A DNA stretch of 64,000 nt from NCBI RefSeq assembly GCF_039538045.1, contig NZ_BAABBQ010000001.1, positions 394,001-458,000 on the forward strand, given 5' to 3'. Position 1 is the first letter of the stretch. Each line of letters begins with the position of its first letter. This document shows, piece by piece, positions 1 to 64,000 of this stretch. Position numbers and translations under genes: made by a program. This DNA comes from Sphingomonas swuensis. Lineage in GTDB: Bacteria; Pseudomonadota; Alphaproteobacteria; Sphingomonadales; Sphingomonadaceae. The notes under the pieces are model-generated. The model saw nothing but the letters and a program-made list of their open reading frames with translations, was not told the DNA's origin and searched no databases.

Positions 1-416
1 TGTTCTTCGCCCTGTGGTGGCTCTCGCCCCGGCTGCTCGAGCGTCACCGCGCGCGCTGGAAGGTCGAGGGGGTCGCCGACCCGGCGGTGCTCCCCCTGTT
101 CGCCGCCATCACCGCGGTCGTCATGCTGCTGCTGACCCCGGCGACCAAGAGCATCATCCGGGTCAACGAGATCGAAGCCGACGCCTTCGGCCTCGACGCC
201 GCGCGCGAGCCCGACGGCTTTGCCGCGGTTTCGATGATGCTCGGCGAATATCGCAAGCTCGAGGCTGGTCCGCTCGAGGAGATCGTCTTCTTCGACCATC
301 CGAGCGGCGCGAATCGCGTCCGAATGGCGATGGAGTGGAAGGCCCGGCACCTTGCCGAGCTACCGCCCGAGAAGCGCGCCATCGTTCGCCCGGCGCCGCT
401 TCCGCCGAAGGACTAG
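1..416 (+). CDS. M48 family metallopeptidase (Ste24-like), C-terminal part
   Basis: Only the C-terminal ~137 residues are in the window, read from base 3; the HExxH zinc site lies upstream. The visible part has a hydrophobic helix (FAAITAVVMLLL) followed by NEIEADAFGLD. This matches the third-ligand region ENxADxFGL of CAAX-protease-type M48 enzymes, where a Glu/Asp pair follows the membrane segment. The family consists of integral-membrane zinc proteases that cleave C-terminal or misfolded membrane substrates. The stop codon overlaps the stop of the convergent DMT exporter by a few bases. The family call is good; the substrate is unknown. Confidence 0.75.
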   Translation, partial: FFALWWLSPRLLERHRARWKVEGVADPAVLPLFAAITAVVMLLLTPATKSIIRVNEIEADAFGLDAAREPDGFAAVSMMLGEYRKLEAGPLEEIVFFDHPSGANRVRMAMEWKARHLAELPPEKRAIVRPAPLPPKD

Positions 417-1336
417 TCGGCGATCGGCACCGGCTCGGGATCGCGCCGGCTGGTCAGCGCCCAGACCATCCCGGCCATCGCCAGCACCGCCCCGCCGGCC
501 GCCAGCGGGGTCCAGCGGTAGCCCTCGAACAGCGTCGACAGCGCCATCGCGATGATCGGCACGATGACGCTCGAATAGGCCGCTCGGCCCGGCCCGATGG
601 TGCGGATGATCGGCATGTAGAGGCTGAAGGCCAGCGCCGAGGCGAACAGCGCCAGATAGGCGAGCCCGAGCCAGTAGCCCGGCCGTGGATCGAACACCGG
701 CGGCCCGCTCACGACGAGCGCGAAGGCCGCGTCGAAGCCGGCGCCGAAGATCATCCCCCAGGTCAGCATGGTCGGTAGCGGCACCGCCCTGGCCTTCTCG
801 GTGGTCTGGAGCACGTTCGACACGCTCGCGCCCATCACCCCCAGCAGGGTCAGCCCAACCCCCAGCACCACTTCGCTCGCCGGTGCCCGCGCGCTCTGCG
901 CCTCGTTGACGAACAGCAGCGCGATCCCGCCGATCGCGGGAATGGCCGAAAGGATGAAGCTCCGCCCCGGCTTGTGCCCGGTCCAGGCCCAGGCGAGCAG
1001 GCTGTTGGGGATGAGCAGCAGCGCGAAGACGCAGGCGACCAGCCCGCTCGTGATGTGATGCTCGGCGAGATAGACCGCGTTGAAATTGACGCAGAACTGG
1101 CAAAAGCCGAACAAGGCCGCGACTTTCCACGCGCCCGGCGGAAGCCTGAGGCCGCTGCCCTGCCAGCGCGTATAGGCCGCCATCGCCGCGGCCGCGATGA
1201 CGAAGCGGTAGGCGACCGACCAGTGCGCCGGGACGACCCCCAGCTGGTCGCGGATGACGATCCAGGTCGAACCCCAGATCAGCGTGATGATGCAGAAGAA
1301 GAGGAGGACGGTGCCGCGCCCGAGCGGGGCGCTCAC
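413..1336 (-). CDS. EamA/DMT superfamily exporter
   Basis: A 307-residue polytopic protein with about ten hydrophobic helices in two EamA-type halves. The first helix contains FFCIITLIWGSTW, the usual signature of drug/metabolite transporter family members (RhaT/RarD/YdcZ-like). Such proteins export amino acids or metabolites across the inner membrane. Its ATG overlaps the last bases of the upstream threonine aldolase gene (ATGA), so the two are translationally coupled. An amino-acid-related substrate is therefore a reasonable guess but is not shown by the sequence. The length is typical for the family. Confidence 0.85.
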   Translation of the reverse strand: MSAPLGRGTVLLFFCIITLIWGSTWIVIRDQLGVVPAHWSVAYRFVIAAAAMAAYTRWQGSGLRLPPGAWKVAALFGFCQFCVNFNAVYLAEHHITSGLVACVFALLLIPNSLLAWAWTGHKPGRSFILSAIPAIGGIALLFVNEAQSARAPASEVVLGVGLTLLGVMGASVSNVLQTTEKARAVPLPTMLTWGMIFGAGFDAAFALVVSGPPVFDPRPGYWLGLAYLALFASALAFSLYMPIIRTIGPGRAAYSSVIVPIIAMALSTLFEGYRWTPLAAGGAVLAMAGMVWALTSRRDPEPVPIAD

Positions 1337-2334
1337 AGCGCCTCGATCGCCCGGGCGAGCCGCTCGACGGCGTCCATGTCCTGGTCCCAGCTGGTCACCA
1401 GCCGCGCTTCGCCGATCCCCCAGTCGTAGAAGTCGAAGCCCTTGCCTCGGAGCGCTTCTGCCTCATCGGCGGTGACCCGAAGGAACACCTCATTGGCCTC
1501 GACCGGAAACACCAGCCGCTCGCCCGCCGCCTCGGCCAGCCGCCGCGCCGCCGCATTGGCCTTGCGGCCATTGTCGAGCCAGATTCCGTCTTCGACCATC
1601 GCCAGCAGCTGCGCCGCCAGGTAGCGGCCCTTGCTCAGCAGGTGCCCCGAGCGCTTGCGGCGGCGGCGGATGCCGTCGGCAAGCTCGGGATCGAACAGGA
1701 TCAGCGCCTCGGCCGACAGCCCGCCATTCTTGACGAAGCCGAACGACAGCGCGTCGACCCCCGCGCGCCAGGTCAGGTCGGCGACGCTCGACCCGGTCGA
1801 GGCGACCGCATTGGCGAAGCGCGCCCCGTCGAGATGGAAGCGGAGCCCGTGGCGCTTCGCCCAGTCGCCCAGCTCCTGGGTCTCGGCAGCCGAATAGGTC
1901 AGGCCATATTCGGTCGCGTTGGTGATCGACAGTGCATCGGCCTGGACCTGGTGGACGTCGGGCCGGATCCGGCTCCGCGCCTCCTCGAGCGCGTCCACCG
2001 TCAGCTTGGCGCCGGGCCCATCGACCAGCAGCAGCTTCGCCCCGCCGGTGAAGAATTCGGGCGCGCCCGCCTCGTCGACCTGGATGTGCGCCTCGCGGTG
2101 GCAGAGGATTCCGCCATAGGGCGGCACCATCCCGGCGAGCGCCAGGCAGTTGGCGGCGGTGCCGGTGGTGACCCAGAGCGCGGTGACCTCGCGCTCGAAC
2201 AGCGTCGAGAAAGCCGCGTCGAGGCGGCAGCTCCACTCGTCCCCGTCATAGGCGGTGTCGAGCCGGTCGGCCTCGGCCATGGCCTTGAAGACCGCGGGGT
2301 GAACGGCGGCCGCATTGTCGGAGAAGAAGCGCAT
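1333..2334 (-). CDS. ltaE: low-specificity L-threonine aldolase (beta-eliminating lyase family)
   Basis: A PLP-dependent fold-type I enzyme of 333 residues that splits L-threonine or allo-threonine into glycine and acetaldehyde. The start MRFFSDNAAAVHP corresponds to the substrate/PLP pocket motif F-x-SDN. HLDGAR (167-172) holds the PLP-ring Asp169, and FGFVKNGG contains the Schiff-base Lys202. TTGTAAN near residue 56 binds phosphate. A GGAGGG stretch precedes the ATG at a long spacing of about 13 nt. It is followed by an overlapping exporter gene and preceded on the same strand by tRNA-Thr(GGT) and a strong hairpin. Confidence 0.9.
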   Translation of the reverse strand: MRFFSDNAAAVHPAVFKAMAEADRLDTAYDGDEWSCRLDAAFSTLFEREVTALWVTTGTAANCLALAGMVPPYGGILCHREAHIQVDEAGAPEFFTGGAKLLLVDGPGAKLTVDALEEARSRIRPDVHQVQADALSITNATEYGLTYSAAETQELGDWAKRHGLRFHLDGARFANAVASTGSSVADLTWRAGVDALSFGFVKNGGLSAEALILFDPELADGIRRRRKRSGHLLSKGRYLAAQLLAMVEDGIWLDNGRKANAAARRLAEAAGERLVFPVEANEVFLRVTADEAEALRGKGFDFYDWGIGEARLVTSWDQDMDAVERLARAIEAL

Positions 2335-2357
2335 GACTTCGGGGTGCCCTCCGGGGG

Positions 2358-2401
2358 ATCATCCAAGAATAACCGTCCGCCGGACGGTCATTCTTGGATG
2401 A

Positions 2402-2402
<1 letters not shown>
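2358..2402 (-). terminator. long hairpin directly 3' of tRNA-Thr (possible terminator)
   Basis: Bases 2358-2370 pair perfectly with 2390-2402 (13 bp). After one A/C mismatch, 2372-2378 pair with 2382-2388 (7 bp) around a 3-nt loop. On the minus strand the stem begins at the last A of the tRNA CCA end and lies before the threonine aldolase start. No U-tract follows, so it may be an attenuator, a processing signal or a repeat rather than a classical terminator. Confidence 0.5.
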
Positions 2403-2476
<74 letters not shown>

Positions 2477-2535
2477 ACTGTCCGGAGACGGGCGGGCCTA
2501 TGGCGGTTGGCCCCGCACAGTGTCAAGGGAAGAGA

Positions 2536-2661
2536 ATGGATAAGCAGGAAAAGGACGCCCGCCTCGCCGCCGCGTTGCGCGAGAACCTCAGGAAGCGGAA
2601 GGCCGGGGCGACCCCGGCCAAGCCCCCGACCGAGCCGCCGCCGAGCGAGGAAAGCCGCTGA
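2536..2661 (+). CDS. small charged conserved-type protein, 41 aa
   Basis: A 41-residue, strongly basic/acidic protein starting MDKQEKDARLAAALRENLRKRK and ending in a Pro/Glu-rich tail. An AGGGAAG Shine-Dalgarno lies 4-5 nt before the ATG. It has no membrane segment and no Cys. Short proteins of the type LAxNLRKRKAQ are frequent in sphingomonads, but no function is known to me. It is monocistronic, between a tRNA and a palindrome at 2681-2719. The reading frame is open far upstream, so the start is chosen from the ribosome-binding site. Confidence 0.55.
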   Translation: MDKQEKDARLAAALRENLRKRKAGATPAKPPTEPPPSEESR

Positions 2662-2680
2662 CGCCGAGGATGCGGACAAA

Positions 2681-2719
2681 CGAGAACCTCCCCGTTGCGG
2701 AGCAATGGGGAGGTTCTCG
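2681..2719 (+). terminator. hairpin after the 41-aa gene (terminator-like)
   Basis: CGAGAACCTCCCC (2681-2693) pairs perfectly with GGGGAGGTTCTCG (2707-2719). The inner TTGC/GCAA arms extend the stem by 4 bp across a G/T pair around a GGA loop. It lies 20 nt after the stop of the 41-aa gene. It has no downstream T-run, so termination is inferred from position and stem strength only. Confidence 0.5.
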
Positions 2720-2753
2720 ACCGGCACGCCACAAGGCTAGCAGGCGCATGTGG

Positions 2754-2778
2754 GTCCGGAATGGGTCAGTAACGACCT
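2754..2778 (+). repeat. cassette-type palindrome, right-end type, degenerate copy (R1a)
   Basis: Reads GTCCGGAATGGGTC then AGTAACGACCT. It resembles the right-end copies at 3145, 45538, 47662 and 48283 (AATGGGTCGTAA core, ACCT tail) but has lost the clean inverted arms. It directly abuts a left-end type copy at 2779, the same R-L order as at 47662/47699. It has no gene of its own, so it may be the remnant of a lost neighbouring unit. Confidence 0.6.
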
Positions 2779-2801
2779 GTCCGCGAGGGTCGAAAGCGGA
2801 C
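2779..2801 (+). repeat. cassette-type palindrome, left-end type (L1)
   Basis: GTCCGC, 11 bases containing GGGTCGAAA, then GCGGAC: a 6-bp inverted repeat one base shorter than the other copies. It is followed by CTTC. The stop codon of the minus-strand membrane protein gene begins 9 bp further on. It forms the left border of the 2779-3168 unit. Confidence 0.75.
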
Positions 2802-2809
2802 CTTCAACG

Positions 2810-3115
2810 CTATGGAAGTCGGGGTTGCCGATAGAGCAGGATGTATAGAGTCACATGCGCGATTGCGAATACGCCGAAAGTGACAAGCCATAATGAGCCG
2901 TCTCTGAAGGAGAACGAAAGTCCTCCCAACCCGCCTGCGAGAATGACGGTCAAAGTTCGAATGCGGGCAAGAGGTGAGCCCTTCGAAAGCTCAGCGTAGT
3001 TTGCAACTTGCCACTTTGGGTAGCGGATGGGCAAGAAAACTGAGACTTGCGTGTAGATGGACCAGTCCATCACCAGGGACACGACGACTCCGGCAATAAC
3101 TTGTAGCGTGACCAT
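2810..3115 (-). CDS. lone small membrane protein, repeat-bracketed (unknown function)
   Basis: A 101-residue protein with three probable membrane helices: about residues 4-22 (VIAGVVVSLVM), 52-70 (LTVILAGGLGGL) and 76-96 (LVTFGVFAIAHVTLYILL). I do not recognise a family. Base composition is visibly more A/T-rich than the flanking genes, as in the other three repeat-bracketed genes. The ORF fills the unit: start 30 bp from the right-end palindrome, stop 9 bp from the left one. No clear Shine-Dalgarno or promoter is visible. It is probably acquired. Confidence 0.6.
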   Translation of the reverse strand: MVTLQVIAGVVVSLVMDWSIYTQVSVFLPIRYPKWQVANYAELSKGSPLARIRTLTVILAGGLGGLSFSFRDGSLWLVTFGVFAIAHVTLYILLYRQPRLP

Positions 3116-3144
3116 CGTGCACTGGCTCTAATGTGCAACTGAAT

Positions 3145-3168
3145 GTCCGCAATGGGTCGTAAGCAGAC
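3145..3168 (+). repeat. cassette-type palindrome, right-end type (R1)
   Basis: GTCCGC-AATGGGTCGTAA-GCAGAC, 24 bp, followed by CTTC. The arms are 6 bp with one mismatch. It lies upstream of the minus-strand membrane protein gene and 7 bp from the end of the aminopeptidase gene. It shares the AATGGGTCG core with the copies at 45538 and 48283. Confidence 0.8.
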
Positions 3169-3174
3169 CTTCGT

Positions 3175-4959
3175 TCACAGCGGTGCGCACTGTTCCTCGA
3201 GCCAGGCGCGCTCTTCCGCTCCCAGGCCCGGCCCGATCTTCCGCACTACCTCGGCGTGATAGTCATCGAGCCACTGCCGCTCGCCCGCTGACAGCATCTC
3301 GGCCACGATCAGCCGGCGGTCGATCGGGGCGAAGGTGAGGGTCTCGAAGCCGAGCATCTCCTTCTCCGCGCCCTCGACCTCGACCGGCACCACCAGCACG
3401 AGGTTCTCGATCCGGATGCCATACTCGCCGGCCTTGTAGTAGCCGGGCTCGTTCGAGAGGATCATGCCCGCCGCCAGCGGCTCGTCGCCCCCGGCATAGG
3501 CGCCGCCGACCGGCGCGATCCGTTGCGGGCCTTCGTGCACCGCGAGGAAGCTTCCGACTCCGTGGCCGGTGCCATGGGCATAATCGAGCCCCGCTTCCCA
3601 CAAGGGCCGCCGGGCGAAGCTGTCGAGCTGGCCGCCGCGCGTGCCCTTGGGGAAGACCGCGCGGTCGATCGCGATATGGCCCTGGAGCACGCGGGTAAAG
3701 CGGTCGCGCATCTCCTGTGTCGGCTCGCCGATCGCCACCGTCCGGGTGATGTCGGTGGTTCCGTCCTCATACTGCCCGCCCGAATCGATCAGGTAGAGCG
3801 AGCCCGGTTCGAACCGCCGGTTGGTCTTCTCGCTCGAGCGATAGTGGACGATCGCGCCGTTCGGGCCATAGCCCGAGATGCTGTCGAAGCTGAGGTCGCG
3901 CATCGCCGGGTCCTCGCGGCGGATCGCCTCGAGCCGGCCCGACGCCTTGAGCTCGTCGAGGTCGTCCGTCTCTTCGACCCACTTGAGGAAGCGGGTGATC
4001 GCCGCGCCGTCGCGGGCCTGCGCGGCGCGGTGGCCGGCGAGCTCGGCCGCATTCTTGCAGGCCTTGGGCAGGACGGTCGGGTCGCGCAGCTCGACGATCG
4101 TCGCGCCGGCCTTGTCGAGCGCTTCGAAGATCGCCGCGACCGACCGCTCGGGATCGACCGCCACCGTCTTGCCCTCGAGCCCTGCGAGCGCCTTCTCGAA
4201 CGCTGCCCGCTCGTGCAGCCGGACCCCGTTCCCGAGATGCTGGCGAAGCTCCGGCGTTACCTTCTCGCCCGCCACGAACAGGTCGGCGGTGCCGTCGGCA
4301 TGGACCAGCGCATAGGCCAGCGCGACCGGCGTGTGGCTGACGTCGGTCCCGCGGACGTTGAAGGTCCAGGCGATCGAATCGAGCGCCGCCAGGACCGCGG
4401 CGTCGGCCTTGTTCTGGTCGAGCCACTCGGCGACCTGCTGGCGCTTGTCGGCGCTCGAACGGCCGGTGAAGCGCTCGGGCTGGACCGTCAGCGGGGCGAT
4501 GCTCGGCGCCGGCCGGTCGCGCCACACCCGGTCGACCGGATTGTCGCCGACCGCGACGAGGCTCGCCCCGCGCGCCTTCAGCGCCTCGCTTGCCTGCCGG
4601 ACCCAGTCGCGGCGGTGGAGCCACGGATCGTAGCCGATCCGCCCGCCCTCCGGCGCATGCAGCTTCAGCCACGAGGCGGGGCTGCTCTCGGGCACCGCCT
4701 CGTAGCTCCAGTCGGCCCCGTCGACCTGGCTTCGCACCTGCAGCGTGTAGCGCCCGTCGGTGAAGATCGCCGCCTTGTCGGCCAGCACCACCGCCGACCC
4801 CGCCGAGCCCTCGAACCCGGTCAGCCAGCCCAGCCGCTGCGCGTAGCTTCCGACATATTCGCTCATATGCTCGTCGGTCAGCGGGACGACGAAGCCGTCG
4901 AGGCCGTCGGCGGCGAGGGTGGCACGGAGGGCGGCGAGGCGGTCGGAATGAACGGTCAT
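3175..4959 (-). CDS. Xaa-Pro aminopeptidase (M24B family)
   Basis: A 594-residue aminopeptidase P-type metallopeptidase that removes an N-terminal residue preceding proline. It has creatinase N-terminal domains (about 1-300) and a C-terminal pita-bread catalytic domain. Visible metal-site motifs are DSGGQYEDGTTDITRT (two Asp ligands), HGTGHGVGSFLAVHEGP (His ligand and proton shuttle) and the NEPGYY...GIRIEN stretch with the Glu ligands. There is no signal peptide, so it is cytosolic. It is divergent from the S9 peptidase gene at 5046, giving a peptide-degrading neighbourhood. The length is typical of the long (~600 aa) bacterial form. Confidence 0.9.
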   Translation of the reverse strand: MTVHSDRLAALRATLAADGLDGFVVPLTDEHMSEYVGSYAQRLGWLTGFEGSAGSAVVLADKAAIFTDGRYTLQVRSQVDGADWSYEAVPESSPASWLKLHAPEGGRIGYDPWLHRRDWVRQASEALKARGASLVAVGDNPVDRVWRDRPAPSIAPLTVQPERFTGRSSADKRQQVAEWLDQNKADAAVLAALDSIAWTFNVRGTDVSHTPVALAYALVHADGTADLFVAGEKVTPELRQHLGNGVRLHERAAFEKALAGLEGKTVAVDPERSVAAIFEALDKAGATIVELRDPTVLPKACKNAAELAGHRAAQARDGAAITRFLKWVEETDDLDELKASGRLEAIRREDPAMRDLSFDSISGYGPNGAIVHYRSSEKTNRRFEPGSLYLIDSGGQYEDGTTDITRTVAIGEPTQEMRDRFTRVLQGHIAIDRAVFPKGTRGGQLDSFARRPLWEAGLDYAHGTGHGVGSFLAVHEGPQRIAPVGGAYAGGDEPLAAGMILSNEPGYYKAGEYGIRIENLVLVVPVEVEGAEKEMLGFETLTFAPIDRRLIVAEMLSAGERQWLDDYHAEVVRKIGPGLGAEERAWLEEQCAPL

Positions 4960-5045
4960 GACCCCGCCTTAGCGCGGGCGGGGGGCTGGACGAAACCTCA
5001 TCTCTTGGCGCAACTGCGTGGCGAGCCCATCTGGGGGGAGCAACG

Positions 5046-7178
5046 ATGCCGTCCGTTCTGCTTGCCGCGCTGATCCTCGCGGCCGTCCCCGCCACAGCCC
5101 CGAAAGCCCCGATGACCGACCAGCTCCCAACGCCGCCCCGCGCCGAGGCCCGCCCGACCCGCTTCGAGCGCCACGGGATCACCGTCACCGACGATTACGC
5201 CTGGCTCCGCGACAAGGGCTATCCCAAGGTCGAGGACACCGCGGTGCTCGACTATCTCAAGGCCGAGAACACCTATTTCGACGCCTGGAAGAAGCCCCAC
5301 GAGGCGCTCGTCGATACCCTCTTTGAGGAGTTGAAGGGCCGCCAGAAGGAGGACGACCGCTCGGTCCCGGTCAAGGACGGCGAGTGGCTCTACTGGTGGG
5401 CCTTCGAGCCCGGCGCCCAGTATCGCCAATGGTATCGCAAGCCCGTCGCGGGCGGCGCCGACCAGCTGGTCTTCGACGAGGTCGCCGAGGCCGCAGGCAA
5501 GCAGTATTTCCGCCTCGGCGCGTTCGAAGTCAGCCCCGACGGAAGGCTGGCTGCGGTACTTGCCGACGACGACGGCTCCGAGCGTTTCAAGCTCAAGATC
5601 CGCGACCTCGCGACAGGCAAGGACCTCGAGACCGTCACCGAAGTCGGGATCGGCTCCCCCGTGTGGAGCGCCGACAGCAAGGCCGTGCTGTTCACCGAGG
5701 TCAATGACCAGTGGCGCAGCTACCGCGCCCGCCATCACCGGCTCGGCGACGATCCGGCCAATGCCCGCACCATCTACGAGGAGACCGAAGACAAGGGCTT
5801 CTCGGTCGGCCTCGGCGAAAGCCAGGACAAGAGCCTGATCTTCGTCGCGACCGGCGACAACCGCACCAGCGAGGTCCGCTTCGTCCCCGCCGCCGAACCG
5901 CTTGGCCCCCTGACCCTCGTCAGCGCGCGGCAGAAGGACCGGCTCTACGAAGCCGACGCCGCGCACGGCCGGTTGTGGATCCTGACCAACGACCGCCACG
6001 TCAACTTCCGCGTCGTCTCCGCCGATCCGAAGCATCCCGGCGAGTGGACCGAGGTCGTTCCCGGCTCCGAGCGGACCTACATCCGCGGCCTCGCCGCCTT
6101 CCGCAACCATCTCGTCCTGACCACCCGCCAGGACGGCCTCGACCAGCTGGTTCTCGCCAATTACCGCGACGGCGGGCAGGAGCGGATCCCGTTCACCGAG
6201 GCGAGCTACAATGCCGGGCTCGGAAGCAATCCCGAGTTCGACCCGCCCGCCTATCGCCTCAGCTATTCGTCGATGGTCACTCCGGGCACCGTCTACGACT
6301 ACGACCCGAAGAGCCGGACACTCACCACGCTCAAGGTGCAGGAGATTCCGTCGGGCTATGATCCGTCGCAATATGCAACCGAGCGGCTGATGATCCCTGC
6401 CCGCGACGGCAAGCAGATCCCCGTCAGCCTGGTCTACAAGAAGGGCTACAGGAAGGACGGCAGCCAGCCGCTCTTCCTCTACGCCTATGGCGCCTACGGC
6501 TATGCCATCCCGCCGAGCTTCTCCTCGGCCCGGCTCTCGCTGCTCGATCGCGGCTTCGCTTATGCCATCGCCCACATCCGCGGCGGCGACGACCTCGGCT
6601 ACGACTGGTATCTGCAGGGCACCGCGACCCACCGCTGGAACACCTTCCACGACTTCGTCGACGCCGCGAAGGGCCTCAACGCGGCAGGCTTCGCCAGGCC
6701 GGGCCGGATCGCGATCCAGGGCGGCTCGGCGGGCGGCAAGCTGATGGGGGTGGTGGTCAACACCGACCCCGACCTGTGGGGCGCGGTGATCGCCGACGTG
6801 CCCTTCGTCGACGTCGTCAACACCATGATCGACGACACGCTTCCGCTCACCCCCGGCGAGTGGCCGGTGTGGGGCAATCCGATCACCGATCCCGAGGCCT
6901 TCAAGCTGCTGCTGAGCTACAGCCCCTACGACAACGTCAAACGCCAGGCCTATCCGCCGATGCTGGTCACCGCCGGACTCCACGATCCGCGCGTCACTTA
7001 TTGGGAGCCTGCCAAGTGGGTCGCTCGCCTCCGCGCGAACAAGACCGACCGCAACCTCCTGATGCTCAAGACCAACATGGGCGCGGGCCACGGCGGCAAG
7101 TCGGGCCGCTGGGAATCGCTCCGCGAAACCGCCGAGGACTATGCCTTCGTCCTCACCCAGCTCAAGGTCGCGCAATGA
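5046..7178 (+). CDS. S9A family serine peptidase (oligopeptidase B-like)
   Basis: A 710-residue prolyl-oligopeptidase-family enzyme. An N-terminal signal-like segment (LLAALILAAVPATA) precedes a seven-bladed propeller (about 75-430) and the alpha/beta hydrolase domain. The triad is visible: Ser561 in GGSAGG, Asp647 in GLHDPRV and His682 in GAGHGG. The YDYDPKSR...YKKG region and the HIRGGDDLGYDWY segment resemble oligopeptidase B, which cleaves after basic residues in short peptides. The signal segment suggests periplasmic action. The stop overlaps the start of the M1-like peptidase (ATGA), so the two are coupled. Confidence 0.88.
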   Translation: MPSVLLAALILAAVPATAPKAPMTDQLPTPPRAEARPTRFERHGITVTDDYAWLRDKGYPKVEDTAVLDYLKAENTYFDAWKKPHEALVDTLFEELKGRQKEDDRSVPVKDGEWLYWWAFEPGAQYRQWYRKPVAGGADQLVFDEVAEAAGKQYFRLGAFEVSPDGRLAAVLADDDGSERFKLKIRDLATGKDLETVTEVGIGSPVWSADSKAVLFTEVNDQWRSYRARHHRLGDDPANARTIYEETEDKGFSVGLGESQDKSLIFVATGDNRTSEVRFVPAAEPLGPLTLVSARQKDRLYEADAAHGRLWILTNDRHVNFRVVSADPKHPGEWTEVVPGSERTYIRGLAAFRNHLVLTTRQDGLDQLVLANYRDGGQERIPFTEASYNAGLGSNPEFDPPAYRLSYSSMVTPGTVYDYDPKSRTLTTLKVQEIPSGYDPSQYATERLMIPARDGKQIPVSLVYKKGYRKDGSQPLFLYAYGAYGYAIPPSFSSARLSLLDRGFAYAIAHIRGGDDLGYDWYLQGTATHRWNTFHDFVDAAKGLNAAGFARPGRIAIQGGSAGGKLMGVVVNTDPDLWGAVIADVPFVDVVNTMIDDTLPLTPGEWPVWGNPITDPEAFKLLLSYSPYDNVKRQAYPPMLVTAGLHDPRVTYWEPAKWVARLRANKTDRNLLMLKTNMGAGHGGKSGRWESLRETAEDYAFVLTQLKVAQ

Positions 7179-8545
7179 GCCTCTTCCTCGCCGCGGCGCT
7201 GGCCGCCGCCGCTCCGGCGCAACGTCCGGTCGAGGTGACCGTCACCCGCCAGGGCGACGCGTTCGAGGCGACCTATGTCCTGCCGCGCCCGGCGCCCGCC
7301 TGGGGCTTCTTCCGCTCGGGCCTCGCCGCCGAGGATCGCCAGCCCTGGCGGCCGCGCAGCTGGACCATCCTCACGCCCGGTGTCAGGCTCGAGCGGCGGG
7401 GGAGCTACGACGCCTTGGTCGGCGAGGGTGGCGCCGCGGTTCCGGGCACCGTCAAGGTCCGCATCGCGCCTTATGCCGGCGAAGTGCTAAGCGACTATGT
7501 CCCGGCGCTTCGGCTCGGTGGCGGCGGAATTGCCCTGTTCGACGGGCAATTCTCGCTCTTCTCGATCGGCAGCGCCGACCGCCTCGACCGGCTCGGGCTC
7601 GACCCGCAGGATGGCGGGATCGGCGACAGCGGCACGCGCGTCGATTTTCGTGCGCCGAGCGGCACGCTCCGGCTGGCGGGCGACACCGCCGGCTACCGCC
7701 GCGCCAGCAGCGCCGGGACCTACGGCCTGTTCGGGGTGGCGAACGCGGTCGAGCGGAACGGCATGGCCACCGTGGTCGATCCCGCCATGCCCGCCTGGCT
7801 CGCCGAGGACATCCGCAGCTTCACCCCGCAGGTGCTCGGCCGGTACCGGCGGCTTCTCGGCTCCCCCGGCGAGCTTCGCCCGACCGTGCTCGCCAGCTGG
7901 GCTGGCGCGGACAAGCCCGGAGCCAGCCTCAACGGCGGCGTGCTCAAGGGCCTCGTCCTGATGCGGATGTCGGGGCAGGCCGCGACCCGGCCCCACCCGC
8001 CGGTCCGGGCGCTCGCCCATCGCTACATCGCCCACGAGAGCGCCCACTTCTGGCTCGGCCAGGCGATCGACTACGACCGGGTTGCCGACAACTGGATCGT
8101 CGAGGGTGGTGCCGAGCTGCTCGCGATCCGGACCCTGGCAGACAGTGATCCGACCTTCGATGCCCGCAAGGCGCTTCAGACCTCGCTCACGGGCTGCCTC
8201 TCGGCCTCGGCCAAGGGCGGCGTCGCCGACGGTGCCGAGCGCCAGGACTTCCAGGTCAAATATGACTGCGGCGCGATCCTCTCGCTGGTTGCCGAGCGGG
8301 TCGCGGGCGGCGATTATCCGGCCTTCGTCCGCCGCCTGATTGCCGCCAACCGCAACGACCGGACGGTCTCGACCGCCGAATGGATCGCCTTGCTCGAGAG
8401 CTATCCGGCCGGACGCGGCCTCGGGGTCCGGATCCGCCCGCTGCTGGCCGGCCCGCAGGCGACGCCCGCCGGGTGGACCGCGCTCCTCGCCAGCGCCGGC
8501 GTACCGTCCGCTCCCGGCCCCGACGGACGTCCGGGGCTGCTGTGA
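7175..8545 (+). CDS. exported M1-like (gluzincin) metallopeptidase homologue
   Basis: A 456-residue protein with a signal peptide (MSLFLAAALAAAAPA). The zinc motif H287-E-S-A-H291 is followed by Glu310 in NWIVEGGAE. The 18-residue spacing between the second His and this Glu is exactly that of M1 aminopeptidases. The N-terminal half is beta-rich and poorly conserved, and a GxMEN exopeptidase motif is not evident, so specificity is uncertain. Cys residues later in the protein (TGCLSA, KYDCGA) could form a disulfide. ATG overlaps the S9 peptidase stop. The periplasmic location and coupling suggest a joint role in peptide turnover. Confidence 0.7.
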   Translation: MSLFLAAALAAAAPAQRPVEVTVTRQGDAFEATYVLPRPAPAWGFFRSGLAAEDRQPWRPRSWTILTPGVRLERRGSYDALVGEGGAAVPGTVKVRIAPYAGEVLSDYVPALRLGGGGIALFDGQFSLFSIGSADRLDRLGLDPQDGGIGDSGTRVDFRAPSGTLRLAGDTAGYRRASSAGTYGLFGVANAVERNGMATVVDPAMPAWLAEDIRSFTPQVLGRYRRLLGSPGELRPTVLASWAGADKPGASLNGGVLKGLVLMRMSGQAATRPHPPVRALAHRYIAHESAHFWLGQAIDYDRVADNWIVEGGAELLAIRTLADSDPTFDARKALQTSLTGCLSASAKGGVADGAERQDFQVKYDCGAILSLVAERVAGGDYPAFVRRLIAANRNDRTVSTAEWIALLESYPAGRGLGVRIRPLLAGPQATPAGWTALLASAGVPSAPGPDGRPGLL

Positions 8546-8547
8546 CC

Positions 8548-8940
8548 ATGCCCGTCTTCACCCTCGACCTGACCGCCGAGCCCGAGCACATCGACGAGCT
8601 CGGCCACGTCAACAATGCGGTTTGGGTCCAGTGGATCCAGCATGTCGCGACCAGCGACTGGTATGCGACCGCGCCCGAGCAATATCGCGACGCCTTCGTC
8701 TGGGTCGTGATCCGCCACGAGATCGACTATCTCCGGCCCGCGCTGGTCGGCGACATCGTCACCGGGCGGACCTGGGTCGACGAAGCCCCGCGCGGTGCCA
8801 GGTTCGATCGTTTCATGGAGTTCACCTCCGCCGAGGGGAAGCTGCTGGTCCGCGCCCGCACCAGCTGGGCGATGCTCGACAAGGCGACGGGCCGCCCGCA
8901 GCGCATCACGCGCGAGATCGTCGCCCCCTTCCTGGCCTGA
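8548..8940 (+). CDS. acyl-CoA thioesterase, 4HBT hot-dog fold
   Basis: A 130-residue hot-dog thioesterase. IDELGHVNNAVWVQWIQ is the classical 4-hydroxybenzoyl-CoA thioesterase/YbgC signature, with the catalytic Asp normally found in D-x-x-GHVNN replaced by the E-L-GHVNN context. IRHEIDYLRPALVGD forms the second strand motif. It hydrolyses acyl-CoA thioesters in the cytosol; chain preference cannot be read. It starts 2 nt after the M1-like gene stop, so it is in the same transcription unit. An upstream open frame exists, but this ATG matches the conserved N-terminus. Confidence 0.85.
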   Translation: MPVFTLDLTAEPEHIDELGHVNNAVWVQWIQHVATSDWYATAPEQYRDAFVWVVIRHEIDYLRPALVGDIVTGRTWVDEAPRGARFDRFMEFTSAEGKLLVRARTSWAMLDKATGRPQRITREIVAPFLA

Positions 8941-8984
8941 GTTTTCGCTGTCCTACACGGCGCCCTTTTGGCACAAGCGACGCC

Positions 8985-9128
8985 ATGGCCGACCTCCTGA
9001 CGAAGGCATCGCACCGCAACCCTGCGCACCAGGGTAACTTCGGTAACTTCGCTCCGGATCGCGAATGCGCGCGGGGTGCGCACCAGGGTAACTTCGGTAA
9101 CTTCGGCCGGGGCTCGGACCGCGCATGA
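8985..9128 (+). CDS. possible 47-aa ORF overlapping maiA, encoding two AHQGNFGNF repeats
   Basis: ATG at 8985 opens a 47-residue frame whose TGA overlaps the maiA ATG (ATGA), as in a translationally coupled leader. The 29-bp DNA repeat at 9023-9051 and 9077-9105 is translated twice as AHQGNFGNF. It has no recognisable domain and a weak ribosome-binding site. It could be a leader peptide, or simply the repeat DNA read in an open frame. The protein is doubtful. Confidence 0.25.
   Translation: MADLLTKASHRNPAHQGNFGNFAPDRECARGAHQGNFGNFGRGSDRA
9023..9051 (+). repeat. 29-bp direct repeat with 9-bp AACTTCGGT period, copy 1
   Basis: TGCGCACCA followed by GGTAACTTC twice and a G. An identical 29-bp copy is at 9077-9105. 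Related AACTTCG tandem repeats stand in the same position upstream of the holin gene (49481-49552). No function is known to me. Confidence 0.8.
9077..9105 (+). repeat. 29-bp direct repeat with 9-bp AACTTCGGT period, copy 2
   Basis: An exact copy of 9023-9051, 54 bp downstream of it and ending 19 bp before the maiA start codon. It may be a regulatory or recombination-related element. The sequence shows only its exact duplication and its position. Confidence 0.8.
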
Positions 9129-9766
9129 CCCGGGTCGTCCTCCACGATTACTTCCGCTCCTCGGCCAGCTACCGGGTACGGATCGCGCTCAACCTCAAGG
9201 GCGTCGCCTACGAGCGTCACGAGGTCAGCCTGCTCAATGGCGACCAGAAGAGCGAGGCCTATCGCGCGATCAATCCGCAGGGCTTCGTTCCGATGCTCGA
9301 ATGGGATGGGCAACGGCTGACCCAGAGCCTCGCCATCTTCGACTTCCTCGACAGCCACGTGAAGGAGCCGCCGCTGGTCCCGGGCGACCCCGATGGCCGT
9401 GCCCACGTCCTCTCGCTTGCGCTGACGATCGCCTGCGACATCCACCCGCTCAACAATCTGCGCGTGCTCAAATATCTCAAGAACGAGCTTGGCCACGAGC
9501 AGGCCGAGGTCGACGCCTGGTATCGCTACTGGGTCGTGGAAGGCCTCGCCGCGCTCGAGGCGCTTGCAGCGCCGCGCGCCGGCGCCTTCCTCTACGGCGA
9601 TACGGTCGGCATGGCCGACATCTGCCTCGTGCCCCAGCTGTTCAACGCCCGTCGCTTCGACGTCCCGCTCGACGCTTATCCGACGCTGCTTCGCGCCGAG
9701 GCCGCCTCGCTCGCCTTGCCCGCCTTCGCCGCCGCCCATCCCGATGCCCAGGAGTCCGCCGCATGA
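9125..9766 (+). CDS. maiA: maleylacetoacetate isomerase (zeta-class GST)
   Basis: A 213-residue glutathione transferase-fold enzyme that isomerises maleylacetoacetate to fumarylacetoacetate in tyrosine/homogentisate breakdown. The zeta-class glutathione motif SSASYRVRIALNLKG is at residues 12-26, and NPQGFVPML and QSLAIFDFL complete the G-site. The C-terminal domain has DIHPLNNLRVL, typical of MaiA. The stop overlaps the next gene (ATGA). No other homogentisate genes are in the window. It is preceded by two 29-bp repeats. Confidence 0.9.
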   Translation: MTRVVLHDYFRSSASYRVRIALNLKGVAYERHEVSLLNGDQKSEAYRAINPQGFVPMLEWDGQRLTQSLAIFDFLDSHVKEPPLVPGDPDGRAHVLSLALTIACDIHPLNNLRVLKYLKNELGHEQAEVDAWYRYWVVEGLAALEALAAPRAGAFLYGDTVGMADICLVPQLFNARRFDVPLDAYPTLLRAEAASLALPAFAAAHPDAQESAA

Positions 9767-10578
9767 ACCGTGTCGACAACATGACCGCCGGCCTCGACAA
9801 GGTCCGTACGCTCCAGGAAGTCGAGATCCCGAGCATGGAAGGCAAGGTCAGCGACGAGGAGTGGAAGCTCCGCGTCGACCTCGCCGCCGCCTACCGGCTG
9901 GTCGCGCACTACGGCTGGGACGACCTCATCTTCACCCACATGAGCGTCCGCATTCCGGGGCCTGAGCACCACTTCCTGCTCAACCCCTACAACCTCATGT
10001 TCGAGGAAGTGACCGCCTCCAGCCTCGTCAAGGTCGACCTCCAGGGCAATCCGGTCGAGCCTTCGCCCTTCATCACCAATCCCGCGGGCTTCACCATCCA
10101 CTCCGCGGTCCACATGGCGCGCGAGGATGCCAATGCGGTCATCCACCTCCACACGCCCCATGGGCAGGCAGTCGCCGCCCACTCCGAGGGGCTTCTGCCG
10201 CTGACCCAGACCGCGATGCTGATCCGCGGCGACCTCGCCTTCCATGACTATGAGGGCGTCGCCACCGACCATGACGAGCGCGAGCGGATCGTCGCCGACC
10301 TCGGCACCAAGAACGCCATGCTGCTTCGCAACCATGGCACGCTCAGCGTCGGCTCGACCGTCGGCGAGGCGTTCATCCGCATCTACTTCCTCGAGCGCGC
10401 CTGCGAGGCGCAGATCTACGCGCTGTCGGCGGGCGAGGCGGTCAACAATCCGCCGCAGGGCACGCCCGAGGTCGCCGCCGAGCAGGGCGCGATGGGCCTC
10501 AAGGCCGCCGCCCAGTTCCTCGCTTGGCCCGCCCTGCTCCGCAAGGCCTACCGCCTCGATCCCAGCTTCGCGAGCTAG
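9763..10578 (+). CDS. class II aldolase/adducin family protein
   Basis: A 271-residue protein of the class II aldolase/adducin domain. The domain has zinc-ligand histidines in HLHTPHGQAVAAH and the later LLRNHGTLSVG. N-terminal GWDDLIFTHMSVRIPG is typical of the family (fuculose-phosphate aldolase, RhaD and adducin head). The substrate cannot be told from the sequence. ATG overlaps the maiA stop, so the two are cotranslated. An alternative ATG lies six codons downstream (MTAGLDK). The stop codon overlaps that of the convergent DUF2339 gene. Confidence 0.85.
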   Translation: MNRVDNMTAGLDKVRTLQEVEIPSMEGKVSDEEWKLRVDLAAAYRLVAHYGWDDLIFTHMSVRIPGPEHHFLLNPYNLMFEEVTASSLVKVDLQGNPVEPSPFITNPAGFTIHSAVHMAREDANAVIHLHTPHGQAVAAHSEGLLPLTQTAMLIRGDLAFHDYEGVATDHDERERIVADLGTKNAMLLRNHGTLSVGSTVGEAFIRIYFLERACEAQIYALSAGEAVNNPPQGTPEVAAEQGAMGLKAAAQFLAWPALLRKAYRLDPSFAS

Positions 10579-13505
10579 TTCGCCGGGGCGCGGCTCAGCT
10601 GCCGTGAGTAGAGCCAGCCGATCCCGATCAGGCTGAGGCCGAGCGCGACGAAGCTCGCGATCCGGACGAGGCCGGTCAGCCCCGAGGCGTCGAGCAGGAA
10701 CACCTTGGCGACCGCGCCGATCATCAGCACCAGCGACCCCACCCGCCACGACCGCTCGCCCGTCCTAATGCCCCACAGCAGGAAGCCGATGGCGAGCGCG
10801 ATCGCGGTGATCGAGCGGGCGATATCCTCGGACTGCGAAAGCCCCGGCACGGTCAGCAGCGTGCCCACGAACGCCTGCCGGAGCAGCGACAGCAGCAGCA
10901 GCGAGACGAGCAGCATCTGCGCGCCGTGCCCGACCACCCGCCACTGCGCCGGGACCAGTCCGCGCCGGTCGGCAAGGAACAGTGCGGCGGCCGGGACCAG
11001 GTACATAGGCAGGAGCAAGTTGAAGAGCGGGATGGAGCCGACATGCTGGCTCGCCCACAAGGGATTGTGGAGGAGCAGGGTGAACAGCAGGTGGTGCGCC
11101 GCCGCCGCCCCGATTAGCGGCAGCGCGGCCCAGCGCGCCTCCCGCCAGCGCCACGCGAGGGCAGCAATGGCGAGCAGCAGCCCGTCCCACACCAGTCGCT
11201 CGGCAAGTCCCCGGGCCTCGAAGTCGGCGAGGCTGGCAAGCCCGAACAATTGCTTGAACAGGCTGTGCGCGCCGACCAGCACCAGCGTGCCGCCGAGAAT
11301 GCGGAAGGCGCGGTGGCGGACCAGCAGCAGCGCCGCGCCGGGGAGAACCAGCCGCCACAGCGCCTCGCCCGCAACCGGCAAGTCGCTCGCCAGCAGCGGA
11401 TCGCCGAACAGCGCGCCGCCTGCGGGGATCGCCCAGCTCGCCAGCGGCCACAGTGCCCAGCCGAGGATCAGCAAGGCCGCGCTCGCCAGCGCCGGCAGCA
11501 GTGCGATGCGCAGCTTCCTGCCCAGCAGAAGTGCGGCGAGCAGCAGGAGCGGGGGGAGCAGCGGCAGCCAGTCGGCCGGCCACAGCTGCGCCAGCCCGAC
11601 ATAGGCCAGGAGCAGGCTCGTCCCTTGCGCCACCTTGCGCAGCGGCAGCTCGCTCGCGCGCCACGCGAACAGAGCCGCGGCAGCGGCCACTGCGAGCCAG
11701 CGGAGCAGCCCTTGCAGGCCAAGTCCGATGTCGCTTCCCATCGCGCGATTGAGCTGGGTCTCGAACGGGCCGGGGACGAGTGCCAGGCTCGCAAGGAACA
11801 GGAAAGCCCAGGCGACCTGCTCCAGCCGCGGATCGGCGGATTGGCGGCGAACTTCGAGGACCGCGGCGGCGATTGCAGCGACCCCGATCGCGACCGCCCA
11901 CAACGGCAGGAGGTCGGCGGCGGCAAGGCCGAGACAGGCGGCGGAAGTGCTGCACAGCAAGGCGAAGCGGCTGTCCCCCTGCCGCTCCGGCCTGCTCCAG
12001 CCGAGCCAGGCGAGCGCGGCGAGCGCCGCGCCGGCGAGGAGACCGAGCAGCCCGCTCGGCGGATGCGCGTCCCACGGATTGCTCGCCTGCTGCCAATGCC
12101 AGAGCAGCGGCAGGGCGAGGCCGAGCGCGGCAAGCTGCCCGGCCTCGACCAGTCCGCCGCCAGCCGTCCACAGCCGTCGCGCCGCTGGAAGCCCGAAGAT
12201 CAGCAGCCCGCCGGCCGCCACCAGGGCGAGCGCCAGCGCGCTTGGCTCCGGCCAGGCAAAGGCCAGCAGCAGCCCGACGGTCAGCGCCAGCGGCGGCAGC
12301 AGCGCCAGTTCGGGCTCGTGCCGACGGAGCCACTGGACCGCCGCGGCGAGCAGCGCGAAGAGGCCCCAGTTGAGCGGGGTGAAGCCGCCGGTCGCGACCA
12401 ATGCGGCGATCTGCACCGCGGCGATGGCAGCCGCCACCAGCCGCAGCCGTCCCCTGTTCCCGTCGGCCAGCGCCATGCCCGGCAACACCAGCCCGAGCAG
12501 CAGCACGAACAGGCCGAGCGCGAGCGTCGAGACGGTATCGAGCGCACCGGTCAGCAGCAGCACGAGGCTCCAGCCGAAGCCGCCGAGCAGCGCCCCGATG
12601 CCGAGCCACGCCCAGCGCTGCCGCCGCGAGACCGCTGTCAGCCCGCCCACGGCGAGTGCGAGATAGACCATCAGCAACGGGACATTGGGTTCGGCCGACC
12701 CGATCAGCGCGGGCGCGGCGAGGCCGCCGGCAAGGCCGAGCAGTGCGCTCGGGCTGCCGAAGCGAGTGGCAAGGGCAAGCGCCAGCGCGGTGACTGCCGC
12801 CATTCCGACCATCGCCAGTCCCGGGCCGATGAGCTGGTAGACGTTGGCCGCGACCAGCACGGCACCATAGAGGCTGGCGATTCCGGCCCCCGCGAGCGCC
12901 TGCGCAACTCGCTCGTCCTGCACGAAATCTTCCCGCCGTCGTGCCCACTCGGCTCCGGCGACCAGCGCAAGCCCGAACAGCAGGCCCGCGATCACTCGCA
13001 GACCCGGCGAGAAGAGGCCGGCATCGATCGAATATTTGACGATCAGGAAGCCCGCGACGGCAAGCGTGATCCCGCCACCCCAGATTGGCAGCTTGCGCCC
13101 GAACAATTCCTCGAACGAGAGGCCGCGGACCGGCCTTTGATCATCCCAGGCCATGGTGCGCGATCGATCCGCCGCCAGCACCGGCTCGGGTTCAGGCCTT
13201 GGCTCAGTTCCGGCCTCGGAGGTCGTTTCGTGCTCGAAATCCGCTTCGGGTTCGTACTCTGGCTCATCGGCGACCACTTGCTCGCCTGGGCGAGTCTCGG
13301 CCCGCAGCAGGCGACCGGGCGCTTCCACCTCGGGCTCGACGTCGTCCGCGGGCTCGGGCTCGGGCGCCCACTCGGCCGTCGGCTGCGCGCGCGGCACGTC
13401 CCACGACCGCGTCTCGAGCACGGCGACCCATTGCTGGAGCTTGCCGACACGCCGGTCGAGGTAGATCACATAGCCCAGCAGCAACAGGACCAGCATGGTC
13501 GTCAT
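10575..13505 (-). CDS. giant DUF2339 polytopic membrane protein
   Basis: A 976-residue protein with one N-terminal helix (MLVLLLLGYVIYL) and a short coiled-coil stretch. An acidic Glu/Pro-rich linker (about 40-115) follows. After the conserved DUF2339 entry motif FEELFGRKLPIWGGG come some 25 or more hydrophobic helices rich in Leu, Ala and Trp. DUF2339 proteins are inner-membrane proteins of unknown function, and the length matches the family. It is monocistronic, divergent from nothing and convergent with the class II aldolase gene. No transport or catalytic motif is visible. Confidence 0.85.
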   Translation of the reverse strand: MTTMLVLLLLGYVIYLDRRVGKLQQWVAVLETRSWDVPRAQPTAEWAPEPEPADDVEPEVEAPGRLLRAETRPGEQVVADEPEYEPEADFEHETTSEAGTEPRPEPEPVLAADRSRTMAWDDQRPVRGLSFEELFGRKLPIWGGGITLAVAGFLIVKYSIDAGLFSPGLRVIAGLLFGLALVAGAEWARRREDFVQDERVAQALAGAGIASLYGAVLVAANVYQLIGPGLAMVGMAAVTALALALATRFGSPSALLGLAGGLAAPALIGSAEPNVPLLMVYLALAVGGLTAVSRRQRWAWLGIGALLGGFGWSLVLLLTGALDTVSTLALGLFVLLLGLVLPGMALADGNRGRLRLVAAAIAAVQIAALVATGGFTPLNWGLFALLAAAVQWLRRHEPELALLPPLALTVGLLLAFAWPEPSALALALVAAGGLLIFGLPAARRLWTAGGGLVEAGQLAALGLALPLLWHWQQASNPWDAHPPSGLLGLLAGAALAALAWLGWSRPERQGDSRFALLCSTSAACLGLAAADLLPLWAVAIGVAAIAAAVLEVRRQSADPRLEQVAWAFLFLASLALVPGPFETQLNRAMGSDIGLGLQGLLRWLAVAAAAALFAWRASELPLRKVAQGTSLLLAYVGLAQLWPADWLPLLPPLLLLAALLLGRKLRIALLPALASAALLILGWALWPLASWAIPAGGALFGDPLLASDLPVAGEALWRLVLPGAALLLVRHRAFRILGGTLVLVGAHSLFKQLFGLASLADFEARGLAERLVWDGLLLAIAALAWRWREARWAALPLIGAAAAHHLLFTLLLHNPLWASQHVGSIPLFNLLLPMYLVPAAALFLADRRGLVPAQWRVVGHGAQMLLVSLLLLSLLRQAFVGTLLTVPGLSQSEDIARSITAIALAIGFLLWGIRTGERSWRVGSLVLMIGAVAKVFLLDASGLTGLVRIASFVALGLSLIGIGWLYSRQLSRAPAN

Positions 13506-13579
13506 GGAAGAACCCCCGCCGCCAGCTTAGGGCGGGCAGGAGGCCTGGCACAAGGCCGCGGGAGTGGACCTGTTCTGGC

Positions 13580-15334
13580 TCAGGCCGCGCGCGCGACCAG
13601 CGCAGGCCCGGCCCGCGGTGCGGCGCCCGCCTCGGGCAGCACGAAGCGCGCGGCCTCGCGGGTCAGGCGATCGGCCTGCTGCGCAAGCTCCTGCGTCGCG
13701 GCCGAGCTTTCCTCGACCATCGCCGCATTCTGCTGGGTCGCGCGATCGAGGGCGGCCATCGCCTCGCGGATCTGGCTCATGGATCCGGCCTGCGCCTGAT
13801 TGTCGGCGGCGATGGTCGCGATGAGCTGGTGCACTCCCGAGACGCTTCCGGCGATCTCGTTCAAGGCGCCGTCGACCGAGCGGACCGCGGTCACCGCGCC
13901 CGCGATTTCGCCCTGGGTCACCGTCAGCTGGTGACGCGCCCGCTTGGCCTCCTCCTCGGCCCGCATGGCGAGCGCGCTGACGAGGTCCGCGACCACCGCG
14001 AAGCCCTTGCCCGCCTCTCCGGCATGACCCGCCTCGACCGCCGCGTTCATCGCCAGCACGCGGGTCTGGAATGCGATCTTGTCGAGCCCCTCGATGACGC
14101 TGTCGATTCCGGTCGCACTGTCGCTGACCCGTTCCATCGCCGCCACCGCCTCGTCGGTCGTGGCGCGCCCGCGCTCGACCACGGCGATGCCCTGATTGGC
14201 CTGGGCGACCGTCGACGCCGCGGTCTCGGCCGCGCCGCGAATGCGGTTGTCGACCTCGACCAGCGCATGGCTGGTCTGCTCGATGCTCGCGGCGCAATGT
14301 TCGGTCCGGCGGGCGAAGTCCTGGGTCGCGCTGGCGATCTCGCCGGCTCCGCCACGAAGCGTGGAGGCACTATCGGCGACTTGGCGGACGACCCCGCAGA
14401 GGCTGTCGAGCGCCCGGTTGAAGTTGACGGTAAGCGCGGCGAGCGCGTCGCCGCTGCGGACCTCGACCCGCCTGCTGAGGTCGCTCCGGGCAAGCGCCTC
14501 GAGGCCCTCTCCAATGCTCCCGACAATCAGTTCGGTCTGGGCCGCGGCCTGCTTCTCTGCGTCGTCGAGCCGGGTGCGGAGCTGCTCGACGCCGCGGGCG
14601 AGCGTGCCGAGTTCGTCGGGGCGGTTGGTCCCTTCGACCTGTTGCGTCCGGTCGCCCGCCGCAAGCCGCTCGATCGCCGCCGACGTGGCGATCAGCGGTT
14701 CGATCAATTGCCTGCGCATCGCGAGGGCGACACGCACGGCGACCACCAGCGCACCGAGCAGCGCCACCGAGATGATTCCGATCGCGAACAGTCCGAGCAG
14801 CCGTGCCCACCTGCTGGTCGACGCTCCATGCTGCTCGATCGCCTCGGTCAGTTTCTCCATGCCAACCTCGAGCTGCTCGAAGCGCTCGAAGAAGCCGGGA
14901 AGAAGGCGGGCCGCACCCGCCGGATCGACGATCGCGCGGCCGGCGATCTCGACCGCCGCCTGGTTGTAGGCCTCGAACGGTTCCTGCACGGCGGCCGCGG
15001 CCGCGGACACGCTGGGACTGTCGCGAAAGGCACGGGTCTTTGCCATCGAGGCGCGGAACTCGGTGATGCGTTCATCGAGGCTGCTTCGAGCGCCCTCACC
15101 ATCGATTGCGAGCATCGGATCACGCGAGGCAAGGATCGCCAGCACGTCGCCGCGGATCGCGTCGTGCATCATGTCGGCGGTCATCTGGTGGCGGAGGAGG
15201 GTGGTCGCCTGCTCCTGCGCACTGCTCGACCACCGCAGCAGCATCGTCGCACCGATGCCGAGCCCGCCGCACAGCAGAAGCAGCCCGAGCATCAGCCAGC
15301 GCACCCGGTCGGTCATTCGGTCAAGCGACATCAT
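13580..15334 (-). CDS. methyl-accepting chemotaxis protein
   Basis: A 584-residue transmembrane chemoreceptor. TM1 is at about 10-32 (LMLGLLLLCGGLGIGATMLL), followed by a helical periplasmic sensor with LAILASRD, TM2 at about 180-205 (GLFAIGIISVALLGALVV), HAMP, and the cytoplasmic signalling hairpin. The kinase-contact tip is IAFQTRVLAMNAAVEAG. The post-tip helix carries AMRAEEEAKRA rather than the enteric RSLAQRSA; the second receptor at 42330 shares this variant. There is no C-terminal CheR-docking pentapeptide. It probably feeds the CheA pathway controlling the flagellum encoded at 33.5-41 kb. Confidence 0.9.
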   Translation of the reverse strand: MMSLDRMTDRVRWLMLGLLLLCGGLGIGATMLLRWSSSAQEQATTLLRHQMTADMMHDAIRGDVLAILASRDPMLAIDGEGARSSLDERITEFRASMAKTRAFRDSPSVSAAAAAVQEPFEAYNQAAVEIAGRAIVDPAGAARLLPGFFERFEQLEVGMEKLTEAIEQHGASTSRWARLLGLFAIGIISVALLGALVVAVRVALAMRRQLIEPLIATSAAIERLAAGDRTQQVEGTNRPDELGTLARGVEQLRTRLDDAEKQAAAQTELIVGSIGEGLEALARSDLSRRVEVRSGDALAALTVNFNRALDSLCGVVRQVADSASTLRGGAGEIASATQDFARRTEHCAASIEQTSHALVEVDNRIRGAAETAASTVAQANQGIAVVERGRATTDEAVAAMERVSDSATGIDSVIEGLDKIAFQTRVLAMNAAVEAGHAGEAGKGFAVVADLVSALAMRAEEEAKRARHQLTVTQGEIAGAVTAVRSVDGALNEIAGSVSGVHQLIATIAADNQAQAGSMSQIREAMAALDRATQQNAAMVEESSAATQELAQQADRLTREAARFVLPEAGAAPRAGPALVARAA

Positions 15335-15464
15335 CGTCCCCGCTCGTCTGTCTCAAGGTTGGCGGGCCGACGCCCGCGCTTAACCATCATAGGGCGATGC
15401 GTCCGGGAAGGCCGTCGAGCCCTCTATTATGGGTCCAAGCGACCCATTTCGAAGGAGCCACCCG

Positions 15465-16595
15465 ATGTCCGCCCCGGTCATGTTCCTCGCCTTGCTGGCG
15501 AGCGCCGATACCGTGCCCGCCACGTCGCCGAGCGCCCTTCCTGCTGCAAGCCGGAAGGTCGAGCTGTTCGCGGTCTACAATCTCGACCTGACCAGCGGCA
15601 CCGGTCGGATCGAGCGGCTCGACAAGCTCAGCCTCACCGCGACCGGCGAGACGGGTGGCCTCGGCTGGCGCGGCGGACGCTTCAAGGTCAATGTCCTGGC
15701 CAGCAGCGGCGGCCGGCCTAACGAGGGCGGCGGGACGCTCCAGGGGCTCGACAACATCGAGGTCCCGGATCGCGGCGTCCGCTTGTTCGAGGCCTGGTTC
15801 GAGCAGGATCTCGGCGGCGGGTCGCTGCGGGTCGGCGCCTATGACCTTAACAGCGAATTCTACACCACCAGCGCGTCGGCCTTGTTCGTCGGGCCCTCCT
15901 ACGGGATCGGGCCGGAGCTGTCGGCGACGGGTTCGCGCGGACCTTCGATCTTCCCCTTCACCGGTCTCGCCGCGCGCGGCGACGTGCGGATTGGCGCGAG
16001 CGGAATCGTCAGGGCCGCCGTGATCAACGCCGCCGCCGGCACGCTCGGCGACCGCGGCGGAATCGACACCAGCTTTCGCGAAGGTGTCCTCGGGATCGTC
16101 GAGGGCGGTTTCGAGCGCGGCGCCGCCAAGCTGGCAATCGGTGGCTGGGCCTACTCCAAGCGCCACGAGGTGCACGGCGCGTCATCCCCGAGTGATCTCG
16201 GTCGCACCCGCGGCGCCTATCTCCTCGCTCAGGCGCCGCTCGCCGAAAGCTGGTCGGGGTTCGCCCGTGCCGGCGTTGCCGGAGGTGGCACCACCGCCTT
16301 CCGCGCCAGCGTCCAAGGGGGCCTTGAGAAGCGCCCGTTCCTCGCGATCCGCCCCGACAGCGCGGCCGCGTTCGGCGTCCACCACGCCAGGCTCTCGCCC
16401 GGCGAGAGGGAGCTCGCCCGGGCGGCGGGCGAGGAGCCAGGCGCGGAGACGGGCTTCGAGCTGACAATCTCGGACCATCTGTTCGGACCCGTCTCCCTCC
16501 AGCCAAGCGTCCAGTGGATCCACAATCCCGGCGGTCGTCGCGACGCGGACCCGCTGCTGTTCGGTGCGCTCCGGCTGACGCTCGAATTGCGCTGA
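15465..16595 (+). CDS. OprB-like carbohydrate porin family outer-membrane protein
   Basis: A 376-residue exported protein. The N-terminus is signal-like (MSAPVMFLALLASADTVPA). The body is made of alternating amphipathic beta strands rich in Gly, Arg and aromatic residues and ends with LRLTLELR, a plausible outer-membrane barrel end. Motifs such as LFEAWFEQDL, LRVGAYDLNSEF, FVGPSYGIGPELS and HLFGPVSLQPSVQWIHNPGG fit the OprB carbohydrate-selective porin family. An AAGGAG Shine-Dalgarno lies 7 nt before the chosen ATG, which rules out the earlier in-frame start. It is monocistronic. Confidence 0.75.
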   Translation: MSAPVMFLALLASADTVPATSPSALPAASRKVELFAVYNLDLTSGTGRIERLDKLSLTATGETGGLGWRGGRFKVNVLASSGGRPNEGGGTLQGLDNIEVPDRGVRLFEAWFEQDLGGGSLRVGAYDLNSEFYTTSASALFVGPSYGIGPELSATGSRGPSIFPFTGLAARGDVRIGASGIVRAAVINAAAGTLGDRGGIDTSFREGVLGIVEGGFERGAAKLAIGGWAYSKRHEVHGASSPSDLGRTRGAYLLAQAPLAESWSGFARAGVAGGGTTAFRASVQGGLEKRPFLAIRPDSAAAFGVHHARLSPGERELARAAGEEPGAETGFELTISDHLFGPVSLQPSVQWIHNPGGRRDADPLLFGALRLTLELR

Positions 16596-16674
16596 GCGCC
16601 GGGCAGGCGCGCGAGAATAGCGAATTGCCGCGCTTGAGCATGGCGACCCGGCCTGATAGGGCGCGCTCGGGCAG

Positions 16675-16750
16675 GCCGCTTTAGCTCAGTTGGTAGAGCA
16701 CCTCATTCGTAATGAGGGGGTCACAGGTTCGAGTCCTGTAAGCGGCACCA
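16675..16750 (+). tRNA. tRNA-Thr (anticodon CGT)
   Basis: The acceptor stem GCCGCTT/AAGCGGC is perfect. The anticodon stem-loop is CTCAT-TCGTA-ATGAG with anticodon CGT, and the T arm is ACAGG-TTCGAGT-CCTGT. It has discriminator A and an encoded CCA. It reads ACG threonine codons. It is the second threonine tRNA of the window. Confidence 0.96.
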
Positions 16751-16934
16751 CTTCCGGTCGGGTCAATGCCCCGGACCTTTTGCCGATCCTACCATCGCCG
16801 CCCGTCCGCTCGTCTGACGAGCCCGCGCGTGCCTAAGCCTATTCGACCGTTGAGCCGCTGCCGGGATCAGCGTTAACGGAACGTAGACCGTCTCTACCTA
16901 GGTTGCTAAAAATGTAGGGTACCGGGGGGTTCAG

Positions 16935-17999
16935 ATGGCGAGCAATCACGTGGTGGCGCAGGCGCCGGACAGTCCGTCGACAGGACTGCCATGGTTGCGC
17001 AATGCCGCCTTCGATGGGCTCTTCCTCTACGGCATCTTCTTCATGGCGGTCGCCACCGGTCTCGTCGTCATGGTCGAGCCGAGGCTCTTCTACCCAATCC
17101 TGGCGATCGACCTGTGGCTGCTTGGCTACCATCACGTCATCGCCACCTACACCCGGCTGTTCTTCGACAAGGAAAGCTACCGCGAGCACCGGTTGCTGAT
17201 CGTGGCCCTGTTCCCGGCGGTGGTCGCGATCACCGGCCTGATCGCCTGGAAGGTCGGCCTGTGGGCGATCGTCACCATCTACTTCTACTGGCAATGGTGG
17301 CACTACACCCGCCAGAGCTGGGGCGTGTCGCGGGTCTATCGCGCCAAGGACAGGGGCGCCGCCTATGACGACGGCTGGCTCGACCAGGCGATCTTCTACG
17401 CCTTGCCCGTGCTCGGCATCCTCCACCGTTCCAATCAGAAGCAGCCCAATTTTATCGGCCTCGAGGTCGCCTATGTCCCGGTCGCCGACATCGTCGTGCA
17501 GGTCGCGGCCGCGGCCGCCGCCGTGCTGGTCGCGATCTGGATCTGGCGCCGCATCCAGGCCGCCCGCGAGGGTCGGCTGGCCCTGCTCCACACCGCCTAC
17601 ATGGTGATCCATTTCTCGATCTTCTGGATCGGTTACGTCGCGATCGACGACATCTCGGTGGGATGGCTCGTCGTCAACATGTGGCACAATGCGCAGTACA
17701 TCCTGTTCGTCTGGATGTTCAACAATCGCCGCTTCAACAAGGGCGTCGATCCCGCTTCCCCGCTGCTGTCCTACATCAGCCAGAACGGGCGACTTTGGAT
17801 GTATCTCGCCAGTTGCCTCGCGATCACCGCGGTCATCTACTGGGGGCTGATCCGGAGCATCGACTGGCTGTTCTTCGCCGGCCTGTCGGCGACGATCGTC
17901 ATCTTCCAGATCATCAACTTCCACCATTATGTCGTGGACTCGCTGATCTGGAAGGTGCGCAAGGCCCCGCTGCAGAAGACGCTCGGCCTGTCGTCATGA
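16935..17999 (+). CDS. His/Trp-rich polytopic membrane protein, unknown family
   Basis: A 354-residue protein with about 8-9 membrane helices. Several conserved-looking His, Tyr and Trp clusters sit at membrane boundaries: GYHHVIATYTRLFFD, WQWWHYTRQSWGVSRVY, VNMWHNAQYILFVW and NFHHYVVDSLIWKVR. Clustered His pairs of this kind can bind metal (as in membrane di-iron or Brp/Blh-type enzymes), but I cannot assign a family. It heads the glycan operon, with the next gene starting 60 nt after its stop. A GGGGGG ribosome-binding site precedes the ATG. A role in lipid or glycan modification is inference from context. Confidence 0.75.
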   Translation: MASNHVVAQAPDSPSTGLPWLRNAAFDGLFLYGIFFMAVATGLVVMVEPRLFYPILAIDLWLLGYHHVIATYTRLFFDKESYREHRLLIVALFPAVVAITGLIAWKVGLWAIVTIYFYWQWWHYTRQSWGVSRVYRAKDRGAAYDDGWLDQAIFYALPVLGILHRSNQKQPNFIGLEVAYVPVADIVVQVAAAAAAVLVAIWIWRRIQAAREGRLALLHTAYMVIHFSIFWIGYVAIDDISVGWLVVNMWHNAQYILFVWMFNNRRFNKGVDPASPLLSYISQNGRLWMYLASCLAITAVIYWGLIRSIDWLFFAGLSATIVIFQIINFHHYVVDSLIWKVRKAPLQKTLGLSS

Positions 18000-18059
18000 C
18001 GGGGCGGGGGGACCATTCCGCCAGCCTTGCGTGCATCGCAACCGATCGCCGGCCGAGCG

Positions 18060-19847
18060 ATGCCGCAGCCTAGCGAGACGCTGAGCGCGCCGGCGGCGCT
18101 CGCACCGCGCAGCGGCTGGTCGGTGTCGGCGGAGCGCGAACACCGGCTGCTTGGGCTCCTCGCGACCGCGCTGTCGGCACTCATCCTCTATCTCTTCTAC
18201 AATCGCTCGTGGTGGGCACCCGACGACGGCGCCTACGCCTATGTCGCCTGGCGGCTGCTCGAAGGAGACGTGCTTGGCCGGGACGTCGCCGACGTCCACC
18301 CGGGCTACATCAACTTCATCAACGCCGCGGCGATGCGCCTGTGGGGTGTGGACATGCTGTCCATGCGTATCCCGCTTGCCGCGCTGACCGTCGTCCAGTC
18401 GGCGCTAACCTACTGGCTGCTGCGCGGGCGAGGGCCCGTGGTCGCCACCGTCGGCGCAATTGCGGCCTCCGCGCTGACCTTCGTGCTGTTCGTCAATCCG
18501 ACCGCCAACTGGTACGCCCTGTTTTTGGCGGTGGGTACGATCGCGCTGCTGTCATGGCCGCGGCTGAAGCTGGCGAGCATGGCGCCATGGCTTGGCTTCC
18601 TCCTCGGCAATGCCTTCCTCTTCCGCCAGCTCAGCGCGGTGTTCCTCGCCATGGGCGTCCTCTGCTGGCTGATCCTCAAGCATCGCCCCGCCGGGGTCGC
18701 GGACCGCCGCGTCGCGCGCGCCGTCCTGATCCTGATCGGCCTCGGGCTTGGCGCCTATCTCGTGTCCAAGGGCAGCATGACCGGGCTGCTGCTGTTCGGC
18801 ATCTGGCCCTTCTTCCTTCTGGCGCGGGCCTGGTCGGCCTCTGGCGTCCTTGCAGCGGCGAGCGACGAGCCATTCACCAGCCGCAGCATGCTGGCCATGA
18901 TCGCGGGCGGCTGCGCTGCCTTCGTCCCGCTCGCAATCTACCATGGCATCACCGGCACCGTCGGTTCGTGGCTCCACGATTCCCTAGTCGCGCCGTTTCT
19001 TCTCACCAGCCTCGACTTCTTCGACGGGGCGAGCTTCGGCGCCCTGTTCGTGCGCATCGCGCAGCTGAGCCCCTCCGCCGGAATGCTCGGCTGGCTGAAC
19101 CTGGCCTATTGGCTGACGCTGCTGCTCGCACCGGTCGTCCTCGGTTTGCGGGCACTCCGCACCGCCCGCTCGTCCGACGGGGACGCGCTGACCCCGCTCG
19201 CGGTCGTCGCGATCTTCTTCGGCCTCGTCTCGATCCACTACGAGATCCCGATCTACCTCAACTACACCAGCTTCCTGACGCTCGCCGGGATCCTCTCGCT
19301 TGACCTGCCTTGGCGCGAACGGAGCCTCTGGGCAGGCGGGGTTGCGGCGCTGTGCGGAATCGCCCTTCTGTTCCAGGCCGGGCAGCCCGTCGCGCGTGGT
19401 CTCGATGCGACCCTGACCGGCCGCACTCTCGCCCTCGACGCCAGCGCGGCGCATCCGCTCGCCTCGATCCGCACCACGGCGGACGACCGGGAGGCGATGG
19501 CGAAGATCCTCGTCCGGATCGACCAGCGGAGCGCCGGCGACCAGCGGGTGCTGGCCGCACCGTTCAACCCCGAATTCTACTTTCTTGCCCAGCGCCGGTC
19601 GCCGTTCCGGCACGGAATTACTGCGCTTGAGCTTCAGGACGAGGCGGCGCTTCGCCGATCGCTCGGCCAGCTTCGCCGTGCGCCGCCGGCGCTGCTCATC
19701 CATCGCCGCCAGGACAAGTACAACACCCCCGAGGTGCTGGCCCTCGTGGCGGAGCTCAAGCGATGGTCCGGGCGCCGCGAGGCGGTCGGCGACTATGACA
19801 TTTACTACGATCTGGACCCGCGCCGTCCGGAAAGAGGTGGGCAGTGA
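18060..19847 (+). CDS. GT-C family membrane glycosyltransferase (PMT/ArnT-like)
   Basis: A 595-residue polytopic protein. An N-terminal helix is followed by the first periplasmic loop WWAPDDGAYAYVAWRLLEGD, carrying the acidic pair that is catalytic in GT-C enzymes using polyprenyl-phosphate sugars. DVHPGYINFINAAAMRLWG continues the PMT_2-type signature. About ten helices follow, then a soluble C-terminal domain. It probably transfers a sugar from undecaprenyl phosphate to a surface acceptor in the periplasm. An upstream TTG at 18027 would add 11 residues; ATG 18060 is preferred without a strong ribosome-binding site. Its stop overlaps the GtrB-like gene start. Confidence 0.8.
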   Translation: MPQPSETLSAPAALAPRSGWSVSAEREHRLLGLLATALSALILYLFYNRSWWAPDDGAYAYVAWRLLEGDVLGRDVADVHPGYINFINAAAMRLWGVDMLSMRIPLAALTVVQSALTYWLLRGRGPVVATVGAIAASALTFVLFVNPTANWYALFLAVGTIALLSWPRLKLASMAPWLGFLLGNAFLFRQLSAVFLAMGVLCWLILKHRPAGVADRRVARAVLILIGLGLGAYLVSKGSMTGLLLFGIWPFFLLARAWSASGVLAAASDEPFTSRSMLAMIAGGCAAFVPLAIYHGITGTVGSWLHDSLVAPFLLTSLDFFDGASFGALFVRIAQLSPSAGMLGWLNLAYWLTLLLAPVVLGLRALRTARSSDGDALTPLAVVAIFFGLVSIHYEIPIYLNYTSFLTLAGILSLDLPWRERSLWAGGVAALCGIALLFQAGQPVARGLDATLTGRTLALDASAAHPLASIRTTADDREAMAKILVRIDQRSAGDQRVLAAPFNPEFYFLAQRRSPFRHGITALELQDEAALRRSLGQLRRAPPALLIHRRQDKYNTPEVLALVAELKRWSGRREAVGDYDIYYDLDPRRPERGGQ

Positions 19848-20866
19848 AGCAACAACAGATGGTCACCGTGTCGATCGTGGCTGCCTGCTACAACGAGGCC
19901 GACAATCTGCCGGAGTTCGTTCGCCGGGTCGAAGCCGCGATGGGCGAGGTTCCCGAAGCGTGGGAACTCATCCTCGTCGACGACGGCAGCGTCGATCATA
20001 GCTGGGAGGTGATGGAGCAGCTCCGCGCCGACCATCCCCACGTGATCGGCCTCCGCCTCAGCCGCAACTTCTCGCACCAGAATGCGCTGATCGCCGGGCT
20101 CGCGCATGCCCGGGGACGCGCCGTTGTCAGCCTCGACAGCGACCTCCAGCATCCGCCCGAACTGATCCCCGACATGATCAAGGCGTGGCGCGAGGGCTGG
20201 CGGGTGGTCACCACCTGCCGCCAGGAGGGGCGCGAGACCTCGGCCTTCAAGCGCCTGACCTCGCGCTATTTCTACAAGGCCTTCTCGTTCATGACCGACA
20301 TCTCGATGGGGTCGGGCGCGTCGGACTTCCGACTGCTCGACCGCAAGGCATTGACGGTCCTGCTCCGCTTCGCCGGCACCGACCGCTTCCTGCGTGGCTC
20401 GGTCAACTGGATGGGCTTCCCCTCGACGACCCTCCACTATCAGGTTGGCGAGCGGTCCGCGGGAACCAGCGCCTACAGTCTCGCGCGGATGGTCTCCTTC
20501 TCGGTCACGGCGATGACCTCCTTCTCGATGAAGCCGCTGCGCATCGGGCTGTGGATCGCGGGGCTGGTCGGGCTGCTTGCCATCGCCGAGCTCTTCTACG
20601 TCCTCTACATCGCGATGAGCGGAGCCGGGGTCCCGGGCTGGGCCTCGGTCGCCGGCCTGATCTCCTTCCTGTTCGCCATGCATTTCGCCGTCATGGGCAT
20701 CTTCGGGCTCTACATCTCGCGCATCTATTCGGTGCTGCAGAGCCGGCCGGTGTTCATCATCGACGAATATGCCGGCGTCGCGAACCCGGACTATGACATG
20801 CCGCCAAGGCCTGCTGCCTGGCCGGTCCACGACCGCATCGAGGCGGCCGGTGCCGATCATGGATAG
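19844..20866 (+). CDS. polyprenyl-phosphate glycosyltransferase, GtrB/DPM1-type GT2
   Basis: A 340-residue GT2 enzyme with VSIVAACYNEADNLPEF and the nucleotide-sugar motifs ILVDDGSVD and SLDSDLQHPPE. SRNFSHQNALIAG and the QVGERSAGTSAYSLARM stretch are typical of bactoprenol glucosyltransferases. Two C-terminal helices anchor it in the membrane. It makes undecaprenyl-phosphate-sugar on the cytoplasmic face. The GTG start overlaps the upstream stop (GTGA) and has AGAGGTGG as ribosome-binding site. Followed by a GtrA flippase, it supplies the donor for the GT-C transferase. Confidence 0.9.
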   Translation: MKQQQMVTVSIVAACYNEADNLPEFVRRVEAAMGEVPEAWELILVDDGSVDHSWEVMEQLRADHPHVIGLRLSRNFSHQNALIAGLAHARGRAVVSLDSDLQHPPELIPDMIKAWREGWRVVTTCRQEGRETSAFKRLTSRYFYKAFSFMTDISMGSGASDFRLLDRKALTVLLRFAGTDRFLRGSVNWMGFPSTTLHYQVGERSAGTSAYSLARMVSFSVTAMTSFSMKPLRIGLWIAGLVGLLAIAELFYVLYIAMSGAGVPGWASVAGLISFLFAMHFAVMGIFGLYISRIYSVLQSRPVFIIDEYAGVANPDYDMPPRPAAWPVHDRIEAAGADHG

Positions 20867-21332
20867 GCTGCTCGCACCGCAGCACGGGAAGTTCGTCCGC
20901 TTCGTCCTCGTCGGAGGGTCGAATTTCCTTCTGGGAATGCTGCTGTTCCAGGCGGTGTGGGCGATTGGCGCTCCGCTCGGAAGCTGGCGCACGCCCGCCG
21001 CCCAGGCCGTCGCCTATGCGATCGGAACGGCCTGGTCCTTCTTCTGGAACCGCCAGTGGGTCTTCCGCTCCACGGACGGATCGGCGGGCGGGGTCGGCGG
21101 CGAGGCGCTCCGCTTCATCGTCGCGCAAGTCCTGTGCCTGCTCGTCAGTACCGTCCTGGTGACGGCGGCAATTGACGGCGCCGGGCTGCCGCCGCTCGTC
21201 GGCTGGCCGGTGGCGATGCTGCCTCTGGTGCTCCTCAACTACATCCTGATCAGCCGGTGGGTCTTCCCGAACGAAGCCACCCAGCCGCCGCTCGGCCCAA
21301 CCCGCTCCCACAAGGAAGACGCACGGTCATGA
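20859..21332 (+). CDS. GtrA family polyprenyl-linked sugar flippase
   Basis: A 157-residue protein with four membrane helices of the GtrA/DPMS family. FVRFVLVGGSNFLLGMLLF opens the first helix, WSFFWNRQWVFRS is the conserved loop, and LLNYILISRWVFP closes the fourth helix. It probably flips the undecaprenyl-phosphate-sugar made by the preceding enzyme. The ATG lies 8 bp inside the GtrB-like gene, and the stop overlaps the methyltransferase start (ATGA). The in-frame region upstream of the ATG is a shadow of the preceding gene. Confidence 0.9.
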   Translation: MDRLLAPQHGKFVRFVLVGGSNFLLGMLLFQAVWAIGAPLGSWRTPAAQAVAYAIGTAWSFFWNRQWVFRSTDGSAGGVGGEALRFIVAQVLCLLVSTVLVTAAIDGAGLPPLVGWPVAMLPLVLLNYILISRWVFPNEATQPPLGPTRSHKEDARS

Positions 21333-22030
21333 ACCGCCATGTCGATCAACGCGAACTGACCCACGAGCGCCTCGGCGATCGCTTCGCCTTCGCCCTGTCG
21401 CGCTACGATACCGATCGCCGGGTCGAGGTGCTGGTCGACGACTTCCTCGGCCCCGAGCGCTTGCGCGGCGCGAAGGTCCTCGACGTCGGCTGCGGCCTCG
21501 GCGACTTCAGCCAGCGATTGTCCGACCTCGGCGCCGAAGTGACCGCCTGCGACCTTGGTGCAGGGCTGGTCGAGCGAACCCGTGCCCGGGTCGGGTGCAA
21601 GGCCGTCGTCGCCGATGCGCTCAACCTGTCCGCGACCTTCGAACCCGAGAGCTTCGACATCGTGCTTTCGTCCGAATGCATCGAGCATACGCCCGACCCG
21701 AAACGCGCCGTGCTGGAGATGGCGCGGATGGTGAAGCCGGGCGGCCTGCTTTCGATCAGCACCCCGAACCGCCTGTGGTGGCCGGTCGTCCGTCTCGCCT
21801 CCATCCTCCGGCTCCGCCCGTTCGACGGATATGAGAATTTCAGCTCGTGGCGCGGGCTGCGCGGAACGCTTGCCGAGGGCGGGATGGAGGTGATCCGCGA
21901 AAAGGGGCTTCACGCCTTCCCCTTTCAGTTCGGGCTTCACGGCCTGTCACGCTGGGTCGACGAGCATTGCCAGCCGCTCCGCGGCGAGATGATCAACATC
22001 TGCCTCCTGGCCAGGAAGCCGTCCGCCTGA
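21329..22030 (+). CDS. class I SAM-dependent methyltransferase (UbiG/Methyltransf_11-like)
   Basis: A 233-residue Rossmann-fold methyltransferase. Motif I is VLDVGCGLGDFSQ, motif II is the acidic ACDLGAG, and motif IV/post-II is FDIVLSSECIEHTPDP; VKPGGLLSIST is motif V/VI. It resembles UbiG and sugar or lipid methyltransferases. Its position at the end of the glycan operon, with the start overlapping the GtrA-like stop, suggests methylation of the transferred glycan rather than ubiquinone. A small hairpin (22074-22092) follows. Confidence 0.85.
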   Translation: MNRHVDQRELTHERLGDRFAFALSRYDTDRRVEVLVDDFLGPERLRGAKVLDVGCGLGDFSQRLSDLGAEVTACDLGAGLVERTRARVGCKAVVADALNLSATFEPESFDIVLSSECIEHTPDPKRAVLEMARMVKPGGLLSISTPNRLWWPVVRLASILRLRPFDGYENFSSWRGLRGTLAEGGMEVIREKGLHAFPFQFGLHGLSRWVDEHCQPLRGEMINICLLARKPSA

Positions 22031-22073
22031 ACTTGCCCTTCCGGCACTGATCATTGCGCGTCCCCGGGGAACC

Positions 22074-22092
22074 AACCCGCGCCGCGCGGGTT
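22074..22092 (+). terminator. short GC hairpin after the glycan operon
   Basis: AACCCGCG (22074-22081) pairs with CGCGGGTT (22085-22092) around CCG, followed by one more T. It lies 44 nt after the methyltransferase stop. The same segment overlaps a GGAAC-N16-GGTT arrangement (22068-22092) that resembles an EcfG-type stress promoter. Terminator and promoter are alternatives here. Confidence 0.4.
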
Positions 22093-22142
22093 TGGTGCGG
22101 CAGGCGCCGCGGTTCTCGTGAGGTGCGGCGAGGGAGGTCGGG

Positions 22143-23615
22143 ACGACCCAAGCAGTTTCGGGTATCGATGGCCTCGACGACGTCCTCAACGGAGGTCTCG
22201 AGCGCGGAAGGGTTTTTCTCCTCGAGGGAAGCCCGGGCACCGGCAAGACCACGATCGCCCTCCAGTTCCTTCTCGCCGGTGTCGCGAGGGGAGAACGGTG
22301 CCTCTACATTACTCTGTCCGAGACCGAGGATGAGCTCCGCTCGTCCGCGAAGTCGCACGAGTGGGATCTCTCGGACCTGCCGATCTTCGAGCTCGTGCCG
22401 CCCGAAAATCTTCTCGACGAGGAGCAGCAGCAAAGCCTGCTCTATTCCTCCGACCTCGAGCTTGGCGAAACCACCAGGCGGATCTTCGAGGCATTCGAGG
22501 ACATCGACCCTGAACGGGTGGTGCTCGACAGCCTCTCGGAAATCCGTCTCCTGGCGCAGAGCTCGCTTCGCTATCGTCGGCAGATCCTCGCGCTGAAGCA
22601 CTATTTCGCGAAGCGCAACGCGACCGTTCTGATGCTCGATGACCTGACGACGGACGTCAATGACAAGACCGTGCACAGCGTCGCCCACGGGGTGGTTCGG
22701 CTGGAAGAGCTGGCGCCCGAATATGGCTCGGAACGGCGACGCCTCAGGGTCATCAAATATCGCGGCCGGCGCTTTCGCGGTGGTTACCATGATTTTGCGA
22801 TCAAGCTCGGCGGGGTGAGGGTCTTCCCGCGCCTGGTCTCGGCGGAGCATCGCAGGACCTTCGACCGGAGCGCCGTAGGCACCGGCTCGGCGGAATTCGA
22901 TGCATTGCTGGGAGGCGGTGTCGAGCGAGGGTCGAGCGTCCTCATTCTCGGTCCTGCCGGCACCGGCAAGTCGATCATGACGTTGACCTTCGTCGCGCAA
23001 GCCATCCAGCGCGGCGAGAAAGCGGCGATGTTCGTGTTCGACGAGGAACTGGGCCTGCTGATCGAGCGGGCCAAGGGTCTCGGCCTCGATCTGACGGCGA
23101 TGATCGAAAAGGGCGATCTTACCCTGGAGCAGATCGACGCGGCCGAGATGACTCCGGGCGAATTCTCGGAGCGCGTCCGCAACTGCGTTCAGATCCATGG
23201 TGCTCGAACCGTCGTGATCGACAGCCTCAATGGCTACCAGGCCGCGATGCCCGGCGAGCACGCGCTGGTACTGCATGTCCACGAGCTCCTTCAGTATCTC
23301 AACCGACAGGGCGCGACGACCTTCCTGACCGTGGCCCAGCATGGCCTGATCGGCGACATGCAGACCCCGGTCGATGTCACCTACCTTGCCGACACCGTCA
23401 TCCTCCTCCGCTACTTCGAGGCATTCGGGAGGGTTCGCCGCGCCATTTCAATCGTGAAGAAGCGGACCGGGCCCCACGAGGACACCATCCGCGAATATCG
23501 CATCGGATCGAACGGCGTTGCGCTGGGTCCGCCTCTCGAAGGATTCCAGGGCGTGCTGCGCGGGGTTCCGACCGCATCCGATGCTTCGAGCCTCATGACT
23601 GACCGGCCCCAGTAA
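22143..23615 (+). CDS. KaiC-like double-RecA ATPase, apparent non-AUG (ACG) start
   Basis: The frame encodes about 490 residues with two KaiC/RadA ATPase domains. The first has Walker A GSPGTGKTT (Lys35) and the second GPAGTGKS (Lys276). The catalytic Glu pairs are ITLSETEDE and VFDEELG. KaiC-like proteins in non-cyanobacteria act in stress or light signalling, often with histidine kinases. An in-frame TGA lies at 22119, and no ATG, GTG or TTG occurs before 22395, which would delete the whole first Walker A. ACG at 22143 gives the natural start M-T-Q-A-V-S-G-I-D. GGGAGG lies 5 nt upstream. Either initiation is non-canonical, or the start was mutated or mis-sequenced. The stop overlaps the kinase start. 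Confidence 0.8.
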   Translation, partial: TTQAVSGIDGLDDVLNGGLERGRVFLLEGSPGTGKTTIALQFLLAGVARGERCLYITLSETEDELRSSAKSHEWDLSDLPIFELVPPENLLDEEQQQSLLYSSDLELGETTRRIFEAFEDIDPERVVLDSLSEIRLLAQSSLRYRRQILALKHYFAKRNATVLMLDDLTTDVNDKTVHSVAHGVVRLEELAPEYGSERRRLRVIKYRGRRFRGGYHDFAIKLGGVRVFPRLVSAEHRRTFDRSAVGTGSAEFDALLGGGVERGSSVLILGPAGTGKSIMTLTFVAQAIQRGEKAAMFVFDEELGLLIERAKGLGLDLTAMIEKGDLTLEQIDAAEMTPGEFSERVRNCVQIHGARTVVIDSLNGYQAAMPGEHALVLHVHELLQYLNRQGATTFLTVAQHGLIGDMQTPVDVTYLADTVILLRYFEAFGRVRRAISIVKKRTGPHEDTIREYRIGSNGVALGPPLEGFQGVLRGVPTASDASSLMTDRPQ

Positions 23616-25651
23616 TGAAGCGCACGACCCTGTCGGAGCGAGCGCTCGTCCTCGCGCCGCGTGGCCGTGACGCTCAGATCGCCGCCGCCATGCTCAGCGA
23701 GGGCGGGATCGAGGCGACTGCTTGCCAGACACTCGACTGCCTCATCAAAGAGCTCAACCAGGGTGCCGCCTTCGTCATCGTGACCGAGGAAGCGATCGCC
23801 AGTGCCGACCTCCATGCGCTGTCGGCATGGATCGAGGACCAGCAGGAATGGTCCGATCTGCCGTTCGTTCTGCTGACCAGCCGTGGTGGCGGCCTCGAAC
23901 GCAATCCCGCGGCCAGCCGCTATCTCGACGTCCTCGGCAACGTCACCTTCCTCGAGCGTCCGTTCCACCCGACGACGCTGATCAGCCTCGCCCGCTCCGC
24001 GCTCCGCGGCCGGAAGCGGCAGTATGACGCCCGTGCCCGCCTCGAGGAGCTACGCGACAGCGAGAGCCGCTTCCGTACCTTGTTCGAGACGATGGACGAG
24101 GGCTTCGCCGTGATCGAATTCATCGACAGCGAGCATGGGCCGCTCAGCGACTATGTGCACATCCAGGCGAACCCCGCTTATGAGCGGCACGCTGGCATCC
24201 CCAACGTCGTCGGGCAGAAAGTCCGCGAGATGGTCCCTGAAGAGGCGGAGGGCTGGGTCCGCCTCTACCGCGACGTGCTTCTGACCGGAACGCCGATCCG
24301 CTTCGAACGCGAGCTTGAGGCGACCAGGCGCCATCTCGAACTCGCCGCCTTCCGGGTCGATCCGACATCGCGCAACGAGGTCGCGGTCATCTTCCAGGAC
24401 GTGACCGCCCGCAAGCGTGCCGAGGCCGAGCTGGTCACTCTCAACCAGACGCTCGAGGGGCGGGTGGCCGATGCCGTCGCCGAACGCGAAGCGGCCCTGT
24501 CGCAGCTCCACGAGGCGCAGAAGCTCGAAACCATTGGGCAGCTGACGGGCGGCGTCGCCCACGACATCAACAATCTGCTGACTCCGATCACCGGAGCGCT
24601 CGACCTCCTCAACCGGCGCTACGGCGCCGACGATCCCCGTTCGGCTCGGTTGCTCGACGGCGCTTTGCAGTCGGCGGAGCGGGCCAAGATCCTGGTCAGC
24701 CGGCTGCTCGGCTTCGCTCGTCGCCAGGCGCTCGAGACCCGGGCGATCGATCCCGCCGCGCTGCTCGAGGGCATGCGCGACCTGGTGGTCAGTTCAATCG
24801 GTCCGTCAGTCGAGCTGCGGTTGGTGCTCGGCCGCGATCTCCCGCCGGCCCTGACCGATCCCAACCAGCTCGAGCTCGCGGTGCTCAACCTGTGCGTCAA
24901 TGGCCGCGACGCCATGAATGGGGTCGGCACGCTGACCCTCTCGGCCGAGCATTCGGTCGTCGGCCCGAACCACAACGACAAGCTCAGGCCCGGAGAATAT
25001 ATCCGCATCTCGGTGATCGACACCGGCGAGGGCATGGACTCCAAAACCCTTGCCCGGGCGGTCGAACCCTTCTTCTCGACCAAGGGCATCGGCAAGGGCA
25101 CCGGCCTGGGGCTGTCGATGGTCCACGGACTTGCCGCGCAGCTCGGCGGCGCCTTCGAGCTGACCAGCGCCGTCGGCCGCGGGACTCGCGCCGACCTCTA
25201 CCTCCCGGTCGCCCAGACCGACGCGCAGCCGCTGAGCATCGCCCGCTCCGACAGCGTCGCGGCGATTCGAAAGCTCAAGGTGCTCCTGGTCGACGACGAG
25301 GATCTGGTCCGCGCCGGAACCGCCGAGATGCTGCGCGACATCGGACATGAGGTCCACGAAGCGTCTGGGGGTTCGCAGGCGCTTGGCATTCTGGCGTCCG
25401 GACTCGCGGCCGACGTGATCGTCACCGACTACATGATGCCGCGGATGAACGGCGCTGAATTTGCGACACGGGTTCACCAGCAGTCTCCGGCCATGCCGGT
25501 GCTCGTCGTGACCGGCTACGCGGGCGGCGATCTCGACCTTGATCTCCCGCAACTCGCCAAGCCCTTCCGGCAGGCCGATCTCGCCGCGGCGATCAATCGC
25601 CTGGTGGAAGACGGGGACCGCAAGGTCGTGCCGATCAAGCGCCACCGATAG
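23615..25651 (+). CDS. hybrid histidine kinase (REC-like, PAS, HisKA, HATPase, REC)
   Basis: A 678-residue cytosolic sensor kinase. It has an N-terminal receiver-like domain without the normal phospho-Asp context (1-130), a PAS domain (about 150-270, SRFRTLFETMDEGFAVIEF) and a coiled coil. The H box GGVAHDINNLL (His316) is followed by an HATPase domain with N box NLCVNGRDAM and G boxes DTGEGMD and GKGTGLGLS. The C-terminal receiver has phospho-acceptor Asp605 in VTDYMMP. There is no membrane segment. Its start overlaps the KaiC-like stop (TAATG), so the two form one module; KaiC-kinase partnership is known for circadian systems and is inferred here. Confidence 0.9.
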   Translation: MKRTTLSERALVLAPRGRDAQIAAAMLSEGGIEATACQTLDCLIKELNQGAAFVIVTEEAIASADLHALSAWIEDQQEWSDLPFVLLTSRGGGLERNPAASRYLDVLGNVTFLERPFHPTTLISLARSALRGRKRQYDARARLEELRDSESRFRTLFETMDEGFAVIEFIDSEHGPLSDYVHIQANPAYERHAGIPNVVGQKVREMVPEEAEGWVRLYRDVLLTGTPIRFERELEATRRHLELAAFRVDPTSRNEVAVIFQDVTARKRAEAELVTLNQTLEGRVADAVAEREAALSQLHEAQKLETIGQLTGGVAHDINNLLTPITGALDLLNRRYGADDPRSARLLDGALQSAERAKILVSRLLGFARRQALETRAIDPAALLEGMRDLVVSSIGPSVELRLVLGRDLPPALTDPNQLELAVLNLCVNGRDAMNGVGTLTLSAEHSVVGPNHNDKLRPGEYIRISVIDTGEGMDSKTLARAVEPFFSTKGIGKGTGLGLSMVHGLAAQLGGAFELTSAVGRGTRADLYLPVAQTDAQPLSIARSDSVAAIRKLKVLLVDDEDLVRAGTAEMLRDIGHEVHEASGGSQALGILASGLAADVIVTDYMMPRMNGAEFATRVHQQSPAMPVLVVTGYAGGDLDLDLPQLAKPFRQADLAAAINRLVEDGDRKVVPIKRHR

Positions 25652-25685
25652 ATTTGAGGTCCTTGCGCAGGCGAAAGGTCTGGAA

Positions 25686-25704
25686 CGACACGCTTGTCGT
25701 GTCG
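25686..25704 (+). terminator. hairpin between kinase gene and 64-aa gene
   Basis: CGACACG (25686-25692) pairs with CGTGTCG (25698-25704) around CTTGT, 35 nt after the kinase stop and just before a small gene. It is a weak terminator or regulatory hairpin; no T-run follows. Confidence 0.3.
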
Positions 25705-25715
25705 CTTCTGCGGCC

Positions 25716-25910
25716 ATGACCCAGGAAACCTACAGCAGGCCGAGCGACGTGATCGCCGAGGACGGCAAGGTCCTAATGGACGGTCCAGACAGCATCAACG
25801 TCGCCATGACGCCGGAAGCGGCCGCCGAAACCGGTGCCCGACTCATCGACCAGGCCGCAAGGGCCGCAGGACAATTGCGAGAGGCGCAGATCGATTACCG
25901 CCCGAAATAG
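25716..25910 (+). CDS. small hypothetical protein, 64 aa
   Basis: A 64-residue acidic protein, MTQETYSRPSDVIAEDGKV, with a predicted helix AAETGARLIDQAARAAGQLREAQ. There is no membrane segment, Cys or known motif. It resembles short conserved sphingomonad proteins of unknown function. It lies 64 nt after the hybrid kinase stop and may belong to its transcript, or be independent after the 25686-25704 hairpin. The frame is open upstream; the ATG was chosen because the upstream residues are a shadow of the kinase gene. Confidence 0.5.
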   Translation: MTQETYSRPSDVIAEDGKVLMDGPDSINVAMTPEAAAETGARLIDQAARAAGQLREAQIDYRPK

Positions 25911-25935
25911 GAGGTCGGCAGTTCGCGTGGGCACA

Positions 25936-25979
25936 GCCGCTCCGCCATGCTAGCGCGTCGCGTGCGCTAGCGGAGCGGC
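25936..25979 (+). promoter_or_regulatory. hairpin burying the moaA Shine-Dalgarno
   Basis: GCCGCTCC (25936-25943) pairs with GGAGCGGC (25972-25979). GCTAGCGC (25949-25956) pairs with GCGCTAGC (25964-25971), leaving a 5-nt bulge GCCAT and a 7-nt loop. The stem ends 2 nt before the moaA ATG. GGAG at 25972-25975 is the only plausible ribosome-binding site and is entirely paired. The leader is too short for the known Moco RNA motif. Translational control of moaA is inferred. Confidence 0.6.
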
Positions 25980-25981
25980 GA

Positions 25982-26986
25982 ATGGCGACGGTGATGGACA
26001 ATCGTGGCATGATCGACGGCTTCGGCCGGCGCATCACCTATGCCCGGCTGTCGGTCACCGACCGCTGCGATCTTCGCTGTCGCTACTGCATGGCCGAGCG
26101 GATGGAGTTCGCTCCAGCCTCGCGCCTGCTCACGCTCGATGAGATCGAACGTCTTGCGGACCTGCTGGTCGCGCGAGGTGTCCGGCGGATTCGTCTGACC
26201 GGTGGCGAGCCTCTGGTCCGGGGCGGGGTGCTCGGTCTCGTCGCGCGTCTCGGAAAGCGGATCGGCCATGGCCTCGACGAGCTTACCCTGACGACCAACG
26301 GAACGCGGCTCGGCGCGGCTGCCGGTGCCCTGTTCGCGGCCGGCGTTCGCCGGATCAACGTCAGCCTCGATACGCGCGATCCGGAGCGGTTCCGGCGGAT
26401 CACCCGCACCGGTGATCTCGGCCAAGTCCTCGGCGGCATCGCCGCGGCCAAGGCTGCTGCCCTCAAGGTCAAGATCAACATGGTCGCGCTCGCCGGGGTC
26501 AATCAGGACGAGATCGCCACCATGCTTCGCTGGTGTGACGCCGAAGGGCATGACCTGACGCTGATCGAGACCATGCCGCTCGGCGCGGTGGAGGAGGATC
26601 GCACCGCTTATTACCTCCCCCTCGATGCGGTTCGCCGGGATCTCGAGCAGCATTTCCGCCTCCTCCCCTTGGCACAGCGGAGCGGCGGGCCGGCGCGCTA
26701 CTTCGAGGTCGAGGGAATGCGCAGCCGCCTCGGCTTCATCACCCCGCTCAGCAACAATTTCTGCGACAGCTGCAATCGCATTCGCGTGTCGGCCACCGGA
26801 ACCGTCTATGGTTGCCTCGGGCACGACCAGAAGGTCGAGCTGCGCGACCTCCTCCGCTCCGGAGCCGCGGGCACGGTCGATGCCGCGCTCGACGCGCTGG
26901 TCGCCGGCAAGCCGCGGCGCCACGATTTCCGGATCGCTGCCGAGCGTCCCGCCGTCGACCGCCACATGAGTGTCACCGGCGGCTGA
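25982..26986 (+). CDS. moaA: GTP 3',8-cyclase MoaA
   Basis: A 334-residue radical SAM enzyme for the first step of molybdenum cofactor synthesis (GTP to 3',8-cyclo-GTP). The SAM cluster cysteines are C29-x3-C33-x2-C36 in CDLRCRYC. The second 4Fe-4S cluster, which binds GTP, uses C261, C264 and C278. TGGEPLVR is the SAM-binding GGE motif. The protein ends in Gly-Gly as MoaA should. It is separated from the other moa genes, which lie on the opposite strand at 29.2-32.1 kb. The ATG follows a stem that occludes GGAG. Confidence 0.95.
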   Translation: MATVMDNRGMIDGFGRRITYARLSVTDRCDLRCRYCMAERMEFAPASRLLTLDEIERLADLLVARGVRRIRLTGGEPLVRGGVLGLVARLGKRIGHGLDELTLTTNGTRLGAAAGALFAAGVRRINVSLDTRDPERFRRITRTGDLGQVLGGIAAAKAAALKVKINMVALAGVNQDEIATMLRWCDAEGHDLTLIETMPLGAVEEDRTAYYLPLDAVRRDLEQHFRLLPLAQRSGGPARYFEVEGMRSRLGFITPLSNNFCDSCNRIRVSATGTVYGCLGHDQKVELRDLLRSGAAGTVDAALDALVAGKPRRHDFRIAAERPAVDRHMSVTGG

Positions 26987-27725
26987 CCTCTTGGACACGT
27001 CGCTCCTGCTCGCATTCTGCCTGGCGCTCGGCGCCATGCTCTACTCGACCGTCGGTCATGGAGGAGCGTCGGCCTATCTCGCGCTGATGGCGCTGTTCGG
27101 CCTTCCGCCGGCGGTGATGAAGCCGACCGCGCTGGTGCTGAACCTGCTGGTCGCCGGACTGGGGTCGCTCCGTTACCTGCGCGCGGGACAGTTCCGCTGG
27201 CGAACGCTGTGGCCGTTCCTGGTCGGCGCCATGCCCTTCGCCGTCGCCGGCGGCGCGATCCACCTGCCGGCCGATCTCTACAAGCCCCTGGTCGGCATCG
27301 TGCTCCTGCTTTCGGCCGTGCGGCTGCTCTGGCCGCGCGAGATAAGGGCGATGCACGAAAGCCGCGATCCTCCCATCTGGCTGGCGATCGCGATCGGTGC
27401 AGGGATCGGGCTTCTTTCCGGGCTGACCGGGACCGGCGGCGGAATCTTCCTTTCGCCGCTGCTCCTGTTCCTGGGCTGGAGCATGCCCAAGCCCCTGACC
27501 GGCGTCGCCTCCCTCTTCATCCTCGCCAATTCGGCCGCGGGACTGCTCGGCAATCTGGCCTCGGTCGGGCGACTTCCGGCTGAGCTTCCGCTCTATGCCG
27601 GCGCGGTGCTGCTTGGCGGGCTTGCCGGGACGACCCTCGGCATCCGGCTCGAGGCGCCGCTGATCTTGAAGGCCTTGGGCCTTGTGCTGGTCGTCGCGGG
27701 CGTGAAGCTGCTCGGCCTCTTCTGA
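26970..27725 (+). CDS. TauE/SafE family sulfite/anion exporter
   Basis: A 251-residue, eight-helix protein of the TauE/SafE family, with the two characteristic half repeats: STVGHGGASAYLALMALFG with PTALVLNLLVA in the first, and GLLSGLTGTGGGIFLSPLLL in the second. Members export sulfite, sulfoacetate or other organosulfur anions. The GTG start lies 17 bp inside moaA; TTG 26991 is an alternative. Its neighbour across the convergent stop is an MsrP/sulfite-oxidase-family molybdoenzyme, so a link to sulfite is attractive but inferred. Confidence 0.85.
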   Translation: MSPAADLLDTSLLLAFCLALGAMLYSTVGHGGASAYLALMALFGLPPAVMKPTALVLNLLVAGLGSLRYLRAGQFRWRTLWPFLVGAMPFAVAGGAIHLPADLYKPLVGIVLLLSAVRLLWPREIRAMHESRDPPIWLAIAIGAGIGLLSGLTGTGGGIFLSPLLLFLGWSMPKPLTGVASLFILANSAAGLLGNLASVGRLPAELPLYAGAVLLGGLAGTTLGIRLEAPLILKALGLVLVVAGVKLLGLF

Positions 27726-27728
27726 CCG

Positions 27729-28472
27729 TCAGATGCCGGCGTACCACTCATAGTCGGCGCGATCTTCCCAGGTGCCGCCCTTGCCGCCCTGCACCGAAGC
27801 GAGGCTTTCAACCGCCTCGATCCGCTCGATATATTTGGCCTGCTTGTAGCCGAGCTGCCGCTCGACCCGAAGCCGCACCGGCGCTCCGTGCGGGACCCCC
27901 AGCAGCGCGCCGTTCATCGCCCAGGCGAGGATGGTCTGCGGGTGGAAGGCATCGATCAGGTCGATACTCTCGTAATAGGGCTCGCTGCCGTAGCGATCCA
28001 TGCAGTGGAAGACGATGTACTTCGCCCGGCTGCTCAGCCCCGCCGCCTCGAGCAGTCGGCTGAGACGCGGCCCATGCCACTTGCCGATCGCGCTCCAGCC
28101 CTCGACGCAATCGTGGCGGGTAATCTGGGTTCGAATTGGAAGGCTTCGCAGCTGCCCCAGGCTCAGCGACAGCGGCCGCGCGACCAACCCGTCGACCCGC
28201 AGCCGATAGCTCTCGAAGCGTTCCGCCAGCAGCCGGGCATAGTCGGGCGTGTCGGGCATGGCCGTTCCGTTCGAGCGGAACACTGGCGACATGTCGGCTT
28301 CGCTGAATTCCCGCGCCAGCGCATTGCGGTTCATGATCAGCCGCTGCGCCCGCATCGTCAGCCCCTCGGACGAGCGGAGAAGTTCGCGGAAGCCCGCGCT
28401 CTGGTTGAGCCGGTCGCATCCGCCGAGCAGCAAGGCACCGCCCCCGACCATCAGTCCGCGCCTAGTCAGCAT
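27729..28472 (-). CDS. MsrP/sulfite-oxidase-family molybdopterin oxidoreductase
   Basis: A 247-residue exported molybdoenzyme. An N-terminal twin-Arg motif (TRRGLM) and hydrophobic core end in a lipobox LLLGGC (Cys19), so it may be a Tat-exported lipoprotein. The molybdenum-ligating Cys122 is in RHDCVEGWSAIGKW, and YESIDLIDAFHPQTILAWAMNG and GAPVRLRVERQLGYKQ are typical of the oxidoreductase molybdopterin-binding domain. It resembles MsrP/YedY, which reduces oxidised methionine, but the true substrate may differ. It overlaps the cytochrome b gene upstream by 11 bp, its likely electron partner. Confidence 0.85.
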   Translation of the reverse strand: MLTRRGLMVGGGALLLGGCDRLNQSAGFRELLRSSEGLTMRAQRLIMNRNALAREFSEADMSPVFRSNGTAMPDTPDYARLLAERFESYRLRVDGLVARPLSLSLGQLRSLPIRTQITRHDCVEGWSAIGKWHGPRLSRLLEAAGLSSRAKYIVFHCMDRYGSEPYYESIDLIDAFHPQTILAWAMNGALLGVPHGAPVRLRVERQLGYKQAKYIERIEAVESLASVQGGKGGTWEDRADYEWYAGI

Positions 28473-29214
28473 GGGCGGGCTCCTGCGGCTCGACCGGCCC
28501 GTCGGGCAGGCGGTAGCGTCCGGTGATCATCGAGCGCATCTCGTTGATCGGCCCGGCCAGCACCACCATCACGACATGGACGATGATGAACAGGCCGATC
28601 AGCGACGCGCAGATGAAATGGATCGAGCGCGCCGATTGCCGCCCGGCGAACAGCTCGTTCAGCCACGGCCAGGCCGCGCCCATGGCGGGGGACATCGCCA
28701 ATCCGGTCAGCAGCAGCAGCGGAAGCAGCACCAGCAGCACGCCACCGTAGCTCAGCTTCTGGAGGATGTTGTAGCGCGCCGCCGCTTCGCCGGTCGGGAA
28801 GCGCAGCCGGGCATGGTCCTTGATGTCCTGCCAGAGATGCGAAGGCGCAAGCTCCCTCGCGCCCGGCACCACGTCGCGCCGAAGGTGCCCGTTCACCAGC
28901 GACCACAGGAGATAGAGGAACAGGCTCAGCCCGAAGACCCAGGCGAAGAACAGGTGCCAGCGCCGCGCCCCGGCGAGGTCGTAGGTCGAGGGGATGGTGA
29001 TCCATCCGGGGAAGTTGGGAAGCTCGAGCCATGGGGCATCGAAGTTCGCGCCATATTCGCCCCAGTAGAGCCGCGGATGTGCGTTGGAGATCATCAGCCC
29101 GCTCATCAGCAGGACGATCACCGCCAGCGCGCTCAGCCAGTGCCAAAGCCGGGTCGACAGCCGGTGCCGGTCGATCACCCGACCCGGAGAGGCGGAAGGG
29201 GGTGGCGGTTCCAA
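28462..29214 (-). CDS. cytochrome b561-type membrane subunit
   Basis: A 250-residue protein with four to five helices and His residues suited to two b hemes: STRLWHWLSALAV, ARRWHLFFAWVFG, RSIHFICASLIGLFIIVHVVMV. This is a Ni/Fe-hydrogenase- or cytochrome-b561-like domain that passes quinol electrons to periplasmic oxidoreductases. It lies directly upstream of and overlaps the MsrP-like gene, playing the role MsrQ has elsewhere although it belongs to a different family. Start ATG at 29214. Confidence 0.88.
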   Translation of the reverse strand: MEPPPPSASPGRVIDRHRLSTRLWHWLSALAVIVLLMSGLMISNAHPRLYWGEYGANFDAPWLELPNFPGWITIPSTYDLAGARRWHLFFAWVFGLSLFLYLLWSLVNGHLRRDVVPGARELAPSHLWQDIKDHARLRFPTGEAAARYNILQKLSYGGVLLVLLPLLLLTGLAMSPAMGAAWPWLNELFAGRQSARSIHFICASLIGLFIIVHVVMVVLAGPINEMRSMITGRYRLPDGPVEPQEPAHAD

Positions 29215-29251
29215 GCGGCAAGCCTACACGCTGCGAGGGGCGATGCGAAGA

Positions 29252-30424
29252 CTAGAAGGACAGCGTCGCCACCTCGCTCCCGGCGGCGAGCGGCTCCTCG
29301 CCCGGCGGTCGCCGGATCAGCAGCGTCGCCTGTGCCAGGATCCGCTGCGCACCGCTGTCCTGGGGATGAAGCAGGTGGGCTGAGCCGCCCTTCTCAAAAC
29401 CGCGCGAGAAGGTCTCCCTTGGACCCGCCCCTGGCAGCCTCGCAGCAAGCGGAAGCAGTCGCCAGTCGAGCTGCGGCCGCGCCCCGCAGAGCCCGAGCAG
29501 CAGGGGGGCTAGGAGCAGCCTCGCCGTGACCAGCGCGCTGGTCGGATTGCCCGGCAGCCCGACGACCAGCCGGTCTCCCGCACGCCCGACCCAGACCGGC
29601 TTGCCCGGCTTCATCGCGACCTTGTCGATGACCAGCTCGAGCTCGTGGTCCGCGAACATCGCGCGCCCGAAATCGCGCTCTCCGACAGAGGCACCGCCGG
29701 TGACCACCACCACGTCCGCTTCGCCGAGCGCCGCGCCGGCCTTGCGCCGGAGTGCCGCGAGATCGTCGCCGACCCTCTGGGTCCCGAAGACCTCGGCGCC
29801 ATGCTCCCTCGCCATCGCGGCGACCCCGATCCCTATGCTGTCCGGGATCCCGGCTCCGCCCAGCGCCTCGCCCGGAGCGACGAGCTCGTCGCCGGTGGCG
29901 AGGATCCGCACCCGCGGCCGCCGATGGACCGTGATCCGAGCGACATCGCCCGCCGCCGCGACGACCAGTTCGCGCGGTCCGAGACGGCTTCCGGCCGGGA
30001 GCAGCGTCTCGCCCGCACGAAAGTCCGAGCCCGCTACCCTGACGAAGCAGTCGCTCGACAGCGAGGATGCGAGGCGCGCCATCTCGCCGTCGCGTTCCAC
30101 CTCCTCCTGCATGACCACCCGGTCCGCGCCCTCGGGAAGCGGCGCACCGGTAAAGATCCGCGCGCATTCGGCGGCGCCGATCGCCCCGCCGCCGCCACCG
30201 GGGAACAGCTCGCCGACGACCCGAAGCATCGCCCCCGGCACAAGGTCGCGCCCCCGCACCGCATAGCCGTCCATCGTCGAGACGTCGGCGGCGGGAGCCG
30301 TGATCCTTGCGACGACCTCTTGCGCAAGCGTTCGCCCGTGCGCCTCCTCGACCAGAATCTCCTCGGTCCCGAGCGGCCGGGCCAGCGCGACGACCCGCGC
30401 CAGCGCCTCGTCGAAGCCGATCAC
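29252..30424 (-). CDS. moeA: molybdopterin molybdotransferase MoeA
   Basis: A 390-residue enzyme that inserts molybdate into adenylylated molybdopterin. Visible motifs are [10 protein letters not shown] (domain entry), [23 protein letters not shown] and the PGNPTSALV motif, followed by the C-terminal beta-barrel. The GTG start overlaps the moaC stop (GTGA); the open frame continues upstream but is out of register with MoeA homology there. It is the last gene of the moaD-moaE-moaB-moaC-moeA minus-strand operon. Confidence 0.95.
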
Positions 30425-30888
30425 GCCTGCCAGCTTCCCGACCGCCCGCCGCTCTTCTCGGCAACCGCGATGCCTTCGATCACCATCGTCCGGTCGACCG
30501 CCTTGAGCATGTCGAAGAGGGTCAGGCAGGCCACCGATACTGCGGTCAATGCCTCCATCTCGACGCCGGTCGGCCCGCTCGTCCGCACTTCCGCCTCGAC
30601 CGCGAAGCCGCCATCGTCCGGCGCGATCCGGACCGCCACCTTGGTCAGCGCCAGCGGGTGGCAGAGCGGGATGAGCTCGGCGGTGCGCTTGGCGGCCATG
30701 ATCCCGGCCAGCTCGGCGGTCTGCACCACCGCCCCCTTCGGGGCCCTCCCGTCGGCGACCAGCGCGAGCGTCTCGGCCGAGCAGCACAGGCGCCCCCGCG
30801 CGACCGCCATTCGCGCCGTCGCCGGCTTCTCGGACACGTCGACCATCCGTGCCCGGCCCTGGTCGTCGAGATGGCTGAGGTCGCTCAT
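30421..30888 (-). CDS. moaC: cyclic pyranopterin monophosphate synthase MoaC
   Basis: A 155-residue enzyme that converts the MoaA product 3',8-cyclo-GTP into c[20 protein letters not shown] is at the start, [18 protein letters not shown] forms the active-site loop, and [25 protein letters not shown] is the signature helix. The ATG overlaps the stop of moaB (ATGA), and its own stop overlaps moeA. The length and motifs are typical. Confidence 0.96.
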
Positions 30889-31421
30889 GGCTGCCGCCGA
30901 AGGCGCGGGATGAACTCGGTCAGCGAGCAGGGCCGGTAGCGGCTGTCGAGCTCGAGGCCGAGCACCAGGTCCCAGCCGTCGCGGCACGCTCCCGTCGAGC
31001 CCGGGAGGCAGAAGATGAAGGTCTCGTCGATCTGGCCCGCAAGCGCGCGCGACTGCAGCGTCGAGAGGCCGACCGTGCCGAGGCTGGCCTGGTGAAAGAC
31101 CACCGCGAACCCGTCCATCTCGCGCCCGAGCAGCGGCCGGACGGCCTCGGGCGTGACGTCGCGCGGCGCAAATCCCGTCCCGCCGGTGGTGATGACGACA
31201 TCGACCATGGCGTCGGCCACCCAGTTGCGGACCTGCGCACGGATGGCCTCAACATCGTCGGTGACGATCGCGCGTCCGGCGAGCGCGTGCCCGGCCGCCG
31301 TCAGCCGCTCGGCCAGCAGTCCGCCCGACGTGTCGGTCTCGAGCGAGCGCGTGTCGGACACCGTCAGCACCGCGATCCGAAGCGGATGGAAGGGCAGTGT
31401 CTCGTCGATCCGTCCGGTCAT
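30885..31421 (-). CDS. moaB: MoaB/Mog-type molybdopterin adenylyltransferase
   Basis: A 178-residue MoaB/Mog family protein that activates molybdopterin with [15 protein letters not shown] opens the fold, [18 protein letters not shown] is the family signature, and [19 protein letters not shown] carries the PGS pocket. It starts 3 bp before the moaE stop region and overlaps moaC by 4 bp. It is called moaB from the sequence type; it may perform the Mog reaction. Confidence 0.92.
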
Positions 31422-31423
31422 CG

Positions 31424-31876
31424 TCAGCCCCACCGCGACCGGCTCTCGCGATCGAGCGCGGTCGGCTCGATCCAGCGCGAGCCCTCCGGGCCGTCCTCGC
31501 GCTTCCAGAAGACGGCCTCGGTCTTCAGCCGGTCCATGATCAGGTCGACCGCCTCGAACGCAGCCCTCCGATGCGGCGCGGCGGCGGCGACCCACACGAT
31601 CGCCTCGCCCGCCGCGACCTGCCCGCGGCGATGCGCGACTTCCAGAGCGACGAGGTCGAACCGCTCCGCGCCGGCCGCTGCAATGTCCTCGAGCGAGCGC
31701 AGGGTCAGCACCGGATGATGGTCGAGGAACAGCGCGCTCACGGCGCTGCCGTCGGATGCCTCGCGTCGTGTCAGTCCGGTGAAGGTCACCATCGCTCCCG
31801 CCCGACCGCCGAGCGCCGCCTCGAACCGCGCCAGCCGCTCGGCCGGAACGAGCGGCGCATCCGCCACCTCCACCAT
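31424..31876 (-). CDS. moaE: molybdopterin synthase catalytic subunit MoaE
   Basis: The large subunit of molybdopterin synthase, which adds the dithiolene sulfurs to cPMP. GAMVTFTGLTRR, FDLVALEVAHRRGQVAAGE and MDRLKTEAVFWKRE (with the active-site Lys residues) are diagnostic. About 150 residues from ATG 31876; GTG 31894, which overlaps the moaD stop, would add six residues and is equally possible. Neither has a strong ribosome-binding site. Confidence 0.93.
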   Translation of the reverse strand: MVEVADAPLVPAERLARFEAALGGRAGAMVTFTGLTRREASDGSAVSALFLDHHPVLTLRSLEDIAAAGAERFDLVALEVAHRRGQVAAGEAIVWVAAAAPHRRAAFEAVDLIMDRLKTEAVFWKREDGPEGSRWIEPTALDRESRSRWG

Positions 31877-31886
31877 GATGCGCGGC

Positions 31887-32123
31887 TCAGCCACCCGAGA
31901 CCACCGGCAGGAATTCGACCGCCTGACCCTCGAGGATGACGGCATCGTCGGCGGCGAGGCAGTCGTCGAGGCATGCCCGGACGCCGCGATCGGCGAGCGC
32001 GGGCCAGGCGCCGCCAAGCTCGCGCCTCAGGTCGGCCAGGGTGCAGCCCTCCGCCACCTCGACCGTCCGCGTCCGCCCACCCAGTTCGGCCAGCCGGCCA
32101 TAGAAGCGAACCTCGACCTTCAT
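31887..32123 (-). CDS. moaD: molybdopterin synthase sulfur carrier MoaD
   Basis: A 78-residue ubiquitin-fold protein ending in the obligatory Gly-Gly (LPVVSGG). This tail is thiocarboxylated and donates sulfur within molybdopterin synthase. MKVEVRFYGRLAELGG is the typical start. It is the first gene of the moaD-E-B-C-moeA unit; the divergent antiporter gene begins 100 bp away, so the shared spacer should hold both promoters. Confidence 0.94.
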   Translation of the reverse strand: MKVEVRFYGRLAELGGRTRTVEVAEGCTLADLRRELGGAWPALADRGVRACLDDCLAADDAVILEGQAVEFLPVVSGG

Positions 32124-32222
32124 CGTCCCTGCCTTGCTCCCCTTGGGTGCAAGGTCAAGCCGTCTCGCCCTGTGTCCTCGGTGCGCTAGTCACCGGCGGG
32201 CAAGCGACTTACGCAAGGCGCC

Positions 32223-33530
32223 ATGACTCCGGCCCAGCTATCTGTCGCCTTCTTCCTGCAGCTGATGCTGATCATCGCCTGCTGCCGGGGTGTCGGCTGG
32301 CTTGCCAAGCGTTTCTTCGGACAGCCTCAGGTCGTCGGGGAGATGATCGCGGGCGTGGTGCTCGGGCCCTCGCTGCTCGGGCTGCTCGCGCCAGAGGCGC
32401 AGGCCTTCCTCTTCCCGCCCGAAAGCAAGCCAATCCTGTTCGTCGTCGCGCAGCTCGGCGTCGGCCTCTACATGTTCATCGTCGGTCTCGGCTTCGACCT
32501 CGACCATTTCCGCGGCAATGCGCGCAGCGCCGCCGCCGTGTCGCTGTCGGGCATCGCGGCTCCTTTCCTGGTAGCGACGGCCCTGACTCCCTGGCTGCTC
32601 GCCACGCCCGGCCTGTTCGCGCCGACCATCAGCCAGGCCGAGGCGACGCTGTTCATGGGCGCCTGCATCGCCATCACGGCCTTTCCGATGCTGGCCCGGA
32701 TCATCCATGAGCGGGGGATCAGCGGAAGCTCGCTCGGCACGCTTGCCCTCTCGGCCGGAGCGATTGACGACGCCGGCGCGTGGATGGTGCTGGCGATCGT
32801 CCTGGCCAGCTTCGGCGACGGCCCGAACGTCGCCATGCTGGCCATCGGCGGAGGGGTCGCCTTCGCGCTCGTCATGCTGACGCTCGCGCCACCGTTGCTT
32901 GCCAGGCTCGGAAGCTGGCACGCGAGGAAGGGGCACATCGACCATCAGCTGCTGTCGGTCGTGATGATCCTGTTCATGGCTTCGGCCTGGACGATGGACG
33001 CGATCGGCATCCATGCGGTGTTCGGCGGCTTCATCCTCGGCGCGGTAATGCCGCGCGGAGCCTTCGCGACCGACCTGCGCAAGATGCTCGAGCCGCTGAC
33101 TACCGTGGTCCTTCTGCCCTGCTTCTTCACCTTCTCGGGGCTGAACACGCAGCTCAGCCTCGTCGGCAATTCCGACCTCCTCCTGCTTGCGGCGGTGATC
33201 CTCGTCGGCTCGATCGTCGCCAAGGGCGGTGCCTGTTACCTCGCCGCCCGGGCCACCGGACAGGACCACCGCACCGCCGCCGGGATCGGCAGCCTGATGA
33301 ACGCGCGCGGCCTGATGGAGCTGATCATCATCAACATCGGGCTCCAGCGCGGGGTCATCGGTCCGGCGCTCTTCTCGATCCTCGTCCTGATGGCGATCGT
33401 CACCACCCTCATGGCATCGCCGCTGTTCGAACTCTTCTACGGTCGCCATGCCCGCCGAAGCGGAGCGCTGGGCGCGTTGAACGAGGAGCCGGGGCCACCC
33501 GCCGGCACCCGCCTCACTTCAGAAAATTGA
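32223..33530 (+). CDS. CPA2-type cation:proton antiporter (KefB/NapA-like membrane domain)
   Basis: A 435-residue protein with 12-13 membrane helices. GEMIAGVVLGPSLLGLL and LSAGAIDDAGAWMVLAIVL, with the Asp-Asp ion-binding pair, are typical of CPA2 antiporters. FGGFILGAVMPRG and SLMNARGLMELIIINIGL complete the signature. No C-terminal RCK/TrkA-N domain is present, so it is the short form. It exchanges Na+ or K+ for H+ at the inner membrane. It is convergent with flgL, overlapping it by 17 bp at the stops. Confidence 0.9.
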   Translation: MTPAQLSVAFFLQLMLIIACCRGVGWLAKRFFGQPQVVGEMIAGVVLGPSLLGLLAPEAQAFLFPPESKPILFVVAQLGVGLYMFIVGLGFDLDHFRGNARSAAAVSLSGIAAPFLVATALTPWLLATPGLFAPTISQAEATLFMGACIAITAFPMLARIIHERGISGSSLGTLALSAGAIDDAGAWMVLAIVLASFGDGPNVAMLAIGGGVAFALVMLTLAPPLLARLGSWHARKGHIDHQLLSVVMILFMASAWTMDAIGIHAVFGGFILGAVMPRGAFATDLRKMLEPLTTVVLLPCFFTFSGLNTQLSLVGNSDLLLLAAVILVGSIVAKGGACYLAARATGQDHRTAAGIGSLMNARGLMELIIINIGLQRGVIGPALFSILVLMAIVTTLMASPLFELFYGRHARRSGALGALNEEPGPPAGTRLTSEN

Positions 33531-34431
33531 CAAGGCTGAGGTTCGCCAGCCGGCCGAACAGCGTGTAGCTCGCCTCCAGCGCGGTCTGGCGCTGGACCAG
33601 GGTGCTTGCGACCTCGGCCATGTCGGCATCCTCGTTGCGCGCGACCAGCCGCTCGAGGATCAGGCTGCGCTCGCCGGCACGCTCGGTCAGGCTCTCGACC
33701 TGTGCCTGCCGCCGCCCGTTCTCGGCATGATGGGCACGGAGCGTCTTGAGACCGTCGTTGAGCTGCCCGATCGCCTGATCCATCGCCGCCTTCTGCGCGG
33801 GGGTCGGGACGTCGCCGATCACACCGCTGTCGGCAAGCGTCCGGAACGCCTCGAACAGGCCGGTGCCGAGTTCGCTCGCGGTCACGCCATAGGTCACGTC
33901 CAGCCCGTCCGAGACACGCGCACTTGCGTTGACGGAGTCGTTTGCGAAGGCCGCCGCGGTCGGCAGTCCGGCAGTGGCCGCCAGGCTCGCCGGAACGAAC
34001 GGCGGGGTGCCGACCTGCGACCCGGCGAACAGATGGCTTCCCGCCTCGTCGCTGTTGAGTCCGGTGCGGAAGCGCTGGAAGGCTTCCTCGGCGACTTCCT
34101 GCAAGCCCTCGGCACGATTGGTGCCCGTCGCCTGCAGCAGATTGTCGCGAAGCTTGTTCATCGCCTCCTCGATCCCGGCGACCTGCGTGTCCATCAGCGC
34201 GAGCGTCGTTCCGACCCGCGCCCCGACCGCGGCATGCGCCTCCTGCCGCGCAAGCAGCGTCCGTGCCGACAGGTTGCGCATCGTCTCGATCCCGAGCGAG
34301 GCGAAGTCGGGCGCCTTCTTGCCGGTCGCCATCTGCTGCTGGGTCTCGGCCAGCCGCCGCTGCGAGGCCGCGATCGAGCTGAACAGCGTCCGCTGCATGG
34401 GAATGGTGGCAACGCGGTTCCAGTCGGCCAT
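33514..34431 (-). CDS. flgL: flagellar hook-filament junction protein FlgL
   Basis: A 305-residue flagellin-like junction protein. The N-terminal helix PMQRTLFSSIAASQRRLAETQQQMATGKK and the C-terminal helix TLVQRQTALEASYTLFGRLANLSLVNFL are those of FlgL/flagellin D0. It connects FlgK to the filament outside the cell. The ATG overlaps the flgK stop by one base. It is the last gene of flgE-flgK-flgL on the minus strand. Confidence 0.9.
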   Translation of the reverse strand: MADWNRVATIPMQRTLFSSIAASQRRLAETQQQMATGKKAPDFASLGIETMRNLSARTLLARQEAHAAVGARVGTTLALMDTQVAGIEEAMNKLRDNLLQATGTNRAEGLQEVAEEAFQRFRTGLNSDEAGSHLFAGSQVGTPPFVPASLAATAGLPTAAAFANDSVNASARVSDGLDVTYGVTASELGTGLFEAFRTLADSGVIGDVPTPAQKAAMDQAIGQLNDGLKTLRAHHAENGRRQAQVESLTERAGERSLILERLVARNEDADMAEVASTLVQRQTALEASYTLFGRLANLSLVNFLK

Positions 34432-36521
34432 CAGCGCATCATCCCGAGCAAGGTGTCATACATCTGGGTCGCGGTGGTCATGACTCGCGCCGCCGCCGAA
34501 TAGCTGTTCTGGAGCGTCACCAGGCTCGCCAGTTCCTCGTCGATGTTGACCCCCGAATAGCTGTCGCGGCGGTTGATCGCGTCGGCCCGCCGCGCCCCCA
34601 TGTCGTCGAGCCGGTCCTTGGCCCCGGCCGCGTCGAGCCCGGCTTGGCCGAGTACGAAGCTGGCATAGCTTTCCATCCCGCTGATCCGGCCGCGCCCGAG
34701 GTCGACCGCGGCGGTCAGCTGGTCGACGAAGGCGTTCGCGCCGCGGCTGTCGGCCCCACCGACGGCTCTGCTTCCGACCGCGGCGGCCGTGTCCAGCCGC
34801 GCGAGCGGGAGCCGCTTGCCGCTGGCTACGATGTCAGGCCTGACCTGCGCCAGCGCGAGCCCGGTCTCCTGTCCCGAGGGCAGCAGGAGGGAAGAAAGCG
34901 ATCGTCCGGTGCCGAGGCGGTCGGTGGTGTCGGCGACGACGTTGAGGGTCGCGGTCGGCATGGCGGCGACGGGAGTGAAGGCCAGCCGCCCGCGCGCATC
35001 GAGCGACGCGCTGCCATAGGCGGCCAATGGCCCCGCGTTGAGTGCATTGACGAGATCGCCGAAGGTGCCGCCCGCGACCGGGGTGAGCGTCGCCTCGGCG
35101 AGGACTCGTCCGTCGGCCCCGCGAAGCACGAACTCTGTGTTCCCGCCCGCTGCCAGGCCATGCGCGTCGGCGGCGGTGAAGCCGCTCGGGCCGTAGCTGC
35201 GCGGTCCGCTGACGAGGTCGTTGAGCCCGAACGCCTGGGCGAAGCCGAGCCCGGCACGGTCGCTCGGACTGGCGGGATCCTGCGCCACCGCGACGCCAAG
35301 CGCCCCGGCGCCAACGAGGCTGAGCTTCCCTTGCGCGAAGCTTGCCGTGACCAGCCCGCCCATGCCGGCATTGATCGCGTTGATCGCGTCCTGCACCGTG
35401 GCTGCGGGACCGAGGCTGGCGAAGTCGAGCGTGAAGCTGGCGGCGAGCGTCCCGTCGGGCTGGAGCGCGGCGACCACCGCCTTGCCGCTGAACCCGAGCC
35501 GGTCGCTCGTTCCGAAGCCCGTGGTCGCGCCATCGAGGCGATTGGGCGCGGGCACCGTCGTCTCGGCGTTACTGACCGCGTTCAGCGCCTCCGCGAGCCC
35601 ACCGAACAGGCTTCCGATCTCCTCCTGGAAGCTCGGCAGGCGGCGATCGCGCAGGTCCATCAGCCCGCCCAGCCGGCCGCCGATCGCGGGGCTGTCGAGC
35701 CGTTCGCCTGTCTCGGCCCCGAGGCTCCCGTCGGCCTCGACGAAGCGCAGCTTGACCGGCGGATAGAGCGGCTGGGCACTGCCCTCGCTCGGCGGATAGT
35801 CGAGCTGCCGGAGGCGCCGGTCGAGCAGCGTCACTCCGCCGGCAGTGTCGATCGTCAGCCTCCCGTCGGCGCCCTCGCGCACCTCGATCTTGATCAGTCC
35901 GGCAAGCTCCTCGACCGCGCTCATCCGCTGGTCGATCGACCCGTTGGCCGCACGTCCGCTCGACGCCTGGCGGGCCACCGCGTCGTTCAGCCCATCGATC
36001 CGTCGGAGGAGGTTGTTGATCGAGTCGACCGTGTAGCTGAACTCGCGCTCGGCATCCTCGCGTAGCCCCGCGACGTCCTGATCGAGCGTCTGAAGCGCGG
36101 TCAGCGCCTGCTGCACCGCGCCGACGAAGCCGCGGATCGTGGGTTCGCTTCCGGCCGCGCCGGTCATCGCCACCGCCGCCGCGCCGATCGCATCGAGCCG
36201 CGCCGGGAGCCCGCTCGCCTCGCCGGGCGCGCCGAGCAGCGACTGCAGCCGATCGAGCGAGTTCGCGACCGCCTCGGCCGAACCCCAGTCGCCCGCCCGG
36301 CGGTAGACGGTGGCCTCGAGAAAGCGATCGGCGACGCGCACCGCCTCGAGGGTCCGGACCCCGCTGACCTGCGCCGCGGTGACGCCGGTCTCCAGCGGCA
36401 CCCGTTCGCGGGCGTAGCCGGGCGTGTTGACGTTGGCGATGTTGTTCGAGGCCGAGCGCAGCCCGGCCTGCGACGCGTTCAGTCCCGACAGGGCCGAGCC
36501 GAGGATCTCCGACAGGCTCAC
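34431..36521 (-). CDS. flgK: flagellar hook-associated protein FlgK
   Basis: A 696-residue HAP1. The N-terminus ALSGLNASQAGLRSASNNIANVNTPGYARE is the rod/hook family motif. The C-terminus, LVTLQNSYSAAARVMTTATQMYDTLLGMM, is the matching D0 helix. The long middle domain with repeated beta segments (AVVAALQPDGTLAASF, TEFVLRGADGRVLAEA) explains a length above that of enteric FlgK. It forms the first hook-filament junction ring. It starts 13 nt after flgE. Confidence 0.92.
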   Translation of the reverse strand: MSLSEILGSALSGLNASQAGLRSASNNIANVNTPGYARERVPLETGVTAAQVSGVRTLEAVRVADRFLEATVYRRAGDWGSAEAVANSLDRLQSLLGAPGEASGLPARLDAIGAAAVAMTGAAGSEPTIRGFVGAVQQALTALQTLDQDVAGLREDAEREFSYTVDSINNLLRRIDGLNDAVARQASSGRAANGSIDQRMSAVEELAGLIKIEVREGADGRLTIDTAGGVTLLDRRLRQLDYPPSEGSAQPLYPPVKLRFVEADGSLGAETGERLDSPAIGGRLGGLMDLRDRRLPSFQEEIGSLFGGLAEALNAVSNAETTVPAPNRLDGATTGFGTSDRLGFSGKAVVAALQPDGTLAASFTLDFASLGPAATVQDAINAINAGMGGLVTASFAQGKLSLVGAGALGVAVAQDPASPSDRAGLGFAQAFGLNDLVSGPRSYGPSGFTAADAHGLAAGGNTEFVLRGADGRVLAEATLTPVAGGTFGDLVNALNAGPLAAYGSASLDARGRLAFTPVAAMPTATLNVVADTTDRLGTGRSLSSLLLPSGQETGLALAQVRPDIVASGKRLPLARLDTAAAVGSRAVGGADSRGANAFVDQLTAAVDLGRGRISGMESYASFVLGQAGLDAAGAKDRLDDMGARRADAINRRDSYSGVNIDEELASLVTLQNSYSAAARVMTTATQMYDTLLGMMR

Positions 36522-36534
36522 CGCTCAGCCCTGC

Positions 36535-37836
36535 CTAGCGCTTCAGGCTGGACAGTTCCTGCAGCATGTCGTCGACCGTGGTGATGATCTTGGACGAGGC
36601 GCTGTAGGCCCGCTGGAAGCGGATCATGTTGGTGAATTCCTGCGCGAGGTCGACGTTCGAGGCTTCAAGGGTCGCGCTCGAGATCATCCCCGCTCCGAGC
36701 GCACCCGGCGGATTGATCGCGACCGATCCGCTGGCGCTCGACACCGCAAAGGCATTGCCGGTCAGCCGGGTCAGCCCATCGGGATTCTGGAAGGTCGCGA
36801 CTGGCAGCTGGAATACCTTGCGGGCGGTGCCGTCGTCGAAGATCGCGCTGACCACGCCCGTGTCGTCGACCTCGATGCTGGCGATGTTGCCGAGCAGCCC
36901 GCCGTCGACGCTGGAACTGATCAGCGCGCTCTGCCCGCCGAACTGGGTCAGGCCGTCGAGCCCGCCGTCGGAGCCCAGCTGCAGGTCGATCGGCTGAGAC
37001 CCCGCGCCGTTGGTCCAGCTCGGAGTCAGGCTGCCGAAGAGGGCAGGGGAGGACCCCGCGACGTTGAGGCTTCCGTCGGGGTTGAACAGCACTGTCCCGC
37101 TCGCCAGCAGTCCGCCCGGCGCGGTCACGTCGCCGGCCGGCACCGCGGCGACTTCGGCTACCCACTGGTTGGCGGCGGTCTTGAGGAAGGACAGGCTGAT
37201 CCGGTGCGCGCCCCCCTGCGCGTCGTAGATGTCGAAGCTGCGCTGGAACTGCGGGGTGACCGTTCCCGCGCTCATGTCCCCGGCGGTGTAGGCGCCGGCG
37301 AACACCGCCGCGTCCGACTGGAGGTTGGCGCGCATCTGCAGCCGGCTGGTTGCCGCCGCCGAGCCGGTCAGCTCCGACAGGCGCACCGGTTCGAGCGCGT
37401 TGAGGTTTCCGGTGTCGACGAAGTTGCCGGTCGCATCGAGCCGCCAGCCCTGGAGATAATAGCCGCTGGTGTTGCGCAGGAAGCCCTGGAGATCGGGCTT
37501 GAACGCGCCCGCTCGGGTGAAGGCGACCTCGCTTGCGGGATCGGCGCCGGTGCGGACGACGAAGAAGCCGGCGCCGTCGATGGCGAGGTCGGTCTGGCCG
37601 CTCGACGCCTGGAGCAGCCCTTGCTTGCTGATCAGCGCCTGCGGGGCCGCGGCGACGCCGCCCGCCGAATAGGACGACTTCATCCGGCCGTCGGTGACCA
37701 GCGTCCGGAACTCGGTCGCGACGCCCTTGTAGCCGATGGTGTTGATGTTGGTGATGTTGTCCGCGACCGTCGCCATCGCCGAGCTTTGCGCGCCAAGGCC
37801 GGACACGCCGGCGTAAAGGGCCGAATAGAGACTCAA
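36535..37836 (-). CDS. flgE: flagellar hook protein FlgE (TTG start)
   Basis: A 433-residue hook protein. It starts LYSALYAGVSGLGAQSSAMATVADNITNINTIGYKG and ends with MIRFQRAYSASSKIITTVDDMLQELSSLKR, both diagnostic. The start is placed at TTG 37836, because GGGAGG lies 8 nt upstream and homologues begin MSLYSALY. The ATG at 37866 would add ten non-homologous residues and put the ribosome-binding site inside the gene. It opens the flgE-flgK-flgL operon; other hook and basal-body genes are not in the window. Confidence 0.92.
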   Translation of the reverse strand: MSLYSALYAGVSGLGAQSSAMATVADNITNINTIGYKGVATEFRTLVTDGRMKSSYSAGGVAAAPQALISKQGLLQASSGQTDLAIDGAGFFVVRTGADPASEVAFTRAGAFKPDLQGFLRNTSGYYLQGWRLDATGNFVDTGNLNALEPVRLSELTGSAAATSRLQMRANLQSDAAVFAGAYTAGDMSAGTVTPQFQRSFDIYDAQGGAHRISLSFLKTAANQWVAEVAAVPAGDVTAPGGLLASGTVLFNPDGSLNVAGSSPALFGSLTPSWTNGAGSQPIDLQLGSDGGLDGLTQFGGQSALISSSVDGGLLGNIASIEVDDTGVVSAIFDDGTARKVFQLPVATFQNPDGLTRLTGNAFAVSSASGSVAINPPGALGAGMISSATLEASNVDLAQEFTNMIRFQRAYSASSKIITTVDDMLQELSSLKR

Positions 37837-37916
37837 GGCTGCTGCCTCCCATCCTTGCGCCGGCATCGGCCGGGCTCATGGCCTCCTTATAGGAGCGCCG
37901 TCCGACCCCCCGCGCA

Positions 37917-37935
37917 GGCGGCAAGATTTGCCGCC
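37917..37935 (+). promoter_or_regulatory. 8-bp palindrome between flgE and flbT
   Basis: GGCGGCAA (37917-37924), GAT, TTGCCGCC (37928-37935): a perfect inverted repeat in the divergent promoter region of the two flagellar units. It may be an operator. The GG to GC spacing is 11, not the 10 of a sigma-54 site. Confidence 0.35.
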
Positions 37936-37999
37936 CTCGCGCCCGCCACGCCCTGCCGCGACCTAGAAGGGAGGGACCAACTGGTGAGGGAACAGGCCA

Positions 38000-38404
38000 A
38001 TGACGCTCAGGATTTCACTTCGCGACGGCGAGAAGGTCGTGATCAACGGCGCCGTGATCCGCTCCTCGGGTCGGACCGATCTCGCGATCGAGAGCAAGGT
38101 GACGATCCTCCGCGGCCGCGAGATCATGACTCCGGCCGAGGCCAGCACCCCTGCGCGCGCGCTCTACTTCCACACGATGATGGCCTATCTCGACCCCGAG
38201 CGGCTCGAGGAGCATCACCGCCGAATCGTCGACACGCTGCAGTCGGTCTCCCGCCTCCTCCCGTGCGAGCAGGGCAGGGCGGCCACCGCCCGCTTCGCCG
38301 AACGCGCCGCGCTTACCGATTACTACCGCGCGCTAGGTGACTGCCGGACGCTGATGCGGCTCGAGCATGACGCCCTCGCGCAGGTGACGGAAGTCGCCGC
38401 CTGA
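38000..38404 (+). CDS. flbT: flagellar biosynthesis repressor/regulator FlbT
   Basis: A 134-residue protein of the FlbT family, an alphaproteobacterial post-transcriptional regulator that in Caulobacter destabilises flagellin mRNA until the hook is complete. Family features are LRDGEKVVINGAVIRSS, the KVTILRGREIMTPAEASTPARALYF core and MMAYLDPE. It is divergent from flgE and followed by fliI. No flagellin gene is in the window. An AGGGAACAGG stretch serves as ribosome-binding site. Confidence 0.88.
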   Translation: MTLRISLRDGEKVVINGAVIRSSGRTDLAIESKVTILRGREIMTPAEASTPARALYFHTMMAYLDPERLEEHHRRIVDTLQSVSRLLPCEQGRAATARFAERAALTDYYRALGDCRTLMRLEHDALAQVTEVAA

Positions 38405-38418
38405 ACGGCCTTGCCGCC

Positions 38419-39735
38419 TTGTCCGGCCTTGCAGGCCGGATCCGCGGAGCCGACCCGCATCGCCGCTTCGGTACCTTGCGCAAGGCGCGGGACGCGCTGC
38501 TTGAGGTCGATGGCCTCGGAGGCGCGGCGACCCTTGGAAGTCGCCTCCGCATTGAAGGCCGGGATGGCCCGGTCGAGGCGGAGGTCGCCGCCATCGACGG
38601 CCAGACGGTGTCGGCAATGGCATTCGACGCGACCGACGCGCTCGTCTCCGGAGTCCGGGTCGAGCTTCTCCCCGGCATTTCCGCGCTGCGTCCGTGCGAT
38701 GCCTGGCTCGGCCGGGTGGTCGACGGGCTTGGGCGCCCGCTCGACGCTGGGGGCCCGCTGCCGTTCGGTCTTGTCCCGGCGCCGTTCCGGTCGACCCCGC
38801 CCCCGGCCGCCGCGCGCGGCCGCGTCGGTCCGCTGCTTGCCACCGGCGTGCGCGCGCTCGACTGCTTCGCCCCGCTTTGCGAGGGCCAGCGGCTCGGCCT
38901 GTTCGCCGGCTCGGGAGTCGGCAAGTCGGTGTTGCTGTCGATGCTTGCCCGCTGGTCCGACTGCGACGTCGCCGTCATCGGGCTGGTCGGCGAGCGCGGC
39001 CGCGAGGTGCAGGAGTTCATCGAGGACGACCTCGGGCCCGAAGGCCTTGCCCGCTCGATCGTCGTGGTCGCCACGTCGGACTCCCCGGCAGTGCTCCGCC
39101 GCCAGGCCGCATTCACCACGCTCGCCCTGGCCGAGCATTTCCGTGACCGCGGCCTGCGGGTGCTGTGCCTGATGGACTCGGTCACCCGCTTCGCCATGGC
39201 CCAGCGCGAGATCGGCCTTGCCTGCGGCGAGCCGCCCGCCACCCGCGGCTTCACCCCTTCCGTCTTCGCCGAACTGCCCCGGCTTCTCGAGCGGGCGGGG
39301 CCGGGCCTTGCCGGGCAGGGGAGCATCACCGGCCTGTTCACCGTGCTGGTCGACGGCGACGATCATGACGAGCCGATCGCCGATGCCGTGCGCGGGATCC
39401 TCGACGGCCATGTCGTCCTCAGCCGCCGAATCGCCGAGCGCGGGCGCTATCCCGCCATGGACCTGCTCAGGTCGGTCAGCCGAACGCTTCCGCACTGCCT
39501 CGATCCGCAGGCCGACCGGACCCGCCTTCGGGCCCGCGAGGTCCTCGCGACATGGGCGGACATGGAGGAACTGGTGCGTCTCGGCGCCTATGCGCCCGGG
39601 GCCAGCGCCGAAGTCGATCGCGCGATCGATCTCGCTCCGCGGATCGAGGCGATGGTCGCGCAGGGCAAGGACGATCGTGGCGATCCCGCGCAGGCTTTCG
39701 CGGACCTCGCCGATATCCTCGGCGAGACCGGATGA
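38419..39735 (+). CDS. fliI: flagellar export ATPase FliI
   Basis: A 438-residue type III export ATPase that unfolds and delivers export substrates. Walker A GSGVGKS (Lys169), GLVGERGREVQEF, LMDSVTRFAMAQREIGLA and Walker B-type VLVDGDDHDEPI are all present, and the N-terminal F1-type beta-barrel precedes them. The TTG start at 38419 lies 14 nt after the flbT stop without a clear ribosome-binding site; no ATG is available nearby. The stop overlaps the fliJ-like start (ATGA). Confidence 0.92.
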   Translation: MSGLAGRIRGADPHRRFGTLRKARDALLEVDGLGGAATLGSRLRIEGRDGPVEAEVAAIDGQTVSAMAFDATDALVSGVRVELLPGISALRPCDAWLGRVVDGLGRPLDAGGPLPFGLVPAPFRSTPPPAAARGRVGPLLATGVRALDCFAPLCEGQRLGLFAGSGVGKSVLLSMLARWSDCDVAVIGLVGERGREVQEFIEDDLGPEGLARSIVVVATSDSPAVLRRQAAFTTLALAEHFRDRGLRVLCLMDSVTRFAMAQREIGLACGEPPATRGFTPSVFAELPRLLERAGPGLAGQGSITGLFTVLVDGDDHDEPIADAVRGILDGHVVLSRRIAERGRYPAMDLLRSVSRTLPHCLDPQADRTRLRAREVLATWADMEELVRLGAYAPGASAEVDRAIDLAPRIEAMVAQGKDDRGDPAQAFADLADILGETG

Positions 39736-40139
39736 GCGGCCGTTTCGTGACGGCGCTGCGGATTCGCCGCCGTGCCCTCGACCAGCTCGCGCTGGCGATT
39801 GCCGGAGAACGGCGGAGGAGCGACCAACTCGCCGCCGCCGGCGAGGCGCTCCGGGACTGCCGAATGGCCGAGCGTCGCCTGGCATCGTCGTCGCCCTTCG
39901 ATCCGGATCGCTGGTTCGCCGTCACCGCCGCAAGGCTCGACGACCTCGCCGCCGAGAAGGAGTTGTCCGGGGAGCGTCTCGCCGGACTTCGCGCCGCCGC
40001 CGCCGAGGCCCGGGCCCGCCTCTCGCTGCTCGAGGATGCCGACCACGCCGCGCGCGTCGCCGAGCAACGTCGCCGCGACAAGGCGAAGCAGGACGCGCTC
40101 GACGACCGCACCGGCGCCAGCTGGAGCGTGTCCCGGTGA
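39732..40139 (+). CDS. fliJ: FliJ-like flagellar export chaperone
   Basis: A 135-residue, almost wholly helical protein with heptad-like coiled coil (RRALDQLALAIAGERRRSDQLAAAGEAL and a second helix ending in EQRRRDKAKQDALDD). Size, coiled coil and position directly after fliI (ATGA overlap) fit FliJ, the stalk of the export ATPase and escort of chaperones. Sequence identity alone is weak, as is usual for FliJ. Its stop overlaps the next start (GTGA). Confidence 0.7.
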   Translation: MSGRFVTALRIRRRALDQLALAIAGERRRSDQLAAAGEALRDCRMAERRLASSSPFDPDRWFAVTAARLDDLAAEKELSGERLAGLRAAAAEARARLSLLEDADHAARVAEQRRRDKAKQDALDDRTGASWSVSR

Positions 40140-41041
40140 TCTCTTCGGAACTCGCGGGCCTTGCTCCGGCCGAGCGCGCCGACCTCATCTACCGGCTCGC
40201 CCGAACCGACCTCGATTCGCGCTTGTGGGAAGCAGCCCTTGGTCGCGCCGCGGGCCTGGCCACGACCACCGAGCTCAAGGCCGCCGCAAGCCCGCTTCGC
40301 CTCGAGGCCCTGGTCGAGGCGCTGAGCACCGACGACCGGCTAGCGCCGCGCCTCGCCGGCGCTTCGTCCGATCCGACTGTGGGGCGATCGCCCGACCTGC
40401 CCGGTCTCGGCGCCAATGCCGCCTACCAGCCCCTGCTTGAGCAGGCGGCGAAACGCACTGGGTTCGATCCGGCCCTGCTCGCCGCCATCATCGATGCAGA
40501 GGCCGCCAAGACCGGGGGCGGGCAGTGGGATCCCGTCAGTCGGAACCCGCGCAGCACTGCCGCCGGTCTCGGCCAGTTCCTCGCGGGCACCTGGCTCGGG
40601 GAGGCACGCCGCCCGGGAAGCTGGCTGTTCGAAACCGCGCGCAGCCGCGACTGGCTGACGCCGGCCGGCGCGGTCCGCCCCGAGGCGCGCGAGGCGCTGC
40701 TCGCGCTTCGCTTCGATCCCCGGGCTTCGATCGAGGCCGTCGCGGACCATGCCGCGAGCAATCTTCGCCGTCTGCGCGCCCAGGGAGTTTGCAGCGACGA
40801 CCTGCCTGCCCAGGCTCGCGCCGCCTATCTCGCCCATCATCTCGGGCTCGGCGACGCGCTGCGCTTTCTCGGCCGCGGGATCGACGAAGGCCGGGCCGGG
40901 CGACTGCTCGCCGCGCAGGTCGGGGCTGCCGCTGCCGGCCGCCGGATCGCCGCTGCCGGCAGCGCGGCCGAGGCGCACCGCGACTGGCTGCTCGCCTATG
41001 TCGATCGCCGGGTCCGTCCGACCCGCTTTCTTTCGGCCTGA
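40136..41041 (+). CDS. lytic-transglycosylase-like muramidase of the flagellar operon
   Basis: A 301-residue protein. The N-terminal helical region has LAPAERADLIYRLARTD. The C-terminal SLT-like domain starts FDPALLAAIIDAEAAKTGGGQWDPVSRNPRSTAAGLGQFL, where the Glu and the AAGLGQF motif fit lytic transglycosylases. There is no signal peptide, so it could leave by the flagellar type III route. The GTG start overlaps fliJ. Such enzymes open the peptidoglycan for the rod; here this role is inferred from the operon. Confidence 0.7.
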   Translation: MISSELAGLAPAERADLIYRLARTDLDSRLWEAALGRAAGLATTTELKAAASPLRLEALVEALSTDDRLAPRLAGASSDPTVGRSPDLPGLGANAAYQPLLEQAAKRTGFDPALLAAIIDAEAAKTGGGQWDPVSRNPRSTAAGLGQFLAGTWLGEARRPGSWLFETARSRDWLTPAGAVRPEAREALLALRFDPRASIEAVADHAASNLRRLRAQGVCSDDLPAQARAAYLAHHLGLGDALRFLGRGIDEGRAGRLLAAQVGAAAAGRRIAAAGSAAEAHRDWLLAYVDRRVRPTRFLSA

Positions 41042-41206
41042 CGAACTCCCTCCAAAGTTGAGGCATCTGCCCTTCGCTCTCTCTCGCGAGGCACCATTAA
41101 CTCCGCTTCGGAGGCACGGGTTTACCGCGATTAACTGCCGCAAGCGCCTTCTCCCAGGCATCGGGCGGGCCGGGAATTGTCCCCTCGCCGAAGTCCGGGG
41201 GGACCC

Positions 41207-42202
41207 ATGTCGAAGACCACCGCCGCGCTTGAAGCCGCAGTCGCCGAGCTGCTCCACGTCCGTGCCCCTGCCGGAACTCGGCCGAGCCCGCGGCAGCGGG
41301 TCGCGACCGACCGCGCCTTCGCCCGCATCCTCAAGCTGCTGAGCCCCCGCTTCCGCCACTTCATCCGCCAATATGGGCTCGGCAACCATTGGGACGATGC
41401 CGAGCAGTGCTGCGCCATTGCCGTCCACCGTGCGGTGGAGGCCTATGAGCCCGAGAAGGCGCAGTTCACCACCTTCGTGAACTGGCAGATTCGTGGTGAG
41501 CTGCAGTCGCTCCGCTTCCGCCTGATGACCGACCAGCGCCCCTCTGCGCAGAAGGTCTCGGCGACCACCGTCTCGCTCCACTCCTTCGTCACCGGCGACG
41601 ATGGCGAGGAAAGCTCGCTCGAAAGCCTGGTCGAGGACGAGGAGGCGCTCGAGCGCACGGAGCGCGCGGCCAGCGACTATCTCGCCCGCGCCGCCGCCCA
41701 GTGCCTGATCGAGGAATTCGTCGCCAAGGGCCGCCATGCCGCGCTCGAGACGCTCCGCCGCAAGCAGCCCAAGCGCGAGCTTGCCCGGGCGCTCAAGGCC
41801 GGCGGCCGCGCCTCGCTGGACCCGCAGGCGCTCGACGGGATCGAGGCCCGGCTCGAGCGCGATCGCGAAATCCTCGAGCAACGCGTGTTCGGCGAACTGG
41901 CCGACTATGACGCGCCCGAGGGCAGCGGCCTCAATCGCGAGCAGGTCCGCCAGATCGGCAAGCGCGCCGCCCGAGCCATGGCCGAATTGGCCGAGCAGAA
42001 CCCGCGCTTCCGGGTGATGGCCGACTATGCCCCGACCATCGCCAGCCGTCGCTCCAGGGCCGCCGCACCTGCACCGGGGATCCTTCCCGACCCGCGCGCC
42101 GCGCACAATCGCGCCACCCAGGTCGTCGCACTATCCGACCTCGCCCCGGTTGCTCCCGTGTCCGCCACCCGGCGCCCCGACGGCGATCACCTCGCGGCAT
42201 GA
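41207..42202 (+). CDS. sigma-70 family RNA polymerase sigma factor
   Basis: A 331-residue protein. Region 2-like sequence runs from FRHFIRQYGLGNHWDDAEQ through AVEAYEPEKAQFTTFVNWQIRGELQ (region 2.3/2.4 equivalent). A C-terminal helix, LNREQVRQIGKRAARAMAEL, resembles region 4.2 (as in RpoD RERIRQIE). The middle is divergent and the C-terminus disordered. GGGGGGA precedes the ATG. The leader contains two TTAAC half-sites (41097-41101, 41131-41135). It follows the flagellar genes, so a motility role is possible but unproven. Confidence 0.75.
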   Translation: MSKTTAALEAAVAELLHVRAPAGTRPSPRQRVATDRAFARILKLLSPRFRHFIRQYGLGNHWDDAEQCCAIAVHRAVEAYEPEKAQFTTFVNWQIRGELQSLRFRLMTDQRPSAQKVSATTVSLHSFVTGDDGEESSLESLVEDEEALERTERAASDYLARAAAQCLIEEFVAKGRHAALETLRRKQPKRELARALKAGGRASLDPQALDGIEARLERDREILEQRVFGELADYDAPEGSGLNREQVRQIGKRAARAMAELAEQNPRFRVMADYAPTIASRRSRAAAPAPGILPDPRAAHNRATQVVALSDLAPVAPVSATRRPDGDHLAA

Positions 42203-42253
42203 GCGGCGCCGGTCCGCACCGGGCCGCCGCTCTATTCGTCACCCCTAAGCAAA

Positions 42254-42285
42254 AGAGCCCGGCAGCATCCTCGCTGCCGGGCTCT
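42254..42285 (-). terminator. rho-independent terminator of the chemoreceptor gene
   Basis: AGAGCCCGGCAGC (42254-42266) pairs with GCTGCCGGGCTCT (42273-42285), 13 bp with a 6-nt loop. Read on the minus strand the stem is followed by TTTTGCTT. It lies 44 nt after the chemoreceptor stop and also separates it from the convergent sigma factor gene. Confidence 0.85.
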
Positions 42286-42329
42286 ACGCCGACCCGGTGG
42301 GGGAGAAGGGCCGAGCGTCAGAATTCCTT

Positions 42330-43874
42330 TCAGTCGTCGTCTTCGCCGGCGGTAGCCCCGACGATCGCCGGGGAGACGGTGCTCCCCGAAGCCAGCGCGT
42401 GGAGTGAAACCGCCGGCAGCGACCGGACCGGCGACTGGTAGCTGCCTTCCTTGCCATGCTTCGGAAGGGACACAGGCGCCTTGGCGGGGGTCTCCTCCGC
42501 AGCCGCAGTCTTCGCCTTCGCCGCCACAGGGACGGGTCCCTTGGCCGCTGGTGCAGGAGCCTCCCCGGTCGGCGGTGAGACCAGCGCAGGCCCCGCATCG
42601 GCGCCGCGGAAGCGCCCGGCCTGCTCGGCCAGCCTGCTCGCTTCGGCGAGAAGGTTGCGCGCCGCCGCCGAGGTCTGCTCGACCATCGCCGCATTCTGCT
42701 GGGTCGACTGGTCCATGCTGGCGATGGCGGCATTGATCTCGGTGATGGCCAATGCCTGCGCCTGGTTGTCGCTTGCCATCTGGCCGAGCAGCTGGTGAAC
42801 CTCGTCGACGTCGGACGAAATGTTCTGGAGCGCGTGGTCGACCTTCTCGACCGCTTCCACCGCGGCGACGATGTCGGTCTGCGTCACCGTCAGCTGGCCG
42901 CGCGCGCGTTTCGCCTCCTCCTCGGCACGCATGGCAAGCGCGCTGACGAGATCGGCGACGACCGCGAAGCCGCGTCCCGCCTCGCCCGCGCGGCCGGCCT
43001 CGACCGCCGCGTTCATCGCCAGCACCCGCGTCTGGAAGGCGATCTTGTCGAGCCCCTCGATGACGCTGTCGATGCCGCGCGCGCTGTCGCTGACCCGGCC
43101 CATCGCGGACACCGCCTCGTCGGCCAGCGCCCGCCCCCCGCTGACCGTCGCGATCGCCTGGTCGGCCCGTCCGACGGTCGCGGTCGACGCGCTTGCCGAG
43201 GCCTTGAGCCGGCCGTCCATCTGCTGGATCGCCGCGCTGGTCTCCTCGAGGCCCGCGGCATTGCTCTCGGTCCGGCGGGCGAGGTCCTCGCTTGCCTGCG
43301 CGATCTCCTGGCTGCCCGTCCGGATCGCTCCGGTGCTCTGCGCGACCGAGCGGATCAGGCCGCCGAGGCCCTCCACCGCGCTATTGAAGGAATCGCGCAG
43401 CGCGCGCTGGCCCGCGGGAAAGTCCTCTCCGATCCGTGCCGACAGGTCGCCCGCGGCAAGCCGGTCGAGATGGCTGGCGAGGATCCGGCCGGCGCGTTGC
43501 TGCTCCTCGTCCGGAGTCCTCAATGCCTCCGGGGTCGTCCGATTCACGGCTTCGTCGCGCAAGCGGGCAAGCGAGCGGCCGATCGCGCCGATCGGATCGT
43601 TCCGCCCGCAATGGGGAATGTCGCTGGCACGATCGCCCGCCGCAAGCCCCGCCGCGCGCTCCTCGAGGTCGGTGAGCGGATGCAGCAGGCTGACCTTGAT
43701 CAGTCGGTAGCCAAGCGCCAGCGCGCTGCCCGTGGCGAGCAGCCCGGCGACGAGTGTCGGAACGCCAGGCTGGGCGGAACCGACCACCGCGACGCCGGCT
43801 CCGGCCAGTGCCGGCATCAGCAGAGCGGCGATTGCCGTTCGCTTGTCACCCCTGTCTGCAAACAGCCTGCCCAT
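42330..43874 (-). CDS. methyl-accepting chemotaxis protein (no large periplasmic domain)
   Basis: A 514-residue chemoreceptor. It has two closely spaced N-terminal helices (AIAALLMPALAGAGVAVVG and TLVAGLLATGSALALGY) with almost no periplasmic loop. HAMP-like segments and the signalling hairpin with tip IAFQTRVLAMNAAVEAGRAGEAG follow. The tail is Ala/Pro/Lys-rich (about 425-514). It shares the AMRAEEEAKRA variant with the receptor at 13580. It probably senses an intracellular or membrane signal. It is terminated by a strong hairpin. Confidence 0.9.
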   Translation of the reverse strand: MGRLFADRGDKRTAIAALLMPALAGAGVAVVGSAQPGVPTLVAGLLATGSALALGYRLIKVSLLHPLTDLEERAAGLAAGDRASDIPHCGRNDPIGAIGRSLARLRDEAVNRTTPEALRTPDEEQQRAGRILASHLDRLAAGDLSARIGEDFPAGQRALRDSFNSAVEGLGGLIRSVAQSTGAIRTGSQEIAQASEDLARRTESNAAGLEETSAAIQQMDGRLKASASASTATVGRADQAIATVSGGRALADEAVSAMGRVSDSARGIDSVIEGLDKIAFQTRVLAMNAAVEAGRAGEAGRGFAVVADLVSALAMRAEEEAKRARGQLTVTQTDIVAAVEAVEKVDHALQNISSDVDEVHQLLGQMASDNQAQALAITEINAAIASMDQSTQQNAAMVEQTSAAARNLLAEASRLAEQAGRFRGADAGPALVSPPTGEAPAPAAKGPVPVAAKAKTAAAEETPAKAPVSLPKHGKEGSYQSPVRSLPAVSLHALASGSTVSPAIVGATAGEDDD

Positions 43875-43920
43875 GGTCCCGCCCTATGTCCTCGCACCGG
43901 CCCGCGCCCGGCCGCCTGTT

Positions 43921-43938
43921 GCCCTCGTTATAGAGGGC
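43921..43938 (+). promoter_or_regulatory. inverted repeat in the divergent spacer
   Basis: GCCCTC-GTTATA-GAGGGC, a perfect 6-bp palindrome with an A/T-rich centre. It lies between the chemoreceptor (minus) and radical SAM (plus) genes. An operator or promoter element is possible; nothing else supports it. Confidence 0.25.
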
Positions 43939-44024
43939 GCTTCGGCGCTTCCTTCCCGCCCGGGGCAAACACCCGGTCGCCATCGGCAGACGCGACCATC
44001 GGCCCTCCGCTTCGTTCAGGCACG

Positions 44025-45104
44025 ATGGCCGATCCTGCATCTTCCCGGCGGCGGCCGTGGCGCCCCAGGCGCCTGCTCGTCACCAGCGCTGCCCGGGAGC
44101 ACGCCCACGGCCGCGCCATCGTCGCTCGGGCCGAGGCGCTCGACATCCCGATCACCGAGCTATCCGGCAACCAGGTCCGGCTTCCGCCCCAGCCCGACCC
44201 GCGCCGCGCCTATGCCGAGGCCAAGGCCACCCTCGCGGTCGTCACCGCGCCGCCCTCCCGGCTCAAGCTCCAGCCGATCGCGCCCAGCGCCGACTGGCGG
44301 GTCGACCTCGCCGAAGGCTGCCCCGCCCATTGCGCTTATTGCTATCTCGCCGGTTCCTTGAGCGGTCCGCCGATCACCCGCGTCTACGCCAATCTCGACG
44401 AGATCACCGCGGTTCTACCGGATTATCTCGGGCAGGGGCGGATCACCTCGCGCTCGCGCGCCCGGGCGCACGAGGGCACCACCTTCGAGGCGAGCTGCTA
44501 CACCGACCCGCTGGCGATCGAGCCGCTGACCGGGTCGCTGTCGGCACTGATCCGCTGGTTCGGCCGCTGGGACGCCGACGTCCAGCTCCGCTTCACCAGC
44601 AAGTTCGCCGACGTCTCCGCGCTCCTCGACCTGCCCCACGGCGGACGCACCCGGATGCGGTCGTCGATCAACCCGCCCGCATGGCACCGCTTCGAGGCCG
44701 GGACCGACCCCGTCGAAGCGCGCCTCGCCGCCCTCGCCGCGATGGGCCGTGCGGGCTACCGGGTCGGGCTGACCATCGCGCCAATCATCGCCGCCGAGGG
44801 CTGGCGCGACGCCTATCGCGACCTCATCGCCATGGCGGCGCGCGCGCTCGACGGGATCGACGGCCTCGACCTCACCGTCGAGCTCATTACCCACCGCTTC
44901 ACCCCCGGCAGCCGCGCGGTCCTGGCGAGCTGGTACCCCGGCTCCGACCTCGAGATGGACCCCGAGCGCCGGGCCGAGAAGCGCACCAAATTCGCCGGCA
45001 CCAAGTTCGTTTACCCGCCCGAGCTCATGACCGAACTCAAGACCTTCTTCCTCGCCGAGATCGCCGAGCAGCTCCCGCACGCCCGCATCCTCTATTGGAC
45101 CTGA
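44025..45104 (+). CDS. radical SAM protein, spore photoproduct lyase-like (SplB family)
   Basis: A 359-residue radical SAM enzyme with the cluster cysteines C99-x3-C103-x2-C106 in CPAHCAYCYL. An N-terminal domain has RRLLVTSAAREHAHGRAI. TTFEASCYTDPLAIEPLTGSL and LRFTSKFADVSALLDLPHGGRT are typical of the SPL-like family. Spore photoproduct lyase repairs UV-damaged thymine dimers in endospores; this organism is not a spore former, so the substrate is unknown. The ATG was chosen by homology; the frame is open for over 1 kb upstream because it is antisense to the chemoreceptor. Confidence 0.85.
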   Translation: MADPASSRRRPWRPRRLLVTSAAREHAHGRAIVARAEALDIPITELSGNQVRLPPQPDPRRAYAEAKATLAVVTAPPSRLKLQPIAPSADWRVDLAEGCPAHCAYCYLAGSLSGPPITRVYANLDEITAVLPDYLGQGRITSRSRARAHEGTTFEASCYTDPLAIEPLTGSLSALIRWFGRWDADVQLRFTSKFADVSALLDLPHGGRTRMRSSINPPAWHRFEAGTDPVEARLAALAAMGRAGYRVGLTIAPIIAAEGWRDAYRDLIAMAARALDGIDGLDLTVELITHRFTPGSRAVLASWYPGSDLEMDPERRAEKRTKFAGTKFVYPPELMTELKTFFLAEIAEQLPHARILYWT

Positions 45105-45175
45105 CCGAACGGCGCGGAGCTGACTCCTCTGCGGCACCCAGGCTCGCAGCGGAGCGTAGCGGATCAGCGGCAGAT

Positions 45176-45199
45176 GTCCGTTATGGGTGGAAAGTGGAC
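45176..45199 (+). repeat. cassette-type palindrome, left-end type (L2)
   Basis: GTCCG-TTATGGGTGGAAAGT-GGAC, 24 bp. Its GGGTGGAA core and (C/T)GGAC arm are shared with the left-end copy at 47699, and the arm with 47187. The stop codon of the 102-aa gene begins 2 bp further on. Confidence 0.75.
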
Positions 45200-45200
45200 G

Positions 45201-45509
45201 TTAGCTTGCGGCGTGTCGAATGAAGTGTTCGAAAGCGTCCTCGAAGGTATGATCGGTCACCTCGTTGGGCATATCCGGCAGTGGCAGAGCCTCTGAAGAG
45301 CCGTTTCGAATCACCGTGATGTCGCAGTCCCCAGTTGACCACACAATCATGCGGCTGACGTTGTCTGCGGTGTCCACGTCGATGAAGAACGATGGATTGC
45401 CTGAAGCTTCGCTCTCTGCGGTGAACGTAAAGGCAGCTTTCAAGCCCTGCTGACTCAGCGCCGCACCCTGCTCACGTGACCAATCCGACCAGCGATGAAA
45501 ATCAAACAT
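45201..45509 (-). CDS. lone 102-aa protein, repeat-bracketed (immunity-protein-like)
   Basis: A 102-residue acidic soluble protein, MFDFHRWSDWSREQGAALSQ. An N-terminal helix is followed by strands with FFIDVDTADNVSRMIVWSTGDCDITVIR and a C-terminal helix FEDAFEHFIRH. The pattern (Trp-rich first helix, short acidic beta domain with VWSTGD) reminds me of small polymorphic-toxin immunity proteins such as the TriTu family, but this is weak. No toxin gene is adjacent. ATG 45509 is chosen; longer starts would translate the right-end repeat. It is A/T-richer than its neighbours. Confidence 0.55.
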   Translation of the reverse strand: MFDFHRWSDWSREQGAALSQQGLKAAFTFTAESEASGNPSFFIDVDTADNVSRMIVWSTGDCDITVIRNGSSEALPLPDMPNEVTDHTFEDAFEHFIRHAAS

Positions 45510-45537
45510 TGTGGAGAGGTATTCCAGTCGCCCCAAT

Positions 45538-45561
45538 GTCCGCAATGGGTCGAAAGCAGCC
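45538..45561 (+). repeat. cassette-type palindrome, right-end type (R2)
   Basis: GTCCGC-AATGGGTCGAAA-GCAGCC, 24 bp. The core is identical to 3145 except one base. It lies 29 bp upstream of the 102-aa gene start (minus strand) and 75 bp from the end of the L,D-transpeptidase gene. Confidence 0.8.
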
Positions 45562-45635
45562 ATTCTCGTCGACATCTTGAAGGGGAGCGAGGCGCCCCGT
45601 TTGCCCATGCACTCGTTCCGACGCCCAAGCGCTGA

Positions 45636-47087
45636 TCAGCCAGCGATCTTGGGCTTCTTCCTGGCGGGAAGTTTGGAGACTGCCGGCCTCGCTTTCGCTT
45701 TCGCGGATGCGAGCGGCTCGGTGGTTCTCTCTGCGGGATCCTTGGCCTTCGCCGCGACGGGCTTGGGGGCGAGCGGATCATCGCCGCCGACCGCGTCGAA
45801 ATCGATCTCCAGCGTCGGTCGGGCCGGGCGGCGGCTGTCTTCTTTCGCGATGAACTGGGCGAGCACCTTGGTGTCGCGGCGATAGGGGTCGGCTCGGAAC
45901 AGGGTGCCGGAACCGCCGTCCGGCGAGGCGGTCAGGTAGGTCAGGTAGACCGGCATCGGTTCGAACAGGGCGAGATTGTCCTCCCGGTCCGGATCGGCGG
46001 GTCGAGGCACGGCGCCAAAGATCCACTGGGCCAGGCGCGCCGCATCCTCGAGGCGGACGCAACCGTTGCTGACCCACCGGTCGTCCTGGGCGAACAGCGC
46101 CTTGCTGGGTGTATCGTGGAGATAGATGCCGAACTCGTTGGGCATCATGAACTTGATGGCCCCCATGCTGTTGGCACCGCCGGGCAGCTGGCGGACCCGC
46201 TGCTCGAAGCGGCCGGCCGCGACGGCGGCCCAGTCGATGGTCGCCGGGTCGACCAGCTTGGAGTCGCGTTCCCATCCGTCCAGCACTTCATAGCGACGCT
46301 CGGCAAGGTAGCTCGACCCCTCGGCCAACACGCGCGGGGCGATCAGCTTGGCGACCAGATCGACCGGCACGTTCCAATAGGGATTGACGCTGGCATAGCG
46401 CATCATCGCCGCCATCATCGGGGTCGCCGAACTCGGCGCGCCGACGACGACCTTCATGCTGTCGACAGGCCGGCCATCCTCATACATCCACAACCGAGCC
46501 GAGCCCACATCGACCAGGATGTAGCGCTTGGCCGCGTTCGGCGCGGGGAGCCGTCGCGCCCGTTCCATGTTCAGCAACAACTTGCGCTCGAACAGGGCGG
46601 ACCCCTGATTGAGCGCGGCGATGGTCGTGGGGCCCGGCTTGCCGTCGACGGGAAGGCCGTGGACGCGCTGGAATTCCGATACTCGTGCTTCGAGTGCGGG
46701 ATCCACCGTCCCTGCAGAGGGCAGGCCCAGCCGCTCGCGCAGGAGACGAACCCGGCTGTTGTCGGCGCCGGGTGTCAGCGGGCCGCCGCTGGTCGGAACC
46801 CGGAGCTGCGGCAGGCTGCTCCAGTCGCGCTGGTATCGAAGCAGCTGGCGACGGAGATCGGTGTAGAGGTGATGGATCGGCTTGAGCAGGTCGATCGGCG
46901 CCCCACTCCAGCTCACGTCCTCGATCTCCGGCTGATCGGGGGCAAGCTCGGGCTCCGGCGGCATCGCGCCGGCATCGATGATGATCATGTCGATCGCCGG
47001 ATTCGCACTTGGCTGGCGGTCCGCGGCCGCCGCGCGGCCACTCACCAGCAGGAGCGCAGCCGCGCCGATAAACTTCCATTGCACCAC
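45636..47087 (-). CDS. L,D-transpeptidase (YcbB/LdtD-like)
   Basis: A 483-residue exported enzyme that makes 3-3 peptidoglycan cross-links or attaches proteins to peptidoglycan. It has a signal peptide (FIGAAALLLVSGRAAA), a peptidoglycan-binding helix region (RVRLLRERLGLPSAGTVD...FQRVHGLPVDGKPG) and a YkuD catalytic domain with GIYLHDTPSKALF and Cys343 in WVSNGCVRLED. It ends in a Lys/Ala/Pro-rich tail (about 440-483). It is monocistronic, flanked on both sides by repeat-bracketed genes. Confidence 0.9.
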   Translation of the reverse strand: MVQWKFIGAAALLLVSGRAAAADRQPSANPAIDMIIIDAGAMPPEPELAPDQPEIEDVSWSGAPIDLLKPIHHLYTDLRRQLLRYQRDWSSLPQLRVPTSGGPLTPGADNSRVRLLRERLGLPSAGTVDPALEARVSEFQRVHGLPVDGKPGPTTIAALNQGSALFERKLLLNMERARRLPAPNAAKRYILVDVGSARLWMYEDGRPVDSMKVVVGAPSSATPMMAAMMRYASVNPYWNVPVDLVAKLIAPRVLAEGSSYLAERRYEVLDGWERDSKLVDPATIDWAAVAAGRFEQRVRQLPGGANSMGAIKFMMPNEFGIYLHDTPSKALFAQDDRWVSNGCVRLEDAARLAQWIFGAVPRPADPDREDNLALFEPMPVYLTYLTASPDGGSGTLFRADPYRRDTKVLAQFIAKEDSRRPARPTLEIDFDAVGGDDPLAPKPVAAKAKDPAERTTEPLASAKAKARPAVSKLPARKKPKIAG

Positions 47088-47186
47088 AAGCTTACCCCAC
47101 GCGCACCGCTGGCCACCCCTTCTAGGGCTGGCGCGTGAACCTCGCAGTAATCACGTGGCTGTTGCGGCAGCCGGCCTGGCGCAAAG

Positions 47187-47210
47187 GTCCGCTATTTGTG
47201 GAGAGCGGAC
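47187..47210 (+). repeat. cassette-type palindrome, left-end type (L3)
   Basis: GTCCGC-TATTTGTGGAGA-GCGGAC, 24 bp with perfect 6-bp arms, followed by ACTC as at 47699. The stop of the 143-aa gene is 10 bp further on. It marks the left border of the first of two tandem units. Confidence 0.78.
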
Positions 47211-47220
47211 ACTCGCGTCC

Positions 47221-47652
47221 TCACGCAAAATAGGATCTTACGGGCTCGTCACAGCGCAAGACATGCTCAGCTAAGCTGAATACCTCTTTGGCCAGGGGAT
47301 GCTGGAGAGCCTCGTCGCGTGGCAAAACCGTGCCGAGGTATCCGGACGACCACGCGGAGTCCTGAGCGTCGACAAGAGTCACGTTCGTGTTCAGCTCATC
47401 CGACCAGAGGTCGAAAGTGAACGCTATCCGCGCGGAGGGCTTTTCCGCCTCGTCCCAACGGCCGAAGCCTACAATCATTTGGGCTCGAGGTGGCTGGTGC
47501 TCAGAGATCAGCGCCGCCTTGTAGATAGCAAACGGTGAGCCGTGCCGAGTCACGTATCGCGTCAAAATCTGCTGGCTTGCACCGCAGCAGGCGCACGAAC
47601 CCGCCTCGGGCTTCTCGAACTCGATCTCATCCACAGCAATGAAATGAAGCAC
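47221..47652 (-). CDS. lone 143-aa protein with CACC motif, repeat-bracketed
   Basis: A 143-residue soluble protein. An N-terminal strand (HFIAVDEIEFEKPEAG) is followed by CACCGASQQILTRYVTRHGSPFAIYKAAL, in which C-A-C-C could be a metal or redox site. VGFGRWDEAE and RIAFTFDLWSDE follow, then a helical C-terminus (LAKEVFSLAEHVLRCDEPVRSYF). I do not recognise a family. It is A/T-richer than the flanking chromosome. The start is 10 bp from the right-end palindrome; no promoter is visible. Confidence 0.6.
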   Translation of the reverse strand: MLHFIAVDEIEFEKPEAGSCACCGASQQILTRYVTRHGSPFAIYKAALISEHQPPRAQMIVGFGRWDEAEKPSARIAFTFDLWSDELNTNVTLVDAQDSAWSSGYLGTVLPRDEALQHPLAKEVFSLAEHVLRCDEPVRSYFA

Positions 47653-47661
47653 GGGCTAAAC

Positions 47662-47685
47662 TTCCGCAATGAGTCGGAGTCAGAC
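47662..47685 (+). repeat. cassette-type palindrome, right-end type (R3)
   Basis: TTCCGC-AATGAGTCGGAG-TCAGAC, 24 bp, followed by CTTCG as at 3145. It is somewhat degenerate. It lies upstream of the 143-aa gene and only 13 bp from the left-end copy at 47699, forming an R-L junction between two units. Confidence 0.72.
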
Positions 47686-47698
47686 CTTCGTCCAGAAC

Positions 47699-47722
47699 GT
47701 CGCAAACGGGTGGAACGCGGAC
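47699..47722 (+). repeat. cassette-type palindrome, left-end type (L4)
   Basis: GTCGC-AAACGGGTGGAAC-GCGGAC with ACTC following, 24 bp in total. The right arm is intact and the left arm has lost one base. The stop of the 176-aa DUF2059-like gene starts 3 bp after the arm. Confidence 0.72.
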
Positions 47723-47724
47723 AC

Positions 47725-48255
47725 TCATGGCTTCGCGAGATTGGCCATGGCGTCTTTCAAGAGTTGCTCTTCCATCTGCTCAGTTTCGGTGCCGACATAA
47801 GCCTCCATCCGCCAACGGCCATCAAGAAAGTGCTTTCCTACAGGGCGTTCCAAGAACCCTACTATCTCGGCGAGTTCAGCTTCGGTGAACTCCCAGTTCA
47901 CGTGGTCCTCGTATGCCTGCTGATATTCTTTCCGATGTTTAGAGTAGGCGTTCGTCAAAGCGGCCATCCGCTTCTCGAAGCCGCTCTTGAGGCCCTCCCG
48001 CATGTCTTGGCCGCTCGTGACTTGCCACATCGGGCCACCCGGAACCGCATAACGTTCGAGGAAGCTGCCGCTATCAAGCTGCTGCTGAAGACCAATCGCC
48101 CGGAGAAATCGACGGACGAGCAACAGCTTCGACGGACTGGCAGGCACACCGATTTGCGCAGATGGCGCGAGCGTTTCGTTAGTTTGCGGGGGAGCAGCCA
48201 GCGCAGTCGAGGTTGAGAATAGCGCGACCACGCCGAGCAGCAGGAAGGTCTTCAT
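47725..48255 (-). CDS. exported DUF2059-like protein, repeat-bracketed
   Basis: A 176-residue protein with a signal peptide (MKTFLLLGVVALFSTSTALAAP). A helical domain has LVRRFLRAIGLQQQL near the start and FTEAELAEIVGFLERPVGKHFLD near the end. This is the Ft-x-x-EL-x-x-l-x-x-F-x-x-p-x-G-x-k pattern of DUF2059 periplasmic proteins of unknown function. The ATG is placed at 48255, because the longer frame translates the right-end repeat (VVCLRPIADH). It is A/T-richer than its surroundings and oriented like the other three repeat-bracketed genes. Confidence 0.65.
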   Translation of the reverse strand: MKTFLLLGVVALFSTSTALAAPPQTNETLAPSAQIGVPASPSKLLLVRRFLRAIGLQQQLDSGSFLERYAVPGGPMWQVTSGQDMREGLKSGFEKRMAALTNAYSKHRKEYQQAYEDHVNWEFTEAELAEIVGFLERPVGKHFLDGRWRMEAYVGTETEQMEEQLLKDAMANLAKP

Positions 48256-48282
48256 CTCCGCACTCTGTCCGGCGCTGCTATG

Positions 48283-48306
48283 GTCCGCAATGGGCCGTAA
48301 GCAGAC
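48283..48306 (+). repeat. cassette-type palindrome, right-end type (R4)
   Basis: GTCCGC-AATGGGCCGTAA-GCAGAC, 24 bp, one core base different from 3145. It lies 28 bp upstream of the DUF2059-like gene start and closes the double unit 47187-48306. Confidence 0.8.
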
Positions 48307-48362
48307 AACCGGGTCGCTCACTGCGCCAGCCCTTCCTCGCTCATCTCCACGACCAGCGACTT

Positions 48363-48707
48363 TCAGCGTACCAGCCAGCCCTGTTGCTGCAGCGTTCGCC
48401 GCCAGCTCTTCACGAAACAGCCCGTCCCTGCCGAGGGTCCGACCGGGCCGCAGCTGCCGATCCCGGTGTCGCCTTCGCCGACCCAGCCCATCCGCTCGGT
48501 CATCACGCCCTTGACGTTGCCGCCCGGATCATAGGGCGCGTCGGGCGGGGTGACCTGATAGCGCTGGGCCTGCGCCCGCCGGCCGCAGACCAGCACCTCG
48601 GCATCCTCGCCGCGCGACCGGCACTCCTGCCGTGCGACCTCGCGGGTGACGGCACCGGACAGGTCGGGAGCGAGAACCACGACGAGGAACAGCACGGCGC
48701 GCAGCAT
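48363..48707 (-). CDS. exported sphingomonad-type Cys-containing small protein
   Basis: A 114-residue protein with signal peptide MLRAVLFLVVVLAPDLSGA. It then has QECRSRGEDAEVLVCGRRAQAQRYQVTP, a motif (VxVCGRR followed by RY/R) seen in many small exported sphingomonad proteins of unknown function, and further Cys in GIGSCGPVG and GTGCFVKSW. Four cysteines suggest two disulfides. ATG 48707 is preferred over the longer frame because it begins with the signal peptide. It is divergent from the lysozyme gene. Confidence 0.65.
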   Translation of the reverse strand: MLRAVLFLVVVLAPDLSGAVTREVARQECRSRGEDAEVLVCGRRAQAQRYQVTPPDAPYDPGGNVKGVMTERMGWVGEGDTGIGSCGPVGPSAGTGCFVKSWRRTLQQQGWLVR

Positions 48708-48850
48708 GCGCCCGCCGATGCGCGGCGACAAGGCCTTTCGCCGAACCCGACACGAGGCTGCCCAGACCATAGAAAAAGCTGTCCTACAGACAACCATATA
48801 GGTTAGCTCTTCTGCGAATCGAAAGACCTTCGCTGCCCAGGAGACCAAGC

Positions 48851-49438
48851 ATGTCCAAGGATGCGCCGCCGACAGTCGACCAGCTCGTCGACGATCTCAT
48901 CGCTCGCGAGGGCGGGTTCGTCGACCATCCGGCCGATCGTGGCGGTGCGACCTGCTGGGGAGTAACCGAAGCGGTTGCCCGGGCGCATGGCTACGGCGGA
49001 CCGATGGCGCTTTTCCCGAGGGGCGAGGCGGCAGCCATCTACCGGCGGCTCTACTGGCTTCGGCCGCGCTTCGACGCCGTCGCCAGCCGAGCCCCGCGCC
49101 TCGCCGCCGAGCTATTCGATACCGGGGCCAACATGGGCCCGGCGGTCGCTTCGACCTTCCTCCAGCGCGCGCTCACCGCCTTGAACCGCAACGGCAAGGA
49201 CTATCCCGACATCGAGCCCGACGGCCGGATCGGCGAGCATACGCTGGCGGCCCTCGACGCCTTCCTCTCGCTCCGCAAGGGCAGTGGCGAACTGGTCCTG
49301 CTCCGGGCGCTCGAGGCGCTGCAGGGTGAGCGCTACCTCCGCCTGGCCGAGAAGCGTCCCGCCAACGAAGCCTTCCTCTACGGATGGCTCGCGAACCGCA
49401 TCGGTCAGGAAGAGTTGCCGAACCGCCACCGGCTGTGA
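48851..49438 (+). CDS. GH108-type N-acetylmuramidase (phage-type endolysin)
   Basis: A 195-residue glycosyl hydrolase 108-like lysozyme. Glu20 in IAREGGFVDHPADRGGATCWGVT is the catalytic residue of this family. LFDTGANMGPAVASTFLQRAL and DGRIGEHTLAAL (peptidoglycan-binding-like) follow. There is no signal peptide, which fits an endolysin that depends on the holin encoded 125 bp downstream. No other phage gene is present, so it is an orphan lysis pair, a domesticated remnant, or part of a gene-transfer-type system. Confidence 0.85.
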   Translation: MSKDAPPTVDQLVDDLIAREGGFVDHPADRGGATCWGVTEAVARAHGYGGPMALFPRGEAAAIYRRLYWLRPRFDAVASRAPRLAAELFDTGANMGPAVASTFLQRALTALNRNGKDYPDIEPDGRIGEHTLAALDAFLSLRKGSGELVLLRALEALQGERYLRLAEKRPANEAFLYGWLANRIGQEELPNRHRL

Positions 49439-49480
49439 CCGGTGGGTGACGGCCCGGACCACGCGAAACCCCGCCACCCT

Positions 49481-49500
49481 GTGAACTTCGGGAACTTCGA
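49481..49500 (+). repeat. AACTTCG tandem repeat, first block before holin gene
   Basis: GTGAACTTC-GGGAACTTC-GA: two 9-bp units. A second block with three units lies at 49524-49552. It is related to the 29-bp repeats upstream of maiA (9023-9105). Confidence 0.7.
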
Positions 49501-49523
49501 ACGCCGATTGATCCCCGCACCCC

Positions 49524-49552
49524 GTGAACTTCGAGAACTTCGAGAACTTCGA
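49524..49552 (+). repeat. AACTTCG tandem repeat, second block before holin gene
   Basis: GTGAACTTC then GAGAACTTC twice then GA: three 9-bp units ending 10 bp before the holin start. A GTG within the block opens the holin frame and would add MNFENFENFEETA, but GAGGAG directly before ATG 49563 marks the proper start. Confidence 0.7.
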
Positions 49553-49562
49553 GGAGACCGCA

Positions 49563-49973
49563 ATGCCGCTGATTGAAGCCATCGTCGCTCCGCTCGCCAA
49601 GCTGATCGACAAGATCATCCCCGACCCCCAAGCCCGAGATCGCGCCAAGCTCGAGCTGTTGAAGCTCCAGGGCGACCAGGAAGCGAACCAGATCGGTCAG
49701 CAGATGCAGGCCATCATCGCCGAGGCGAACTCGTCCGACCCGTGGACCAGCCGTGCCCGCCCAAGCTTCCTCTACGTCATGTACACGCTGATGCTCTGGT
49801 CGATCCCGATGGGACTGATCGCCGCCGCCGACCCGTCGAAGGCGGCAGCCATCGCGACCGGGATGACCGCCTATCTGCGCGGGCTCCCGAGCGAGCTCTA
49901 CACCCTCTTCGGGACCGGCTATCTCGGCTACACCGCCGCCCGGACCTGGGGGAAGGTCAAGGGCGTCGAATAA
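49563..49973 (+). CDS. holin family protein (phage/GTA-type)
   Basis: A 136-residue protein. The N-terminal amphipathic part has MPLIEAIVAPLAKLIDKIIPDPQARDRAKLELLKLQ, followed by two or three membrane helices around FLYVMYTLMLWSIPMGLIAAA, AAAIATGMTAYL and LFGTGYLGYTAARTW. This is the architecture of the three-TM holin family found in gene transfer agents and phages. It lies directly after the GH108 endolysin. GAGGAG lies 6 nt before the ATG. It permits endolysin access to the wall. Confidence 0.8.
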   Translation: MPLIEAIVAPLAKLIDKIIPDPQARDRAKLELLKLQGDQEANQIGQQMQAIIAEANSSDPWTSRARPSFLYVMYTLMLWSIPMGLIAAADPSKAAAIATGMTAYLRGLPSELYTLFGTGYLGYTAARTWGKVKGVE

Positions 49974-50019
49974 GCGTCGGGGCTGGGCAGGGGCCTTGCC
50001 CGCTCGCTTCGCTCGTGGA

Positions 50020-50067
50020 ACGATCCTTCCCGTCCGCTCTTCTATGACGGCGGACAGGAGGGATCGT
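50020..50067 (+). promoter_or_regulatory. long hairpin burying the phospholipase D Shine-Dalgarno
   Basis: Bases 50020-50037 pair with 50050-50067: 17 of 18 positions, including one G-U pair and one mismatch at 50031/50056, around a 12-nt loop. AGGAGGG (50056-50062), the ribosome-binding site of the TTG start at 50072, lies fully in the 3' arm. It may control translation, or act as a terminator for the holin transcript (no T-run). Confidence 0.6.
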
Positions 50068-50071
50068 CGAC

Positions 50072-51535
50072 TTGGGGCCTCAGCTCGAACCCGGAAGCAA
50101 TTGCTGGAGGATTGAACAGGCCGGTCGCGCCTCGGTGATCGTCGACGCCTGCGATTATTACCACATCATCCGGCAGATGATGGAGCGGGCAAACCACCGC
50201 ATCCTAATCATCGGCTGGGACTTCGATCCGCGGATCCTGCTCGATCGCGGGGAAAGTCGCGAAAGCCTCGGCGACTTCCTGCTCGGGATCGCCCGCAAGA
50301 AGCCCAACGTCGACATCCGGATCCTCAAATGGGACCTCGGCGCATTGAAGCTGCTGGTCCGCGGCAAGGCGCTGGGCTGGCTCGCCCGGCTGGCCTGGCA
50401 GAAGTCGATCAAGTTCACCCTCGACCATGCCCATCCCGCGGGCTGCAGCCACCACCAGAAGATCGTGGTGATCGACGACAGCTTCGCCATCTGCGGCGGG
50501 ATCGACATGACCGGCGACCGCTGGGACAAGTCCGCCCATCTCGACGACGAGCCGGGCCGGGTCCGTCCCAACGGCAAGCCCTACGGGCCGTGGCACGACG
50601 TCACCATGGCGGTCGACGGGCCGCTCGCCCGGGCGCTGGCCGAACTCAGCCGCGATCGCTGGCGGCGCGCGACGGGCGAGGAACTGCCCAAGATCGAGCC
50701 GCGCGACGATCTCTGGCCCGACGAGCTCGACCCGCACTTCACCGACGCCCGCTTCGCCATCGCCCGGACCCAGGCGCCCTACAAGGACTGGGAGGAAGTG
50801 CGCGAGATCGAGGCGCTGTTCGTGGATGCGATCGAGAGCGCCAAGCGCTTCATCTACCTCGAGAACCAGTATTTCACCTCGCCCCGGATCGCCGCGGCGA
50901 TCATGCGGCGGATGGAGGCGCCCGAGCCGCCCGAGATCGTGCTCGTCACCCCGATCACCGCCGACGGCTGGCTCGAACAGGTGGCGATGGACGCGACCCG
51001 GTTGCGGCTGATGAAGATCATCGGCGCGGTCGATCCCGAGGACCGCTTCCGCATCTACACGCCGAAAACCAAAGGCGGGCAGGACATCTACGTCCATGCC
51101 AAGGTGATGATCGTCGATGACGCCTTCCTCAAGATCGGGTCGGCCAACATGAACAACCGCAGCCTTGGTCTCGACAGCGAGTGCGACCTCGCGCTGGTCG
51201 ACGAGGAGCGGCACCGCGACTGCGTCCGAGCCGTGCGCGAACAACTGATGGCCGAGCATCTCGGGGCGAGCGAGGAGGAAGTTCGCGAGGTCTTCGAACG
51301 CACCGGCTCGCTCCGCGCCACCATCGCCGAACTGACCCGGCCGGGCGAGCGGCGGCTCGAGCCACTGCCCTACGAGAAGCCCGACGGCACCGCCTGCTTC
51401 ATCGCCGAGACCGAACTGCTCGATCCCAAGAGCCCCGACGCGATGTTCGAAGGCATGACCCGCCGCACCCTGTTCGATCCCCTGCGCGGCCGCTTCAAAG
51501 CGCTTCGCCGACGGGGGAAGAAGCTGCCGGTCTGA
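50072..51535 (+). CDS. phospholipase D-like protein (cardiolipin synthase/PLD family)
   Basis: A 487-residue protein with two HKD motifs: H128-x-K in [12 protein letters not shown] and H342-x-K in [23 protein letters not shown]. Both are required for the phosphatidyl-enzyme mechanism of PLD enzymes. There is no N-terminal membrane helix, unlike cardiolipin synthases, so it is closer to soluble bacterial PLD-domain proteins acting on phosphatidylethanolamine or phosphatidylcholine. The TTG start is chosen for the AGGAGGG 10 nt upstream. The stop overlaps the alpha/beta hydrolase start (TGATG). Confidence 0.85.
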
Positions 51536-52455
51536 TGGCCCGCTCGTCCCAGCGGCGCCGCTGGCAGAACATCCCCCGGGTCGCGGCCGACCTCGTCGAC
51601 CGCTTCGGCTGGAGCCCGGTGGCGCTGCTCAACACCGTCGACCGCCTCTATCCCGGCCGCGGCGATCGCGCTCGCAAGGCGGGCGAGGCAGTCCGCTACG
51701 GTCCTCACGCCCGCCACCATCTCGATGTCTGGGTGCCGAGCCACCCGGACTCGGCCAGGCTTCCGGTAATCGTCTTCTTCTATGGCGGCGGCTGGCATTC
51801 GGGCGAGCGGGTCGATTACGGCTTCGCCGCCGCCGCCTTCGCCGCGCAGGGCTTCGTCGCGGTCGTTCCCGACTACCGGCTGGTGCCCGAGGTGCGTTAC
51901 CCCGACTTCCTCGAGGATGCCGCGCTGGCGCTTCGCTGGGTGTGGAGCAACATCGCCTTCTACGGCGGCGACCCGGCGAAGATCACCGTCGGCGGGCACA
52001 GCGCGGGTGCCTACATCGCGGCCATGCTGGCGCTCGACCCGCGCTGGCTGACATCGGTCCAGCTTCCGCCCTCGACGATCAAGGCGGGGGTGCTCCTGTC
52101 GGGCCCGTTCGACTTCGCGCCGTTCCGCGAGTGGCGCGGGCGGGCGACCTTCGGAAGCTATCACGATCCGGCCGAGACCCAGCCGATCAACCATGTCCGG
52201 GCCGACGCTCCGCCGCTCCTCCTCCAGCACGGCAGTTCGGACCGGCTGGTCTATGCCAAGAACAGCAAGAGCCTCGATACGGCACTGGCCCGGGTCGGCG
52301 CCCCGCACGAGCTTCGCCTCTATCCCGGCTGCGACCATGCCGGCACCGTCGTCGCGCTGAGCCGACCCTTCCGGAGCCGCCATCCGGTGCTCGCCGACGC
52401 AGTCTCTTTCTTGCGCTCGGCCCTGGAGCTTCCCACTTCCCCGCCAAGGACATGA
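51535..52455 (+). CDS. alpha/beta hydrolase, HSL/BD-FAE-type esterase
   Basis: A 306-residue esterase. The oxyanion-hole motif is [10 protein letters not shown] (HGGGW-like). Nucleophile Ser156 is in GGHSAGAY, and [12 protein letters not shown] with GCDHAGTV supplies Asp and His. The HSL/carboxylesterase family acts on short acyl esters. Its ATG overlaps the PLD-like stop and its stop overlaps the hslV start, so it bridges the two units. The open frame upstream is antisense or overlapping and not homologous. Confidence 0.85.
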
Positions 52456-53000
52456 GCGGAAACAGCATGGAACATTGGCACGGCACCACCATCCTCGGGG
52501 TGCGCAAGGACGGGCAGACGGTGATCGCCGGCGACGGCCAGGTCAGCATGGGCAACACGGTGATGAAGCCCAACGCCAAGAAGGTCCGGCGCCTCGGGCG
52601 TGACGGCGCGGTGATCGGCGGTTTCGCGGGTGCCACGGCCGACGCCTTCACCCTCTTCGAGCGGCTCGAGAAGAAGCTCGAGACCCACCACGGACAATTG
52701 CTCCGAGCGGCGGTCGAGCTCGCCAAGGATTGGCGGACCGACAAATTTCTCCGCAACCTCGAGGCGATGATGATCGTCGCCGACCGCGAGGTCATGCTGG
52801 TGATCACCGGCAACGGCGACGTGCTCGAGCCCGAGGGCGGGATCGCGGCGATCGGATCGGGCGGCAATTACGCGCTCGCCGCCGCCAAGGCGCTCACCGA
52901 ATATGAGGCCGATGCCGAGAAGCTCGCCCGGCGCGCCATGGCGATTGCCGCCGAGGTCTGTGTCTTCACCAACGACCGGCTGACCGTCGAAACGGTCTGA
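52452..53000 (+). CDS. hslV: ATP-dependent protease subunit HslV
   Basis: A 182-residue proteasome-like peptidase. The mature N-terminal threonine is Thr12 in [23 protein letters not shown], after removal of an 11-residue propeptide. [28 protein letters not shown] is diagnostic. ATG 52452 overlaps the previous stop; ATG 52467 (MEHWHG) would also yield the active protein. It forms a dodecamer working with HslU. An aldo/keto reductase gene lies between hslV and hslU. Confidence 0.96.
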
Positions 53001-53019
53001 CCCGCAAAGGAAGCGACTT

Positions 53020-54084
53020 ATGCTCTACTCACGGCTCGGCACGTCCGGCCTGATCGTCTCGCGTCTGAGCCTCGGGACCATGACCTTCGGTACCGGTGGC
53101 GGCAACAAGGCCATCGCCAAGACCGATCCGGCTGCGGCCGGGCGGATCCTCGACCGCGCGATCGAGGCGGGGGTCAATTTCATCGACACCGCCGACGTCT
53201 ATTCGGAAGGCCAGTCCGAAGAGATGCTCGGGCAGCTGATCGAGGGCCGCCGTCATGACCTGATCATCGCCACCAAGGCCGGCTGGCGGAGCGGCAAGCC
53301 GCTTCACCGCAGCGGCCTCTCGGCGGCGCACCTTCACCTGTCGATCGACGAGAGCCTGAAACGCCTCGGCACCGACTACACCGACGTCTACATCGCCCAT
53401 CGCACCGACGACGAGACGCCGCTCGAGGAAACGCTGCAGGCGCTCGACGCGATCGTGAAGGCGGGCAAGGCGCGCTACCTCGGCGTGTCCAACTGGGCGC
53501 CGTGGAAGGTCGCCGCGGCGCTCGAGCTCCAGCGCGCCAATGGCTGGGCGCCCTTCACTCACGTCCAGATGATGTACCATCTGCTCGGCCGCGGCATCGA
53601 GCAGGAGATGACCGGCATGCTCGCCCACTATGGTCTCGGGCTGACCGCCTGGAGCCCGCTCGCCGGCGGCTTCCTGAGCGGCAAGTACACCCGCGAGAAT
53701 CTCGACGACCCCAACTTCCGCCTGTCAGGCTTCGACATGATCCCCTTCGACAAGGAGCAGGGATTTGCCTTGGTCGAGCAGATGCGCGGCATTGCCGAGG
53801 GTCATGGGGTCAGCGTCGCGCAGGTCGCGCTGGCCTGGCTGCTCGCGAAGAAAGCGGTGTCGAGCGTCATCATCGGAGCCTCGCGGATCGAGCAGCTCGA
53901 CGACAATCTGGCGGCCGCCGACCTTGCGCTCAGCACCGAGGAAGTGGCCGCGCTCGACGAGGCGACCGCTCCTGTTCCCGACTATCCGGCCTGGGTCACC
54001 CGAGTGGTCGACCAGCCGATCAGCAATGCGCTGGCCGCCAAGCCCGGCGAGCGCCCGACCCTCGAGGCACCCAACGTCGTATGA
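53020..54084 (+). CDS. aldo/keto reductase
   Basis: A 354-residue NADPH-dependent (beta/alpha)8-barrel oxidoreductase of the AKR12/YajO-like type. [18 protein letters not shown] contains Asp and the catalytic Tyr. The Lys of the tetrad is in IIATKAGW and His in [30 protein letters not shown] binds the 2'-phosphate of NADPH. It starts 20 nt after hslV and overlaps hslU (ATGA), so it is cotranscribed with both; this placement is unusual since hslV and hslU are normally adjacent. Confidence 0.92.
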
Positions 54085-55379
54085 ATGACAATCTCACCCC
54101 GAAGACCATCGTCGCCGCGCTCGATTCGCACATCGTCGGCCAAGCCGACGCCAAGCGCGCCGTCGCCGTGGCGATGCGCAACCGCTGGCGGCGCCAGCAG
54201 CTCGGTCCCGAGCTGCGCAACGAGGTCACGCCCAAGAACATCCTGATGATCGGGCCGACCGGCTGCGGCAAGACCGAGATCAGCCGCCGGCTGGCGAAGC
54301 TTGCCGACGCGCCCTTCGTCAAGGTCGAGGCGACCAAGTTCACCGAGGTCGGCTATGTCGGCCGTGACGTCGAGCAGATCGCCCGCGACCTCGTCGAGGA
54401 AGCCGTCCGGCTCGAGAAGGACCGACGCCGCGACCGGGTCCGCAAGGCCGCCGAGGAGGCCGCGATGGAGCGGCTGCTCGACGCGCTGACCGGCAAGGGC
54501 TCGAGCGAGGCGACCCGCGCCTCCTTCCGCGCCCGCCATTACGACGGGAGCCTCGACACGGCCGAAGTCGAAATCGAGGTCAGCGAGGCGCCGGCCATGC
54601 CGTTCGACCTGCCGGGGCAGGGCGGGGTCGGGATGATCAACCTCAGCGAGATGATGAGCAAGGCGATGGGCGGCGCGCCCAAGAAGCGGCGCAAGCTCAA
54701 GGTCCCGGCCGCCTTCGCCAAGCTGACCGAGGAAGAGGCCGACAAGCGCCTCGACCAGGACGACATCAGCCGGGTCGCGCTGGCCGACGCCGAGGCCAAC
54801 GGGATCGTCTTCCTCGACGAGATCGACAAGATCGCGGTCAGCGATGTGCGCGGCGGATCAGTGAGCCGAGAGGGCGTCCAGCGCGACCTCCTGCCGCTGA
54901 TCGAGGGCACCACCGTCTCGACCAAATACGGGCCGCTCAAGACCGACCACATCCTGTTCATTGCCTCGGGGGCGTTCCACGTCGCCAAGCCGTCCGACCT
55001 GCTGCCCGAACTCCAGGGTCGCTTGCCGATCCGGGTCGAGCTCCAGGCGCTTACCGAGGCCGACTTCGTCCGCATCCTGTCCTCGACCCGGGCGAGCCTG
55101 ACCGAGCAGTATCAGGCGCTGCTCGGCACCGAGGGCGTGACGATCCGCTTCACCGAGGATGGGATCCAGGCGCTTGCCCGGATCGCCGCCGAGGTGAACG
55201 AGAGCGTCGAGAACATCGGCGCGCGGCGGCTCCAGACGGTGATGGAGAAATTGCTCGAGACCATCAGCTTCGAGGCGGAGGACCGGCGCGGCGAGGAGCT
55301 GACGGTCGATTCGGCCTTCGTCGAGAGCCAGCTCGCGAGCCTCGCCCGGAACACCGACCTGTCGCGCTACGTGCTGTGA
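54081..55379 (+). CDS. hslU: ATP-dependent protease ATPase subunit HslU
   Basis: A 432-residue AAA+ unfoldase of the HslUV protease. Walker [10 protein letters not shown] (Lys64), Walker [11 protein letters not shown] and sensor-2 region [13 protein letters not shown] are present. The I domain (about 110-230) contains the Lys/Arg-rich and acidic insert. The C-terminus LSRYVL inserts into HslV. The ATG overlaps the aldo/keto reductase stop. The length is typical. Confidence 0.97.
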
Positions 55380-55382
55380 CGG

Positions 55383-56060
55383 CTAGCGCGCTTCGACCGG
55401 TCGGTAGCGCCAGGTGATGCCTTGCGCGAACGGGCTCCACAGGCTGGTGCGGACACCGGCGAGCCGGAGCTTGTCCGCGACCCAGTTGTTGCAGGTGCTG
55501 ACCGCGCTGGCCTTTCCGCGGCCATGGTAGAAGGCGTCATCCGGTCCGTATCCGGGGTGCTCGATGCGCCGCGGCACGCCGTCGAATTCGGCCCGGACCG
55601 CGGCCCACAGGCGGCGATATTCCGCGGGACGGAGGCGGAGGGCGTAGAGGTCGGCGCCCGGCTCCCGGGTCCGGTCGACATGGAGGACGCGGGTCCCTCC
55701 GGCGAGCGCCGACCAGATGGTGACGGGCCTGATCTCGGACCATGTCGGAGTTTCCAGATAGACCTGTCGCTCGCCGGCGCCGAAGCCGAACCAGCGCGGG
55801 TCATCCGGCGCGTCGGCAAAGTCGCCGGCCCGGATCAGCGGCCGCCAGTCGAGCCCCTGAGCGCGGGCGGGCATGATGATGTCGAGGTGCACGCCGTTCG
55901 AGCGAAGATAGATGGTGGTGCCCTCGTCGGGCTCCTTCCAGGCGGCGTTCACCGGCGTCAGCGAACCGGCCAGCGCCGCCGCCAGATAGAGCAGCGGGAC
56001 CGCCGCCAGCACCCATGCCAGACGCCTCCACTTGCCTTGCTTGCCTCGTCGTCGTGCCAA
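55383..56060 (-). CDS. DUF2459 (TIGR02117-type) exported protein
   Basis: A 225-residue protein with an N-terminal basic stretch and one helix (WVLAAVPLLYLAAALAGSL). A soluble domain follows with TIYLRSNGVHLDIIMPA, DDPRWFGFGAGERQVYLETPTWSEI and STCNNWVADKLRLAGV, the DUF2459 features; the Cys-Asn-x-W-V segment and His hint at a papain-like or NlpC-like hydrolase site. Function is unknown. The TTG start at 56060 has GGGGGAC upstream; ATG 56135 would reach the tRNA-Pro promoter and is less likely. It is convergent with hslU. Confidence 0.8.
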   Translation of the reverse strand: MARRRGKQGKWRRLAWVLAAVPLLYLAAALAGSLTPVNAAWKEPDEGTTIYLRSNGVHLDIIMPARAQGLDWRPLIRAGDFADAPDDPRWFGFGAGERQVYLETPTWSEIRPVTIWSALAGGTRVLHVDRTREPGADLYALRLRPAEYRRLWAAVRAEFDGVPRRIEHPGYGPDDAFYHGRGKASAVSTCNNWVADKLRLAGVRTSLWSPFAQGITWRYRPVEAR

Positions 56061-56139
56061 CCCCGTGTCCCCCGCCTTGCTTAAATGGTCCGCCCCAACT
56101 ATCTGCGCCGCTCGTCGTCTTACCCAAGACGGCATCGGT

Positions 56140-56216
56140 CGGGGCGTAGCGCAGCCTGGTAGCGCATCACACTGGGGGTGTGGGGGTCGCAGGTTCGAAT
56201 CCTGTCGCCCCGACCA
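56140..56216 (+). tRNA. tRNA-Pro (anticodon GGG)
   Basis: The acceptor stem is CGGGGCG/CGCCCCG. The anticodon arm is TCACA-CTGGGGG-TGTGG with anticodon GGG, and the T arm is GCAGG-TTCGAAT-CCTGT. It has discriminator A and an encoded CCA. It starts with C, as proline tRNAs do. It reads CCC/CCU codons. yajC follows 35 bp downstream. Confidence 0.95.
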
Positions 56217-56251
56217 TTTTCTCTTCGCTTAGGTAAGAGCCGCTCGATCCC

Positions 56252-56596
56252 ATGATCAACAGCAACCTGATGTTCAGTGCCGCGGCCGCCAACGGCGCTC
56301 CCGCCTCCGGTCCCGCCTTCCTGCTCGGGATCCTGCCCTGGCTCCTCATCTTCGTCATCTTCTATTTCCTGATGATCCGCCCGCAGCAGCGGCGCGTGAA
56401 GCAGCATCAGGAGATGATCGGCGCGATCAAGAAGGGCGACGAGGTCGTGACTGCCGGCGGTATCCGCGGCCGCGTCACCCGAGTCGTCGACGAGCGCGAG
56501 CTTGAGGTCGAGATCGCGCAGGGCGTCCGGGTGCGGGTGGTCCGCGCGACGCTGAGCCAGGTGCTGACACCGCAGACCAACCCGGCCAACGACTGA
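56252..56596 (+). CDS. yajC: preprotein translocase accessory subunit YajC
   Basis: A 114-residue single-pass protein with hydrophobic helix FLLGILPWLLIFVIFYFLMIRPQQ and the diagnostic FYFLMIRPQQRRVKQHQEMI, then the cytoplasmic beta domain GDEVVTAGGIRGRVTRV. It forms a complex with SecDF and SecYEG. The stop overlaps the secD ATG, so it is coupled. It is the first gene of yajC-secD-secF. Confidence 0.96.
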   Translation: MINSNLMFSAAAANGAPASGPAFLLGILPWLLIFVIFYFLMIRPQQRRVKQHQEMIGAIKKGDEVVTAGGIRGRVTRVVDERELEVEIAQGVRVRVVRATLSQVLTPQTNPAND

Positions 56597-58188
56597 TGTT
56601 CGAGCTTCCGCGCTGGAAGATCTGGGGCATCTTCCTGACCATCATCGTCGGGATCGCCTTCGCCATCCCGAGCCTGTTTCCGAAGAGCCAGGTCGCGACC
56701 TGGCCGGCGCTTGCGCCGCGGACCCAGATCGCGCTCGGGCTCGACCTTGCCGGCGGAAGCCAGCTGCTGCTCGAGGCCGACCTCGCCGACGCCGCCCGCC
56801 AGCGGCTCGCGGCGATGGAGGACAGTGTCCAGACCGAGCTTCGCCGGGCACCGCGGATCGCGGTCGGCGACATCTCGACCTCGGGTGGACGGATCAGCTT
56901 CATGCTGCGCGACCCGACCCAGATCGACGATGCCGTCGAGCGGGTCCGCACCCTGACCCAGGGCGTCGGACTGACCGGTGCCCGCACCTGGGACGTCACC
57001 ACGCAGGACGGCAACCGGGTCTTCATGACCCAGACCGCGAGCGGGCAGGCCGAGGCGCTCAAGAATGCGATGAGCGTCGCGCGCGACGTTGTCCGCCGCC
57101 GCATCGATCCGTCGGGGACCAAGGAAGTCACCGTCATCAACCAGGGCCAGAACCGGATTTTGGTCCAGGTGCCGGGGATCGAGGATCCCGAGGCACTGAA
57201 GCGGCTGATCGGCCAGACCGCCCGGCTCGAGTTCAAGCTGGTCGACCAGAATGCCGATCCCAACCAGGTCGCGCAGGGCCGTGCCCCGGCCGGGAGCCAG
57301 GTCCTGCCGATGGCCGACGGCTCGGGCTCGATCGCGGTCCAGCGCCGGGTCATGGTGACCGGCGAGCAGGTCGCGCAGGCCAGCCAGACCTTCGACCAGC
57401 AGTCGGGCGCGCCCGTCGTCTCGATCCGCTTCGACAGCCAGGGAGCGCGCCGCTTCGGCCGCGCGACCACCGAGAACGTCCAGAAGCCGTTCGCGATCAT
57501 CCTCGACAACAAAGTGCTGTCGGCGCCGAACATCAACGAGCCGATCCTCGGCGGGTCGGCGCAGATCAGCGGCAACTTCACCGTCGCCACCGCCAGCGAG
57601 CTGGCAATCTCGCTCTCGTCGGGCAAGCTTCCGGTCAAGCTCAACGTGATCGAGGAGCGGACCGTCTCGGCCGATCTCGGCAAGGATTCGATCGAGAGCG
57701 GCCTCATCGCCTCGGCCATCGCGATCCTCGCGGTGATGGCCTTCATGATCATCACATACGGCCGCTTCGGCGTCTATGCGAACATCGCGCTGGTGGTGAA
57801 CGCCTTCCTGATCCTCGGAATCATGGGGATCTTCGGCTCGGCCCTGACCCTGCCCGGAATCGCCGGTTTCGTTCTCACCATCGGCGCGGCGGTCGACGCC
57901 AACGTGCTGATCAACGAGCGGATCCGCGAGGAGCAGCGGCGCGGCCGCAAGATGCTCGACGCGATCGACACCGGCTACAAGGAGGCGAGCACCGCCATCT
58001 TCGACGCCAACATCACCAACGTCATCGCCGCCGCGCTGATGTGGTATTTCGGCTCGGGACCGGTGCGCGGCTTCGCCATCGTGCTCCTGATCGGCATCAT
58101 CACCTCGGTCTTCACAGCGGTGAACTTCACCCGCCTGCTCGTCGCTCTGTGGGTCAAGCGCAAGCGCCCGCGCGAGCTGCACATCTAG
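56596..58188 (+). CDS. secD: protein translocase subunit SecD
   Basis: A 530-residue RND-type membrane protein that uses the proton gradient to pull exported proteins through SecYEG. It has helix 1 (WGIFLTIIVGIAFAIPSL), GLDLAGGSQLLLEAD, a large periplasmic P1 domain and five C-terminal helices with ITYGRFGVYANIALVVN and LPGIAGFVLTIGAAVDANVLINERIREE (proton-path Asp/Arg). It is followed 16 nt later by secF. Confidence 0.97.
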   Translation: MFELPRWKIWGIFLTIIVGIAFAIPSLFPKSQVATWPALAPRTQIALGLDLAGGSQLLLEADLADAARQRLAAMEDSVQTELRRAPRIAVGDISTSGGRISFMLRDPTQIDDAVERVRTLTQGVGLTGARTWDVTTQDGNRVFMTQTASGQAEALKNAMSVARDVVRRRIDPSGTKEVTVINQGQNRILVQVPGIEDPEALKRLIGQTARLEFKLVDQNADPNQVAQGRAPAGSQVLPMADGSGSIAVQRRVMVTGEQVAQASQTFDQQSGAPVVSIRFDSQGARRFGRATTENVQKPFAIILDNKVLSAPNINEPILGGSAQISGNFTVATASELAISLSSGKLPVKLNVIEERTVSADLGKDSIESGLIASAIAILAVMAFMIITYGRFGVYANIALVVNAFLILGIMGIFGSALTLPGIAGFVLTIGAAVDANVLINERIREEQRRGRKMLDAIDTGYKEASTAIFDANITNVIAAALMWYFGSGPVRGFAIVLLIGIITSVFTAVNFTRLLVALWVKRKRPRELHI

Positions 58189-58204
58189 GCCCGGGGACCA
58201 ACCC

Positions 58205-59167
58205 ATGAAACTCCTCAAGCTCGTCCCGGACAACACCAACATCGACTTCATGCGGTGGCGCAACCTCGCGCTCATCCTGTCGATCTTGGTCACCGCCGCC
58301 AGCCTCACGCTGGTCGCGGTCAAGGGCCTCAACCTCGGCATCGACTTCGTCGGCGGCCAGGTCGTTCGCGCGACCTTCGCCCAGCCGGTCGACATCGAGG
58401 ACCTGCGCGGGCGGATGAATGCGCTCAACGTCGGCGAGGCGAGCATCCAGGACTTCGGCGACAGCCGGACCTACCAGGTGCGCCTGCCGAGCCCTCCGGG
58501 CGACGCCGCCGAATCCGCTCGGATCGTCGGCGAAGTCCGGACCGCGCTGACGCAGCAATATCCCGGCGTGAAGGTCGGCGCCGGCGAGGCCGTGTCGGGC
58601 AAGGTCTCGGGCGAACTCGCGCAGGATGGCCTTCTCGCCATCAGCCTCGCGATGCTTGGCATCGCGATCTACATCTGGTTCCGGTTCGAATGGCAGTTCG
58701 GAATCGGAGCCCTGGTCACGCTGTTCCACGACGTCAGCATGATCCTCGGCTTCTTCGCCTTGACCCAGCTGCAGGTCGACCTCAACATCGTCGCCGCCTT
58801 CCTGGCGGTCGTTGGCTACTCGCTCAACGACACGGTCGTCATCTACGACCGGATCCGCGAGAACATGCGCAAGTATCGCAAGATGCAGATCGTGCAGTTG
58901 CTGAACCTGTCGCTCAACGAGACGCTCAGCCGGACCATGGTCACTTCGGGATCGATCATGCTCGCGCTGCTGATGCTGCTCATCTTCGGCCCCGACGTGA
59001 TCTTCGGCCTCACCGTCGCCATCCTGCTCGGGACGTTCGTCGGCACCTATTCGTCGATCTACATCTCGGCGCCGATCCTCGTCTGGCTCGGGGTCAAGCC
59101 CGATAGCTTCCTTCGGGTCGAGGAGAAGAGCACCGAACTGCGCGGCAGCGACGGGGCGATGGTGTAA
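58205..59167 (+). CDS. secF: protein translocase subunit SecF
   Basis: A 320-residue partner of SecD with six helices: LALILSILVTAASLTLVAVKGLNLGIDFVGG at the start, VAAFLAVVGYSLNDTVVIYDRIREN (functional Asp) and the closing ILLGTFVGTYSSIYISAPILVWLG. A GGACCAACCC leader gives a modest ribosome-binding site. It is the last gene of the yajC-secDF operon; bamD follows after 69 nt. Confidence 0.97.
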   Translation: MKLLKLVPDNTNIDFMRWRNLALILSILVTAASLTLVAVKGLNLGIDFVGGQVVRATFAQPVDIEDLRGRMNALNVGEASIQDFGDSRTYQVRLPSPPGDAAESARIVGEVRTALTQQYPGVKVGAGEAVSGKVSGELAQDGLLAISLAMLGIAIYIWFRFEWQFGIGALVTLFHDVSMILGFFALTQLQVDLNIVAAFLAVVGYSLNDTVVIYDRIRENMRKYRKMQIVQLLNLSLNETLSRTMVTSGSIMLALLMLLIFGPDVIFGLTVAILLGTFVGTYSSIYISAPILVWLGVKPDSFLRVEEKSTELRGSDGAMV

Positions 59168-59236
59168 GCCGGGGTTCAGTTTGCCCGGCCCATCTGACGC
59201 TTGGCTCCCCACTCCGAACATCCTAGAAGGCCGTCC

Positions 59237-60031
59237 ATGCTGAAGCCCACCCGTCCGCTCGTCCTCCTCCTCAGCCTCGCGGTGGTACTCCCGGTCGCGG
59301 GTTGCGCCGCCAACAAGACCAAGGGCGACACGGCCTACGTCGCCCGCGACGTCAACACGCTCTACTCGCTGGCGAAGGCGCGGCTCGACCGCCGCGACTA
59401 TCCGACCGCGGCCAAGCTGTTCGACGAGGTCGAGCGCCAGCATCCCTATTCGGTCTGGGCCCGCCGCGCGCAGATGATGAGCGCGTTCAGCTACTATATG
59501 GCCGAATCCTATCCCGAAGCGGTGAGCTCGGCCCAGCGCTTCCTCACCATTCATCCGGGCAACAAGGACGCGCCTTACGCCAACTATCTGATTGCGATGA
59601 GCTACTACAATCAGATCAGTGACGTGACCCGCGACCAGAAGATCACCGGCCAGGCCGGCGATGCCTTCCAGGAACTGATCCGCCGCTATCCCGAGAGCCG
59701 CTACGCCGCCGATGCGCGCCTGAAGCTCGACCTCATCAACGACCAGCTCGCCGGCAAGGAGATGGAGGTCGGCCGCTACTACCAGCGCTCGGGCAACTGG
59801 CTCGCCAGCGTGAACCGCTTCCGCGAGGTGGTCGACAAGTATCAGACCACCACCCACACTCCCGAAGCGCTGATGCGCCTGACCGAGAGCTATCTCGCGC
59901 TCGGCATTCCCGCCGAGGCGGTGAAGTCGGCGGCGACTCTCGGCCGCAACTATCCGGGGACCGTCTGGTACGAGCGGGCGTACAGCCTCGTGCGCAAGCA
60001 CGTGCCGAGCACGCCGCAGAGCGCAGCCTGA
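59237..60031 (+). CDS. bamD: outer-membrane assembly lipoprotein BamD
   Basis: A 264-residue lipoprotein with signal LLLSLAVVLPVAGC (lipobox Cys23). TPR-like repeats follow: LYSLAKARLDRRDYPTAAKLFDEVERQHPYSVWARRAQ, MAESYPEAVSSAQRFLTIHPGNKDAPYANYLIAMSYY and others. It binds BamA and BamC in the beta-barrel assembly machine at the inner face of the outer membrane. The ATG follows CTAGAAGG. It lies between secDF and recN as in related alphaproteobacteria. Confidence 0.94.
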   Translation: MLKPTRPLVLLLSLAVVLPVAGCAANKTKGDTAYVARDVNTLYSLAKARLDRRDYPTAAKLFDEVERQHPYSVWARRAQMMSAFSYYMAESYPEAVSSAQRFLTIHPGNKDAPYANYLIAMSYYNQISDVTRDQKITGQAGDAFQELIRRYPESRYAADARLKLDLINDQLAGKEMEVGRYYQRSGNWLASVNRFREVVDKYQTTTHTPEALMRLTESYLALGIPAEAVKSAATLGRNYPGTVWYERAYSLVRKHVPSTPQSAA

Positions 60032-60053
60032 GCCGGAGGGCCGGGACTCCGCG

Positions 60054-61706
60054 ATGCTGAGGCAGCTCGTCATCCGTGACGTGGTGCTGATCGACCGGCT
60101 GACCATCGATTTCGGACCGGGCCTCGGGGCCCTCACCGGCGAGACCGGCGCCGGCAAGTCGATCCTGCTCGATTCGCTCGGGCTCGCCCTCGGCATGCGC
60201 GCGGACAGCGGACTGGTGCGGGCGGGGCAGGACGCCGCCGCCGTCACCGCCGAGTTCGAGCTCGGCTCCGATCATGCCGCGAGCACCCTGCTCGACGAGG
60301 CGGGTGTCGAGGTCGATCCCGGCGAGCCGCTCATCTTTCGCCGCACCCTCAAGGCCGATGGAGGCAGCCGCGCCTTCCTTGCCGGCGGACCGGTCCCCGC
60401 CGCCACCCTTCGCGAAATCGGCTCGGGCCTGGTAGAGATCCACGGCCAGCACGACGACCGCGGCTTGCTCAATCCCAAGGGGCACCGGGCGCTGCTCGAC
60501 AGCTTCGGGCGGGTCGACGGGGGCCCCGTGGCGAGGGCATGGGCGAGGCTGGCGGAGCTCCGCGCCGAACTCGCCCGGGTGGAGGCGGTCCAGGCCGACG
60601 CCGACAAGAACCGCGAGTGGCTCGACCACAGCATCGCCGAATTGGCCAAGCTCGAGCCCGAGGAAGGCGAGGAAGCCGCGCTTGCCGAGAGGCGGGCGGC
60701 GATGAAGCAGTTCGCCCGCATCCAGGAAGACCTCGATGGCCTGGCCGACCTGTTCGGCGGCGCCGACGGGGGGCTTTCGCAGCTCCGCCAGGCCGCGCGC
60801 CGGCTAGAGCGGATTGCCGATGCACACCCGATGCTGTCCGAAGCGCTGGCAGCGCTCGACCGCGGGCTGATCGAGGCCGGCGACGCCGAGGACAAGGTCG
60901 AGCGGGCACGTTCGGAACTCGCCTACTCGCCGACCGACCTCGACGAGGCCGAGGCGCGGCTGTTCGACCTGCGCGGTCTCGCCCGCAAGCACCGCGTCGA
61001 GCCCGACGAGCTCGCCGCCTTGCTCGTCCGGATGCAGGAGGAGCGGGCCGCACTTGACCGGGGGGACGAGCGCCTCGGCGAGCTCCAGCAGGCGCTCGAG
61101 GCCGCCGAAGCCGACTATGCCGCGGCCGCCGCGACGCTCAGCCAGGCGCGCCGCCAGGCCGCGCAGCGGCTCGACGCCGCGGTCGAAAGCGAGCTTCCCC
61201 CGCTCAAGCTCGAGGCCGCGCGCTTCAAGACCGTCGTCGCGCCCGCCGAGGCCGGGCCTAGCGGCGCGGACCGGGTCGAGTTCGAAGTGTCGACCAACCC
61301 CGGCGCGCCCTTCGGCCCGCTGACCAAGATCGCATCGGGCGGTGAGCTGTCGCGCTTCATCCTCGCGCTCAAGGTTGCGCTGGCGGAAGAGGGCGGGGCG
61401 TCGACCATGATCTTCGACGAGATCGACCGGGGGGTCGGCGGCGCGGTGGCGAGCGCGATCGGCGAACGGCTCCACCGCCTCGCCAGCCGCAGCCAGCTTC
61501 TGGTCGTCACGCACAGTCCGCAGGTGGCGGCACGGGCGCGGCATCACTACAGGATCGAAAAGAGCCACGGCGCCGAGGGCACACGGACCACCATCCGGTT
61601 GCTCGATCCCGACGAGCGGCGCGAGGAGATCGCGCGCATGCTGTCGGGAGCGGCGGTGACCGACGAGGCGCGGGCGCAGGCAGCCCGGCTGCTCGAGACG
61701 GCCTGA
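60054..61706 (+). CDS. recN: DNA repair protein RecN
   Basis: A 550-residue SMC-like ATPase for double-strand break repair. Walker A TGETGAGKSILLDSL (Lys35), EIHGQHDDRGLL, a central coiled coil (about 160-370) and the C-terminal ABC signature KIASGGELSRFILALKV are present. Walker B is TMIFDEIDRGVGG, with the switch His in VVTHSPQVAARA. The start lies 23 nt after bamD; GGAGGG serves as ribosome-binding site. Confidence 0.96.
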   Translation: MLRQLVIRDVVLIDRLTIDFGPGLGALTGETGAGKSILLDSLGLALGMRADSGLVRAGQDAAAVTAEFELGSDHAASTLLDEAGVEVDPGEPLIFRRTLKADGGSRAFLAGGPVPAATLREIGSGLVEIHGQHDDRGLLNPKGHRALLDSFGRVDGGPVARAWARLAELRAELARVEAVQADADKNREWLDHSIAELAKLEPEEGEEAALAERRAAMKQFARIQEDLDGLADLFGGADGGLSQLRQAARRLERIADAHPMLSEALAALDRGLIEAGDAEDKVERARSELAYSPTDLDEAEARLFDLRGLARKHRVEPDELAALLVRMQEERAALDRGDERLGELQQALEAAEADYAAAAATLSQARRQAAQRLDAAVESELPPLKLEAARFKTVVAPAEAGPSGADRVEFEVSTNPGAPFGPLTKIASGGELSRFILALKVALAEEGGASTMIFDEIDRGVGGAVASAIGERLHRLASRSQLLVVTHSPQVAARARHHYRIEKSHGAEGTRTTIRLLDPDERREEIARMLSGAAVTDEARAQAARLLETA

Positions 61707-61719
61707 ACAGGGAGACGAC

Positions 61720-62430
61720 ATGACCGAACGGACGATCGAGCACGAATATCGCGGCGAGCAGCTGCGCAGCGTCCACGTCGGGACCGGCGGGGCGGTTCGG
61801 GGAACCGTCATCATCGTCCCCACCGTGGCCGCGATCAGCGACCTCGAGCTTGGCTTTGCCCGCGACCTTGCCAGCCGCGGCTATGCCTGCCTCGTCGCCG
61901 ACCTCTGGGGCCGCCGTTACACCATGCCCGACGAGCGCGACGTGGCGTTCGGACATATGGGCCAGCTCAAGGGCGACCGGGCGGCGCTCCGTGACCGGCT
62001 GCTCGACATCGTCGAAGTAGCCAAGGCGCAGGACGGAACCGACCCCGACAAGATCGCTGCGATCGGCTACTGCTTCGGCGGGCTTTGCGTCCTCGACCTC
62101 GCCCGTTCGGGCGCGCCGATCGCCGGCGTTGCCAGCTTCCACGGGCTGTTCGATGCTCCCGACCTGCCCCCGCGGCCGATCGCGGCCAAGGTCGTGGCCT
62201 TTCACGGCTGGAACGATCCGATGGTGCCGCCCGAAGCGGTGGTGGCGCTTGCCGCCGAGCTGACCGAAGCCGGCGCCGACTGGCAGATCCACGGCTACGG
62301 CCATGTCGGTCACGGCTTCACCAACCCCAACGCCGACCGCATCGGGGTCGACGGGGTCGCCTACAACAAGGCGGCGGCTCGGCGCAGCTGGGCGTCGCTG
62401 GGCAACTATCTGGACGAGCTGTTCGGCTAA
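61720..62430 (+). CDS. dienelactone hydrolase family protein
   Basis: A 236-residue alpha/beta hydrolase with a Cys nucleophile: Cys118 in AIGYCFGGLC, Asp in HGWNDPMVPP and His in YGHVGHGF, the DLH triad. ADLWGRRYTMPDE near residue 60 binds substrate. Dienelactone hydrolase opens lactones in chlorocatechol degradation, but many paralogues have unknown substrates. A GGGAGA ribosome-binding site lies before the ATG. It is followed 2 nt later by the DUF1697 gene. Confidence 0.88.
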   Translation: MTERTIEHEYRGEQLRSVHVGTGGAVRGTVIIVPTVAAISDLELGFARDLASRGYACLVADLWGRRYTMPDERDVAFGHMGQLKGDRAALRDRLLDIVEVAKAQDGTDPDKIAAIGYCFGGLCVLDLARSGAPIAGVASFHGLFDAPDLPPRPIAAKVVAFHGWNDPMVPPEAVVALAAELTEAGADWQIHGYGHVGHGFTNPNADRIGVDGVAYNKAAARRSWASLGNYLDELFG

Positions 62431-62431
62431 G

Positions 62432-64000
<1,569 letters not shown>

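Follow-up and report, generated by a model that had tools for sequence, protein, structure and literature searches.

In integrons, cassettes that consist of one gene and one recombination site are lined up in arrays, some of which are accompanied by a tyrosine recombinase (IntI) while others are orphans; the attC sites follow the consensus RYYYAAC ... GTTRRRY. Genes that move as units are also found in pdif modules, where they lie between dif-like sites and neighbouring sites are mutually inverted. Xer recombinases act on dif sites composed of two inverted arms around a short centre, and FimB/FimE-type invertases are tyrosine recombinases of about 200 amino acids. Here we describe gene units in the window, a 64,000-nucleotide stretch of the Sphingomonas swuensis genome, which look like products of a gene-capture system parallel to integrons. 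Judged from sequence comparison, the units are very likely mobile gene cassettes that recombine site-specifically within a palindrome of 24-30 bp, with a putative enzyme termed type A below. Openly searchable papers, including passages of PMC8138268 and PMC3414803, yielded no description of such a system; subscription papers and preprints lay outside this scope, so that a description elsewhere is possible. The genome under study is labelled G000; G017, G011 and G020 are congeners.

All eight repeats and the four lone A/T-richer genes reported by the first-pass annotation were located as claimed (Table 1), the GC content of the genes being 0.529-0.583 in comparison to 0.685 for the window. Stop codons lie 1-10 bp from the L site (45199/45201, 47210/47221, 47722/47725, 2801/2810) and starts 9-29 bp from the R site, where 2-10 and 10-30 bp had been given. 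By our reading of the sequence, the product of the GC-rich gene between the first two units of the downstream group would be L,D-transpeptidase-like.

Table 1 Sites, cassette genes and neighbouring features in the window.
Feature	Position	Strand	Basis or remark
L-side site, 23-bp decayed copy	2779..2801	+	decayed R-like copy ends immediately before
Cassette gene, 101 aa	2810..3115	-	no Pfam match at E<=0.01
R site GTCCGCAATGGGTCGTAAGCAGAC	3145..3168	+	at orthologous spot variable among congeners
L site, first unit	45176..45199	+	site search
Cassette gene, 102 aa, immunity protein TriTu	45201..45509	-	PF24689, E 2.3e-8, over cut-off
R site, first unit	45538..45561	+	24-mer search
Non-cassette gene, 483 aa, GC-rich, between two units	45636..47087	-	ORF
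L site, second unit	47187..47210	+	24-mer search
Cassette gene, 143 aa	47221..47652	-	no Pfam match at E<=0.01
R site (decayed), second unit	47662..47685	+	24-mer search, 4 mismatches
Linker of R-L site pair, 13 bp	47686..47698	.	start-to-start 37 bp, recurring spacing
L site (decayed), third unit	47699..47722	+	weight matrix
Cassette gene, 176 aa, DUF2059-like	47725..48255	-	22.9 bits vs cut-off 23.6, just under
R site closing the group	48283..48306	+	homology to G092 and G093 copies stops at last base

In the weight matrix, the site consists of the arms GTCCGC and GCGGAC, extended by AAT and ATT, around NNT-GGGT-SG-NAA, giving a full palindrome of 24-30 bp (AAT GTCCGC-NNT-GGGT-SG-NAA GCGGAC ATT). 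The looser motif originally proposed, GTCCGC-N12-GCGGAC, is not enriched above chance, as 23 matches with up to two mismatches were found within the window and 18.67 were expected. The specific 24-mer GTCCGCNATGGGTCGNAAGCNGAC, however, occurs 58 times in the 2.79-Mb genome at up to three mismatches, and the same pattern read backwards was not found at all. Scored over the window and 12 fetched stretches, the weight matrix returned 175 matches above 9 bits, a total in which one palindrome may count on both strands, compared to 2 in the reversed control. Among the window copies, those at 47187 and 47662 differ from the 24-mer at four positions each, that at 47699 is missed at up to four mismatches and scores 21.6 with the weight matrix, and that at 2779 has decayed to a 23-mer. 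Sites form clusters, for example at C1:219999-221470, 530146-531329, 915823-918448, 2212471-2220695 and 2240183-2244233; orientation is uniform in most runs and switches once in each of the last two. A scan of the genus matched sites in 59 of 71 genomes and none in the other 12.

Folding of the bottom strand, which the first-pass annotation had proposed as a check, was extended to both strands of idealised sites: hybrid and L sites form hairpins on either strand, and R sites fold more weakly (top strand z -1.15). The predicted folds did not choose between single-strand and double-strand action. At the Rfam gathering threshold nothing was matched in L040 or L104, and the two matches in L172 are both outside the array. 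A second dispersed repeat, approximately RTTAGC-N5-AGCTGAACGAACGGCCGCTT, was observed in the right flank 10-13 bp after a minority of outer R sites (L034:5824, L040:5472, L040:14129 and L041:9711, among others) and may be part of a landing site. Open reading frames cross the R palindrome at L033:5862-6332, L034:5822-6412 and L040:7607-7852, and the N-termini of the predicted proteins, encoded by the site, resemble one another (MSAYDPLQTF, MSAFDPLRTF, MSALGGKRTS); starts of this kind are probably artefacts of annotation.

Neighbouring sites are mostly direct repeats, and a unit is the interval between two of them. For 163 unique units from this and related genomes, the median interior is 484 bp with a GC content of 0.569. 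The L-gene-R order on the minus strand holds for the four window units, as had been claimed, but neither part of that description covers the wider set: a crude longest-ORF rule assigned 101 unit genes to the minus and 55 to the plus direction (7 units without ORF), and units also form arrays with hybrid sites. Several runs in this genome, e.g., L033, proceed from L (TTT or TAT, GGGT-GG) through a hybrid site (AAT-GGGT-GG) to R (AAT-GGGT-CG).

The two classes of ends are real, and they are associated with the position of the units, so that the random placement which the first-pass annotation had set against its own proposal did not appear. Where a unit lies to the right of the site, position 14 is G in 68 of 84 cases, and where none does, in 19 of 80 (p=1e-13; 170 non-independent sites from three genomes, omitting 6 with another base). 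A weaker association was seen for AA at positions 7-8, present at 63 of 88 sites with a unit on the left and 41 of 82 without (p=0.005). Each half-site therefore tends to go with its own side. The L and R classes are evidently two independent half-sites that recombine inside the palindrome, i.e., products of exchange in GGGT, rather than the separate motifs first described. Same-orientation site pairs no more than 80 bp apart were found 24 times, with start-to-start distances of 25 bp in 6 and 35-37 bp in 17 of them, two spacings that differ by about one helical turn; the order is C14 then G14, that is R then L, in 21 pairs.

To follow the units across genomes, 169 inter-site units from the fetched loci were compared at a minimum match of 100 bp. 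Eleven pairs were obtained, of which six were the same DNA fetched twice, two were congener-congener pairs at 66-75% identity and three were shared units. The three shared units of G000 recur in G017 with 95.4, 99.7 and 94.2% identity over the site-to-site interval; their 90-bp flanks are 21-29% identical, and identity over the first 60 bp inward from the ends is 83-100%, bar one value of 20% caused by a 1-bp shift. The units at L033:5147-5498 and L040:10474-11567 lie 1.69 Mb apart on the G000 contig and are adjacent in G017 (L110:6785-8207). The second of them, with 1,046 bp inside, is also present in G011 at 99%, and this cassette is 99.7-99.9% identical across the three species in different surroundings. 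Its interior differs at three bases between G000 and G017, one between G000 and G011 and two between G017 and G011, and all remaining differences fall at positions 4, 7 and 9 of the left site and 14, 16 and 21 of the right site. Up to and including GGGT the right site is the same in the three copies, GTCCGCTTC-GGGT, and it continues with GGAAAGCGGAC, CGGAAGCGGAC or CGTAAGCAGAC depending on the place. Outside the interior, the differences are thus confined to the outer half-sites, which places the crossover in GGGT.

For the 1,046-bp unit, the sequences flanking it in G000 and in G017 are no more alike than by chance, and the G011 copy occupies the orthologue of the window spot 2779-3168, in G000 another place than that of the unit. 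In the compared stretches, chromosomal genes that G000 has in common with G011 or G017 show 72-89% identity; the unit is far closer than this, hence the unit and not the chromosome was shared recently. The alignments thus support the proposal of a cassette-type mobile unit made in the first-pass annotation, and units have evidently moved between chromosomal places and species as single pieces. In the third shared unit (94.2%), the left site varies between C and G at position 14, a change not foreseen in the simple model. The window interval 47662-48306, comprising the site pair, the third unit and its R site, has an 80% relative in G092 (C186), and parts of it match at 72% in G093 (right part, ending at the site) and at 78% in G092 (C10). 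Surroundings of the G092 and G093 copies are unlike those in the window, single sites apart. These DNA searches in other genomes scored the best 4 to 6 candidates per genome, and absence there is no proof. Plasmids gave no match to the 1,046-bp cassette; among viral contigs, 13 stretches with a site were found.

Orthologous places differ in their content. At the 2779-3168 spot, fetched from 20 congeners, units are present in three (one unit in G031, several in G028, and in G011 a series ending with the 1,046-bp unit), a gap of 30-162 bp without a site in seven and other DNA without a detected site in nine, while the upstream region of one was not alignable. The window interval 45105-48364, whose upstream gene is radical-SAM-like by our reading of its sequence, corresponds in G020 to a 21-bp gap at the junction of the upstream and downstream genes. 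This gap spans 45636-47087, so the GC-rich 483-aa gene is absent together with the cassette units. At the same junction G011 has a different L-gene-R unit ahead of the downstream gene, and G017 has 1.1 kb of other DNA with no detected sites. The same genes always at one locus with no empty alleles, which the first-pass annotation had also named as speaking against mobility, did not appear, as units occur at different loci and short gaps exist at 2779-3168; the gap alleles, though, are without a site. The predicted empty site TTT-GGGT-CG is rare among the 170 sites of three genomes. Site-less gap alleles and so few empty sites count against the model as far as entry into a naive location is concerned.

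A candidate enzyme was found in G017, where a 207-aa PF00589 protein is encoded between two runs of sites that are mostly oriented away from the gene. We define type A as genes at least 66% identical to this protein and type B as those 54-62% identical. Type A is a tyrosine recombinase of about 200 aa with the catalytic domain alone (PF00589 at 1e-17). The catalytic residues R, K, H-R, H and Y are conserved, with D in place of the second H in L131. Intact type A genes occur in 18 of 59 site-bearing and 0 of 12 site-free genomes (p=0.02, kinship not corrected), the kind of co-occurring recombinase for which the first-pass annotation had suggested a search; the other 41 site-bearing genomes have no intact type A, and some of them keep small-recombinase fragments. 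Broken or partial small recombinase genes were observed in G007, G009, G010, G064, G071 and G085, among others. The first-pass annotation had seen no integrase, and G000 indeed has no type A, containing a type B gene at C1:2148110 and a distant match at 30% identity; in congeners, however, type A lies beside such sites.

Taking one locus per genome (n=18; second copies in G010 and G021 were left out), type A genes have adjoining sites in all 18 cases. The nearest upstream site, present at 15 loci, has the same orientation in all 15 and is within 200 bp in 13 (median 48); in 11 of the 15 it lies 39-50 bp from the start codon. Considered as a possible counterpart of attI, this upstream site does not differ in kind from those of the cassettes. 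The nearest downstream site, found at all 18 loci, has the opposite orientation to the upstream one and is within 100 bp in 8. Over 60.3 kb of type A loci 64 sites were counted and none in the reversed control, compared to 7 in 42.4 kb at type B loci. A quick tree, for which the program warned of long branches, was built from 85 rows: 30 congener loci and 57 chosen from 80 named loci, 2 of the 87 being dropped for a stop. Type A forms one clade in this tree, with an SH-aLRT of 99. A "has sites" label applies to 19 of 19 type A rows and 9 of 66 other rows, with one genome twice among the 19 and one palindrome possibly counted twice. Neighbouring sites with GGCAGG or GGCGGG arms were found at 6 of 9 genes of subclade A2 and at 0 of 9 of subclade A1 (L115-L123), a pattern suggestive of joint change in site and enzyme.

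Structure prediction of type A from an alignment of 48 rows, fewer than the 58 tried, gave a model with a pLDDT of 86.0 that comprises the catalytic domain only and has a poorly predicted start; a first model from 17 rows was poor (pLDDT 59.8). By fold the nearest structures are XerH (5jk0) and XerA (5hxy), while the integron integrase 2a3v ranks lower; by sequence they are XerD, XerC-like proteins and XerH. The type A protein scored against NCBIfam gave eight matches, the best at 52.3 bits where cut-offs are 220-371, and IntI models were not among them. XerC scored 52.3 bits against a cut-off of 335, XerD 31 against 330, and PRK09871 matched weakly at 21.6 bits, invertase cut-offs being 221-222 bits. 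Type A is an Xer-type catalytic domain but, by the curated cut-offs, neither XerC nor XerD. Among the matches listed from plasmids and phages, proteins resembling type A are at most 64.7% identical.

In the best case, the 1,046-bp unit, exchange took place in the central GGGT, so that both ends of the inserted cassette combine one half from the cassette with another from the location. In the mechanism we propose, excision would produce a circle with one site (AAT-GGGT-GG), and insertion of such circles at further sites would build arrays that read L-gene-H-gene-R. The enzyme would be type A, for which its position beside such sites in congeners provides good support. In G000, type A may have been lost or may be supplied in trans, leaving the units as orphans, like integron cassettes without an integrase.

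The same mobile cassettes could be served in G000 by another enzyme, either the type B small recombinase or XerC/XerD. We consider this unlikely: type B is retained in G000 alongside the 58 sites, and sites with other cores lie at the type B loci L135 and L138 (TGGCCG) and around a Zoogloea relative (L153, TCGGCCA), but type B genes also occur in the site-free genomes G002, G006, G013 and G061, and site density at their loci is far below that at type A loci. That repeats which are numerous and alike exchanged by homologous or illegitimate recombination after DNA uptake, with no dedicated recombinase needed, would suit a G000 devoid of type A. Such a process is improbable, however, given an exchange in the same 4 bp at both ends of the 1,046-bp unit in all three species and a recombinase gene placed 39-50 bp from an outward site; moreover, a repeat of 24 bp offers little homology for a RecA-type process. 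Bidirectional terminators or regulatory palindromes with no role beyond flanking small genes would explain an intergenic position at gene ends, but not one unit at different loci and in different species with hybrid ends, nor gaps at the orthologous spot. The chance that the palindromes are static in this way is close to nil, and we rejected the idea on the shared units and gap alleles. The units do not have the inverted terminal repeats of MITEs or DNA transposons; at their ends a palindrome with hybrid halves is repeated directly.

A hairpin on either strand of idealised sites, together with their large number between genes, would be expected of REP/RAYT or IS200/IS605 elements, which a Y1 transposase mobilises in single-stranded form. 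Y1_Tnp (PF01797) was detected in 3 of 71 genus genomes, none of them G000, G017, G011 or G014, and exchange within the palindrome is unlike the cleavage beside the hairpin of REP/RAYT-type mechanisms; this origin is highly improbable and was rejected. An odd subtype of true integron cassettes, moved by IntI on attC, would account for single-gene arrays with one site per gene, an integrase beside some of them and orphan arrays elsewhere. The TIGR02249 profile of IntI found none over its cut-off in the 71 genus genomes, although matches came in pieces and may understate; type B reached 25.3 bits against the cut-off of 265. The best pieces belong to a 290-aa integrase (L339, G069:C1:2514489-2515286) that adjoins a frame we read as an IS91-like transposase. 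The attC pair RYYYAAC..GTTRRRY within 60 bp was seen at 0 of 170 sites and in 1 of 850 random windows, and GTTRRRY directly follows 1 of 170 sites, bearing out the earlier statement that the motif is not a standard attC. With both tests failing, the system was not filed as an integron, and an IntI/attC identity is very unlikely.

The preferred reading, mobile cassettes with a putative type A enzyme, shares with integrons single-gene units with one site each, arrays, a tyrosine recombinase beside some of these, orphan arrays and a cargo in which an immunity-like protein occurs beside proteins that match no family. It differs in a recombinase of catalytic domain alone and in short palindromic sites with a GGGT exchange point; in addition, many cassettes are single or in small groups along the chromosome, and sites point outward on both sides of type A. 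Arrays of single genes in one orientation were found in Dyella, whereas sphingomonad units are only 101 versus 55. With Xer/dif the system has in common the nearest structures and two inverted arms around a short centre, but the type A model lacks an N-terminal core-binding domain, scores are far below the XerC/XerD equivalog cut-offs, and here many dispersed sites have cargo between them. Like pdif modules, genes lie between dif-like sites and are movable as units; unlike them, the sites are mostly direct repeats, and in congeners they are accompanied by a dedicated recombinase gene. FimB/FimE-type invertases are similar in size and in the weak PRK09871 match, but type A, by its layout, would act between direct repeats that enclose a wide variety of cargo genes.

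Relatives of type A extend beyond the genus, with at least 8,000 candidates, all at E<=0.001, and at least 80 loci in named genomes, mainly about 60% identical. Among these 80 listed loci, three have clear arrays of GTCCGC-N12/13-GCGGAC adjoining the enzyme gene, namely those of Dyella sp. OK004 (L172), of a proteobacterial MAG (L156) and of an uncultured sphingomonad (L209); a few sites are near the enzyme in Sphingomonas MAGs (L145-L147), and most loci have none. Over the 80 loci the loose motif was found 83 times compared to 40.8 in shuffles. An inverted 24-mer pair with at least 19 matching bases brackets the enzyme at 15 of 108 loci and 3 of 108 mismatched controls (two of 110 loci with flanks below 100 bp omitted, one locus present twice as L126/L147). 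When the class was searched by pattern, 12 of 385 genomes, G000 among them, gave the strict motif. The Dyella sp. OK004 genome has 55 sites (control 0), most of them in three co-oriented arrays, one beside the enzyme relative. A motif search of the fetched stretches for the other two, C7:158272-182967, which includes a 13-kb site-free stretch, and C8:114720-136330, found no such recombinase. Open reading frames of at least 60 aa run against rather than along the main site direction by 15 to 1 in L172, 23 to 6 in L322, 9 to 1 in L323 and 14 to 4 in L324, and by 11 to 11 in L325, which includes a long site-free stretch.

It seems probable that these minimal Xer-like catalytic-domain recombinases, with thousands of relatives in Proteobacteria, and their GGGT palindromes make up a separate second gene-cassette system, with subclade-specific site arms, arrays of about 20 kb (Dyella) as well as lone chromosomal cassettes, and a hidden pool of accessory genes. 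If so, many lone A/T-richer small genes of sphingomonads would be cassettes, which integron finders based on IntI and attC would probably miss. The palindrome would then offer a searchable signature for a mobile-gene reservoir of immunity-like proteins, oxidoreductases and unknowns, and a compact recombinase with short sites would be a natural comparison for the origin of integrons from Xer-type enzymes. Sites with other cores were observed next to related recombinases. At the type B loci L135 and L138, one TGGCCG-core site lies 47-49 bp after the stop, and in the Zoogloea relatives L153, L155 and L168 sites or inverted repeats with another core are nearby, inverted 24-mers with a TCGGCCA core flanking L153. 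Such sites of other recombinase subfamilies possibly represent a parallel cassette class.
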